The notes under the pieces: model-generated
What the model was told of the DNA's origin: nothing
The model's database searches: none
Seen by the model: only the letters and a program-made list of their open reading frames with translations
Program-made: the position numbers and the translations under genes
Part shown: one piece after another, positions 1 to 64,000 of the stretch
Layout: each line of letters begins with the position of its first letter
How positions within the stretch are numbered: position 1 is the first letter of the stretch
NCBI RefSeq assembly: GCF_002804025.1
Contig: NZ_CP024969.1
Span: 1-64,000 of the forward strand
Reading direction: 5' to 3'
DNA length: 64,000 nt
Origin: Mesoplasma tabanidae
GTDB lineage: Bacteria > Bacillota_I > Bacilli_A > Mycoplasmatales > Mycoplasmataceae

Positions 1-1332
1 ATGGAAACAAAAAAAATATGAGACCAATTAGTTTTTAAACTGACGAAAGAAAAATTAATAGATCAAGACATTATCGAAGAATATGTAGCTACTTCTGAAC
101 TACATAAATTATCTGATAAGGAATTTGTTGTACTTGTTAGATCAAATCTTGGTGTTACTATTTTAAATGAGTTTAAAGATGTTTTCATTTATGAATTTAA
201 GAAAATTTTAAATGATTATGTTTCAGTTGAATTTTCAACAAAAGAGGTTTTTGATAAGAATCATAAAAAAGAAGAAAAAAAAGAGAATAATTCGCTTACT
301 TTACCTGCTGGTGCCTTAACATTTGACAATTTTATTGTTGGTTCAAGTAATAAGCAAGCTAATTTAGCTGCCAAAAGCGTTATAGCAAATCCTGGATCTT
401 CGTTTAATCCCTTATTTATTTATGGTGACTCTGGTTTAGGAAAAACACATCTTTTGCAAGCTATAAAAAATCAAGCAAGTTTAAATGATAAAAAGGTCTT
501 GTACTTAACTTCTGAAGAATTTACAAAAAAAGTTGTAAATGCTTTAAATAAAGGTGATCTAAGCGAAATTGAAGAGTTAAAAATGGAAATAAATTCAAAC
601 GAATTCTTTATTTTAGATGACGTTCAATTTTTAAGTAAAAAAGATAAAACTAATGAGTTTTTCTTTAACATAATAAATAATTTTACTGACAACGGAAAAC
701 AATTAGTATTTTCAAGTGACAAAACACCTGAATTATTAAACGGTTTTGACAAAAGAATGATAACTAGATTTAATTCTGGTCTTTCAACACCTATTAATTC
801 ACTTGATATACCTACAGCTAAATTGATAATTGAATGAGAAATAAAAAAACAAGGTTTAAAGCAGAAAGTTAAAGAAGATGCTGTTGTTTATTTAGCGCAA
901 AATTTTAGTGATGATGTAAGAAAAATAAAAGGTTTAGTTAATCGATTATTATTTTTTGGAATTCAGAATGATTTAGGTCATGTTATTGATTTAGAAGATG
1001 TTATTGATTTATTTAAGGACACACCTTCTGCAAATTTAGGTTTACTAAATGTTAAGAAAATTAAGGAAGTTGTTGCTAAAAAATATGATGTTACATTAAA
1101 AGCAATAGATGGAAAAGCTAGAACTACAGCCATTAAAAATGCACGACATCTTTCAATGTACTTTGCAAAAATTATTTTGAATCATACATCAACTCAAATT
1201 GGGGCAGAATTTGGTGGAAGAGATCATAGTACTGTTTTAAGTGCTATTTCACGTATTGAAAAGCTTATTTATAAGGAAAAAGAATTCAAAAAAATAGTTG
1301 AAAGTTTAAAAAATGAAATAATTGGAAAATAG
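1..1332 (+). CDS. dnaA: Chromosomal replication initiator DnaA
   Basis: DnaA binds DnaA boxes at the origin, opens the duplex and loads the replicative helicase. The 443-residue reading frame starts at the first base and needs TGA read as Trp at codon 7 and at 835-837. Visible motifs are the Walker A GDSGLGKTH at about residues 141-149, Walker B FFILDDVQF at about 201-209, and the C-terminal DnaA-box-binding helix-turn-helix with its signature GGRDHSTVLSA at about 405-415. The length is normal for the family. It is followed by a spacer with DnaA boxes and then dnaN, the classic origin order. Identification is secure. Confidence 0.97.
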
Positions 1333-1559
1333 ATTATTAATATGATCTATTTTTTTATGTGGAAAAGATTTTAAACGTGTTAAAAATTTTGTAATAAACG
1401 TTCTTATTGCATATGTCTTTTTTTAGGTTTTCCACATTTCAACTCTATTATTAATATCACTTATGTAAATAATAATAAAATATATAAAATGAGGATATAA
1501 TTTTCTATGATTTTAATATTAAAATATGAGATAATTTATTGTAAATAAAGAGGTGTTAT
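1333..1559. other. dnaA-dnaN spacer, probable part of oriC with two inverted DnaA boxes
   Basis: This 227-base AT-rich gap contains TGTGGAAAA at 1358-1366 and its exact reverse complement TTTTCCACA at 1428-1436, both one mismatch from the consensus DnaA box. The boxes face each other about 70 bases apart. The following stretch to 1500 is nearly pure A/T and could serve as an unwinding element. It also must hold the dnaN promoter; an AGAGGTG ribosome site at 1549-1555 precedes dnaN. A further origin segment may lie upstream of dnaA, outside the window. Confidence 0.6.
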
Positions 1560-2681
1560 ATGAGATTAAGTATAAATAAATCAGTTCTTTTAAATGAACT
1601 AACAAAAGCTAGTAAATTGATTGAAGTTAAAAATGTAAACCCTGCTTTACAAGGCGTTTATATGGAAGTTAGTTTTGATAAACTTGTTATCATTTCATCA
1701 AATACTTCTACTTCTTTTAAAGCTGACTTAAATAATGAAAATTCAGATCTTATTATTGAACAACCAGGTCGTATTTTAGTTAAACCAAAGTTTATTATTG
1801 AATTACTAAGAAAATTAGATAGTGAATTTGTAACTCTTTCTACTTTTGCAGAAAATGAATTAGAAATAATAACAGATAAATCAAATCTTAAAGTTTCTAT
1901 ACTAAATGTTGAAGAATTCCCATTAATCGGTTTTGTTGAAAATGGTTTAGAGCTTTCAATAGACTCTCAAGAATTTAAAACTACACTGTCACAAACAATT
2001 AGTTCAATCAATGAATATAATCAGAAAGTTGTTTTAGCAGGTATGAATCTTAAAATAAAAGATAATAAGTTATCATTTGTTACAACTGATTTATTTAGAG
2101 TTAGTTTAAAAGAAATTATTCTTGCAGAAAATGCAAATGAAGAAGTAGATATTATAATTCCGTATAAAACATTAATTGAATTAAGAAATTTATTAGAAAA
2201 TGTAAAAGAATTCAAAATAATTATTCATGATACTAATGCCACATTTAAATTAGATAATGATTTATTGCAATCAACATTAATTGATGGAAGATATCCTAAT
2301 GTTCATTCAGCATTTCCTACAACACATGAAATTAAACTTGAGCTAAAAGCTAAGACATTTTTAAAAGTGTTAAGTAGATTTGAATTAACAAATGATCAAA
2401 ACATTACATCTGTTGTAAATTTAGAAATTGGACAAAATGATATTATTTTAAAAACAACTATTGCAGAAACAGCAAAGTACGAAGAAAAATTTACTGAATA
2501 CAAATATGAAGGAACAATAACTTTAAATATAAATTTTAACACTAAATATTTAATAGAAGCTATAAGAACTTTTGATGATCAGTTAATACATTTAACATTT
2601 AATTCACAAAATAAACCTGTACTAATAACAGGTGCTCAAAAACGTGATTTAAAACAAGTTGTTTTACCAACATATGCATAA
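1560..2681 (+). CDS. dnaN: DNA polymerase III beta sliding clamp
   Basis: The beta clamp is a ring-shaped dimer that tethers the replicative polymerase to DNA. The 373-residue product has the usual clamp length and begins MRLSINKSVLL, a typical DnaN start, and contains the middle-domain stretch with DLFRVSL and the conserved DGRYPN near residues 240-246. The C-terminus (VLPTYA) resembles the conserved LPMR-type end. The ATG is preceded by AGAGGTG with a spacing of 4. It lies downstream of dnaA and ends in an intrinsic terminator. Confidence 0.96.
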   Translation: MRLSINKSVLLNELTKASKLIEVKNVNPALQGVYMEVSFDKLVIISSNTSTSFKADLNNENSDLIIEQPGRILVKPKFIIELLRKLDSEFVTLSTFAENELEIITDKSNLKVSILNVEEFPLIGFVENGLELSIDSQEFKTTLSQTISSINEYNQKVVLAGMNLKIKDNKLSFVTTDLFRVSLKEIILAENANEEVDIIIPYKTLIELRNLLENVKEFKIIIHDTNATFKLDNDLLQSTLIDGRYPNVHSAFPTTHEIKLELKAKTFLKVLSRFELTNDQNITSVVNLEIGQNDIILKTTIAETAKYEEKFTEYKYEGTITLNINFNTKYLIEAIRTFDDQLIHLTFNSQNKPVLITGAQKRDLKQVVLPTYA

Positions 2682-2712
2682 AAAAATCAGGAGCAATCCT
2701 GATTTTATTTTT
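2682..2712. terminator. Bidirectional terminator between dnaN and the minus-strand actin gene
   Basis: A perfect 8-bp stem (AATCAGGA / TCCTGATT, 2685-2704) with loop GCAA is flanked by A-run on the left and T-run on the right, so it can stop dnaN and the convergent gene. Confidence 0.85.
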
Positions 2713-3679
2713 TCAAGTTTAAAAACTTCAAAGTTCCCTCAATATCTGAATAACCACGTTTTTTAGAAATAGTTACAGGAAAGTTAAAGAAATCTTCAAA
2801 AAAGTCTTTAACCCCACTTATGCCAGATAATTCTCCGGTTACGTATAATCCGTTTTTAACAACACCACTTCTAACTAAAACAGAAGAATTCTCTAAAACA
2901 GAAGTTATCAGTGATTTATAGTTTGTAAAAGATTTAATAAAAATCTTTTTAAATTCTTCACTTACACAAACTACAGTTCTTCTTTCATTAGTGATGATGT
3001 CTTTCCCAACGATACTTAATTCTAGTTCATCTCTTAACTTAATAATTGTTCCTAAAGATCACTTAATTTTTTCAATCATATCATTATCAACTGAAATAGA
3101 ATATTCTTCTTTAATAAATTGATTTAAAGAATCATCTAAGTATTTTTCAGCATAAATTGTTTCCTTTTCATTAACAATTTTACCTTCCACAATTAAAGCT
3201 ACTTTAGCATATGCCTGATTGATATCTAAAATTAGTACACCATATTCGTCTATAATATCTGCGTTAGCTCCCAAAGCAGAAAGTATAATTCTTGGAGCAA
3301 AAGTTAATGAAGTGAAGTTTGTATTTTCATTGAATAATTTTTGAAAAAATTCTTGAATAAAATCATTGTCAGAATTTGGACATGAGATAACAATATTAGC
3401 TCCATCATATTCATCTTTAAATCTTTCAACAAGAATAGCAACATAATGTTTAAAAATTTCTAAATCTTGAATTACAAATTTATCAAGAATATTAACAACT
3501 TTTAAAGGATCATCTAATCTACCAATTGTATTTTTAACATCACGACCGTATAAAACAATTTCAGTTGTTAAAATGTTTCAACAAACTAAACTAAAGTCGT
3601 CATATATTTTACCCTTTTCAGATGAAATTATTCTTGTAAATTCTTCACCAAAAACAATTCCTATTTTTTTATTACTCAT
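2705..3679 (-). CDS. Divergent MreB-like actin-family protein
   Basis: The 324-residue product aligns by eye with the MreB fold: a segment IVLYGRDVKNTIGR (about 44-57) matches the MreB VLAVGDEAKEMIGR region, and SALGANADIIDEYGVLILDI (about 130-149) matches the stretch leading to the second phosphate motif. However the first phosphate loop (DLGT in MreB) reads IVFGEE and the second (DIGGGTT) reads DINQAYA, so the usual nucleotide-contacting Asp/Gly residues are missing. It may be a filament or scaffold protein that no longer hydrolyses ATP; this is inference. GAGGAA precedes the ATG. It is convergent with dnaN. A rod-shape or plasmid-segregation actin is the only family I recognise. Confidence 0.6.
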
Positions 3680-3747
3680 AATATTCCTCACTTTTCTCAC
3701 ATTAATTATAGTATATAATAAACTTAATGTTAGATATAGGTGAATTA

Positions 3748-4275
3748 ATGGTAAATGAAATAATTATTGTTGAAGGTAAATCAGATTCACAAAAATTAAA
3801 GCAAATATATGGGCAAAATTTAATAACAATTGAAACAAATGGATTAGGATTTGATGACAAGAAATTAAATTTAATAAAAGAATTAAGCAAAAAAAATAAA
3901 ATAATTATATTTACAGATCCTGATGGACCAGGCAAAAAAATAAGAGAAACATTAATTGAGTTTTTAGATGTTGATGTTTTTAATGCTTTTATTTTAAAAC
4001 AAGATATTAATAAAGAATCCAAAAAAATAGGAATTGCTGAAGCTAATGAAGAAGCTATAAAAAAAGCGCTTAATAATTTAATAACATATAATAAAAATAA
4101 CAACTCAATTTCATGAAATAATTATGTTCAAAATGATTTTTATGTAAAAGAAAATAGAAACAAAATAACAAAACATTTTGGTTTGAATAATGAAATGAGT
4201 TCAAAAAGTTTATTCAAATGGTTAAACTGAATGAATTTAAATGTTGAAGAAATAGAAAATATAGTAGGTGAATAA
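3748..4275 (+). CDS. rnmV: Ribonuclease M5 (5S rRNA maturase)
   Basis: RNase M5 cuts the 5S rRNA precursor to its mature ends. The 175-residue product starts MVNEIIIVEGKSD, the TOPRIM nucleotidyl-transferase motif, and has the second TOPRIM Asp motif in IIIFTDPDGPGKKIR at about residues 52-66. I chose the ATG at 3748 because AGGTGA lies six bases upstream; an ATG at 3727 would add seven residues not expected in the family. One internal Trp near residue 124 is encoded by TGA. It overlaps the translation start region of rsmA, the usual neighbour in Firmicutes and Mollicutes. Confidence 0.9.
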
Positions 4276-4276
4276 A

Positions 4277-5080
4277 ATGAAAATTGAAGCAAAGAAAAAA
4301 TTCGGACAAAACTTTATTAGTGATCAAAACTTAATTAACAAGATAGTTTCAATATTGGGAGATGATAAAGACCAATTAATTATTGAAATTGGACCTGGGA
4401 CTGGTGCTTTAACTAAATTGCTTGCTCAAAAATATAATAAAGTTGTAGCAATAGAAATAGACACAGACATGGAAGTAATTTTAAAAAGAGAAATTCCGAA
4501 TAAAAACTTTGAGTTATTTCTTTCAGATGTTTTATTAGTTGATTTTGAGAAATTGATTAATGAAAAAAAACAACATGAAAATCAAAAAGTTTCAATAATT
4601 TCAAATATGCCTTATTATATAACAAGTGAAATTCTTTTTAGAACATTAAATGTAAGTGATAAATTGACAAAAGCTGTATTTATGATGCAAAAAGAAGTTG
4701 CAGTAAGAGTTTGTTCATATAAAGGTGAAAATAATTATAATAATCTTTCAGTTGCTTGTGAATTTTATGCAGACAAAAAATATGAATTTACAGTACCAAA
4801 ACATAAGTTTTATCCACTGCCTAAAGTAGATTCAGCTATCATTTCGTTATCATTTAATAATAAATATACAAATCAAATAGAAAATAAAGAAAAATTTTTA
4901 GTGTTTTTAAGAAAAATCTTTAATAATAGAAGAAAAACTATTTTAAATAATTTATCGAATGTAACAAATGACAAAGCAAAAGCCAATGAAATTCTTGATA
5001 ATGTTGGCATTGATAAATCATTAAGACCAGAAGTTATTGGTTTAGAAGATTTTATTAAAATATTCTTAGAATTATTTTAG
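4277..5080 (+). CDS. rsmA: 16S rRNA (adenine1518-N6/adenine1519-N6)-dimethyltransferase
   Basis: RsmA (KsgA) dimethylates two adjacent adenines at the 3' end of 16S rRNA using SAM. The 267-residue sequence contains KKKFGQNFISD at the N-terminus, the SAM motif IEIGPGTGALT (about 38-48), and the catalytic SNMPYYITSE motif near 110-119. The ATG at 4277 follows the rnmV stop by one base and has AGGTGA upstream; a GTG three codons earlier is a poorer choice. Loss of this enzyme gives kasugamycin resistance in many bacteria. It ends in an AT-rich hairpin. Confidence 0.96.
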   Translation: MKIEAKKKFGQNFISDQNLINKIVSILGDDKDQLIIEIGPGTGALTKLLAQKYNKVVAIEIDTDMEVILKREIPNKNFELFLSDVLLVDFEKLINEKKQHENQKVSIISNMPYYITSEILFRTLNVSDKLTKAVFMMQKEVAVRVCSYKGENNYNNLSVACEFYADKKYEFTVPKHKFYPLPKVDSAIISLSFNNKYTNQIENKEKFLVFLRKIFNNRRKTILNNLSNVTNDKAKANEILDNVGIDKSLRPEVIGLEDFIKIFLELF

Positions 5081-5108
5081 AAAGATTTATAATAAAAATA
5101 AATCTTTT
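5081..5108 (+). terminator. Intrinsic terminator after rsmA
   Basis: AAAGATTTAT at 5081-5090 pairs with ATAAATCTTT, followed by T. The stem is AT-rich, so strength is moderate. Confidence 0.6.
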
Positions 5109-5128
5109 AGAAAATTTGGAGAAATTTT

Positions 5129-7750
5129 ATGAAAAAATTACTAAGTTTGATGATAATAGTTTGTTTAACCTCTGCATCATCTTTAACTTTAATATCATGT
5201 ACTCAAAAAGTATATGGTAGAGATATTTCAAAAATAGGTAATTATTCTTGATTAAAAGAAGAACCATACTTTGACTCTTACAAAAATATTTTGAAATTTG
5301 ATATAGATGATTTACAAACAGCACCAATTAAAATTCAAAATTCTTTTGAGTACGAAAAATTTTTAGATCTAAATAAACAAAGCACGTCTTTTAAAACAGA
5401 AAGTGAAATAACTAAACAAGTGGCAACCGCTGCACCTCTTAATTCAAAATTTCTACCAAATGGTAACCTTGTTTCAGACTTTAAGTTGATTGACAGAACT
5501 GAATATTATGATCAGATAAATAAAGTAAATGAATGAAATTTTGATTCAGATTTAGATGCTAAGTATAATAAATCTAAAATTAAATTGCAGGAATCTCAAA
5601 AAACTATGAATAAATGAGTTGATAGTCAAGATCCAGAAACAAAAGAAATGAATATGTCTACAATAATAGAGAGTACTTCTAACTCAAATACTATAGTAGG
5701 TAATAAAAGAGTATACGAAAGATCATTTAACAATTATCAATATAATGATATTCTTGTTTCATGAGCTGGTTCAATCGATGAGGGTATAATAGTTCCACCA
5801 GCAAAAAATCAAGTCGAAAAAGCACACTTAAATGGTACTAAAATTTTAGGTACGATTTTTCTTGATGGATATCATGGATTAAATAAACAAGCGTTAAAAG
5901 GTTTTCTTGAAAAGGATAAAAAAGGTAATTATTTGATCGTTGAAAAATTAATTGATTTAGCTGTTAAATTAAATTTTGATGGATGATTTTGAAATAACGA
6001 ACCTAATGGCTCAAATCCAAATGGTTTTGTTGTTGACAATGAAATAATGTTTGAAATAATGAATCAAATGCAAGAAACTATTAAAAAATCAAATGATCCA
6101 AAAGTCAAAGAATTGATAGTTTTTGGTTATAAAAATCAAGGTCAGCTAACTATTGACCCGCAAGGTAATGTTTCAGACTATGAATCTGAAAAAATTTATC
6201 AAAATACTAGTCTTTTCTTAAACGATTTTTATGTATTTGCTAATGAAGTAAATAGATATGTTGAAAAAAATAATTTATCAAAAGATGAACAATTTGAAAT
6301 TTATAGTATGTTTAATGCTGGGGCATGAGTTGGTGGGAAGATTTGATTTGATAAAGATAAAATAGGCTCAAGAGATTTTAGAGAATTAAATCACATACCT
6401 TTTGACTCTGAGCAAAAACCATATAATTTAAATTTTCAATCAGAGTACACTAGAATGATAGAAGATTACAAAAAAGGAAAATGAACGTTTAAAACCGAAA
6501 AACAAGATAAAGAAAATGGTGGTGCTAAAAATTCTATAGCTTTATTTGCATCACATGTACCTTACGATTTAGCGTCTCAAGATATGGATAAAATAAGTAA
6601 AGATAAAAGTGTTGCTCTTGATACATATGGATTAGTTTCAGCTAATAACTACGATGATCAAATGTATACGGGTAAAAATAAGGCGCTAAGTAATGATGAC
6701 AAGGGTGTAGCTATTTATCCTGGTGGTGAAGGTAATTCTAATTCAATTTTTAAAGATAAAAGTTATGGTGTAGGTAATTTAGTACAAGAAAAAACAATTT
6801 TAATAGATTCTAATAATTATTTCAAAACAAATTTTTCAACAGGTCAAGGAAGTAAAATGGCAACATTTATAAAAGGCAACCGAAAGATTATTGAAAATTA
6901 TCCATGAAGCAACACAAATATAGCAGATATTCAGCCAACTTATAAATGAGATATAAAAAAAGTAAAAAATAACTCTAACGAACAAATTAAAAATAACGAA
7001 GATGAAAAAATATCAGGTTATTATGATTTTTATGACCCGTATCTAAAAGGAAATTCAATATCATTAGGTTCAGGATTTAATAAAAATGGAGAAATTTTGC
7101 CTGTAAAATGAGAAACAAACAAAGAATATGAATGAAACATAATGGGTGCAAATTATACAAAAGAAAATGAATCAAAAAAAGTTTCTATAGTTGTTAAAGT
7201 ACCAAAATACTTGGAAGATAAAATAGATATAAGTGTTTCAGGAAAAGCGAATGAAAGAATAACTCAAAGAAATAAAACAGAAATAACTCATATAAAAGAT
7301 TCAGGATCAGAAGACTATACTTGAATAAGGCTAGAAAATACCTATACTCAACCAATTGGAAAAATAGGTTTAAGTTTTTCAACAAAAGATCTTGATTTAC
7401 TTGATGAAGAATTACTATTTAAAATAACTTGCGGTGAAATAGTTGTAGATAAAGAAAATAATAAAGTCAATCAATATGATCAATCTAATGTAGGTGTTAT
7501 TGTTGAATCTGTGGTCCAAAGAAATGGAAAAAATAATATTCGTTTTAATTTAACACAAGACACTTTGAGTGATGACATTTATTCATACTATGAAATATAC
7601 TTAGAAGATGAAAATAATAAATTAATAAGATTAACTGAAAATAACAGTCCAGAATTTTATATTAAACAAATAGAAAGTAAATATAAAAAATTTTACATTA
7701 AACAAACAAATTATAAAAATCAAGAAAAATGATTTAATTTTGAATTATAG
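5129..7750 (+). CDS. GH85 endo-beta-N-acetylglucosaminidase lipoprotein
   Basis: This 873-residue secreted lipoprotein carries a glycoside hydrolase family 85 catalytic domain, which cleaves the GlcNAc-GlcNAc core of N-linked glycans. The signal peptide ends in a lipobox SLTLISC with Cys24 as the probable lipidated residue. The GH85 core runs from about residue 205 to 590: LVSWAGSIDEG, then TKILGTIFLDGYHG, then DGWFWNNEPNG with N289-N290-E291, matching the family's Asn-x-Glu catalytic pair, and later FSTGQGSK typical of the domain. The C-terminal third looks like beta-rich accessory modules. Many Trp codons are TGA. An ABC ATPase and permease follow directly. It probably trims host glycoproteins on insect or plant surfaces; substrate is inferred. 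Confidence 0.85.
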
Positions 7751-7760
7751 AAGGGCATTT

Positions 7761-8420
7761 ATGATAGAAATAAAAAACATATCCAAAAAGTTTGGAAAAA
7801 ACTTAGTTCTTTCAAACATAAATTTAACAATTAAAAAAGGTGAATCATTAGCTTTACTTGGATCTAATGGTAGTGGTAAAACAACTTTACTTGAGATATT
7901 AATAGGTCAAATTAAACCAACAACAGGATCTGTTTTAATAGAGGGCAAAAAAGAAACATTTAAGGAAATAGGGATACAATTCCAAGAAGGTGCATGACCC
8001 AAAGGAGTAACATCAAAATTGATCATTAGTTATTTTTTAAAAAAGACTAAAATTTTAAAGGACCCTGAAGTCAACAAACTTATTGATATATTTGAAATCA
8101 GAGAATTTTTAAAAAAGGATTTAAATAATTTGTCTGGAGGTCAAAAGCAAAGATTAAATACTCTATTGTCAGTAATAAACAATCCTAACTATATTTGTCT
8201 TGACGAAATGATTACAGGACTAGATTTAAAAATGCAATTGAAACTAATTGATTTTTTTAAATCACTAAAAAAACAAAATAAAACAATTATTGTTATTTCA
8301 CATAACCCTGAAGAAGTAGAAAAGCTTTGTGACAAAATAGTTATTCTAAAAAAGGAAATATTTTTTACAAGTCAACAACTAAAACAGTTATCAAAAATTT
8401 TGGATCAGTTAGAAACTTAA
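7761..8420 (+). CDS. ABC transporter ATP-binding protein
   Basis: A 219-residue ABC ATPase of the ABC-2 exporter type. Walker A is GSNGSGKTT (about 37-45), the Q-loop is QFQEGAW (about 77-83), the signature is LSGGQKQR near 130, Walker B YICLDEM, and the H-loop VISHNPEE. The start at 7761 is set by GAAGG eight bases upstream; an upstream TTG at 7740 would overlap the previous gene. It lies 10 bases after the GH85 gene and is followed by its probable permease at 8454. Substrate is unknown. Confidence 0.88.
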
Positions 8421-8453
8421 TGATTAATTATTATGATGGAGGGTTAGAATCAA

Positions 8454-9326
8454 ATGTTTAATTTTAATTTAAAAAACTCTCAAGTAGGAATTGTTAATCT
8501 AATCTATAACCTAAAAATTTTAAGTATGTCTGTGCTTAAAAACTTGAGAACTTATTTGTACATTATTATTTTCCCAATAGTTGTTGTAACTTTTATAATT
8601 TTTTATAAAGTTAGTGCAACATCGACAACAATTAATCCAACAACGGTTACAGCAATATTGTTAATTCAACCCTTTACTATTATATTTTTGGTTAATATAA
8701 CAATTTCAGAATGGAAAAACTCAGTTTTCTTAAAAAGAATACACTCAGCTGGAATTTCAAAAATTAATTTTTTATCTTCGATATTTATATTTAACTTTAT
8801 TTTAGGATATGTATCATTTGTTTTATGCTCAATATATGTATTTTTAATAACTGGTTCTTTTTTCACAACAAGTAATGGTGGATTTTGAAAAATACTTTTA
8901 GATACGATGACCACAAAAGAGGTTTTTGGTATTTTATTAAGTGCAGCTTTTCTAATTGTAACTTCGATACTACTAGGAACAATAATTTCAGGAATTATTA
9001 AAAGTGTAGCTCTTTCTCAAACTATAACAGCTATTTATGTTATTGTAGCTATAACTTTTTCAGATATAATAATGCCACCAGAAATTTTTGCAATACAACC
9101 AACATTGATAAAAATAAGTTATTTATTCCCATATAAACATAACGTTTGAGCAGGATTATTATTAGTAGCTGACAACAGCGGAAAATGAATTTATAATGGA
9201 GCTTCAATGGGAAGATTAACAACGTCATTTGCAATGAAAGAGTGAATTCCAATATTAACATCAATACTTTGATCAATTTTATTATCTACATCTTCAATTT
9301 TTGTATTTAAATGAGATGGTAAATAA
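8454..9326 (+). CDS. ABC-2 type transporter permease
   Basis: A 290-residue integral membrane protein with about six hydrophobic segments and an N-terminal cytoplasmic stretch, typical of ABC-2 permeases (about 250-300 residues). GGAGGG lies nine bases before the ATG. It follows the ATPase at 7761 and shares its transcription unit, which ends in a hairpin at 9327. Direction is likely export (drug, lipid or polysaccharide family), but the substrate cannot be read from sequence. Whether the pair works with the upstream glycosidase is unknown. Confidence 0.8.
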
Positions 9327-9348
9327 GCGTGTTTTTGCACGTTTTTTT
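9327..9348 (+). terminator. Intrinsic terminator of the ABC operon
   Basis: CGTG at 9328-9331 pairs with CACG at 9338-9341 across a T-rich loop, followed by seven T residues. Confidence 0.65.
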
Positions 9349-9540
9349 GGTTATTTGATATTATTTTAAAATTAAAATAGTTAAATTTAGCAATTTTAGC
9401 ACCATTTTAGTTAATTTAGTCCACTTCACAAGGGGTGTTTAGGGGATTAAGTTAAATCGCTTAATTTAAGAGTAAATTTTGCCAAATTAATATATAATAT
9501 ATATTAAGGAAACTTAGAAAGAAACGGGTGAACAAATTAT
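9349..9540 (+). promoter_or_regulatory. gyrB promoter region
   Basis: The 192-base gap before gyrB holds a consensus -10 box TATAAT at 9493-9498 with no clear -35, and the ribosome site GGGTGA at 9526-9531. An imperfect inverted repeat around 9448-9470 (TTAAGTTAA and TTAATTTAA) could be an operator, but it is AT-rich and may be chance. Confidence 0.5.
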
Positions 9541-11448
<1,908 letters not shown>

Positions 11449-11474
11449 ACAAAGAATAGAAAAGGTGAATTAAA

Positions 11475-13952
11475 ATGAGTGAAAAAAACTTAGAACATAA
11501 CCACGGTATTATCAAAGGGATTGATATCGCTGCTGAGGTTAGAAAAGACTTTTTAGAATATTCAATGTCTGTTATTGTTAGTCGTGCGCTTCCAGACTTG
11601 AAAGATGGTTTAAAACCTGTTCACCGTCGTATTATTTATGCGATGAATGATTTAGGAATTACTGCAGATAAACCACACAAAAAATCAGCACGTATTGTTG
11701 GGGAAGTTATTGGTAAATACCACCCTCATGGTGATACAGCGGTTTATGACTCAATGGTAAGAATGGCACAAGACTTTTCATACCGTTACCCACTAGTTGA
11801 TGGACATGGTAACTTTGGTTCAATCGATGGTGATGGAGCTGCTGCTATGCGTTATACTGAGGCTAGATTAGCTAAAGTATCAAACTTCATTATTAAAGAT
11901 ATTGATATGAATACAGTTCCTTTTGTTGATAATTATGATGCTAGTGAAAGAGAACCTGCTTATTTAACAGGTTATTTCCCGAACTTATTAGCAAATGGAG
12001 CTATGGGTATTGCTGTTGGAATGGCAACAAGTATCCCGCCGCACAACTTAAGAGAAGTAATTAGTGCTATTCATGCTTTCATTGACAATAGAGAAATCAC
12101 AATTGATGAAATTTTAGATAACCACATTATGGGACCAGATTTCCCTACAGGTGCATTAATGACAAATGGAATTAGAATGCGTGAAGGATATAAAACTGGT
12201 AGAGGTGCTGTAACAATTCGTGCTAAAGTAGCTCTTGAAGAAAATGATCGTCATGCAAGATTTATTATTACTGAAATTCCATACCAAACCAATAAAGCTA
12301 AATTAATTGAAAGAATTGCTGAATTAGTTAAAACAAAACAATTAGAAGGAATTTCAGATATTCGTGATGAATCTAACTATGAAGGTATTAGAATTGTTAT
12401 TGAATTAAGACGTGATTCAAATCCAGATGTTGTTTTATCTAAGTTATACAAATTTACTAATTTACAAACAACATACTCATTAAATTTATTATCATTGCAC
12501 AATAACATTCCTGTGTTATTGGATTTAAAATCAATTATTAAACATTATGTTGATTTCCAAATTAATGTAATTATTAAGCGTTCAATTTTTGAAAAAGATA
12601 AAATTGAAAAACGCTACCATATCTTAGAAGCTTTAGACACAGCATTAGATAATATTGATGCTATTGTTAATATTTTAAGAAACTCACCAGAATCTAATGA
12701 AGCTAAAATGAAATTAACAGAAGCATTTGGATTTGATGAAGAACAAAACAAAGCTATCTTAGATATGAGATTACAACGTTTAGTTGGATTAGAACGTGGA
12801 AAAATTCAACAAGAAATGGCTCAAATCAAAGAAAGAATAGATTATTTAACATTATTAATTTCTGATGAAACAGAACAAAATAATGTTCTTAAAAATCAAT
12901 TATCTGAAATTGCTGAAAAGTTTGGTGATAACAGAAGAACTGAAACTATTGATGAAGGATTAATGGACATTGAAGATGAAGAATTAATCCCAGATGTTAG
13001 AACAATGATTCTTTTAAGTGAAGAAGGATACATTCGTCGTGTTGATCCAGAAGAGTTTAGAGTGCAAAAGCGTGGAGGTAGAGGAGTTAGTGTTAACTCA
13101 TCTAATGAAGATCCAATTGTAATTGCTACAATGGGTAAAATGCGTGACTGAGTATTATTCTTTACTAATTCAGGAAAAGTATTTAGAACTAAAGCATACA
13201 ACATTAGACAATACTCACGTACAGCACGTGGATTACCAATTGTTAACTTCTTAAATGGACTAACAGGTGGAGATAAAATTACGGCTATCCTACCTTTAAG
13301 AAATGTAAAAGAAAAGATGAATTACTTGACTTTCATTACTGAAAAAGGAATGATTAAAAAAACAGATATTTCATTGTTTGATAACATTAATAAAAATGGT
13401 AAGATTGCTATTAACTTAAAAGAAGATGATCAATTAGTAACGGTCTTTGCTACAACTGGAGAAGATACAATTTTCGTTGCTAACAAATCTGGAAAAGTGA
13501 TTAGAATCCAAGAAAACATTGTTAGACCGCTTTCAAGAACAGCATCAGGGGTTAAAGCTATTAAACTTGATGAAAAAGATGTTGTGGTTGGAGCAGTAAG
13601 TTCATTTGGAATTGAAAATATTACTACTATTTCATCAAAAGGAAGTTTCAAGAAAACTAACATTGATGAATACAGAATTTCAGGTCGTAATGGAAAAGGA
13701 ATTAAAGTAATGAACCTAAACGAAAAAACAGGTGACTTTAAATCAATTATTGCAGCTAGAGAAACTGATTTAGTATGTATTATTTCAACAGATGGAAACT
13801 TAATTAAAACAAAAGCATCTGACATTCCTGTTTTAGGAAGAGCAGCAGCTGGGGTTAGAGGTATTCGTCTAAGTGAAGGAAATAAAATTCAGGCAGTGAT
13901 GTTAGAATATCGTAAACACGGTGAAGAAAACCAAGAATTTGAGGAAGATTAG
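11475..13952 (+). CDS. gyrA: DNA gyrase subunit A
   Basis: GyrA is the DNA-breaking and wrapping subunit of gyrase. The 825-residue sequence contains the QRDR motif [13 protein letters not shown] with Thr88 at the position of E. coli Ser83 and Asp92 at that of Asp87, and the catalytic tyrosine in [10 protein letters not shown] (Tyr127). The C-terminal beta-pinwheel shows the GyrA box-like QKRGGRGV near 535-542, supporting gyrase rather than ParC. A TGA Trp codon is at 13149-13151. It forms an operon with gyrB and ends in a very strong hairpin that begins in its stop codon. Confidence 0.96.
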
Positions 13953-13994
13953 GATAAAATAAAAGCACCATTAAAGGTGCTTTTATTTTATCCT
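13951..13994. terminator. Strong bidirectional terminator between gyrA and mnmE
   Basis: A perfect 19-bp inverted repeat starts inside the gyrA stop codon, with core AAAGCACC / GGTGCTTT and a six-base loop ATTAAA. T-rich arms on both sides allow termination of gyrA and of the convergent mnmE. Confidence 0.9.
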
Positions 13995-13999
13995 AATCT

Positions 14000-15358
14000 C
14001 TATTTACCAAGACAATATTTTTTAAAAATGTTGTCTATTATTTCTTCGTCGTATTGCTCACCAATTAATTCATTTAAGTAGTTTCATGCTTGATGTAAAT
14101 CAACATTAACAATATCAATAGGTAACCCATTAATAATAGCTGTTAATGATTTTTCTAAATTATTTTTTACATGTTCAACAAGAGAAATCTGCTCTAAATT
14201 GATTAAAATAAGCGAATCATTTCTTGTTAATTCTTCATTAACATGCATACCTTCAATTCTGTTTATTAGCTGATTTATATCGTTATTAATGGCGCTAGTA
14301 AAAACAAAATTTTTTTCTGAATTAGCTATTTCTTTTTTTTCCATATCGTTTATAAATTCACTTTTATTAAATACAACTATGTATTTTTTATTTTTTATTT
14401 TTTCAAATATTAATTTATTTTCTTTATCATTGATTGATTTGTAATCAACAACAAACAAAACTAATTCAGCTTCATCTATCATTTTAAATGATTTTTCAAT
14501 ACCAAGCCCCTCAACAATATCTTGGGTGTTTCTAATACCCGCGGTGTCAATTAAATTTAAGCTTATATTTTCTAAGTTAATTTCTCCTGTGACAATATCT
14601 CTTGTTGTTCCATGTATATCTGTCACTATTGCTTTGTCTTCATTCAATAATGCATTTAGTAACGAAGATTTACCAACATTGGTTTTACCAACAATTGCTG
14701 TTTTAATACCATTAGTATTTTTGACAGCCATTTTTGATCTTTTTAATAGTGCGCTCACTTCATCAGTAATTAATTCTAGTGCATGTGTTAAATCTTCAAC
14801 ACTACTTCCTTCAACATCATCATAATCAGGATAGTCAATAGAAACTTGAATTCTAGAAATAATATCCAAAAGATTTGCTTTTAAATTAGTAATGCTTTGG
14901 TTGTGAGCACCAGTCATGTTATTAACTCCAATTTTTAAAGCTAATTCATTTTTAGCAAAAATTAAGTCATTAATACCCTCAGCTTGAATTAAATCTATTT
15001 TGTTGTTTAAGAATGCTCGTTGACTAAATTCGCCTTTATTTGCCATTCTTGCCCCGTTCTTTATTATTAGATTGATTATTCTTTGAGTGTTTAATATACC
15101 ACCATGGCAAGCAATTTCAACCACATTTTCACCAGTAAAGCTTGCAGGTGAAACAAAAGATGTTATAACAACTTCATCAACCAGTTCTTCACCGTCAAAT
15201 AGTTTTCTAACTCAAACATTTTTTTCTTTTTTAATTTTTAATTTTAGTAGGTTATTAATTATGTTAAAACTTTCATCACCGCTTATTCTAATTAAAGAAA
15301 TAGCTTGTGTTGATATATTAGTTGTTGGTGCCACTATAGTTTGATTTATGCTACTCAT
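14000..15358 (-). CDS. mnmE: tRNA uridine-5-carboxymethylaminomethyl modification GTPase
   Basis: MnmE, with MnmG, modifies the wobble uridine (U34) of tRNAs reading split codon boxes. The 452-residue protein has the N-terminal tetrahydrofolate-binding domain ([11 protein letters not shown] near 81-91), the central G domain with [14 protein letters not shown] (about 219-232), [12 protein letters not shown] and NKSE, and the C-terminal CLGK motif with the catalytic Cys. The start at 15358 has GGAGAC upstream and gives [11 protein letters not shown], the expected beginning; a shorter Met start would lack the folate domain. Confidence 0.95.
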
Positions 15359-15430
15359 GTATGTCTCCTGTCATTATTAATTATTATACTATTTTAGCAA
15401 TAAAAAAAGATTCCAAAGAATCTAATTGAA

Positions 15431-17041
15431 TTAAGCAATGTTTCCACCAATTGTTCCACCAAGTGAAATCATAACAATTGAAAGAACAAATAATATTGTT
15501 AATATAGGTCACATAAGTTTAAAGAATTTTGTGTAATCAATTTTAGCAATACCAATAGCAGCCATAATAATCCCTGATGTTGGAGTAAATAAATTAATAA
15601 ACCCGTTAGCCATTGAAAAGGCAGTTATAGAGCCACTAGCTAATACTTCAGGATCTTTTGAAAGAACTCCACCAGCACCCCCAAGTAATGGGAACACAGC
15701 TTTTGCAAACCCTGATGTTGATGGAATAAATAATGAAAGTGGAATAAATAAAATAAATAGAATTATTAAAATACCTACTGAAGAATTAATTCCCCCAATT
15801 GAACTAGCTAATCCAGATACAACCAGATGTTGAATAAATGATTTCTCAAGAGCTCAACCAATTCCCCCAGCAACGGCAATAACTAGACAAACACCAAATA
15901 AATCTTTTGCACCAGTCATGAATTGATCCAAGAAACCTTCTTCTCCTAATCCGTTAACTAAACCAAGCGCAATTGAAGAAACTAAGAAAATTGCTGAAAC
16001 AACAATAAAATCACCATTACCAAATCCCTCAGCTTGACTAGATAAATAAGGAATATATGTGTTAATTCATTTTCCAAATTTATAAAAAGGACCTCAAGAA
16101 TTATGAATTTTGGGATCATTTTCAAATCCTAAAATGCTATCTCAACCAACCATATAAAAAATCATTAAGATAAATGTTAAACCAAAAAATATTAAAGTTA
16201 ATTTTCTTTTTCAATTCATATCAATTTTATCTGCAGCTTCATTTAGAAAAAACTTTTTGTCTTCTTCCATTGTTTTAAAAACAACAGACTTTTGAGGATT
16301 TCTTTTAACTTTTCAAGAGTATCACATGACAAAAATTATAGATGCAGCAGTCATAACAAATCAAGAAGCAATTCTTCAAACTAATCCATCACCAACAGAT
16401 GTGTCAATTCCTGAACTATTAACAGTATCAACCGCAACTCCTATAGCAAACGGGTTAACTGTTGAATTCATCACTCCAACCCCTGCCCCAAGTAAAACAA
16501 TCATAAATCCAGTTAATTTATCAAAACCAGCAGCCATCATTAAAGGAATACATATCATATAAAATCCTAAAGATTCTTCAGCAAGACCTTCAGCACTACC
16601 AACGATAGAAAAGAAAGTCATTAAAGGAATAATAGCTCAAATTTCTTTCCCTTTTAGCGCTGATGTTATATTCTGTGAAAATCCTTCTAGTGCTTTAGAA
16701 CAAATAACAATATTTAGAAATCCTCCCAAAGCAACTAAGAAAACAATTATTTCAGCTCCATTAACAAAACCATTAATTGGAGCCATGAATAGATCAAATA
16801 TTCCTAATGCAACAATTTTTTCATCATGTGCTGGAATTTCATTTCCATTTATATCAGTTCCTGCTTTAATATGCACTGTTGCACCACTTCACTTTAGAAT
16901 TCAACTCATAAAAATTATGAATGCAATAATTAGTAAAAGAATGCTGAAAGCAGAAAGCATTTTAAATTGCTTTTCATTCGCTTTTCCTGAAACTTGTTTA
17001 TTTCTTTTAAATGGATTTTTTATTTTAAAATCATTTTTCAC
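15431..17041 (-). CDS. YfcC/ArcD-family membrane transporter
   Basis: A 536-residue, multi-spanning membrane protein of the YfcC/DcuC-like family (C4-dicarboxylate or basic amino-acid antiporter superfamily). Recognisable stretches are FLVALGGFLNIV, GAGVGVMNSTVNPFAIGVA and the C-terminal GFINLFTPTSGIIMAAIGIA, which is characteristic of this family. The best in-frame start is GTG at 17039-17041 with a weak GGATAAAG site; the next in-frame ATG would cut the cytoplasmic N-terminus. Substrate is not certain: arginine/ornithine exchange and dicarboxylate uptake are both known in the family. It lies downstream of an amino-acid permease on the same strand. Confidence 0.75.
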
Positions 17042-17125
17042 TGTACTTTATCCAATCTATTTGTTAAGTAAATTGATTATATTAAAAAAAGAACATAATT
17101 TTTTTCTTTCTATTAAAATAACATA

Positions 17126-18736
17126 TTACTTTTTCTTTAATATTTTTTTCTTTATTAGTTTTAAATCAGCAATAATACTTAAGTTTTCTTCAATTTTTAT
17201 ATTTGAATTAATTTCTCCATCTCAACCATCTGTATAAGGGTCTTTCTTAAATCTATATTCTTGAATTAAAAATACAAAAATATTTATTAGTAATGAAACA
17301 AGTAAAATAATTAAAAATCACATTCCTGACTGAGTTATTCCTCATTCACCTTTTGCAATATTTTTAGGTTCTCAGATAAAAGCAAAAATTCCAAAAAAAA
17401 TAAAGATTGTCATAAAGAATGAAGAAATAATGCCACAAACCATAAATAATTTTGTTTGTTCAACATCAACTTTTTTAGTAAATCTATTAATAACCCCAGC
17501 AACCATAACGGCTAATACCATTATAAACACTAAAGCACTTGTTCCAGAAGAAAACCAATTTATATAATCTGCTGGTTTATTTAATAATTCTTCTATATTT
17601 TGAACGTTTCCACCAGACCCAACTGCTGAAGATATTCCATCTCAGCCTTCTCTTTTTGTACAAATACCTATTACTATTAAGAAAGTGTAAGCTACTATAA
17701 AAATAAACATTTGAATAACCCCAGCTTCTTTATAACTCATACTTCTTTTTTTAGTATAAATAGTTTTGTTATTTGCATCAGAAGCTAAATCAACAATAGC
17801 AATATCAACAAATATATTTGAACCAAGCAAACAAATACTCATTAATATTAAATTTGAAATAATTCTTGCAGCATTACTTTCTTTGCCACCTAGCATTTTT
17901 TCAAACAACTTAACAATTGAACCATCTGGAGATCCCATAAATAATGATAAAGCCATTAATACATAAAATACTGCAACAAATACCATTCCGGCAAATAAAG
18001 CTTTTGGAACTACATCTTTATGTGTTGCTGTTTTTTGTGCGTTAGCAATATAAACATAACCATCAAAGGCAAAAAGTATTCCACCAAAACCACCAAGAAA
18101 TAATATTGGTGACCATTCATTTGTTCCCCAAGTATTTTTGTCATATCCACCATTTCATCAAGAACTAGTACCACCTGTTTTATCGATTAAAATAAAACCT
18201 GCAATAAATGCTATCAGTAGAGGTAAAAACTTAATTAAAATACCTACTATTTGAATTCTCCTATTAATGAATCTTTTGTATATTGATAGAATTGTGCAAG
18301 TTATAAAAATGCTTATGCCAACTAATAAATAAATTATTAATTGTTGGTAAGGGGCAATTGGCGCACCAATTGCTAATAATAAATAATTAACTGCTCCAGC
18401 CACAAAAACACTTTGTGTACTTGGAATATAAACTCATCCATACATAATTGAAAAGAAAGATGCTGTTTTTCTATTTATAAATATTTTAGCTCAGTTACCT
18501 AATGTACCATTTCCAAAATGCTTAGTTGAAGAAGAAATCTCAATAAAAACAATCATTGACATAATACAAATAATGCCAACAAAAGATCAAAGAATTATTG
18601 CAATTATTGGGTTGTTTGTTTGATTTAATAATTCACTATTTTTCATATAAATTCCAGAACCAATTACAGTTCCAATAACCATTACAAAAAGAGTCAAAAA
18701 TTCAAACGTTTTAGTTTTAGTTTTTTTGGTGTTCAT
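17126..18736 (-). CDS. APC-superfamily amino acid permease
   Basis: A 536-residue permease with about 12 membrane segments. The first helix carries the APC signature VMVIGTVIGSGIY (about 19-31), and GGFGGILFAFDGYVYIANA near 210-228 matches the helix-6 substrate region. The start at 18736 has a GAAAG site. It reads toward the YfcC-type transporter with an 84-base gap and no clear terminator, so the two may be co-transcribed. An amino-acid importer or antiporter is likely; the substrate cannot be assigned. Several Trp codons are TGA. Confidence 0.8.
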
Positions 18737-18802
18737 TTTTTTAACTTTCTATATGTTTAGAAATAATTGTAATATAAAAATTTTAAAAGTGTAAAGCAAA
18801 AT

Positions 18803-18822
18803 AAAAAACACTTTAGTGTGTT

Positions 18823-18826
<4 letters not shown>
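18803..18826 (-). terminator. Terminator after serS
   Basis: On the minus strand AAAACAC and GTGTTTT form a 7-bp stem right after the serS stop, followed by T-rich sequence. Confidence 0.7.
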
Positions 18827-20091
<1,265 letters not shown>

Positions 20092-20238
20092 TTTTCCTCC
20101 GACTTCACTAAGTGATTACTATATAAAATTATAATACAAATTCAAATGTAAAAAATCTATTCTTATGACAGAGAAAGCATAATTGTTTATTTATTAAAGA
20201 AATAAGGTAAAATTTAAAAATGTATAGGAGATAGCAAA
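20092..20238. promoter_or_regulatory. Divergent promoter region serS / hslO
   Basis: Toward serS there is TATAAT on the minus strand near 20130. Toward hslO there is TTGTTT at 20183-20188 and TAAAAT at 20208-20213 with a long 19-base spacer. The 11-base palindrome TCACTTAGTGA lies just upstream of the serS ribosome site. Confidence 0.45.
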
Positions 20239-21102
20239 ATGGATTTACAAATAAGAGCAATAAGCCATAAACATAATGCAAAAATAGCAATAGTAGATAT
20301 TAGTGAAAGTATGAGACAAATTTGTGATTTGCAACAAACAAATCCTTTTGTAAGCATCGCTTTATCAAAATTTACTTTAGGTAATACATTAATTTCACTA
20401 GATAATAAAGAACTTGCAAAAATTAATTCAAATTATATTTCAAATAATGGAGCAGTTAAAAAAATGATTGCCGAATTTCAAAACAATAAAGTTAGAGCGT
20501 ATGCACAAGTTAAAGATTTTGAGATTGAACAATATATACCAAAACTAAGTAACAACCCGGTTTATGCAACAATAGGAACTCAGGGACAACTTTTAAACAG
20601 TAGAGATATGGGCCTAAAAGAACCTTATGTTTCAACAATTAATACTGATTCACCTAATATGGATCATATTTGAATGGATTTTTTAAGAGATAGTAATCAA
20701 GTTGGTTCTTTACTAACAAGTGATGTAAAACTTGATAAAGAACTAAAAATTCAAAAAGTTGTAGGTATATTAATTCAATTATTACCAGAACATACTCAAG
20801 AAGATATTGAATTGTTGGAATCAAAATTGGGAAATACTAACTTTATATGTGAAATCTTAATCAAATCAACAAATTATTATGAAGTTATCAAAGAAATTTT
20901 TGAAGATGCAACAATTTTAGAAAGCAAAGAGATTATTTTTGAATGTACATGCAATGATAAAAAAATATTGAACTCAGTTAAATTATTAGGAAAAAATGAT
21001 ATTGAAGAATTAATTAACAATAATGAAAATGTTCAAGTTATTTGTGATTTTTGTAATAAAGAATACATTGTTAAAAATGAAAAGCTTAAGCAATTAATTT
21101 AA
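20239..21102 (+). CDS. hslO: Hsp33 redox-regulated chaperone
   Basis: Hsp33 is a cytosolic holdase activated when its zinc centre is oxidised. The 287-residue protein has the four zinc-binding cysteines in the expected C-terminal pattern: Cys236-x-Cys238 and Cys269-x-x-Cys272. The N-terminal domain matches the family length and ends in a linker. One Trp near residue 145 is TGA, so the gene is intact. GGAGA precedes the ATG. It stands alone before a terminator. Confidence 0.93.
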
Positions 21103-21108
21103 TTAGAG

Positions 21109-21153
21109 CAAAAGGAGAGGCAATATATTTGTCCAAAATCCTTTTGTTTTTTT
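21109..21153 (+). terminator. Long-loop intrinsic terminator after hslO
   Basis: CAAAAGGA at 21109-21116 pairs with TCCTTTTG at 21139-21146, followed by seven T residues. The loop is 22 bases, longer than usual. Confidence 0.65.
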
Positions 21154-21216
21154 CTATTAATGATAGAATTATAAAGATATTGTTTTAACATTTTTAAGAA
21201 AGAATAGGGACAAATA

Positions 21217-22884
21217 ATGGCTAATAACAAAAAAAATGCTAGTGCCAACACTTGGTCTAAGGCAGAAAATACAAAAACTGTTAATGCACAAAAAGCAGCT
21301 CAAGTTAAGAATGAAGCTGCCTACAATAAAGAAATTGTTGATAAATACAAAGAAGCTATAAGTTCAACAAATAAATCATTAAATAAAAAATCAGTTTCAA
21401 AAAAAATAGCTGAACCTAAAACTGAAGAATCAAAAATAGCTGAGGTAAAACAAACAGTTAAAAAAGAACTGGGACCTAAGGCTAAAGAAGTTAAAGTTCA
21501 AAACATTAAAGAAACGCCAAAAAATGAAGGTTCTCTAAGCAAAAGAGAACAAAAATTGATTGAAAAATTAAATGAAAAAGAATCAATTAAGCAAAAACTT
21601 GCAGAAGAAAAAAAATACAAAAAAGAAAATAAAAAACAAGCTAAATTGATTTATAAAGAACAAATGCAACAAGAAAAAGAGAGAATTCTTTTTAAAAAAC
21701 AAGCAATCGAATTAAAAATGAAACAAGAAGCGGAAGCAGAAACTAGAAGAGTTGCTGCTGAAAAAGCAAAAGCTGCAAAAGAAACAGAATTGGTTGAAAC
21801 TAAAAGAGTTGACGCTGAAAAAGCAGAAAAGGAAAAACAAGCAAGGGAATTAAAAATGAAACAAGAAGCAGAAGCAAAAAAACTTTTAGAAGAAAAAGCT
21901 GAAACAAAAAAACCAGTAGCTAAAAAACAAAAAAAAGCTACTAAAGTTGAAGTTGTTGAAGTTAAAGAAATTGAAGTTTTTCAAACAACAGCTGAGTCTG
22001 AAGCTAAACGTGAATTTATTGAACTTGAACCTAAAGCAAATTTTGATAAAGGTGTAAAAGGTTTAAAACAAAAAAATAAATATCAAAAACAATTAACAAA
22101 TAAATATTCAAAAGATATTTTAAGTCAAGGAACTATTGTTACAACTGCAAATTGTCGCCCAAATACTTTAGAACATATTATTGAACTAAAAAATGTTAGA
22201 AAATCATATATAACTGGAGATTTGGAAACACCTATTTTAAAAGGTATTGATGTTAAATTAGATAAAGGTGATTTCATTGTTATTCTTGGACCATCAGGAT
22301 CAGGGAAAACAACTTTCTTAAATGTTATTTCTGGATTAGATAAAGCAACTGAAGGTGATGTATTCATCTTGGGTTCAAATTTATCTTTATTAAAAGATTC
22401 ACATTTAACAAAATTTAGAAGAAGAAATGTAGGATTTATTTTCCAACAATATAACTTATTAACAAACTTAACTTCTAAAGAAAATGCTGAAGTTGGGCAA
22501 AATCTTGCAAATAAAGATAAGCAAGGAATGAGTATTGAAGAAATCTTTGAAACTATTGGAATGAAGGAACAAATGAACAAATATCCTCACCAAATGTCGG
22601 GGGGGCAACAACAAAGGGTTTCTATCGCTAGAGCGTTAGCAAAAAATCCAGAAATATTGTTTGCTGATGAACCAACAGGTGCTTTAGATGAAGAAATGGG
22701 ACGTAAAGTTCTAGAAATTTTAGTAAAAGTTAACCGTGAACAAAAAACAACTGTTGTTGTAGTTACTCACAACCCTAACATCGCGAAAATTGCTAACACA
22801 GTAATTCATATTAAAAATGGATTAATTGACAGTTTAGAGAAAAATAAGAAGCCAGCAGATCCAAAAACAATCGAGTGATCTTAG
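21217..22884 (+). CDS. LolD/MacB-type ABC ATPase with long charged N-terminal extension
   Basis: The 555-residue protein has two parts. Residues 1 to about 320 are Lys/Glu/Ala-rich, strongly helical and coiled-coil-like, with repeats such as KMKQEAEA. Residues from about 327 form a complete LolD-type ABC ATPase: Walker A GPSGSGKTT at 358-366, Q-loop FIFQQYNLL, signature MSGGQQQR, Walker B LFADEPTGALDE and H-loop VVVTHNPNIA. The family normally lacks the extension. The partner permease (FtsX/MacB-like) is not adjacent. The true stop is TAG at 22882-22884 after a TGA Trp. The extension might tether the ATPase to a partner or cytoskeleton; that is a guess. Confidence 0.85.
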
Positions 22885-22912
22885 AAAATGAACCAATAAT
22901 GGTTCATTTTTT
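22885..22912 (+). terminator. Intrinsic terminator after the LolD-like gene
   Basis: An 11-bp perfect stem AAAATGAACCA / TGGTTCATTTT (22885-22910) with loop ATAA and a T-run. Confidence 0.88.
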
Positions 22913-22974
22913 GTTTTTATTAATAATAAGTTTTATAATTAAAATATCATATAAAAGAAAGTTGTTGAAATAAA

Positions 22975-25095
22975 ATGAAAAAACTATTATTAACACTATC
23001 ATCTGTATTTATTATTGCTGGTGCTGCAGGTTCTGTTGTTTCTTGTGGAGTTAGCCCAGAGAAAGAAGTAATATTTGCTCTTATTGGAGGTTATTCAATG
23101 AGTGACACTGATTTAGAAAAACTTAATGCTTATAAAGAAATGGCTGATGAGTTTAATGAAGAACACAAAAACGAAGAAAATTTCGTTCCTATTAATGTTG
23201 TTTGAAGAGAGTCAAGTTATCTTAATAATGCTGTTTTAACAGGTGATAATCTACCAGACTTATATATTTCATATGTTGATGCTGCTTCTACTTACTTGGA
23301 GTCAACTGTGGCTGATCAAGTAAGAGACATGGAAAAATCAATGGGCGAAGATGGTTTTAAAAAATTTACTGATGATTTAATAACCCCAGCTTTTATTGAA
23401 GAAGGTAAGTATAAAGAAACTCAAGTTGTATTCCCTTTTGGTAAATCATTTGATATTTCAGTTATAAATGTAAATTTATTATTTCAATTTATGGCTCTTT
23501 TTGAAGAAGAAAGTGTAAAGTCAAAATTAACAAATCTTGAAGAAAAATATAAACAATACAATGCCAAAAGAAAAAATGTACTTGAAAATAATACTGAAAT
23601 GTCAGGAACAAGAATATTTAAAAATGGTTTAACAATTGTTCAAAATAATCAATATCTAAAACAAAATGATCTAGAAGTTCCTATTGATAGTACAACTTAC
23701 AATTATTTAGTAGACTTATTTTTAAAAGTTGATAATTCAATTGATGGGATTAAATCAATTTTTGCGTCAACTAAAAATGTTTTAGCATTAACAATCGCAA
23801 TGAATCAAATTATACAAAAAAATCTTTTAGATGTAACTGTCAAAATTGATAATAATAAGTATGTTAAACCAAATGAAAAATTTAATTTTGCTTTTGGTAT
23901 TGATTCACTTGATAATAAGTACTACATGGACTACGCTTCAACAAGTGAAGGTCATGAGATTATAGATATTCAAAATGACAAGGATTTTTGATATAACGCA
24001 ACTTATGAAAATAAAAAGGCAAATATCACATTGAATTCTGAATCTCAAAGTTTTAAGGATACATCAAAATACCTACAAGGTATGAAGAAAATTGCATTAA
24101 GTAATTTTGAAAAAGATAAATCTGTACCAATAAATTATTCAGAACAATGAAATGGTGTTTTTTCAACATCAAGATACGAACAAAATTCTCAATCTAAAAC
24201 ATATATAACACAAGACTTTACAAAAGGGACTATGTTTATGGGAAGTGCATCATCTGCAAATGATTTTTATTTTACAACCTCATGAACAAAAAATCTAGAT
24301 GTATACAATAATCAAAACTTACCGACACAAAAAGAAACAGTTACTTATACACCAGTTACAAGAGCCGATGTTATAACAACTTCTAAAACAAATGAATCAA
24401 ATCCGGAAAAAGCTGTTTTTATGTCACAAGGTAGAGGAATAGCTGGATTTAAATCTAATGGAAGCAACGCTTTGTATAAAGAAGAAAGTGTTAAAAATTT
24501 CTTGAATTACATTATGCAACCAGTACCAGCTGCTAGATTTGCGCTAAGAACAAGTTATATGCCAGCGACAAAATCCGGAATGCTTATTTATGAAAATTAT
24601 TTAAATGGTAATTATAATAATAATGAAGGAAATCCAAAAGATAAAAAAGCACTTATAAAAGTAGTACAAGAAATAGAAGCATCATATAATTCAAATAGTA
24701 TCACTGAGCACCAAGCTGAAGAATTAATACCAGAATATTTTGGGCAAATATTAACAAATAACAAGCCCGAATGAAAAGCAGGAATTAGTCCTGTAAATAC
24801 AGGTTTTATAAATGATTACTTAAATCCAAAAATTGGAAATGAGGTTCATCTTGAAGAAAACAAAGTTAGTCTTGTTTCATCAAAAGCGCACCCTGTAACA
24901 GATATAGTGAGAAGTGGAATAAAAAACTCAATATCAGGAACAAATGGAATTATGGATTTAGCAAAAAAACCTAATATGAGTTTTTATGATTTAATTAAGT
25001 CACCAAGCAATGCAACTGATTCTGCCTATTTAGCATATTGATTAGGTAGACAACAAGGCGATTTCTACAAAGAAATTAATTTAAAATATTCATAA
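22975..25095 (+). CDS. Solute-binding-like lipoprotein (paralog 1, no riboswitch)
   Basis: A 706-residue lipoprotein with signal MKKLLLTLSSVF and lipobox SVVSC. It resembles the extracellular solute-binding proteins of UgpB/MalE type: a periplasmic-binding start (KEVIFALIGGY), GDNLPDLYISYVDAAS near 90, and VVFPFGKSFDISVINVNLL near 145. It is clearly paralogous to the lipoprotein at 29255, including the MSQGRGIAGFKS and LNYIMQP segments. Its size matches, from memory, the MG185-type lipoproteins of mycoplasmas. Unlike its paralog it has only a short leader with TTTATAAT around 22931-22938 and no riboswitch. The IS30 insertion lies in its terminator. The ligand is unknown. Confidence 0.75.
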
Positions 25096-25140
25096 AAATA
25101 AAGAATAGTTAGAAGTAACTATTCTACGAATTAAAATTGG

Positions 25141-25189
25141 AACTGCAACACTTATGAGAAAATAATCTCATAGGCATTGCAGTTTTTTT
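25141..25189 (+). terminator. Element-borne terminator in the IS30 left end (copy 1)
   Basis: Nested stems AACTGCAA / TTGCAGTT and TATGAGA / TCTCATA are followed by a T-run, all inside the left end and upstream of the transposase. It should block read-in transcription from the host gene. The same structure occurs in copies 2 and 3. Confidence 0.75.
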
Positions 25190-25237
25190 GATACAAAAAA
25201 GCAACCCCTTGACCGACTAAAGCCCAAAGGAGTTACC

Positions 25238-26203
25238 ATGAATAATTATAAACAAATATCTTTAAAAGAAAGAACATTAATTGAATATCTATTAAATGTT
25301 CAAAATAAATCAGTTTCTTTCATAGCTAAAGAACTAAATAGAAATAGATCAACGATTTACAGAGAAATCAAAAGAAATAAAGCAGCTGTAATTTATAAAG
25401 CTAAAGATGCGCAATTTACTAGAGGCATTAATAACACCTTATCTCATCAAAATGAAATAAATAAATATAAGGAATTCTTAAGATTTCTTTATGCAAATTT
25501 TAATCCAAAAAGCTTTAGTATTGATGTTTGCGTTTTTAAGGCCAAAGAACTTGGAATCAAAACCCCAACAACTCAAACTGTTTACAATTGAATTAAAAAT
25601 AAACAAATAAAAATAAAATCAAAAGACTTGCTTAGACCTAGGTTTTGATGAAGAAAGTCTAGTAAATATAAGAAATATCTATGAGAAATTTCAAAAATGA
25701 ACTCTATTCCAATTACTTATAGACCTAAAAATATTAATAAAAGAAAAGAAGTAGGTCATTTTGAAATAGATTTAGTTGTGGGTGCAGGTAACACTTCAAA
25801 AGCAATAATTACACTTGTCGAAAGAGTTACCCGAAAGGGTTTTGCAATTAAACTAGAAAATAAAACTATGAAACATACAACTGAAAAATTAAAAGAATTA
25901 ATTGGAAAAGAAAATTTAAATATTAAATCTATCACTAAAGATAACGGTATGGAATTTAATCTTTTACATGAAGTCACACAAGAATTAAGCGTGCCACTTT
26001 ATACATGTAATACGTATGCTTCTTGTGAAAAAGGCACTAATGAAAACTTTAATGGATTAATCAGAAGATATTTACCTAAGAAAACTAATTTTACAAATTT
26101 AACAGATGATAATATAATTGAAATATTAAATGAAATAAATAAAATGCCTCGTAAAATTCTGAACTACAAATCAGCTCAGGAATTTTATGAGACATTCGGT
26201 TAG
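25238..26203 (+). CDS. IS30-family transposase (copy 1)
   Basis: The 321-residue transposase has an N-terminal helix-turn-helix (IAKELNRNRSTIYREIKRNK, about 29-48) and the DDE catalytic residues in FEIDLVVG, TKDNGMEF and GTNENFNG, as in the IS30 family. Several Trp codons, including two adjacent ones in RFWWRKSS, are TGA, so the gene is intact. AAAGGAG precedes the ATG. Relative to copies 2 and 3 it has Gly for Asp, Arg for Lys, Ala for Ser and Thr for Asn at single sites. Confidence 0.93.
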
Positions 26204-26254
26204 AAGTGTTGCACTTCCAATTTTAATTTATAGAATAGTTAGAAGTAACTATTC

Positions 26255-26400
26255 TTTATTTTTACTGATGTAAATTTCGGTTAAATATAGTAATTTGCAA
26301 ATAAGTAATATAGATACAAAAAAACTTTTTTTCAATATTTTTTATTGTTTTTATTTTAATTTTTAAATTATATATTTATAGAGCAACTAAATATATAAGA
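26255..26400 (+). promoter_or_regulatory. AT-rich promoter region for riboswitch 1
   Basis: The first bases complete the restored terminator T-run. The rest is nearly pure A/T with several TATATT/TTATAG-like -10 candidates around 26370-26385; no single promoter can be fixed by eye. Confidence 0.35.
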
Positions 26401-26466
26401 AACTTATACAGGGTAGCATAATGGGCTACTGACCCCGCCTTCAAACCAATTTGAAGACTATAGGAC
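26401..26466 (+). ncRNA. 2'-dG-type purine riboswitch 1
   Basis: The aptamer has the shared core GGGTAGCATAATGGGCTACT, junction TGACCC, a P3 stem CTTCAAA / TTTGAAG, and J3/1 GACTATAGG. The C in GAC is the specificity base that pairs with a guanine. This core, with short loops, matches the type reported from Mesoplasma florum as selective for 2'-deoxyguanosine. P1 (CTTATA with TATAGG) contains one G-U pair. It lies 59 bases upstream of the lipoprotein at 26525. No GC-rich terminator follows; a 9-base downstream segment can pair with P3 (see findings). Confidence 0.88.
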
Positions 26467-26524
26467 TTTTATAAAACTTTTTTATTTGGTTGAACAAAAT
26501 AATAAAACATAAGAAAGGAATAAT

Positions 26525-27049
26525 ATGAAAAAAATATTAACTATATTAGCTGCTGTTGGATTAACAGCTACAACAGGAACAACTTTAGTAAGTTGTGGAT
26601 CAGGGCAAAAAAATAATGATCAAGATTATACAAATGTTTCTGGAGTTACAGCTTGAAACAATAACTTAAAACAAGTACAAGGATTTGTTATTGATCAAAT
26701 TGGAACAACTTTTGAGAGTTCAAGTGATATGAATGAAAAAATTAAAACAATTAATTTTTCAAAAGTAGCAAGAAAAAACATTTTGTTTGCAGACAACTTA
26801 GCTTTAGGAGAAAAACAAAAGGATATCGTTGATGAAGCAATTAAAAAAGCACCAAATCCAAATGAATTATTTAATTATTCAATTTATGTAGTAGCAGTTA
26901 GAAGCTCTACAAAACGCACTGGCACAAATAATCAAGACACATTAAAAGTAGATTATTTAGAAGTTAAAGATGGGGAATGAACTTACGCAACTTTTGATAA
27001 TGTAAAAAGTTTTAAATACGAAAATGTTTTTGTATCATATAAAAAATAA
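26525..27049 (+). CDS. Riboswitch-controlled lipoprotein A, unknown function
   Basis: A 174-residue lipoprotein with signal MKKILTILAAVGL and lipobox TLVSC, followed by a low-complexity GSGQKNNDQD spacer. I do not recognise the mature domain: it looks soluble and mixed alpha/beta, with no transmembrane helix. It shares its signal style with lipoprotein B at 27243 but little beyond that. It is preceded by a 2'-dG-type riboswitch and AAAGGAA. The riboswitch context suggests a role in deoxynucleoside or DNA salvage; that is inference from regulation only. Confidence 0.7.
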
Positions 27050-27061
27050 TATATTTTATTG

Positions 27062-27067
27062 TATAAT
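27062..27067 (+). promoter_or_regulatory. -10 box for riboswitch 2
   Basis: A consensus TATAAT lies 24 bases before the aptamer and 13 bases after the previous stop codon. The -35 would fall in the end of lipoprotein A and is not a good match. Confidence 0.6.
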
Positions 27068-27090
27068 TTCATTAACAACTTAATATGAAA

Positions 27091-27155
27091 AACTTATACA
27101 GGGTAGCATAATGGGCTACTGACCCGCCTCAAGACCAATCTTGAGACTATAAGTG
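27091..27155 (+). ncRNA. 2'-dG-type purine riboswitch 2
   Basis: Same core as riboswitch 1 with P3 CTCAAG / CTTGAG, J3/1 GACTATAAG and a clean P1 (ACTTATA / TATAAGT). The specificity base is C. It is followed immediately by a strong terminator hairpin, indicating transcriptional control of lipoprotein B. Confidence 0.9.
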
Positions 27156-27156
27156 T

Positions 27157-27191
27157 AAAGGTTTTTTTGGTTACCAAAAAAACCTTTTTTA
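27157..27191 (+). terminator. Riboswitch 2 expression-platform terminator
   Basis: A 13-bp stem from AAAGGTTTTTTTGG to CAAAAAAACCTTT with loop TTAC, followed by T residues. It begins two bases after P1. Confidence 0.88.
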
Positions 27192-27242
27192 TTAAAATAT
27201 CTAAAGTTTTTCTTTAGGTTGTGTTCAAAATTAGGGGAAAAT

Positions 27243-28040
27243 ATGAAAAAATTATTAGCAGTATTAGGAGCAATTGGTCTTACAACAATTGGAGCTTCAA
27301 CAGTAGTTTCTTGTGGAAATGGTCAAAAAAATAAAGATACGCAAGAAACTGTTTTAAAATCAGTTCAAGAAAAAATAGTTGAATCAATAAAATTGGATTC
27401 AAATAAAATATATGAAAATCAAAATGATATTTATTTTGCTATGTCTGATTTAAAAAATCCTGAAACCTCAGAATTATTAAAGTTAGAAGGAGTTAAAGGG
27501 ATTTCAGCTTCTTCAAAAGATTTACCAACAGGCAAACCAGATAATGAATATGATATTTGAATTAGACTATTAGGTACACAATCAAATCAAACAGATTTTA
27601 TTCAAGAAAATCATAATTTATGAGCAGTTCAAATAAGCTATTTTGGTGCTAATAAATCAGAAGATGGAACATTGTCATGAAATACAAAATATACTCAAAA
27701 TTATGATTTAAAATTCAAAGCAGAAAAGCAAAATTTATTAGTTACAAATTCAAATAAGGAAGAAATTACTGAAGCAACTTTAAATAACAGAGAATTGACT
27801 CTATATTTGGAAAACAAAAATTCTAGAGAGGCTATAGATTCTAAAATAGATATTGAAGGATTAAGTCAAGATTTATTTGAAGAACCCGTAGTTAAAATAT
27901 CAACATATCCAGGTTTAACAGGAACAATTACATTTAAACTAAAACAAGAATCGATTTTACAAGCAGATCAAAAATTAACAATTAAGGCAGCTTCATTTAA
28001 GTCATTTGAATTCACAATAAAAACTGAAAATTTAAATTAG
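27243..28040 (+). CDS. Riboswitch-controlled lipoprotein B, unknown function
   Basis: A 265-residue lipoprotein with signal MKKLLAVLGAIGL and lipobox TVVSC. The mature part starts GNGQKNKDTQ and has no domain I can name; the second half is beta-strand-like (TLYLENKNSR, GTITFKLKQES). The ATG at 27243 has AGGGG nine bases upstream; an upstream TTG would put residues before the signal peptide. Three Trp codons are TGA. Expression is governed by riboswitch 2 and its terminator. A decayed IS30-like element sits in its own terminator. Confidence 0.72.
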
Positions 28041-28062
28041 CAAAAATAAAATAGACTTAAGT

Positions 28063-28976
28063 TATCAATTGTAATTGGAAGTGCAACACTTGTGAGAAAA
28101 TATTCTCATGAGTCACTTCCTTTTTTGCATAAAAAAAGTGAATACCTCAATAACCGTTCAAAGCACAAAGGAGTATTCACATGAATAATTATTAACATCT
28201 AAATAAAAAAGATAGATATTTGATTGAATATTTATACTCCAATTTTAGTAAAAAATATTCAAGTATTGATATTTGTGTTTTTAAAGCGAAGCAACTTGGT
28301 ATAAACACGCCAACAACAAAAACTGTTTACAATTGAATCAATATAAATCAGTTAAAGATTAAACCTAAACATTTGTTGAGACCTAGATTATGATGAGAAA
28401 AATCAAGTAAATACAATGAACTCTTTAGAAAAATGAGCTAACTTAAATTCAATACCTATTTCGTTTAGACCTAAATGAATAAACAATCGTTCAGAGTTTG
28501 ATCACTATGAAATTAATCTAATTGTTGGTGAAAAAAACAGTGGTTATATTTTAACTTTAGTTGAAAGATTAACTAGAAAAGCTTTTGCGATTAAATTAGA
28601 AAATAGAACAATGAAGCATACAAATGAAAAATTTTTAAAACTTATTAATAAAGAAAATATTATGCTAAAAAGTATCGCAAAAGATAATGGTATGGAATTC
28701 AATTTATTACATGAAATTACTAATAAAATTAATGTCAAATTATATACGTTTAATACTTATGCTTCTTGTGAACGTGGAACAAATGAAAATTTCAATGGGC
28801 TAATGAGAAGAGAATATCCAAAATCAACAAACTTTTCTAATTTAAACGATGATAAGATTAACTCATTACTATCAAAAATAAATAAAATGCCTTGAATAAC
28901 TGCTTAGCTATAAAACTGCTAATCAGTTATTCAAGGCATTCGGTTAGAAGTGTTGCACTTCCATTTACAATTTATA
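28063..28976 (+). mobile_element. Decayed IS30-like element (914 bp)
   Basis: The ends (TATCAATTGTAATTGGAAGTGC and GCACTTCCATTTACAATTTATA) are close to those of the intact 1108-bp elements, but the interior has lost about 190 bp and the coding region differs throughout. It is an older or separate lineage rather than a damaged copy of the same element. Confidence 0.85.
28181..28953 (+). pseudogene. Remnant IS30-family transposase
   Basis: Begins ATGAATAATTATTAA, so the first frame stops after four codons, and the N-terminal helix-turn-helix is deleted. Later blocks remain recognisable: the NTPTTKTVYNW-like segment, the catalytic KDNGMEFNLLHE and the GTNENFNGLMRRE motif. Frames change near 28430, and the first catalytic Asp block reads HYEINLIVG with Asn for Asp. 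The C-terminus is rearranged, with an inverted repeat TTGAATAACTG / CAGTTATTCAA near 28893-28946. It cannot encode an active enzyme. Confidence 0.85.
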
Positions 28977-28984
28977 ACTTAAGT

Positions 28985-29112
28985 CTATTTTTTATATTAT
29001 TTGTTTCTTTGATTTATATTTAATAATATCATAAAATATAACACTTATCATTATATTTAATATCTATATATATAAAATATTATATTATAATATCTTTAAC
29101 TTAATAAAAATT
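28985..29112 (+). promoter_or_regulatory. Promoter region for riboswitch 3
   Basis: After the restored terminator T-run there is AT-rich sequence with a consensus TATAAT at 29086-29091, placing the transcript start about 15 bases before the aptamer. Confidence 0.5.
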
Positions 29113-29177
29113 AACTTATACAGGGTAGCATAATGGGCTACTGACCCGCCTTAAGACCTATCTTAAGACTATAAGAT
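29113..29177 (+). ncRNA. 2'-dG-type purine riboswitch 3
   Basis: Same core as riboswitches 1 and 2, with P3 CTTAAG / CTTAAG, L3 ACCTAT and J3/1 GACTATAAG; specificity base C. It heads the leader of the lipoprotein-ABC transporter-MBL operon. The 77 bases to the start codon show no terminator, and the ribosome site TTAGGGGGATT could be controlled directly: L3 CCTA is complementary to TAGG, but this is only four bases. Confidence 0.88.
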
Positions 29178-29254
29178 AAAAATATTTTATTTAATTAAGT
29201 TGTTTCTTTATTAAGTAATAATTTGTATAAAAAAATTAGGGGGATTATTTTTAA

Positions 29255-31378
29255 ATGAAAAAATTATTATTAACATTATCATCTGTAACACTAGTTAGTA
29301 CAGCTGGAATGAGTGTTGTATCATGTGGAGTGAAACCAGAAAAATCTGTAATATTTATGCTTCCAGGTGAAGCGGTTGGTACAGCTTCTATTGACAAAAA
29401 AGATGCATATATGGATATGGCTGAAGAATTTAACGCTATTCATAAAGACGAAACTGGATTTGTTCCAGTTGAAGTAAGATGAGCAAAGTCAGGAACAATT
29501 AACGACGCTATTTTAACAGGGGATAACTTACCTGACTTATATGTAAGTTATGCTGATGCAGTTTCACTGTACGCAAATACAAAAGTTGGAGATCAAGTTA
29601 GAGATATGGAATCTTCAATAGGTGAAGCTGGTTACAGTAAATTAACAGGTGATATAGTTGATGATTCTTTCTTAAAAGAAGGGCAATACAAAATGGATGG
29701 AAGCGAGAAAGCTACTCAAATAGTTTTACCTTTCGGAAAATCAGTTGAATTATCAGTTATTAACGTAAACTTTTTCTTAGAATTTGTTTCAAAAATTAAA
29801 ACGGGTGCTTTAACTGAAGGAAATGGATCAGATGAAATTAGTGCATTCGATGGTTCTATTGTTGCAACTAAAGCAAGAACAGCTTTTGAGGAATTTAATA
29901 ATAGCGAAAGAAAAAATTTAACTGGTGAAGGTAAATTGTCAGGAACTAAAGTTTATAAAGATGATTTAGTAATTAATGAAGCAAACTTAGGAAACAATCA
30001 AAATGCTAAGGAATCACTAGCTAGATTGGTTAATTTATTCAATGAATTAGGAACTGCAAACGCACAAAATATTGATGAAAAAATAAGAGAAATATTCTCA
30101 AAAAATGAAACAATCATTGATATGGCAACAGTTTATAATGCAGTTAAATCAAACTTTGATTTAAGATATGCAGATAAAAAAGGAGATCTTCATAATGTTA
30201 ATAAATCAGCAGATAGTCATTTCTCATTTGGTATTGATTCATTAGCAAATAAATATTTTATGGATCAAGCAGCTAGAAGTGGAATAGCATCAATTGATAT
30301 AACAAATAAAGATAATGGTTTTTTCTACAATGCAACTTATGATAAAGCAACTAGAGTTGCAAACGTTGAATTCGATCAAACTTCTGATTCTTTCCAAGAT
30401 ACTTCAAAATTTTTACAAGATTTTAAAGACATTGCATTATCAAATGATAATGCAAGTCAACAATTAACTTATAAAGAACAATGAAATGGAACATTAAATT
30501 TAAGCAGACAAGAAGGAACAACTAAATATTATACAAGTGATAGTTTCTTAGTTGGGTCATCATTTATGTCAAGTGGATCAACAGCAGGAGCTTATAATTT
30601 TGTTAAAGATAGATCAGTATCTAAAGATGAAACATACCAACCAGTTACTAATGCTGATGTATTAACAGCATCAACTTCGACAGCTCAAGGAAAAAAATCT
30701 GTTTTCATGTCACAAGGTCCAGGAATTGCAGGTTTTAAATCAACAGGTTCAAATGCAGCTGATAAAGAAAAAACAGTTACAGCATTCTTAAACTACATGA
30801 TGCAACCAAAACAAGCAGCTGATTTTGCTTTAAAATCAAATTACATGCCACCAACAAAATCAGGAATGTTAATTTACCAAAATTATGTAAATGGTGACTT
30901 TAATAATACAAAAGGAAAAGTTGGGGATGCAAGTAACCAAATATTAAGTGGAGTAGTTAAAAAACTTAATGAAAAAAACGAAACAAATAATGGAACTGCA
31001 TTTACTGTTGAAAACACATTTACACCAGTTCGTTCAACTTCAAAAAATAGATTAAGTTCACAAGCAGCACCTAATGCGGTTAATTCAGGATTTATTGAAA
31101 ATTACTTAAACTTAGGAACAAACGTTCAACCAAGTAAAACAATTTTAGTTACATCTACACCAGCACCAATTGGTTCAACAGTTCGCGATGGAATAGCAAC
31201 AGCTATGACAGGAACAGGAACAATAACAGATTTAAACAAAGCAAAAGAAGTTAAATTCACAGACTTACTGAATAAAGCAAACTATGTTTACAACTTAAAT
31301 ACATATGTAATGAAAAAAAATAACACAGACATGTTTAGTAAAATTAACATGACTTTCAAAAAAACACAAAACAAATAG
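29255..31378 (+). CDS. Solute-binding-like lipoprotein of the riboswitch-controlled ABC importer (paralog 2)
   Basis: A 707-residue lipoprotein with signal MKKLLLTLSSVTL and lipobox SVVSC. It is a full-length paralog of the protein at 22975 and shows the same binding-protein features (GDNLPDLYVSYADAVS, LPFGKSVELSVINVN, FMSQGPGIAGFKS, LNYMMQP). As the first gene after riboswitch 3, followed 33 bases later by an ATPase and two permeases, it is the probable substrate receptor of an ABC importer. Size and operon position recall MG185 next to the MG187-189 transporter. A nucleoside, nucleotide or oligonucleotide ligand is inferred from context, not from the sequence. Confidence 0.8.
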
Positions 31379-31411
31379 AGAAAAAAATTAAAATAGAAAG
31401 TTTTTAAAAAC

Positions 31412-33799
31412 ATGAGTATTAAATTAAAAAATATAACAATTGACTATGGAAATTTCTTGGCGGTAAATGACCTAAGTGTAAATATTAATAAAGGGGAACT
31501 AGTTTCCCTTTTAGGACCTTCTGGTTGTGGAAAAACAACAGCATTGAATGCGATAGCAGGTTTAATTAACACAACATCAGGGCAAATTCTATTTGACGGT
31601 GTTGATGTGACACATAAAACACCTCAACAAAGAAATATAGGATTAGTTTTTCAAAGTTATGCGCTTTATTCACATATGAGTGTTTTTAAAAATATTGCAT
31701 ACCCTTTATATCACTCAAAAGATTTTAAAAAAGAATTAGCAAGAGATAATTTTAAATACAAAAACAGATTGAATGATTTAAAACAAACTAAAGCATTTGA
31801 GTTAGTGATTAAACAACAAAATGATTTTTTAAATGACTTAAAATCATTTTTAAAAGAAACTAATTATAAATTTAAATTACTTGAAACAGAGTTTTTAAAA
31901 AATCATAAAAATTCAATAGTTGAGTATACAGATCAATTGTTTGCTGATTTTGAAAATGCGGAAGTGTTAAAAAACCATTTAGTTAGTTATTTATATGACA
32001 AATTAAAAATTAAATTTAATGAAATTAAAGCTAGATTAGAATCAGTAATTTTAAGAAATTATAAAGCGTTGTTAGTTCAAAAATTAGATGTTCGCTTTGC
32101 TGGTACAATTGGGTACTATGCATGATTAAATGAAAAAAATGTTAAGGATAACCAAAAACACTTAGTTGAATTAATTAAAACAAGCAAAACTTCTAAAAAG
32201 CAAATTAGAAAAGAACAAAAAAAAGTCAGCTCAGAATTAGATATTTTTAATGGTTCATCAAGCCAAAATGGTTATGAAACATATAATCAAACTAAAACGG
32301 CTATAACAAATGATTTTATTGACCTACAAGTTTCAGAGCTTGAAAGAGAAATCGACGTTTATTTTGCAGAAGTTTTAATTAAAACTAAAACACCAATTAT
32401 TGAAAATAGTAAAATTGAAGCAGCAGTGATTTTAATAAGTAAAAAAATTGAAACTTTCAGAGTCGCATATTTAAACAAACATGCAAAATTAAATGAAAAG
32501 TTTGTTAAAAAAGTTTTAAAGAAACTTCCAAGTGAAATTAATATTCAAAATGATTTAACAAAATACTTTATGAATATTTCAAAAATGGAATTTAACAATA
32601 TTGAGAGAAAATTAAATGAATTAGTTTTCATTAGCATGCAAAATTTTGTTAATTCAGCGGAACAAAGTGAATTCACACAATTAACAAATTATTACTCAGT
32701 TAATATGAATGAACACTTAAATAATTCTGAATCAAGTGAACAACTTTTAAAAATTAACAAAGAAATTGAAAAAATCGTTTCACTACAAGAAGGTAAAAAT
32801 GCTGACGGAGTTGATATTTTAAATATTCAAAATGCCGATTTTGCAAACTTTATGAATGAAAGAGAAGCTTTAACTGAAAGTTTATTAATAGTATATGCAG
32901 AAAAAACTGAAAGTTTTATTTCTGAAACATTTGTTAAATTGCCTTTATTGGTTGCAACAGAATTAGAAAAAAATTCAGTTAAAATTGATACTAAAGAAAT
33001 TGAACAAGAAATTAGAAAAAATATTTATTCTAAAAAGAGAAAAATTAGAACATTGGTTTTAGAAGCGGCTAAACAAGTTGAAATTGAGTCTCAATTAAAT
33101 AAAAAACCAAGTGAATTATCTGGTGGACAACAACAAAGGGTAGCTATTGCTAGAGCTGTAGTTAAAAAACCAAGTATTTTATTAATGGACGAACCTTTAT
33201 CTAACTTAGATGCAAAATTACGTTTAACAACTAGAGAATGAATTAAGAGATTCCAGCAAAAAGTTGGTATTACAACTGTATTTGTTACTCATGATCAAGA
33301 AGAAGCAATGAGTATGTCAGATTCAATCTTTGTTATGAATAAAGGTGTTTTACAACAAAGTGGGACACCACTAGAAATTTATAATAAACCTAAAAATAAA
33401 TTTGTTGCAAACTTTATTGGTACGCCAAACATAAACTTCATTGATGTTAAAGTTAAAAAATCAACATTTGAATTGCCATCAGGTGATAAATTAACTATTA
33501 AAGGTGAAAAAATAGAAAAAGAACAGTGAACATTAGGTATCAGACCTGAAAGAATCAGTATTTCAGGTACAAAAGGAAAAATATTCATTGGTGAAGGCGA
33601 AGTTTCATTAGTTGAACAATTAGGAAAACAAAACCACATTAAGGTTCGTTTAGAAAATGAATTAGAAATCACTTTAATTTTAGAACCACATGAATGAAAT
33701 AATTTAAAAGATTCATCAACATTAAAGCTATACGCAAGAAAAGAAGATTTATACTTATTTGATGCAGAAACAAACTTAGTAGAGGTAAAATATGCGTAG
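31412..33799 (+). CDS. UgpC/MalK-type ABC ATPase with giant internal insertion
   Basis: A 795-residue importer ATPase. Walker [10 protein letters not shown] is at 35-43 and the Q-loop [13 protein letters not shown] near 77-89, but the signature LSGGQQQR comes at about 569 instead of about 135. The roughly 430-residue insert (about 105-555) is Lys/Glu-rich, helical and coiled-coil-like, without a known domain. Then follow Walker [17 protein letters not shown]-loop [15 protein letters not shown] and the OB-fold regulatory domain typical of MalK. Smaller inserts at this site exist in mycoplasma UgpC-like ATPases such as MG187, as I recall. The stop overlaps the next gene by eight bases. Confidence 0.9.
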
Positions 33800-34781
33800 A
33801 AATAAGAAAGATGAAGGCTTTGTCTTAATTGATGACAGAGTTATAAATTCTAAGGGTAAAAAGACAAAGCCCAAAAACATGGAAAAGGGTAGATTTGATC
33901 TTATAAACCAATTGATTTGAGTTTTACCAGGTCTATTTTTTGTATGTATATTCTCATATTTCTCAATATTTATTGTTTTTAAATATGGGTTAAGTGCAAA
34001 TGGGGCAAATGGAGTTTTTATTTTAAGTATTAAAAATATTGGTAACTTATTTACTGAACCAACTCATGAATTCCCAATAGCGTTAAGAAATACATTGATT
34101 TATGTTTTAGTATCTGTGCCAATTTCTTTATTAATCGCACTTTGAACAGCTAAAGCTTTAAGTAATGTTTTAAGTAAGAGAGCATTTGCTTTCTTCCAAT
34201 CAGCATTTTTCTTACCATATGTAACATCAGCTTTAGCTGTTGCTATGGCATTCTCAATATTATTTTCAACAAGTAATACATCTCTTTTAACTCAATTACT
34301 AACTAAATTAGGATTATCAAGAGTTGACTGAAAGGAACCTAAAAATGCAATGATTATGTTAATTATTTATGGGGTTTGAAAAATGCTTCCATTTAAAATT
34401 ATTATGTTTACAGCAGCATTTTTAAGAGTTGATAAACGCTTGTACCAAGCCGCATCAATTGATGGTGTTCCAAAATGACAACAATTTTGAAAAATATCTG
34501 TTCCACAAATTATGCCAGTTATCATTTATATGATTACAACAGGAATTATTGGTTCATTTAAATTTATGCCATTTGGATTATTTGCAAACTATGAAGAAGC
34601 TGTTAAATCACAAGCACAAACAGCAGTATTCTTTATATTCTCAAGAATAAACTCTGGATCAGGAAGTTTACCATCATACAGTACTGGTGGTGCCGCTTCT
34701 ATAGTATTGATGGTTATTATTTTAGTAATGACATTAGCAAATAGACAATTAAGTAAATTCTTAAATAAAAAATATAGATAG
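33792..34781 (+). CDS. ABC importer permease, MalF/UgpA type
   Basis: A 329-residue permease with about six membrane helices and the cytoplasmic EAA loop YQAASIDGVPKWQQFWKISV near 221-240, which contacts the ATPase. It starts with ATG overlapping the ATPase stop, with AGAGGT five bases upstream, showing translational coupling. Many Trp codons are TGA. It forms the transmembrane pore together with the next gene. Confidence 0.9.
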
Positions 34782-34789
34782 GAGTCAGC

Positions 34790-36106
34790 ATGGAAAAAAG
34801 AACAAGTGAATGAAGTAAAAAAAATAGAACTGAAGAGTGAAACAGAACTAATTCTTTTAAGAGGATTTCAGTTAAAGAAAAACCCTTAATTCAATCTGAA
34901 CCTATTATTGAAAGTACTGTAGTAAAAACAAATGTTGCTGTAATTTCAGATACTGAAATTCAAACAGCAGAAATTAAATTAACAAAAAAAGAAAAATATG
35001 AAAAAGATCTAGTAAAACAGGAAACTGAAATTTCAAGAAGAGAATCTGAAATTGTTATTCAGTCTAATTTCTTTAAAAGATCTTGATTAAAAATTTGTCT
35101 TTCTTGATTTATGTTTTGAAATAAAAAACAATTTAAGTTTAAACATGCTTTTTACATTAGAACAGTAAATAGAAGAAAAGATAAAACAATTAAAATGGCA
35201 GGTGATGTTTGATATAGACAAATAGGATCAAATATTTCTAACTATACTGTATTAATTATTATGCTTATTGTTATGATTTTCCCTTTTTATTGAATGTTAA
35301 TAACATCATTTAAGCCATACTCAGAAGTTGATACTGGTGTAATGGAATCTCTTTGACCTAAGCATTGAACTTTACAAGCATATAAAGACATGTTCTCTTA
35401 TGTAAACAGTTCAGGTGCCAAAGATTCAATTCCATTCGAAAGATTTTTCTTTAACTCACTATTTATTGCATTGATTTCTACATTAGTGCAATTAACTGTT
35501 TCAGTTATTGGTGGTTTTGCTATTTATAACTGAAGAACAAAATTTAACTCGCTATTTATGATAATTATGTTCTCAATAATGATGGTTCCTGGAGAAGCCA
35601 TGTTATTAGGTAGATACTGAATATCAGTTCAAATGCAATGAAGAGATACTTTATTTGCATTAATTGTTCCATTTATTGGTAATGTATTCACTATATATCT
35701 TATGAGTAATGCTTTCTATGGACTAAATAGAGATTTAAAAAGAGCAGCTAAAGTAGATGGATTGTCAAGTTTCCAATACTTCATGAAAATTGCTTTACCT
35801 GCTGTGAGTGCAACAATATTAACATCATTCATTATTTCATTTATCGAATCATGAAACTCAGTTTTATGACCAATCACAGTTATCGATAATCAAACAGGTC
35901 AATGAAGAACAATTCCTATGTTGCTTTATTCACTAATGAATGTTAGTGGTATGACATCTGAAGAATTCCCAATCGCAGACCCAATTAACGTAAAAATGGC
36001 AGCTTCAATTCTAGCAATTTTACCAATGATTGTTGTGTTTATTGTATTCAATAAATGAATTATTAATGGTCTAACAAAAAGAAGTGTTGGAGGCACAAAA
36101 GGATAA
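34790..36106 (+). CDS. ABC importer permease, MalG/UgpE type, with N-terminal extension
   Basis: A 438-residue permease. The first roughly 145 residues are charged and probably cytoplasmic, longer than usual for MalG (about 280 residues total). The membrane part starts near YTVLIIMLIVMIFPFYWML and contains the EAA motif KRAAKVDGLSSFQYFMKIAL. AGGAG precedes the ATG. The stop overlaps the start of the next gene as TAATG, so the MBL lipoprotein is translationally coupled to the transporter. Confidence 0.88.
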
Positions 36107-37215
36107 TGAAGAAAAAAATAAATTTAGTATTTTTAAGTCTTATATTAGCTCTAGTTGGGTTTTTATCAATTATTACAGTTTCTTGTGCGTCAAAAATTAA
36201 AGAGATAACAGGAAACGTATCATTTTATGTTCTATCTATAGGTAGTGGTAACTTTACATTTTTAGAAAAAGACGGCCATGCGGTTGTTATGGATTGCGGA
36301 ACTGGTTTAAATAGCGGAGGAGATTCATTAGAAACTGAAACTGATGCATTAAACACAGGCTATTGAGGCAATTATGCAAATAAAACTGATGCTGATAATA
36401 TAATAAATTTTATGAAAAATACAGCAAATGTTAAAGTTATTGATGCTATATTTATTTCTCATAAACATACTGATCATTATAATACTTTAAAATATCTAGT
36501 TGAGTCATTTGAGGTAGGAACGATTGTTGCTCCTACTGATAGCAAAGGATTGGAAACTGCTGTAAAACAATGAAAACCATCAGGTAATACGATTGTTGAT
36601 ACTATTTTTTCAAAAACTTATGATTTTTTAGGTGGAACATTTGAAAATTTAACAGCTTATTCTTCAAAAAAAGTTGTTAAAAGTTTATATACAAATACAG
36701 ACCCAAATGCTGTAAGTATGGTTTTACGATTCAAAGTAAATGGTGAAGTATTCATGCTTCCAGGTGATATGGAAGATAATACAGCAGTAATTAGAGATTC
36801 AAAATTTAGAAAAGCGGCAGCTTCTCAAAAAGTAGATGTGTTTTTGTTACCACATCATGGATCACAAAATGGTGCAACTGATTTAATTCCATTAATTGGG
36901 AATAAAGAAAAATCGCCTAAACATGTAATCATTTCTGGAACTGATAATTTAAATGGATTTGAACCTTGGGCAGCAAAACGTAATGCTATTACTAATGCTC
37001 AAGGACCTATTGGAATGTTATTAAACACATATTCAAAAGATAAAAGAGAGTATATTCATATTACGGGAGCAGTTAATTATAATGTTCTTAATGAATTTGG
37101 CGATCATGTTGATAAAGAAAATACTGAATCAACATTTGAATATAAATTTTCTGAAGGTATATGAAATTTTGTTGTTCATGAAGAAAATATTGCAAATGGC
37201 TTTAGAGTAAAATAA
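36106..37215 (+). CDS. ComEC-like metallo-beta-lactamase-fold lipoprotein
   Basis: A 369-residue protein with a signal peptide ending ITVSCAS (lipid Cys about 28) and one MBL domain. Metal ligands are visible: H119-x-H121-x-D123-H124 (HKHTDHYN), D221 in LPGDME, and LPHHGS at H250-H251. The early VMDCGTG and the late HHGSQNGA pattern match the nuclease-like MBL domain at the C-terminus of the DNA-uptake protein ComEC. It is lipid-anchored outside the cell and translationally coupled to the ABC importer. I infer a surface nuclease or phosphodiesterase feeding the importer; activity is not proven by sequence. Confidence 0.8.
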
Positions 37216-37231
37216 AATAATAAATTAAATA

Positions 37232-37295
37232 AACTTATACAGGGTAGCATAATGGGCTACTGACCTGCATTGGGACCTATTTCAAGATTGTAAGA
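37232..37295 (+). ncRNA. Variant 2'-dG-type purine riboswitch 4 with U at the specificity site
   Basis: It retains the core GGGTAGCATAATGGGCTACT and TGACC but differs in J3/1: GATTGTAAG instead of GACTATAAG. The base that pairs with the ligand's Watson-Crick face is therefore U, as in adenine riboswitches. P3 (TTGGG / TTCAA) is weakened by G-U pairs and an end mismatch; P1 still forms with one G-U. It begins 17 bases after the MBL stop with no terminator or clear promoter between, so it lies in that operon's 3' end. A terminator follows eight bases later. Confidence 0.75.
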
Positions 37296-37303
37296 AAATT
37301 ATC

Positions 37304-37334
37304 AAAGGATTCATTCATAGTAATGAATCCTTTT
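37304..37334 (+). terminator. Terminator after riboswitch 4
   Basis: A perfect 12-bp stem AAAGGATTCATT / AATGAATCCTTT with loop CATAGT and a short T-run. It may be the expression platform of riboswitch 4 or the end of the transporter operon. Confidence 0.82.
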
Positions 37335-37424
37335 ACTTTCTAAACTTTTAGTAATAATATGTTTAATAATCTTTGTTGTTAGAAATATATTTTGTTAAAA
37401 TAAATAAAAGAAAAGAGTGATTTT

Positions 37425-37742
37425 ATGCCAATCTTAAAATTTAATGGAATATCTGAAGAACAAATAAAAGAGTATTCAAAAAAAATAAATGAGCTTGTTG
37501 ATTTAATTGTTGCAAAGCCAGAAGCTATTTTGATGATAAACAATGACAAAAATATTTATGTAGCTGAAAATACAAATAAGAGAATTTATGTTGAAGTTGA
37601 TTGATTAGCAAGACCAGAAGAAGCTAGAGTAGCACTAGTTAAACACTTAACAGATTTTTTTGGTGGGCAAGGAATCACAGTTTCTGCTAAGTTTACAGAA
37701 ATTAATAAAGATTTATATGTAAATAATAATAGAATGGGTTAA
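37425..37742 (+). CDS. DUF1904 family protein
   Basis: A 105-residue cytosolic protein matching the DUF1904 family (tautomerase-like fold) in length and in the LARPEEARVALVKHLTDFF-type helix. The function is unknown. AAGAGTGA precedes the ATG. It lies two bases before dus and is separated from riboswitch 4 by a terminator and about 90 bases with TTGTTG and TAAAAT as a possible promoter near 37372-37401. Confidence 0.7.
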
Positions 37743-37744
37743 TA

Positions 37745-38722
37745 ATGAAAATAGGAAATATTGAAATAAAAGGAAAATTAGTTCAAGGACCAATGGCGGG
37801 TGTTTCTAACCCGCCCTTCAGACTAATATCAAAGTTAAAAGGTGCTGATCTAGTTTGTGCAGAAATGGTTTCTGTTGAAGGAATGACACATAATAATAAA
37901 AAAACTTTTAGTATGTTAACTGTTGAAAAACAAGAACACCCAATGAGCATGCAAATTTTTGGTAATGATGTTGAATCATTTATCGTTGCGACTAAGTGAA
38001 TTGATGAAAATGTTGATTGTGACATTATTGATTTAAATATTGGTTGTCCAGCACCGAAGGTTGCAGTTAGATCAGCAAGTGGATCAAGTTTATTAAAAAC
38101 GCCAGAATTAATTTATGACATTGTAAAGGCTGTTGTAGAAAATACAAAAAAACCAGTAACAGCAAAAATTAGATTAGGTTGAGATAAAGAAAGCGTTAAT
38201 GCAGTTGAAGTGTCTAAGTTAATTGAAAAAGCAGGGGCTAGTGGAATTACTGTTCATGGTAGAACAAGAAGCGAATTTTATTCAGGACATGCTGATTGAG
38301 AAAAAATAAAAGAGGTTAAAGAAGCTGTAAATATTCCAGTTATTGGTAATGGTGATGTTATTGATGGACCAAGTGCGAAAGCAATGCTGGATTTAACTGG
38401 TTGTGATGGAGTTATGATTTCAAGAGGGTGCCAAGGTAATCCTTGAATATTTAGCGAAATTGCTCATTATTTGGAAACTGGTGAAGAATTACCTAAGCCA
38501 AGTTTTGAAGAATGAAAAGAAACAGTATTAAAGCATGCTAAAATGTTAATAGATTATAAGCATGACCAAGGTAGTGCAATTAGAGAATTTAGAAAGCACT
38601 TAACTTGATATTTTGCGGTATTACCAAAAACAGAAACTTTAAATCAGTTAAAAGAAGAAGCAAATAAAATTAATACATTTAATGATTTAGAAGAAATTAT
38701 AGAAAAGTATAAAGAGGTATAA
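37745..38722 (+). CDS. dus: tRNA-dihydrouridine synthase
   Basis: An FMN enzyme that reduces specific uridines in the tRNA D-loop. The 325-residue protein starts with the TIM-barrel motif VQGPMAGVSNPPFR, contains the catalytic Cys motif LNIGCPAPKVA (about 98-108), GITVHGRTRSEFYSG, and FMN phosphate-binding IGNGDV and MISRGCQGNPW. Several Trp codons are TGA. It sits between DUF1904 and lysS, an arrangement common in related genomes. Confidence 0.93.
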
Positions 38723-38723
38723 A

Positions 38724-40223
<1,500 letters not shown>

Positions 40224-40303
40224 TATGCTATAAGTTATAAAATAAAAAACATTTTAAAAATAATTGTATTTAACTTTTTATTTTTTAATATTAATTTTTT
40301 ATG

Positions 40304-40309
40304 TATAAT
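40304..40309 (+). promoter_or_regulatory. -10 box for the hpt riboswitch transcript
   Basis: TATAAT seven to eight bases before the predicted start near 40317, right at the 5' arm of the riboswitch leader. The -35 is not clear in the surrounding A/T. Confidence 0.6.
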
Positions 40310-40326
40310 TTATATATGTAATTAAC

Positions 40327-40395
40327 AGTATTTGTATAAACCAATATAATGGATTGGTGTCTCTACGACTAAACCTATTTAGTCTCTATAAGTTA
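40327..40395 (+). ncRNA. Guanine-type purine riboswitch upstream of hpt
   Basis: The aptamer shows P1 (ATTTGTA / TATAAGT), P2 (ACCAAT / ATTGGT), the conserved junction GTCTCTAC, P3 (GACTAAA / TTTAGTC) and J3/1 TCTATAAG with C at the specificity site, predicting guanine or hypoxanthine. It has the standard purine-riboswitch junction, unlike the four aptamers in the lipoprotein region. It controls hpt and a purine permease. Flanking 11-base arms at 40318-40328 and 40430-40440 are perfectly complementary and could compete with P1. Confidence 0.88.
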
Positions 40396-40470
40396 CTGTT
40401 TAAACTTATTTGGATCTTAAATCCCAATTCTGTTAATTACACCTAGGTAAATTTATCGAAGGGGTTTATA

Positions 40471-41001
40471 ATGGAATTTAAACACAATTTAAAATTATTA
40501 ATTTCTAGAGAAGAAATTGCAAAAAAAGTTGCAGAATATGGCGCTATTTATAATGAAAAATATAAAGGAAAAACACTTTCTTTAGTAACAATTTTGAATG
40601 GCTCTGTATTCTTTTTTGCCGATTTTGCAAGAATGTTAGAAATGCCGATAAAAATGGATACAATAACCGCGTCAAGTTATTCAGGAACTAAATCAAATAG
40701 AGAATTAGTTTTTCATAAAAAAATAACAAAACCCATTATTGAAAACCAACACGTTTTAATTATTGAAGATATTATTGATTCAGGCTTAACTTTAGAAAAA
40801 GTTTATGAATATATTTTATCTTTAAAGCCAAAGTCTTTAGAAATATTAACTTTAGCATCAAAAAAATCTAACCATAAAAATTTTAAATATAAGTATACAT
40901 CATTATTTGAGGTTCCCGATATATATGTTTTAGGTTATGGTTTCGAAATTGATGACCTTTATAGACAACTTCCAGAAATTTATACTTTAGAGGAAGAATA
41001 G
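40471..41001 (+). CDS. hpt: Hypoxanthine-guanine phosphoribosyltransferase
   Basis: HPRT converts hypoxanthine or guanine plus PRPP to IMP or GMP. The 176-residue protein has the PRPP-binding motif VLIIEDIIDSGLTL (about 92-105), the flexible-loop ITASSYSG and the C-terminal FEIDDLYRQLPEIY. It has the usual family length. AAGGGG lies seven bases before the ATG. It is co-transcribed with the permease eight bases downstream under the guanine riboswitch. Confidence 0.95.
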   Translation: MEFKHNLKLLISREEIAKKVAEYGAIYNEKYKGKTLSLVTILNGSVFFFADFARMLEMPIKMDTITASSYSGTKSNRELVFHKKITKPIIENQHVLIIEDIIDSGLTLEKVYEYILSLKPKSLEILTLASKKSNHKNFKYKYTSLFEVPDIYVLGYGFEIDDLYRQLPEIYTLEEE

Positions 41002-41009
41002 GGTTTAGA

Positions 41010-42476
41010 ATGAAAAGATCAAGAACTGATGATTTTAAAGTTAAAGATAAAAAACTTAATTATTTAAAATCAACAAATGTAATTGCTAAATATTTTAACT
41101 TTAGTAATTTAAATACAACATTCAAAAAAGAAATCATAGGTGGTATAAGTACTTTCCTTTCAATGATGTACATTTTATCAGTAGAGCCAGCAATATTAGG
41201 AAGTGCACCAAGCATTAATGGAAATGGCACAATGGACAGCAATGGTGTGTTTTTAGCAACAGCTCTAGTTGCAGCTATTGCAACGATTGTTATGGGTATG
41301 AGCGCAAATGTTCCTATTGCACTAGCACCAAGTATGGGCTTAAATGCGCTTTTTGCGTTTAATATAGCTAAAACAGGAAAAATTGGGTATGAAGGTGCAT
41401 TAATTGCAGCAATGATTTCATCAATAATTTTCTGCATTATATCTATAACAAAATTGAGAGCATTAATGATTAATGCTCTACCACATTCACTACACTTGAT
41501 TATTGGTGTGTCAATTGGGTTTTTTATTGCTTATGTAGGTATATCAAATATAGGTTTTGTTTCAAAAACAGATTCTAATTTACCAATAGCGGATTTATCA
41601 AATTTTAAATTAAACTATCCAGGAATGATAATTGGTTCAATTGTTTTATTTGGTTCAATTATATTATTTTATAAAAAATTCTTTGCTCCAGTTGCGGTCA
41701 TGATGATTGGAGGATTTATTGTTGCATTGATTTTAGCAAATACAGTTGATAATGAAGCAATAAAACATTCATTAGGAAATGCTAAATGATCTGATAGTGA
41801 ATGAAACTTTGGACATTTATTTAACGGATTTGCTTCGAATATCAAAAATTCATTTTCAGAAATTGGTAATTCAGAAATTTGAAATAAGCCCACAATGTAT
41901 GTTTCAATTTTTGTTTTAGTAATTTTAAATTTCTTTGATGCAACAGGTACTTTAACTTCAATAAACATTGAATTAAATAAAGCTGTTGGAGAAGACAAAC
42001 AAATACCTCAAAAAGCTTTAATAATTGATGCTGGGGCAACAATTATAGGATCAGGCTTAGGGGTATCTCATATGGCATGTTATAGTGAAAGTTGTGTAGG
42101 TATTTCTCAAGGTGCAAGATCAGGCTTTGCAAACATTATAACTGGGTCATTATTCTTACTAAGCATTCCTTTATTCCCGTTATTCAAAATGATGCCAAAT
42201 TGTATTTCTGGGGCAGCAACTGCTTTTATAGGAACTATAATGATATCTTCAATTACAGAAATAGAGTGAAAAAAACCAGAAATTGGAGTATCAGCATTTT
42301 TTAGTATTTTATTTATGGTTATAACTTACAATATTGCTAATGGTATTGCTGTTGGAATAATTGCATATACAGTCACATCTATAGGAGTAGGAAAAACAAA
42401 AGAAGTAAAACCTGTAATTTGAGCATTAGATGTTTTATTCATACTATACTTTATTGCAACTGCATTTATTCAATAA
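41010..42476 (+). CDS. Guanine/hypoxanthine permease, AzgA/PbuG (NCS2) family
   Basis: A 488-residue purine permease with about 12-14 membrane segments. The N-terminal GGISTFLSMMYILSVEPAIL and NVPIALAPSMGLNALFAF, and FLVILNFFDATGTLTSI-like helix near 305, are typical of the AzgA/PbuG branch of the NCS2 family. It is the natural partner of hpt: import of purine base, then conversion to nucleotide. An IS30 element has inserted into its terminator but left the gene intact. Confidence 0.9.
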
Positions 42477-42492
42477 AAAATCAGCTCAGCTG

Positions 42493-43600
42493 TACGAATT
42501 AAAATTGGAACTGCAACACTTATGAGAAAATAATCTCATAGGCATTGCAGTTTTTTTGATACAAAAAAGCAACCCCTTGACCGACTAAAGCCCAAAGGAG
42601 TTACCATGAATAATTATAAACAAATATCTTTAAAAGAAAGAACATTAATTGAATATCTATTAAATGTTCAAAATAAATCAGTTTCTTTCATAGCTAAAGA
42701 ACTAAATAGAAATAGATCAACGATTTACAGAGAAATCAAAAGAAATAAAGCAGCTGTAATTTATAAAGCTAAAGATGCGCAATTTACTAGAGACATTAAT
42801 AACACCTTATCTCATCAAAATGAAATAAATAAATATAAGGAATTCTTAAGATTTCTTTATGCAAATTTTAATCCAAAAAGCTTTAGTATTGATGTTTGCG
42901 TTTTTAAGGCCAAAGAACTTGGAATCAAAACCCCAACAACTCAAACTGTTTACAATTGAATTAAAAATAAACAAATAAAAATAAAATCAAAAGACTTGCT
43001 TAGACCTAGGTTTTGATGAAAAAAGTCTAGTAAATATAAGAAATATCTATGAGAAATTTCAAAAATGAACTCTATTCCAATTACTTATAGACCTAAAAAT
43101 ATTAATAAAAGAAAAGAAGTAGGTCATTTTGAAATAGATTTAGTTGTGGGTTCAGGTAACACTTCAAAAGCAATAATTACACTTGTCGAAAGAGTTACCC
43201 GAAAGGGTTTTGCAATTAAACTAGAAAATAAAACTATGAAACATACAAATGAAAAATTAAAAGAATTAATTGGAAAAGAAAATTTAAATATTAAATCTAT
43301 CACTAAAGATAACGGTATGGAATTTAATCTTTTACATGAAGTCACACAAGAATTAAGCGTGCCACTTTATACATGTAATACGTATGCTTCTTGTGAAAAA
43401 GGCACTAATGAAAACTTTAATGGATTAATCAGAAGATATTTACCTAAGAAAACTAATTTTACAAATTTAACAGATGATAATATAATTGAAATATTAAATG
43501 AAATAAATAAAATGCCTCGTAAAATTCTGAACTACAAATCAGCTCAGGAATTTTATGAGACATTCGGTTAGAAGTGTTGCACTTCCAATTTTAATTTATA
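42493..43600 (+). mobile_element. IS30-family (IS1630-like) insertion sequence, copy 2
   Basis: A 1108-bp element with the same ends as copy 1 (TACGAATTAAAATTGGAA and TTCCAATTTTAATTTATA) and the same nested left-end terminator at about 42509-42557. Its transposase appears identical to that of copy 3 at 62588, indicating recent transposition. Confidence 0.93.
42606..43571 (+). CDS. IS30-family transposase (copy 2)
   Basis: A 321-residue DDE transposase with HTH RNRSTIYREI and catalytic blocks EIDLVVGSG, TKDNGMEF, GTNENFNG. Trp codons in NWIKN, RFWWKKSS and LWEISK are TGA; the gene is intact. It appears identical in protein to copy 3 and differs from copy 1 at four residues. Confidence 0.93.
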
Positions 43601-43622
43601 CAGCTCAGCTGATTTTTTGCTT

Positions 43623-44291
43623 TTAGTAAATGTTTTTTGCAACAGGATAAATAGTGTAACAAACAACAGGTATTGTTGCTAAATAGATTGCTCAGTCAAA
43701 AACTGAATTTACACTATTAACACTCATTGAAAATATTCAAACATTTTGATTTTTTTCAACAGCACCAGCAGAGTAGAATAAAACTCCTGCAAAAGTTTTT
43801 GATCAAAATCCTAACAATGCATAAATTGAAATAATAAGAATTCAAACACCCGTTCACTTAAATCAATCATTTTTTTCTTTAAATCATAAATTAAATCTTT
43901 CAGTTTTAGACATCATTAATTTGCTTTTTTTAGAAACTTTAACTTTTTTGCTTTTAAACTCTCTTGGTAAAAAAATACTGCAGATTGCTACTAAAAGTAA
44001 AGGGATTCAATAATCAAATACATATGCTAATGGAATACCAGCATCTGCATTAGTTGGAAGAAAAAAACCAATAATTCCCCCAAGTATTGCAACAATTAAT
44101 GTTCTAAGTCAATCAGTATAAGCTGCTAAAACAAATATAGGAATTAATTTTATGTTTAGCGACAAATAAAACTGAGTAAAAGAATAAGCAGTCATTAAAT
44201 TTAAAATTAAATATAAAGCTAACATTAATCCCATTACAACAATGTCTTTAGTATTTATCCTTTTAACTCGTAAATAAAAATATCTTTTCAT
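43623..44291 (-). CDS. ECF transporter S component, probably for thiamine or a precursor
   Basis: A 222-residue membrane protein with about six helices. The start KRINTKDIVVMGLMLALYLIL is the typical S-component first helix that docks on the shared ECF energizing module. The polypeptide is a little longer than usual because of a charged loop (KSKKVKVSKKSKLMMSK) in the middle. The upstream TPP riboswitch predicts thiamine or a hydroxymethylpyrimidine/thiazole-type precursor as substrate. AGGAGG precedes the ATG. The downstream end meets the duplicated terminator of IS30 copy 2. Confidence 0.78.
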
Positions 44292-44330
44292 GTAAAAAAC
44301 CTCCTACATAAAAAGACAGAAAAAATATTT

Positions 44331-44414
44331 TAGGACTTCCTACGCTAGTATTAACTAGATCAGGTTCTAAGAGTATTTCTCAAGCTTTCGCTACCTCTGC
44401 CTTCTTACAAGTTA
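44331..44414 (-). ncRNA. TPP riboswitch (THI element)
   Basis: Read on the minus strand it contains the pyrophosphate- and pyrimidine-binding core: TTGAGAAATACTCT, then GAACCTGATCTAGTTAATAC and TAGCGTAGGAAGT, matching the conserved THI box. Stems AGAG / CTCT and CTAGT / ACTAG form. The region TCCTA just after the aptamer can pair with TAGGA of the ribosome site, so control is probably translational. A minus-strand promoter TTGCTT / TACTAT lies just upstream. Confidence 0.9.
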
Positions 44415-46036
<1,622 letters not shown>

Positions 46037-46038
<2 letters not shown>

Positions 46039-46058
46039 TGACTTTAAAGTCATTTTTT
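46037..46058 (+). terminator. Terminator after metG
   Basis: AATGACTTT / AAAGTCATT palindrome overlapping the end of the stop codon, followed by seven T residues. Confidence 0.85.
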
Positions 46059-46234
46059 TATTACTTAAAGTTCAATGAACTATTTTTTATTTTAATCATT
46101 AGAGTATAATAAATATAGGAATATTTTTTATTTTTTTATGTTATTTTTGAAAAATTTTCCATAATTGTAAATATTTACATTAAATATTGGATATTTATTC
46201 CAATTTTAAAAGACAAATAAAAGGAGTTATAAAT
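46059..46234 (+). promoter_or_regulatory. nox-pdh operon promoter with palindromic candidate operator
   Basis: TATAAT lies at 46105-46110. Downstream is a perfect 14-base palindrome TGTAAATATTTACA at 46166-46179, and a small hairpin ATTGGA / TCCAAT at 46186-46204 with T-run. The ribosome site AAGGAG is nine bases before nox. The palindrome is a plausible repressor site in the 5' UTR, regulator unknown. Confidence 0.5.
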
Positions 46235-47593
46235 ATGAAAGTTATTGTTTTAGGTACTAACCATGCAGGTACAACTGCTGTTAGAACATTAAAAAGACTT
46301 AACCCAGAAATTGAAGTTACTACTTATGATAGAAATGATGTTATTTCATTTTTAGGATGTGGTATTGCACTATGGGTTAAAGGTGAAGTTAAAGATCCTA
46401 ACGGATTATTTTATGCAACACCAGAAATTTTAGAAGCAGAAGGAATCAATGTGAAAATGAAACATGAATGAGTTTCAATTGATGCTGATAAAAAAACTGT
46501 TCTAATTAAAAATTTAGAAACAGGTGAAACATTTGAAGATAACTACGATAAAGTTATTGTTGCAACAGGTACATGACCTTTATTACCATCAATCCCAGGA
46601 TTAGATTTAAAAGGTGTACAAATTTGTAAGAACTACGACCATGCTAAAAAAATTCAACAAGCTAATTTAGATGATTCAATCAAAAAAGTTACTGTTGTAG
46701 GAGCTGGATATATCGGAGTAGAATTAGTTGATGCTTTCGTGGCTCACGGAAAAGAAGTTACATTAGTTGACTTTGCTGACAGAATTATGCCAGTTTACTA
46801 TGATGCTGAATTTACAAAACACGTTGAAGAAAGAATGGAAAAAGCTGGAGTTAAATTAGCTTTAAGCCAAGGAGTTAAAGAATTCAAAGGTGTTAATGGA
46901 AAAGTTACACATGTTGTTACTGATAAAGAAGAAATTGCAGCTGATTATGTAATATTCTCAGTTGGAGTAGTTGCTCAAACTAAACAATTAGAAGGTGTTG
47001 TTGATTTAAATGACAGAAAAGCAATTTTAACAAATGAATACTGTCAATCATCAAACCCAGATATTTATGCAATTGGTGACTGTTCAACAGTTTTCAACAA
47101 AGCATTAAACATGGAAATGCCAATTCAATTAGCAACAACTGCAGTTAGAACTGGTATTCTTGCAGCAGCAAATATTGTTAATGGAAATAAATTAGCATCA
47201 CCAGGTTTCACAGGAGCAAATGGTATTGAAGTATTTGGTTTCAAAATGGCTTCAGCTGGTGTAAGTGAAACAAGTGCTAAAAAAATGGGATTAGATTATG
47301 AAGCAATTTTATTATCTGATTCAGATCGTCCAGAATTTATGTCAACTTATAAAGAAGCTTGAATTAAATTAGTATGAGACAAAAAAACAAGAAAAATTAT
47401 TGGAGCTCAAGTAGCTAGTGAAAATAATCATACAGAAATTATGTACATGCTTTCATTAGGAATTCAAAAAGAATTAACTATTGATGAGTTACCATTAGTT
47501 GATATATTCTTCTTACCTCACTTCAACAAACCATATAACTTTGTTACATTAGCAGGTTTAGAAGTTTTAGGATTAAACTACTTTAAAAAATAA
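46235..47593 (+). CDS. nox: NADH oxidase (FAD-dependent, probably water-forming)
   Basis: A 452-residue flavoprotein of the pyridine nucleotide-disulfide oxidoreductase class. The redox Cys42 lies in SFLGCGIALW, as in lactic-acid-bacterial Nox and NADH peroxidase. FAD binding is at VLGTNHAGTTA and IYAIGDCSTV; NAD binding is at VVGAGYIGVELVDAF near 153-167. It reoxidises NADH from glycolysis and pyruvate dehydrogenase using O2. It is the first gene of the pyruvate-to-acetate operon, with lplA starting at the very next base after its stop. I chose the ATG at 46235 by its AAGGAG site. Confidence 0.92.
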
Positions 47594-48598
47594 ATGATTA
47601 ATCTACTTATTTCAAAATCACATGATCCAGCTTATAACCTAGCTGTTGAAGAGTATTTAACATATCACTATCAAGCAAAAGATCCTATTTTGTTCATTTG
47701 ACAAAATAGTAATACAATTGTTGTTGGTAGAAATCAAAATACTTATGCTGAAATTAACATTGCTGAAGCAATAAAAGATGAAGTAAAAATTATAAGAAGA
47801 AATACAGGTGGGGGAACAGTTTTCCAAGATATGGGAAATGTATGTTATTCACTAATTGTCAATAATGATAAAGACTCTCAATCTAACTTTGAAATTGCAC
47901 TACAACCAATTATTCAATATTTAAGAAGTGAAGGTTTAAATGCTAATTTCTCAGGAAGAAATGATATTGAAATTGATGGATATAAAATATCAGGAAATGC
48001 ACAATTAAAAACATCAAATAAAATTCTTCAACATGGTACACTATTGTTTAATGTTGAATTACCAAGAATTTTAAAATACTTGAATGTTGATCCTGAAAAA
48101 ATTAAACATCAAAAAGTTAAATCAAAACCAGCAAGAGTTGCTAATATAAAAGCACTTTTAGAAGGTATCAATAAAACTATTGAACTAATTGATTTTATTA
48201 ATAATGTTATTAATAGCTACACTAAAAATGAAGAAACTAAATGAATTGAATTCAATGATGTTGATCAAGCAATTATTCATAAATGCTTTGAAGAAAAATA
48301 TCAATCTCGTGATTGAACATTTGCGAAGAATGAGGATTTTGAAATTAGTAACAAAAAATATTTAGAATCAAAAGGTTTAACAGAAATTAAAATTAACGTT
48401 GATAAAGGAAAAATCAAAAATATTAAAATTTATGGTGACTTTTTAGGTTACATTGGAACTGAAGCATTAGAATTTGCATTATTAAATGTAGATTATGATT
48501 ATCATTCAGTTAAAGATGTATTAAATAAATTTGCTTTAAAAGAAATATTTGGTGATAACTTTGAAGCAGAAGACATTTTGAATTTAATATTCAATTAA
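47594..48598 (+). CDS. lplA: Lipoate-protein ligase
   Basis: Attaches lipoate to the Lys of lipoyl domains. The 334-residue protein has RRNTGGGTVFQDMGN (about 71-85), SGRNDIEIDGYKISGNAQ (the substrate lysine in KISGNA) and the C-terminal accessory domain of LplA. It starts directly after the nox stop. Its targets are very likely the lipoyl domains of the adjacent pdhC and pdhD products. Confidence 0.93.
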
Positions 48599-48611
48599 GA
48601 AAGGTATAAAT

Positions 48612-49724
48612 ATGAAATATATAGGAAAATTTGATCCTCAAAAAGATGAAATAGTTCGTGTAATGGACAAAGATGGTAAAATCATTAATCCAAAATTAGT
48701 TCCATCAATTTCTGATGAAGAATTAATTAAAGCATACTCAATTATGAATCTTTCAAGAAGACAAGATGATTACCAAAATAAAATGCAAAGACAAGGAAGA
48801 TTGTTATCTTTCTTAAGTTCAACAGGACAAGAAGCTTGTGAAGTTGCTTATACAATGGTTATTGATCCAAAAAACGATTTCTTTGTTTCAGGATATAGAA
48901 ATAATGCAGCTTGATTAACAATGGGCCAAACAGTTAGAAACATTATGTTATATTGAGCTGGAAATGAAGCTGGAGCAAAAGCACCAGAAGGTGTTAATTC
49001 ATTACCACCAAACATCATTATTGGTTCACAATACTCTCAAGCAACAGGTATTGCTTTTGCAGAAAAATACCAAGGTAAAAAAGGTGTTGCAGTTACTACA
49101 ACTGGAGATGGTGGAATGAGTGAAGGTGAAACTTATGAAGCGATGAACTTTGCTAAGTTACATGAATTACCAGTTGTATTCGTTTGTGAAAATAATAAGT
49201 GAGCTATTTCAACTCCAACTGTTCAACAAACAAAATCACTAAATATTGCAGTTAAAGCAATTGCAACAGGGACTCCATCAATTAAAGTTGATGGGAATGA
49301 TTTCTTAGCAAGTTATGCTGTAGCAAAAGAAGCAGTTGAATTTGCAAGAAGTGGAAATGGTCCAGTATTAATTGAATTTGATACATATAGACTTGGAGCC
49401 CACTCTTCATCAGATGCACCAGATGTTTACCGTCCAAAAGGTGAATTTGAGGATAGAGTTCCTTATGAACCATTAATAAGATTAAAAGCTTATATGATTC
49501 AAAAAGGAATTTGAAGTGAAGAAAAACAAACAACCTTAAATGATGAACAAGATAAACATATTGCGGCAGAATTTGCTTGAGTAGAACAAAACAAAAACTA
49601 CCCAGTCGAAGATATATTCAATTACCAATATGCTGAATTAACAAATGATTTAAAAGATCAATTAGCAGAAGCAAAAGAATTCTTTGCTAAATACCCAGAA
49701 ACTAAAGACGGAGGACACCACTAA
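48612..49724 (+). CDS. pdhA: Pyruvate dehydrogenase E1 alpha subunit
   Basis: The thiamine-diphosphate-dependent decarboxylase alpha chain, 370 residues. The ThDP motif is GDGGMSEGETYEAMNFAK ... NNKWAIS (about 172-205), and RLGAHSSSDAP is the phosphorylation-loop region. It needs thiamine diphosphate, consistent with the thiamine-type transporter nearby. AAGAAAGG precedes the ATG. Its stop overlaps the pdhB start as TAATG. Confidence 0.95.
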
Positions 49725-50713
49725 TGGCAGTTATTAATAATATTAAAGCAGTTACAGAAGCACTTGACATTGCAATGGACCGTGATAAAAACGTTGTTGT
49801 TTTCGGTGAAGACGTTGGTTTAGAAGGTGGAGTTTTCAGAGCTACTCAAGGACTGCAACAAAAATACGGAATTGAAAGAAGTTTCAATGCTCCAATTTCA
49901 GAAGCAATGTTTGCTGGTGTTGGATTAGGGATGGCAATGAATGGTATGAAACCTGTTGTTGAATTGCAATTCCAAGGACTAGGATTACCAGCGTTACAAA
50001 ACGTTATTGCTAATATTTCACGTATGAGAAATAGAAGTCGTGGTAAATGAACAGCACCTATGGTTATTAGAATGCCAATGGGTGGAGGAATTAGAGCCCT
50101 AGAACATCACTCAGAAGCTTTAGAAGCTATCTTTGCACATATCCCGGGTATTAAAACAGTTATGCCTTCAACACCTTATGACACAAAAGGTTTATTACTA
50201 GCAGCAATTGAATCACCAGATCCAGTTATTGTTTTAGAACCAACTAAGTTATATCGTGCATTCAAACAAGAAGTACCAGAAGGATACTATACAGTTCCAA
50301 TTGGTGAAGCTTACAAAATCCAAGAAGGAAGTGATTTAACAATTGTCACTTATGGAGCACAAACAGTTGACTGTATGAAAGCTGTTGAAATGATTAAATC
50401 ATCTCATCCATCTGCATCAATTGAATTAATTGATTTACGTTCAATTCAACCATGAGATAAAAAAATGGTTATTGAATCAGTTAAAAAAACAGGGAGATTA
50501 TTAGTAGTTAGTGAAGCAGTTAGATCATTTGGTGTACCTGCAGAAATTATTACAACAGTTAATGAAAATTGTTTTGATTCATTAAAAGCACCTTTAGCAA
50601 GATGTACTGGATATGATGTTGTTATTCCTTATGACAGAGGGGAAGGATTCCACCAAGTGAACCCACAGAAAGTTGTAGAAGCAATTAAAAAAGTGCTTGA
50701 CTACAAATTTTAG
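49724..50713 (+). CDS. pdhB: Pyruvate dehydrogenase E1 beta subunit
   Basis: A 329-residue transketolase-type beta chain. VFGEDVGLEGGVFRATQGL (about 26-44) and the substrate-channel HHSEALEAIFAHIPG near 121-135 are typical. It pairs with PdhA in an alpha2beta2 E1. Internal Trp codons are TGA at 50048 and 50453. It is translationally coupled to pdhA. Confidence 0.95.
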
Positions 50714-50733
50714 TAGAGAGGAATTAGAATAAT

Positions 50734-53829
<3,096 letters not shown>

Positions 53830-53830
53830 T

Positions 53831-54799
53831 ATGTATTCAGTAGAACAAATTAAAAAAATTCTAGTAGATTCAGATCATAAAAAAACTATTGTATTACCTG
53901 AAGGTGAAGAACCTAAAATTCAAGAAGTAGCTAATACACTTGTTAGAGAAAACATTTCTAAAGTTATTATGTTATTTCAAAAAGCCGAATCAATTCCAAC
54001 AACTTTAGATTCAAAAATTGAAGTTATTGCAATTGATAAAATGGATAAAGAACCTTTAATCCAAAAATTTATGGATTTGAGAAAAGATAAAACTAATTTA
54101 GAGCAAGCTACAAAATTAATGGGGCAAGCAAACTATATTGGTGCTATGTTAGTTAAAATGGAAAAAGCTGATTGTATGTTATGTGGAATAACATATACAA
54201 CTGCTGATACTATTAGACCAGCATTACAAATAATAAAAACATCACCAAATGTTGCATTAGCAGCTAGTGTGTTTATTATGAACAAAGGCGAAGAAAATTA
54301 TTTCTTCACTGACTGTGCATTAAACTTAAAACCAACAAGTCAACAATTAGCAGATATAGCAAAAATGACAGCTAAGTTTGCTCAATCATTTGATGTAAAA
54401 GACCCTGAAGTTGCTTTATTAAGTTATTCAACAGCAGGTTCTGGAGCTGGAGAAGACGTAGTTCGTGTGAAAGAAGCAGTTGAACTATTAGATTCTCAAA
54501 CTGTTGATTTTAATTATGCTGGAGAAATTCAATTTGATGCAGCATGAGATAAAGAAATTAGAGATAAGAAATTTAAAGATTGTAAGTTATCTAAACAAAC
54601 ACCTGACGTGTTTGTATTCCCTGACATTAACGCAGGAAATATAGGTTACAAAATTGCTCAAAGAATGGGTGGATATGAAGCAATTGGCCCATTTATTCTT
54701 GGGTTTAACAAACCTGTTAATGATTTAAGTCGTGGGGCTACATTAACAGATATTATGAATACAGCTATTATTACAATTTATCAAGCATTGGAGGCGTAA
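53831..54799 (+). CDS. pta: Phosphate acetyltransferase
   Basis: Converts acetyl-CoA to acetyl phosphate. The 322-residue single-domain enzyme contains GITYTTADTIRPALQIIKT (about 117-135), LSYSTAGSGAGEDV near 195 and the C-terminal GPFILGFNKPVNDLSRGA. It starts one base after the pdhD stop, in the same operon, and is followed by ackA after one base. Confidence 0.95.
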
Positions 54800-54800
54800 T

Positions 54801-55991
54801 ATGATTTTAGTAGTTAACGCAGGAAGTAGTTCAATTAAGTTTAGATTATTTAATGATGCAGATAAAAACAATCCAATTGATATTCTTGATGGCTTAGCAG
54901 AAAGAATAACTGTTGATGGTGTTGTTTCATTCAAACATGAAGGTAAAAAATATGAGTATGATGTTAAATTACCTAATCACGAAGTGGCAATTAAATTTAT
55001 TTTAGATAAGTTAATTGAATTGAAAATTATTAGCAATGTTGATGGCATAAATGCTGTGGGATTTAGAGTTGTTCACGGTGGAACAATTAGTAAATCTTCA
55101 GTTATTGATAAAAAAGTTTTTGATACTATTAAAGCTGCTGTTAAATTAGCACCTTTACATAATCCAGGAGCTATTACAGCAATTGAAGCTATTAAAAAAG
55201 TTATGCCTAAAGCTAAGTTAGTTGCTTGTTTTGATACAGCCTATCATCAAACTTTAGCTGAAGAACAATATTTATATGCGGTTCCATATTCTTGGTATAA
55301 AGAACATGGTGTAAGAAAATATGGATTTCACGGAATTAGCTATCAATATATAACTGAAAAAATGGCAGAAGTTTTAAATAAACCTAAAGATCAACTAAAT
55401 CTTATCGTTTGCCACTTGGGAAACGGTGCAAGTATAACATGTATTAAAAATGGTAAATCATTCGATACAACAATGGGATTAACTCCTCTCGCTGGTGTAA
55501 TGATGGGTACAAGAAGTGGTGATATTGATCCATCAATTATTGAATACATGTGTAAAGAATTACAAATGGATGTTTCAAAAATAACAAATATATTAAATAA
55601 AGAATCTGGCCTATTAGGTTTAAGCGGAAAATCAAGCGATATGCGTGATGTAACTGGAGGGTACTTTAAGGGTGATGAAGATTACACAAGAGCACTTAAT
55701 AAATACACTCAAGTTGCAGCAGATTATATTATTAGATTTGCAAACTTATTAGGAGACAGTATTGATGGCATTATTTTTACAGCTGGTGTTGGTGAAAATT
55801 CAATTCATACAAGACAGTTTATTTTAGAAAAATTGCCTTTATTAAATATTGAAATTGATGCTGAAAAAAATGAAGAAAGCTATAAAGATTATAAGTATAT
55901 ATCTTTACCAGATTCAAAAATAAAAGTTTTAGCTGTTAGAACTAATGAAGAATTAATGATTTGCAAAGATACAATCAACTTAACAAAATAA
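54801..55991 (+). CDS. ackA: Acetate kinase
   Basis: Makes ATP from acetyl phosphate. The 396-residue protein begins MILVVNAGSSSIKFRLF, contains FDTAYHQTLAEEQYLYAVPY, RKYGFHGISYQY, and GLTPLAGVMMGTRSGDIDP, all diagnostic. Unusually for this genome no TGA codon interrupts it. GGAGG precedes the ATG. It is the last gene of the operon and ends in a hairpin. Confidence 0.97.
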   Translation: MILVVNAGSSSIKFRLFNDADKNNPIDILDGLAERITVDGVVSFKHEGKKYEYDVKLPNHEVAIKFILDKLIELKIISNVDGINAVGFRVVHGGTISKSSVIDKKVFDTIKAAVKLAPLHNPGAITAIEAIKKVMPKAKLVACFDTAYHQTLAEEQYLYAVPYSWYKEHGVRKYGFHGISYQYITEKMAEVLNKPKDQLNLIVCHLGNGASITCIKNGKSFDTTMGLTPLAGVMMGTRSGDIDPSIIEYMCKELQMDVSKITNILNKESGLLGLSGKSSDMRDVTGGYFKGDEDYTRALNKYTQVAADYIIRFANLLGDSIDGIIFTAGVGENSIHTRQFILEKLPLLNIEIDAEKNEESYKDYKYISLPDSKIKVLAVRTNEELMICKDTINLTK

Positions 55992-55996
55992 ATTAA

Positions 55997-56023
55997 AAAG
56001 TAACCGATAAGGTTATTTTTTTT
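55997..56023 (+). terminator. Terminator of the nox-ackA operon
   Basis: TAACC (56001-56005) pairs with GGTTA (56011-56015), extended by A/T pairs, followed by eight T residues. Confidence 0.75.
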
Positions 56024-56063
56024 AACCTTTTCATTATAATTAATAATAATTAAGAGGTATAAA

Positions 56064-56864
56064 GTGAAAAAAGTATTATTTATTGGTTTAGGTCATATGG
56101 GATCAGCATTAATTAAAGGCATTTTGAAAAATTCAAATAACAATGTAGAAATATTTGGATATGATGCAATAAAAGAAACACAACAAAAAGCAATTAAAAA
56201 TATGGAAGGTTTAAAATCCTTAAAAAAACTTAGTGAAATTCAAGACAAAAATATTGACTTTATTGTTATTGGAACTAGACCAATTGATGTTGAACCTTTA
56301 TGTAAAGAAATAGATGAGTTAGATATTAATAAAAAAACCATTATATGTATGGCAAATGCCGTAACAATAGATAATATACAAAACTGCTTTATAAATAATA
56401 AAGATGTGGCAGTGATTAGAATGATGCCTAATATGAATGCATCGATACAAAAATCTGTAACAGCACTAGCATCTAAAAATGCATCTATTGAAGTTATGAA
56501 ATTTGTTACTGAAATGTTTCAACTTTGTGGCTTAGTTGAAAATGTAAGTGAAGATAAGTTTGGAACTTTAACAGCAATTTCAGGATGTTCTCCATCATAT
56601 GTTATTTCTTTTTTTAAAGCAATGACTGATTATGCAATTAAAAGTGGTTTTGAAAAGGAACAAGCATTTAGAATAATAGAACAAGTGATAATTGGAAGTG
56701 CTATGAATGCTTCTAAATCTGAAGTCCCATTAAGAACTGTAGTTGATCAAATTTGTGTTCCAAATGGTTCAACTATTGAAGGACAAAAAATATTAGATAA
56801 CAAAAACTTTGAACAAATTGTTCAAGAAGCACTTCTTGCAGCAGACAAAAAAGCGACAAATTAA
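56064..56864 (+). CDS. proC: Pyrroline-5-carboxylate reductase
   Basis: A 266-residue NAD(P)H-dependent reductase that forms proline. The Rossmann motif FIGLGHMGSALIKGIL is at about 5-20 and ISGCSPSYVISFFKAM near 172-187 matches the conserved dimer/substrate helix. It starts with GTG at 56064, set by AGAGGT seven bases upstream. No other proline biosynthesis gene is in the window; the enzyme may recycle ornithine- or arginine-derived pyrroline carboxylate or help redox balance. Confidence 0.9.
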   Translation: MKKVLFIGLGHMGSALIKGILKNSNNNVEIFGYDAIKETQQKAIKNMEGLKSLKKLSEIQDKNIDFIVIGTRPIDVEPLCKEIDELDINKKTIICMANAVTIDNIQNCFINNKDVAVIRMMPNMNASIQKSVTALASKNASIEVMKFVTEMFQLCGLVENVSEDKFGTLTAISGCSPSYVISFFKAMTDYAIKSGFEKEQAFRIIEQVIIGSAMNASKSEVPLRTVVDQICVPNGSTIEGQKILDNKNFEQIVQEALLAADKKATN

Positions 56865-56865
56865 T

Positions 56866-56893
56866 AAAAAAACGGCTTAAACCGTTTTAATTT
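56866..56893. terminator. Bidirectional terminator between proC and azoreductase 1
   Basis: AAAACGG / CCGTTTT 7-bp stem (56869-56888) with loop CTTAAA between convergent genes. Confidence 0.8.
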
Positions 56894-57491
56894 AAAATTT
56901 TTTTGCAGCATCAATTAAATCTTTTGTTATTGTAGAAACAATTTCTTTTGGAGATTGAGTACTTAGTGGTTCAACCTTAACTCCAGCTAATAAAATAGGT
57001 TCAGCAACTGTTGCTCCCATGAATTCTCATGTACCTTTTAAGTAAGCTACGTGATCACCCCATGGGTATCAACCCTTAGGTGCGCCTTGAGTTGCAAGAA
57101 TTTGAACTTTTAATTTATCTAACAAACCAATGCTTGCGCCTTTTGTTGCATATTTATAAGAAAAAGTTTGATTTGCTAATGCTACGTGGTCAATATAATT
57201 TTTTAACATTCCAGAAACATGAAAGTTATACATTGGCGCAATAACTAATAGTTTATCAATGTTTTTTAATTGATTAATATATTTCATTCCTTCTTCTTCA
57301 CTTCAATATGATGAAAATGTTTCAGTTGTTAAAACATTTGTTCCAACAACAATTTTATTTAAATCTAATTCAATAATTTCATCACTCGGATTAACTTTTT
57401 TATATTCTTCTAAAAATATTCTTGCCATCTCATGTGAATTTGATTTATCACTCGGTATAACAGAACCATTTATAACTAATAATTTACTCAT
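56892..57491 (-). CDS. azoR: FMN-dependent NADH-azoreductase / quinone reductase (paralog 1)
   Basis: A 199-residue flavodoxin-like enzyme of the AzoR/AcpD family, reducing quinones and azo dyes. Start MSKLLVINGSV holds the FMN phosphate-binding site; VIAPMYNFHVSGMLKNYIDH is the conserved flavin loop. Two Trp codons near 57288 and 57061 are TGA. AGGAG lies before the ATG. A second paralog of identical length is at 61958. Confidence 0.9.
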
Positions 57492-57577
57492 AAAAATAAT
57501 CTCCTTTTTGTTATTTTAATTATATCACTAAAAGTTTATAATCAATATTATCAAAACCACTGAGAGGTAACATAAAA

Positions 57578-58378
57578 ATGTTAAAAGACAATAAAATTTT
57601 TGATGCACATATTCATTTTAATGATGATTATAAATATACAGAAGAAATGATAGATCCTATGATAAAAGAAGCAATTGAAAACAACATTGAAGGTTTTTTG
57701 TGTGCGAGCTTTAATATCGACTCGAGTATAAAGGCTGTAGAGTTATCAAAGAAATATAAAGGAATTGTATTTGCAGGAATAGCTATTCACCCAAACGATG
57801 TTTCTAAGACAAATATATCAGTTTTAGAAACATTAGATAAGCTGGCCAGCAATGAAGAAGTCATAGCAATTGGTGAAACAGGTCTTGATTATTTTTATAC
57901 CAAAGAAGATGCAGACTTGCAAAGACTGTTTTTTAGAAAACATATAGAATTAGCAAAAAAACATAATAAAGTTTTACAAATTCATATTAGAGACCATGTT
58001 GAAGTTTTTGAAGCATATGATGATGTTATTGAAATATTAAAAGAAGTAAAATTAAAAAAAGTTATAATACATTGCTTTTCAGCGAATGCTGATTATGCAC
58101 AAAAATTTATAGATTTAGGTTGTTATATAAATATTGGTGGCGCTGTAACTTTTAAAAATGCAAAAGTACTTCAGGAAGCTGTTCAAACAATACCAATGGA
58201 AAGAATTTTAGTAGAAACAGATGCACCATATTTAACACCACACCCATATAGAGGAAAATTAAACGAAGCAAAATATATTAATTTGACTGTAAACAAGATA
58301 GCTGAATTGAAAAAAACAACAAGTAATGAAGTTATAAAAATTACAACTCGCAATGCCAAATATATTTTTAATATTTAA
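57578..58378 (+). CDS. TatD-family metal-dependent DNase (paralog 1)
   Basis: A 266-residue amidohydrolase-fold protein. The metal site is seen in DAHIHF at about 9-14, GETGLDYFY near 96-104, IHIRDH, IIHCFS, and VETDAPYLTPHPYRG. These match TatD/YcfH nucleases, which act as 3'-5' exonucleases on DNA. It is followed 44 bases later by a second family member. GAGAGG precedes the ATG. Confidence 0.88.
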   Translation: MLKDNKIFDAHIHFNDDYKYTEEMIDPMIKEAIENNIEGFLCASFNIDSSIKAVELSKKYKGIVFAGIAIHPNDVSKTNISVLETLDKLASNEEVIAIGETGLDYFYTKEDADLQRLFFRKHIELAKKHNKVLQIHIRDHVEVFEAYDDVIEILKEVKLKKVIIHCFSANADYAQKFIDLGCYINIGGAVTFKNAKVLQEAVQTIPMERILVETDAPYLTPHPYRGKLNEAKYINLTVNKIAELKKTTSNEVIKITTRNAKYIFNI

Positions 58379-58422
58379 AAAGTCTTATAATTAAAGAGTA
58401 AGAGAAAAAAGAGGATTACATA

Positions 58423-59214
58423 ATGGCAGGAGTATATGATACACATTGTCACTTAAATGACAATATTTATATTGAAAACGAAATTTCAAGCAGTGAAATG
58501 GCATCCGAAGCAAAAAAAAGCGGAGTAGACATTATCAATAATGTTGGGTATGATATAAAATCATCAAAAGTTGCTTTAGTTCAAGCACAAAAAAATAAGC
58601 ATGTTTGAGCTTTGGTAGGTATACATCCAACACATGCACATTTTTTTACAGATGAAGCATATAATACTTTAGAGATTTTAGCTAATGCAGACAAAGTTGT
58701 TGGAATCGGAGAAACTGGTTTAGATTATTCAAGAGGTAGTGAATATAAGAACCAACAAATAAATGGATTTGTAAAACAAGTTAAACTTGCCAAAAAAATG
58801 GACTTACCACTAATGCTACATGTAAGGGATATAGAGGGCTCAAATGAAGCTTACCAAGATGTTTTAGCTGTATTAAAAAAAGAAAAATATCACAAAGCAG
58901 TTCTACATGCTTTTAATGAAAGTTTGGAAGTTGCTGAAATGTTTATTGATAAAGGTATTTTAATATCAATTAATGGTCAAGTTACTAGAGATAAAAATTT
59001 AAAGAAGGTTGTGAAAGATTTACCAATGAATAGTATAGTTGTTGAATCAGATGCACCTTATGACACACCCAAACCATATAATAAAAAAACTAACGCACCA
59101 AAATATTTGCCTTTAGTTGTTGAAGCAATAGCAAATATTAAAAAAATGAGTAGATCTGATGTGGCAGAAATAACAAGAGATAATGCTTTTAGGTTATTTT
59201 TCCCAAAGAAATAA
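58423..59214 (+). CDS. TatD-family metal-dependent DNase (paralog 2)
   Basis: A 263-residue TatD-family protein: YDTHCHLND at 5-13, GIGETGLDYSRG near 92-103, MLHVRD, VLHAFNES and VESDAPYDTPKPY. In the usual CHCF position it has LHAF, so a Cys is replaced by Ala. A TGA Trp follows KHV at residue 62. It stands in tandem with paralog 1 but the two are diverged. An IS3 remnant begins right after its stop. Confidence 0.88.
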
Positions 59215-59282
59215 AAAAACTTAGTTAAGTAAACTGGTAAAAATAAAATCTACATTTCTAAAAAAGAAAGGTAGATTTTTTT

Positions 59283-59603
59283 ATGTCTAAACATTTAACA
59301 AAAGAACAATGAATAAATATTATAAAAATAAATGATGAATTAAGTATTAATAAAGCAGCTATAGAGTATTTAAAAATAACCGGAAAAGAGGTTGACCTAA
59401 AAGAATTAGTTAGAAGAATTAGAAATAAAAGAATTTTATTAGATAATAAAGTTATGAAAGCACTACAAAGAAAAGCAGGCAGTGGTAGACCGCCAAAAAG
59501 AGATGACTCTGATATTCCTTCAATTATTGATGAATTAAATGAAGAACAAAAAAATGAAATAATTGAAGCTTGAATTAAAGAACAAAGAAATAAAAAAAAA
59601 TAA
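59283..59603 (+). CDS. IS3-family transposase OrfA
   Basis: A 106-residue helical protein starting MSKHLTKEQWINIIKINDELS, the HTH/leucine-zipper part of an IS3 transposase (shorter than many OrfA proteins). It ends in a nine-A run (59592-59600) where frameshifting to orfB would normally occur. The orfB frame here is +1, not the -1 frame used by the family, suggesting an indel in the run. AAAGG in the hairpin stem serves as ribosome site. Confidence 0.75.
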
Positions 59604-60419
59604 AAACTCTGTAAAGAAAATTAAGTCATTAAATAATACTTTAAGATCAAAAATTTCTACAATACATAGAACAACTTTTTATATTAGTAAAAAAGAAAGA
59701 AATTATAAATTTGACTATTTGAAAAATAAAGTAATTGATATTTTTAATAACAGCAAAGTAATTTATGGAAGCAGAAAAATAGCAGTCATTTTATCTCAAG
59801 ATGGGCTACATATAAACGATAGAACTTTGAGAAATTACATGATTAGATGAGGTTTAATAACGCTTACATGTAAAAAGAAATGCAAAGCAGAAATTAAAAA
59901 TACAAAAGTTAAATATAGATATTTAGTCAAAAGAAATTATAATTCTGAATTAGATAATATCGTATCTACAGATGTTTCTTATATACCAGCAACATCAACG
60001 CATAACCATTTTATTTATCAGTTGCGATTAGTCACAAAACTAAAAAAATAGAATCATGAAAAATTTCTGAAAATAATGATGTAAAATTAGTTCTTAATAC
60101 TTTAGATAAGTTAAACAGAAAAGGGTTTATTTTGCATTTTGATCATGGTTTTCAATATTCTTCTTATGAAGTTACTAAAAAAGTAAAAGAAATGAGTTCA
60201 CAAATATCTATGAGTAGAATTGGAAACTCATTAGATAACAGAGAAGCTGAATATTTCTTTAGTTGTTTAAAGGGCGAATACTTAAATAGAATAAATACTC
60301 AAAAAATGAAATTAAAAGAAATTTATAAACACATACAATGATATATAAGTTGATACAATAATCATAAAATACAGAAAGTTTTAAATTTAAAAACGCCAGC
60401 CTGAGCTAGCGTTAATTAA
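59604..60419 (+). pseudogene. IS3-family transposase OrfB, frameshifted
   Basis: DDE integrase core with YGSRKIAVILSQDGLHINDR, the first catalytic Asp in STDVSYIPA, the second in LHFDHGFQYSS and the Glu in DNREAEYFF. The reading frame breaks near 60014-60018: the first frame ends at 60051, while LSVAISHKTKKIESWK and everything after continue in another frame to 60419. Catalytic residues are all preserved, so the damage is recent. A second oddity is the wrong relative frame to OrfA. Confidence 0.85.
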
Positions 60420-60471
60420 TTATTTAAACTGCAGATTTAATTTTTCCCAGTTTAAAGACTAAGTTTTTTTA

Positions 60472-60582
60472 TTAATCGCAAGAGCACTCGCTCATTGTGC
60501 AATTACAGTCTTTACAAGTACAACCATCTTTAGTGCAGTCTGCACAGTTGCATGCTTTACAAGTACATTTATTATCTGTCAT
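60472..60582 (-). CDS. Metallothionein-like Cys-rich mini-protein (36 residues)
   Basis: The product has 11 Cys in 36 residues and no aromatic residue. Cys sit at 6, 8, 11, 13, 16, 21, 23, 26, 28, 33 and 35, a CxC-x2-CxC pattern repeated twice (CTCKACNC and CTCKDCNC). This is the hallmark of metallothioneins, which chelate Cu, Zn or Cd through thiolates. It is unlike the known bacterial SmtA family, which has His and a zinc-finger fold. The start has GGAGG seven bases upstream and TTAAGGATCGATTCCTT hairpin before it. The IS3 right end touches its stop. Family assignment is by composition only. Confidence 0.75.
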   Translation of the reverse strand: MTDNKCTCKACNCADCTKDGCTCKDCNCTMSECSCD

Positions 60583-60595
60583 ATTTCAACCTCCA

Positions 60596-60612
60596 AGGAA
60601 TCGATCCTTAAT
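60596..60612 (-). promoter_or_regulatory. Inverted repeat in the leader of the metallothionein-like gene
   Basis: AAGGA and TCCTT separated by five bases lie just upstream of its GGAGG site. It may be a repressor operator or an RNA hairpin controlling access to the ribosome site. A TATTATAAAAT -10-like box lies upstream on the minus strand. Confidence 0.45.
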
Positions 60613-60632
60613 TTTATAATATCACTTATTTA

Positions 60633-60673
60633 TAATTATGTATATAAATTATGTATATAAATTATGTATATAA
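60633..60673. repeat. Three tandem 13-bp AT-rich repeats between divergent genes
   Basis: AATTATGTATATA is repeated three times in a row in the spacer between the metallothionein-like gene and the Cys-rich gene at 60714. It lies in the promoter zone of both. Confidence 0.8.
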
Positions 60674-60713
60674 AAAATTCTTTTTAATATATAATATTTA
60701 AAAAGAGGGTAAG

Positions 60714-61034
60714 ATGAAAAATAAAGAATTTGAAATTATTGATAAATTAGGTGGGAAGCAAGTTAACATTTATTTAAATGATGAAACTTTAATATTAGAA
60801 AAAATTTTTGAACAAAAGTATAAACAAAAACCAAACAGATCAAAAATTTATAAAGATTTTTTAAAAAAACAATTAAATCAAGAATTAATAAATGAAATAA
60901 AAGATTTTGATAAGAATATATGCAGTTGCTGTAAAAATGATTATTCATTTACAAAAAAGCAAATGTACATATGTAGCAATAAGGAAAATATAAATGCATG
61001 TATAATTTGTGATGACTGCATACCAAAAAAATAA
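60714..61034 (+). CDS. Small protein with C-terminal Cys cluster, unknown function
   Basis: A 106-residue soluble protein. The N-terminal 65 residues are Lys/Glu-rich and mostly helical; the C-terminus has CSCCKND, then YICSNKENINACIICDDC, giving eight Cys and suggesting a treble-clef or zinc-ribbon metal site. I do not recognise the family. GAGGGT lies five bases before the ATG. It is divergent from the metallothionein-like gene across a repeat-rich spacer, so metal-linked regulation is possible but unproven. Confidence 0.65.
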   Translation: MKNKEFEIIDKLGGKQVNIYLNDETLILEKIFEQKYKQKPNRSKIYKDFLKKQLNQELINEIKDFDKNICSCCKNDYSFTKKQMYICSNKENINACIICDDCIPKK

Positions 61035-61064
61035 AAGCCAATTTTTGTAGGCTTTTATTTTTTA
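61026..61064. terminator. Bidirectional terminator between the Cys-cluster gene and msrA
   Basis: AAAATAAAAGCC / GGCTTTTATTTT 12-bp stem with a ten-base loop, between convergent genes. Confidence 0.85.
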
Positions 61065-61546
61065 TAAACGGATAAGTCAATATGGCAATAACCATTAGGA
61101 TTTTTGTCTAAATATTTTTGATGATATTCTTCAGCATTAAAAAAGTTTTTTAACATTTCATTTTCAACAACAACAGTTTTGCTTGCTTGTTCTTGAAAAT
61201 TTTTAAGATAATTTTTAACCAAAATATAATCAGAATTATTAACTGAATAAATACCAGTTCTATATTGTGTTCCCTTATCATTGCCTTGCTGATTTAACAA
61301 AAATGGATCTATTATTGAAAAGTATAAGTCTAAAATCTCTTTAAGAGATATTTTTGATTGATCAAATTCAATTTTTAAAGTTTCAGTATGATTTGTTTTG
61401 CCGGTGCAAACTTCTTCATAACTTGGATTATTTACGTCACCTTGAGCATAACCAACTGTTGTTTTAATAATGCCTTTTTGAAAATCAAAAAAAGCTTGAA
61501 CTCCTCAAAAACAACCTCCAGCTAAATATATAACATTATTTTTCAT
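61055..61546 (-). CDS. msrA: Peptide methionine sulfoxide reductase A
   Basis: Reduces methionine-S-sulfoxide in damaged proteins. The 163-residue enzyme starts [20 protein letters not shown] with the catalytic Cys in GCFWG, and has [26 protein letters not shown] and the GTQYRTGIY motif. The start overlaps the end of the HxlR-type regulator gene by 11 bases, so the two form one operon. Two Trp codons use TGG/TGA as expected. Confidence 0.95.
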
Positions 61547-61841
61547 AGTTTTTTACACCCCAATCACTCATTTGATCCAATATTGGTTTTAAACTTTTTC
61601 CCAAATCCGTTAAACTGTATTCAACTTTTGGTGGAACAACAGGATAAACTTTTCTTTGAACCAACTTATTTTCTTCCAAAAACCTTAAATTTGATGTTAA
61701 GACTTTTTGGCTTATGCCTGTTATTCTTTTTTCTAGCTCATTAAATCGACAAGTTCCAAATGACAGCTCTCTTATTATTAAAATAACTCATTTTGATTTA
61801 ATAAAATTTAATGTATATTCTAATGGGCAAAATTTTTCCAT
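61536..61841 (-). CDS. HxlR-family redox regulator (YodB-like)
   Basis: A 101-residue winged-helix DNA-binding protein. It starts [11 protein letters not shown] with Cys5 at the position of the redox Cys6 of Bacillus YodB; then [39 protein letters not shown] and [10 protein letters not shown], the HxlR signature. In Bacillus subtilis YodB controls an azoreductase, and here an azoreductase gene is divergent at 61958, so the regulator probably represses it and itself. It is co-transcribed with msrA. Confidence 0.85.
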
Positions 61842-61957
61842 ATTTATTTACTTTCCTTTTTGTAACTATATAACATTTTTGTTTGTACTTATATTTTTCA
61901 TTGTTATATATTATTATATACATGTATAGATAAAATACAAAATAGAGGGTAAATAAA
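61842..61957. promoter_or_regulatory. Divergent regulatory region hxlR / azoR2
   Basis: Contains a perfect palindrome TATACATGTATA at 61917-61928 and a TATAAC ... GTTATA inverted repeat further left. These are candidate HxlR operators. AGAGGG precedes azoR2. Confidence 0.5.
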
Positions 61958-62557
61958 ATGAAAAAAATATTAGTAATTAACTCCAGTGTTTCGCAATTAA
62001 ATAATTCAGATTCACTAGCAATGTCAAATATGTTTGTTCAAGAATATATAAAAATAAATTCAAATGATCAAATTATCAACTTAGATTTAAATGAAACTTT
62101 AATGTCACAAAAAACATTAACAAGAAATAATATCGCTGAATATTTTAATCAAAAAGATTCATTTGATTTTATAGAACAATTAAAATCAGTAAATAAAATA
62201 ATTTTAAATTTTTCTATGGTTAATTGGGGTATACCAGCTATATTAAAAAATTATATAGATCATATAACTGTCGCAAATCTTACCTTCACTTATAAAGGTT
62301 CAACAGATGGAAGTCCTATAGGATTGCTTTCAAATATTGAAAATGTTCAAATTTTAGCAACAAAAGGTGGCTCAGGAACACCTAATTCAGCATTCACAGA
62401 ATATGTAAAAAATATTTGAGAGTTTTTGGGAGCAAAAGTTGAAAGTGAAATAATTATAAATGAAATGATGGACATACCACCTTTCGCACAACAAACACCA
62501 AGTGAAAACTTAGAAAAAGTAAAAAAACAAATTTTACAAGCAGTTAAAAAGTTTTAA
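61958..62557 (+). CDS. FMN-dependent NADH-azoreductase / quinone reductase (paralog 2)
   Basis: A 199-residue AzoR-family flavoenzyme, start MKKILVINSSVS, flavin loop NFSMVNWGIPAILKNYIDH, similar throughout to the protein at 56892. The conserved flavin-loop Tyr/Asn of the family (MYNF) is replaced by MVNW. It is divergent from the HxlR-type regulator and is its likely target in electrophile stress. One Trp is TGA. Confidence 0.9.
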
Positions 62558-62587
62558 TTTAATATAAAAAATGGAGATCACAATCTC

Positions 62588-63695
62588 TATAAATTAAAAT
62601 TGGAAGTGCAACACTTCTAACCGAATGTCTCATAAAATTCCTGAGCTGATTTGTAGTTCAGAATTTTACGAGGCATTTTATTTATTTCATTTAATATTTC
62701 AATTATATTATCATCTGTTAAATTTGTAAAATTAGTTTTCTTAGGTAAATATCTTCTGATTAATCCATTAAAGTTTTCATTAGTGCCTTTTTCACAAGAA
62801 GCATACGTATTACATGTATAAAGTGGCACGCTTAATTCTTGTGTGACTTCATGTAAAAGATTAAATTCCATACCGTTATCTTTAGTGATAGATTTAATAT
62901 TTAAATTTTCTTTTCCAATTAATTCTTTTAATTTTTCATTTGTATGTTTCATAGTTTTATTTTCTAGTTTAATTGCAAAACCCTTTCGGGTAACTCTTTC
63001 GACAAGTGTAATTATTGCTTTTGAAGTGTTACCTGAACCCACAACTAAATCTATTTCAAAATGACCTACTTCTTTTCTTTTATTAATATTTTTAGGTCTA
63101 TAAGTAATTGGAATAGAGTTCATTTTTGAAATTTCTCATAGATATTTCTTATATTTACTAGACTTTTTTCATCAAAACCTAGGTCTAAGCAAGTCTTTTG
63201 ATTTTATTTTTATTTGTTTATTTTTAATTCAATTGTAAACAGTTTGAGTTGTTGGGGTTTTGATTCCAAGTTCTTTGGCCTTAAAAACGCAAACATCAAT
63301 ACTAAAGCTTTTTGGATTAAAATTTGCATAAAGAAATCTTAAGAATTCCTTATATTTATTTATTTCATTTTGATGAGATAAGGTGTTATTAATGTCTCTA
63401 GTAAATTGCGCATCTTTAGCTTTATAAATTACAGCTGCTTTATTTCTTTTGATTTCTCTGTAAATCGTTGATCTATTTCTATTTAGTTCTTTAGCTATGA
63501 AAGAAACTGATTTATTTTGAACATTTAATAGATATTCAATTAATGTTCTTTCTTTTAAAGATATTTGTTTATAATTATTCATGGTAACTCCTTTGGGCTT
63601 TAGTCGGTCAAGGGGTTGCTTTTTTGTATCAAAAAAACTGCAATGCCTATGAGATTATTTTCTCATAAGTGTTGCAGTTCCAATTTTAATTCGTA
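62588..63695 (-). mobile_element. IS30-family (IS1630-like) insertion sequence, copy 3
   Basis: A 1108-bp element in reverse orientation with the same ends as copies 1 and 2. It carries an intact transposase and the same nested left-end terminator (about 63631-63679 on the minus strand). It seems identical to copy 2. Confidence 0.93.
62617..63582 (-). CDS. IS30-family transposase (copy 3)
   Basis: A 321-residue DDE transposase, same motifs as copy 2 (EIDLVVGSG, TKDNGMEF, GTNENFNG) and apparently identical to it in protein sequence. All internal stops are TGA Trp codons. It is the third intact copy in 64 kb. Confidence 0.93.
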
Positions 63696-63714
63696 GAGAT
63701 CACAATCTCCATTT

Positions 63715-64000
63715 TTATCCTAATATATCTTCAAAATCTAAAACTTTATCAGCTCACTGTGTTTCAAAATTAATATCATGAGTTGTTATTAATACTGTTC
63801 CTTCAAACGCTTTGATTGCATCTAATAAAGATTCTTTAGCTAACACATCAATATGGTTAGTGGGTTCATCAAGAATTAGTAAGCTGCTTGGTTCCAAGCT
63901 AAGCGCGGCTAGCCTAACTTTTGTTTGCTCTCCACCAGATAATTCTTTCATTTTATTCATCATTAATTCACTCTTAATACCAAACATACCAATTTTGGCT
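63715..64000 (-). CDS. ABC-F family ATPase, C-terminal part (cut by the window end)
   Basis: The final 95 codons of an ABC ATPase: signature LSGGEQTKVRLAAL, Walker B LLILDEPTNHIDVLAKESLL and H-loop VLITTHD. The DEPTNHID form is typical of ABC-F proteins, which act on ribosomes (translation or antibiotic resistance) rather than in transport. The gene is complete at its 3' end but continues beyond 64000, so the start and paralog type cannot be judged. Confidence 0.85.

Follow-up and report, generated by a model that had tools for sequence, protein, structure and literature searches.

A 2'-dG-I riboswitch precedes a Mesoplasma tabanidae operon for an ABC importer and an MBL-fold lipoprotein, with a probable role in feeding on extracellular nucleic acid

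The window, a stretch of 64,000 nucleotides from the wall-less bacterium Mesoplasma tabanidae, holds five tightly packed genes behind a 2'-dG-I riboswitch aptamer. With open reading frames called under code 4, these genes encode a solute-binding lipoprotein (SBP), an ATPase, permease A, permease B and a lipoprotein with a metallo-beta-lactamase (MBL) fold, in the following arrangement:

29114..29176, + strand: 2'-dG-I riboswitch aptamer of the operon (RF01510, 90.1 bits, E 1.3e-18; at the same place in relatives)
29177..29254, + strand: leader from the aptamer to the SBP gene, in which neither an expression platform nor a GC-rich hairpin plus U run is recognisable
29255..31378, + strand: SBP (SBP2), solute-binding lipoprotein of 707 aa, distantly related to the P68/MslA lipoproteins and to an ABC protein that binds dinucleotides
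31412..33799, + strand: UgpC/MalK-type ATPase of 795 aa (PF00005, TOBE_2, OB_MalK)
33792..34781, + strand: permease A, UgpA-like (PF00528)
34790..36106, + strand: permease B, UgpE-like (PF00528)
36106..37215, + strand: lipid-anchored MBL-fold hydrolase of 369 aa, HxHxDH...D...HHGS, ComEC/CbpE-like (PF00753)
37233..37295, + strand: second 2'-dG-I-like aptamer, just 3' of the MBL gene (RF01510, 71.0 bits)
37304..37333, + strand: intrinsic-terminator-like hairpin 3' of the MBL gene, the first on this strand past the operon start

The SBP and ATPase genes lie 33 nt apart, the ATPase gene overlaps that of permease A by 8 nt, a gap of 8 nt separates the two permease genes, and the permease B gene overlaps the MBL gene by 1 nt. 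A hairpin search found no terminator on the + strand in the operon interior. An earlier sequence-only reading had placed a binding lipoprotein, a UgpC-like ATPase with a large insert, two permeases and an MBL lipoprotein in one operon, with the last three genes overlapping or nearly so; all of these components were found, and the junctions agree with that description.

The operon aptamer matched the RF01510 covariance model over its full length (positions 1-63 of 63), with a score of 90.1 bits against a gathering score of 51. The class assigned earlier, a 2'-dG-type riboswitch, was thus correct, while the start had been set one base away from its true position at 29114. Selectivity for 2'-dG is predicted from membership of this family; in the second aptamer, the J3/1 ligand-pairing position is changed from C to U. 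No terminator-like hairpin was found in the leader of the window, and its folding was no better than that of shuffled sequences (z -0.67), so we assert no mechanism for this expression platform. Terminator-like hairpins were present in the operon leader of two relatives (G007, G032). A segment 5' of the aptamer, ACUUAAUAAA, could pair with the downstream UUUAUUAAGU, and this sequence is kept in three close relatives.

The nrdF riboswitch of M. florum binds 2'-dG selectively and is turned off by it (PMC12268651), which, together with the terminators in some relatives' leaders, suggests that the operon is also shut off by 2'-dG; the window's aptamer would then act by repression. Both the aptamer and the operon also occur in M. 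florum L1 (G004), which has a genome of 793,224 bp (PMC7745072). The characterised M. florum member of the family controls ribonucleotide reductase, whereas the operon aptamer described here precedes genes for an importer and for a putative nuclease of the cell surface. Genes of deoxynucleotide metabolism make up most of the remaining 2'-dG-I regulon, which holds nrdF, guaA and a BMP-type nucleoside lipoprotein. The proposal of 2'-dG control gains support from the association of aptamer and operon, which is conserved across several genera.

The lipobox cysteine of the SBP (C24) was invariant in 20 homologues. Profile comparison related the SBP family to the lipoproteins of mycoplasma operons (98.5% probability, E 2e-15), and the P68 model matched 13 of the 20 SBP members (best 2.9e-16) and all eight mycoplasma operon lipoproteins; with the window's copy alone this model did not reach E 0.1. 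By sequence profile, the best solved relative was a dinucleotide-binding ABC protein (E 1e-7, versus 0.013 for UgpB). Among the structural matches UgpB was first by E-value, and sugar-type binding-protein folds were also observed. MslA binds DNA, single- as well as double-stranded, and a model of oligonucleotide processing has been published (PMC4045577). What the operon imports may be oligonucleotides and not nucleosides. The ATPase contains an insert of ~490 residues that separates the Q-loop (residue 79) from the ABC signature (residue 568), at the same site as in the ATPases of the mycoplasma operons. Homologues of permease A were found by profile search in 155 of the 317 genomes of the order.

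These components relate the locus to the mycoplasma MslA/P81-SNase-ABC operon (M. bovis MBOVPG45_0311-0307; M. genitalium MG185-MG189; PMC4045577), which shares the order of lipoprotein, nuclease where present, insert-bearing ATPase and two permeases, and whose SBP, ATPase and permeases are homologous to those of the window. The kinship with MG185-MG189 that had been proposed earlier is borne out by homology and gene order. An NrnA-type DHH gene comes next in several of the mycoplasma operons, M. genitalium included. In a genome of 580,076 bp, which we take to be M. genitalium with its operon as MG185-191, the order is a lipoprotein (701 aa), SNase (250), ATPase (585), proteins of 329 and 334 aa, DHH (361) and a protein of 1444 aa. 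The window differs in having no SNase, an MBL lipoprotein at the 3' end and a 2'-dG-I riboswitch in front. Its operon represents, on the Mesoplasma/Spiroplasma side, the mycoplasma MslA-nuclease-ABC operon, the MBL having taken the place of the SNase.

SNase (PF00565) was absent from all 55 same-family genomes searched (the window's own and 54 others), in which a ComEC-like MBL stood at the 3' end of 12 operons, in agreement with the earlier suggestion that an unrelated fold had replaced it; in other families SNase was observed near permease A at 38 of 43 loci and the MBL at none. Across relatives, genes for known or putative nucleases accompany the importer, and their type changes. Many same-family relatives also hold an NrnA-like DHH phosphodiesterase gene inside the operon, with both DHH and DHHA1 domains; the NrnA model NF053633 (cut-off 350) gave 286-289 bits for the same-family genes and 505 for the M. 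genitalium-type gene. The NrnA-like gene of the window's own genome is encoded outside the operon, and this genome has two DHH genes, one adjoining a thymidine kinase gene, as well as a deoxynucleoside kinase. In one same-family operon a PD-(D/E)XK-like protein narrowly missed its cut-off (21.7 bits against 22). Open reading frames 3' of permease B in three operons where DHH comes first (G018, G027, G032) were checked as alternative nucleases and had no Pfam match. A 2'-dG or purine aptamer was found upstream of 12 of 12 operons with the MBL and 2 of 16 without it (Fisher p 3e-6, without phylogenetic correction), and no 2'-dG-I riboswitch was found in 23 searched genomes of other families.

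The lipobox cysteine of the MBL lipoprotein is C27, and its metal-ligand residues, HxHxDH (119-124), D221 and HH (250-251), were invariant in 15 homologues, with slight variation in HHGS. It shares the HxHxDH and HHGS motifs, the fold and an extracellular position with the C-terminal MBL domain of ComEC, a metal-dependent nuclease (PMC8579336), from which it differs as a free-standing lipoprotein. The profile searches called for by the sequence-only reading gave a match to PF00753 and no Competence (ComEC channel) domain in Pfam, and the ComEC_Rec2 model TIGR00361 scored 42.3 bits, far under its cut-off of 190. Searches of the PDB, whether with the sequence profile or with the fold, placed pneumococcal CbpE/Pce first, its profile E of 1.2e-15 (profile positions 76-298) being slightly ahead of ComEC at 8e-14. 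Pfam detected no choline-binding repeats. The low TIGR00361 score and an equally good relative in CbpE/Pce mean that the label 'ComEC-like' needs a caveat. Since ComEC and a phosphorylcholine esterase are both among the nearest solved relatives of the protein, its role as a surface phosphodiesterase/nuclease is a prediction.

The chief alternative to nuclease activity is a phosphocholine-esterase-like one. The MBL would then act as a phosphorylcholine esterase of the Pce/CbpE type, and the importer, being Ugp-like, would take up glycerol-3-phosphate or glycerophosphocholine, a scavenging role that fits the CbpE match, the Ugp-like ATPase and permeases, and the first place of UgpB among SBP structures. 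We consider it unlikely. An aptamer for 2'-dG or purine precedes every MBL operon, the regulon comprises nrdF, guaA and a nucleoside lipoprotein, NrnA and SNase are neighbours of the importer, and the SBP sequence profile ranks UgpB five orders of magnitude behind the dinucleotide-binding protein. The target-normalised TM of the MBL alignment was 0.72 for the ComEC domain (9ic4) and 0.59 for that of CbpE. Still less probable is an importer of sugars or oligosaccharides with incidental nuclease and riboswitch neighbours; sugar-type folds among the SBP matches and the annotation of the homologous M. bovis permease as 'oligosaccharide ABC transporter' (PMC4045577) speak for it, but nucleases of unrelated folds recur beside the same importer, the MslA homologue binds DNA (PMC4045577) and sugar metabolism is not what the regulon holds. 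Competence-like DNA uptake for transformation, which a surface-exposed ComEC-like domain with a lipoprotein signal might evoke, is set aside as highly improbable because the ComEC channel domain is absent, and the ABC importer, the oligonucleotide-degrading enzyme added in relatives and control by a nucleotide-pool signal also argue against it.

From the genes, their homology and conserved order, the aptamer and the regulon, we conclude that the operon probably serves 2'-deoxyguanosine-controlled feeding on extracellular nucleic acid. Nucleic-acid substrates, as proposed earlier, are supported by the nuclease neighbours, the dinucleotide-binding relative of the SBP and the deoxynucleotide regulon. 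On the surface of the cell, the MBL lipoprotein would cut DNA, perhaps RNA too; the 707-aa SBP would capture the oligonucleotides, which the UgpC-type ATPase and two permeases would import. Inside the cell an NrnA-type DHH phosphodiesterase would cut them to mononucleotides for deoxynucleoside salvage, and rising 2'-dG would bind the leader aptamer and lower expression. With modest confidence we favour the fuller account, in which an MBL nuclease replaces SNase, oligonucleotides enter intact for NrnA-type cleavage, and 2'-dG feedback on feeding on extracellular DNA parallels the Bacteroidetes 2'-dG-II/ComEC association. Counted against feeding on nucleic acid are the slight lead of CbpE over ComEC, UgpB as top SBP structure, the lack of a recognisable terminator in the window's leader and an NrnA gene outside the operon, as well as two genomes of the same genus (G003, G006) that keep the importer with neither MBL nor riboswitch, an in-frame stop in the MBL copy behind the permeases of G005, and a broken operon in G060.

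Mollicutes have to scavenge the precursors of their nucleic acids, and the passage of DNA fragments across their membrane has so far been a model in which the transport step is not demonstrated. The operon links an importer to nucleases of unrelated folds that can stand in for one another, to an NrnA-type enzyme inside the cell and to a sensor for one particular nucleoside. Its genus includes M. florum, a harmless laboratory organism, so both the cargo of MslA-type transporters and the reason for 2'-dG sensing become directly testable. The wall-less Hujiaoplasma nucleasis has a nucleic-acid-degradation locus with an extracellular nuclease, NrnA and ABC transporters, whose expression was examined both in the presence of added DNA and RNA and in their absence (PMC10470597); the likeness seen is one of gene content, and an extracellular ribonuclease occurs there in place of the MBL. 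In the account of Weinberg 2017 given in PMC8872408, Bacteroidetes 2'-dG-II riboswitches adjoin ComEC and endonuclease I genes, which similarly ties 2'-dG sensing to genes acting on DNA, although the riboswitch class and phylum are different and the genes named there differ from the window's ABC importer.

Further 2'-dG-I aptamers and related genes were observed upstream of the operon:

22975..25095, + strand: SBP1, 43% identical to the SBP of the operon and a paralogue of it
26402..26465, + strand: 2'-dG-I aptamer of LP1 (RF01510)
26525-27049, + strand: LP1, small lipoprotein
27092..27154, + strand: 2'-dG-I aptamer of LP2 (RF01510), upstream of this lipoprotein gene
27157-27187, + strand: terminator-like hairpin after the LP2 aptamer
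27243..28040, + strand: LP2, small lipoprotein with no function assigned

No aptamer was found in the region upstream of SBP1. In one relative (G077), an LP2 homologue with its own aptamer adjoins the operon.

The operon in the window is a real, conserved system, in which five same-strand genes lie behind a 2'-dG-I aptamer with spacings of 33, -8, 8 and -1 nt; a terminator scan of the window found no + strand terminator inside it.

Position 29114, + strand: 2'-dG-I aptamer
Operon gene 1, + strand: SBP, a binding lipoprotein of 707 aa
Operon gene 2, + strand: UgpC-like ATPase of 795 aa
Operon genes 3 and 4, + strand: permease A and permease B, both BPD_transp_1
Operon gene 5, + strand: MBL, an MBL-fold lipoprotein of 369 aa

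The window comprises the first 64 kb of a source genome of 846,907 bp, read with genetic code 4. We observed ~490 residues inserted between the Q-loop and signature of the ATPase, and seven MBL residues (H119, H121, D123, H124, D221, H250, H251) were invariant in 15 homologues. The aptamer, gene packing, lack of an inner terminator, ATPase insert and invariant residues thus uphold the sequence-only reading of a riboswitch-led operon with a huge ATPase insert. Three IS30-family transposases of 321 aa with a common start were also observed (25238-26203, 42606-43571 and 62617-63582; two +, one -), and a shorter 163-aa relative (28416-28907) sits between the small lipoprotein gene LP2 and the operon's riboswitch.

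Permease A orthologues were found by profile search in 155 of 317 genomes of the order. A staphylococcal-type nuclease (SNase) gene lay within three genes of permease A in 38 of the 43 loci fetched from other mycoplasma families, while MBL was near it in none of the 43. The usual order in these loci was lipoprotein, SNase, ATPase, permease, permease, followed in several by a DHH gene. One of these genomes (a single 580,076-bp contig) encoded a lipoprotein of 701 aa, SNase of 250, ATPase of 585, proteins of 329 and 334, DHH protein of 361 and a protein of 1444 aa, which we take to be M. genitalium MG185-MG191, so the comparison with that operon in the sequence-only reading holds. MG186 has 250 aa (PMC12115388); further ORFs separate MG185 from MG186 in this locus. 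Comparison of family alignments matched the SBP family to the mycoplasma operon lipoproteins (98.5% probability, E 2e-15, 348 columns), and the P68-lipoprotein model matched 13 of 20 SBP family members and 8 of 8 mycoplasma operon lipoproteins. The kinship proposed earlier is borne out: the window importer is the importer of the mycoplasma nuclease operon (MslA-nuclease-ABC), which works alike and shares it by descent, but whose defining SNase is absent from the window operon.

No SNase was found in the source genome or the 54 other same-family genomes searched (0/55), and the MBL gene was directly 3' of permease B in 12 same-family operons. In these 12 operons SNase is replaced by the unrelated MBL, as had been proposed. 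One MBL copy has an in-frame stop (G005), and in G060 the SBP and MBL genes are both broken. In two genomes of the same genus (G003, G006) the importer is present, with neither MBL nor an aptamer at the operon. A DHH/DHHA1 gene of NrnA type was observed within the operon in five genomes (G015, G060, G072, G077, G178) and as its first gene in six (G014, G018, G021, G025, G027, G032). The first gene of a riboswitch-led copy in G019 encodes a protein that matches PD-(D/E)XK weakly, with 21.7 bits for a cut-off of 22. That one importer recurs with unrelated folds that cleave nucleic acid argues most strongly for a nucleic-acid cargo, and an NrnA gene within the operon suggests cellular uptake of pieces larger than mononucleotides. 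In the source genome a matching DHH gene lies away from the operon, at 618 kb; a second, NrnA-like DHH gene adjoins a thymidine kinase gene in the same orientation (G000:C1 786 kb, L242 380-1938), and a deoxynucleoside kinase is also encoded.

The main rival to a nuclease is that MBL is a phosphocholine esterase, since its predicted structure (pLDDT 85) matched pneumococcal Pce/CbpE (1.7e-13); the model also matched the Moorella ComEC domain 9ic4 (1.4e-12), with a higher target-normalised TM-score of 0.72. ComEC's own C-terminal domain has metal-dependent nuclease activity (PMC8579336). The MBL protein had no channel domain by Pfam and did not reach the ComEC equivalog cut-off, so the proposed ComEC likeness is retained for the MBL domain, but the protein is not a ComEC. 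The SBP AlphaFold2 model was confident (pLDDT 87). By sequence profile its best solved relatives were chains 7c0f-7c1b (E 1e-7), most labelled in the fold search as a dinucleotide-binding ABC transporter protein with bound dinucleotide, with UgpB next (0.013). By fold UgpB (7.6e-10) and the dinucleotide-binding protein (2.2e-9) were near equal, so fold alone gives no decision.

Rfam placed four 2'-dG-I aptamers in the window (26402, 27092, 29114 and 37233, all + strand), with scores of 71-91.5 bits where the gathering score is 51; none was found in 23 genomes outside the family. A match lay upstream of the operon in G000, G001, G002, G004 (M. florum L1), G007, G015, G060 and G077. Those in G032 and G178 fell below the gathering score (46 and 48 bits), the nearest in G005 stood about 930 nt ahead of the SBP gene, and the aptamer in G072 matched the purine model instead. 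An aptamer preceded 12 of 12 MBL-bearing operons versus 2 of 16 without MBL (G019, G025; Fisher p 3e-6, from hand-tallied counts and ignoring shared ancestry), and the pairing of aptamer with operon is conserved. At nrdF the riboswitch turns expression off through termination (PMC12268651). As expected of an OFF switch, terminator-like hairpins were directly 3' of the aptamer in the operon leaders of G007 and G032 and in the window's LP2 leader, but none followed it in the operon leaders of the window, G002 or G004; the proposed shut-off by 2'-dG is thus suggested by leaders of some relatives, and not by the window's own operon leader. In Bacteroidetes, 2'-dG-II riboswitches precede ComEC and endonuclease I (Weinberg 2017, as cited in PMC8872408); there, 2'-dG sensing is independently coupled to DNA-acting genes. 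MBL replacement and 2'-dG control are what is new relative to the MslA-nuclease-ABC operon; our literature searches found no paper describing the combination of importer, MBL and 2'-dG, but Kim 2007 may already list the aptamer's downstream M. florum genes.

2'-dG-I aptamers also preceded nrdF, guaA, a BMP/PnrA-type nucleoside lipoprotein, a PhnD-like binding protein and small lipoproteins, as identified by eye from sequence rather than by family search. The aptamer before the PhnD-like (phosphonate-type importer) binding lipoprotein was strong in G003, G004 and G025 (L119, L122, L008). Two small lipoprotein genes in the window (26402-28040) each have their own 2'-dG-I aptamer, and an LP2 homologue with aptamer adjoins the operon in G077 (L104 3497-4438). 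Just 3' of the MBL stop, the 2'-dG-I-like aptamer at 37233-37295 (+) has C to U at the ligand-pairing J3/1 base (AGATTGTAA), where other compared aptamers retain AC; G002 has an aptamer at the equivalent position with the ordinary C. In guanine riboswitches, J3/1 C to U turns specificity to adenine, so the 37233 aptamer, which stands before the DUF1904-dus-lysS genes, may be a switch of 2'-deoxyadenosine type or else a decayed one. A riboswitch of either purine or 2'-dG-I class at 40312-40408 (+; 46.7 bits as a purine riboswitch, and 48.2 bits with the 2dG-I model) precedes a hypoxanthine phosphoribosyltransferase-like gene.
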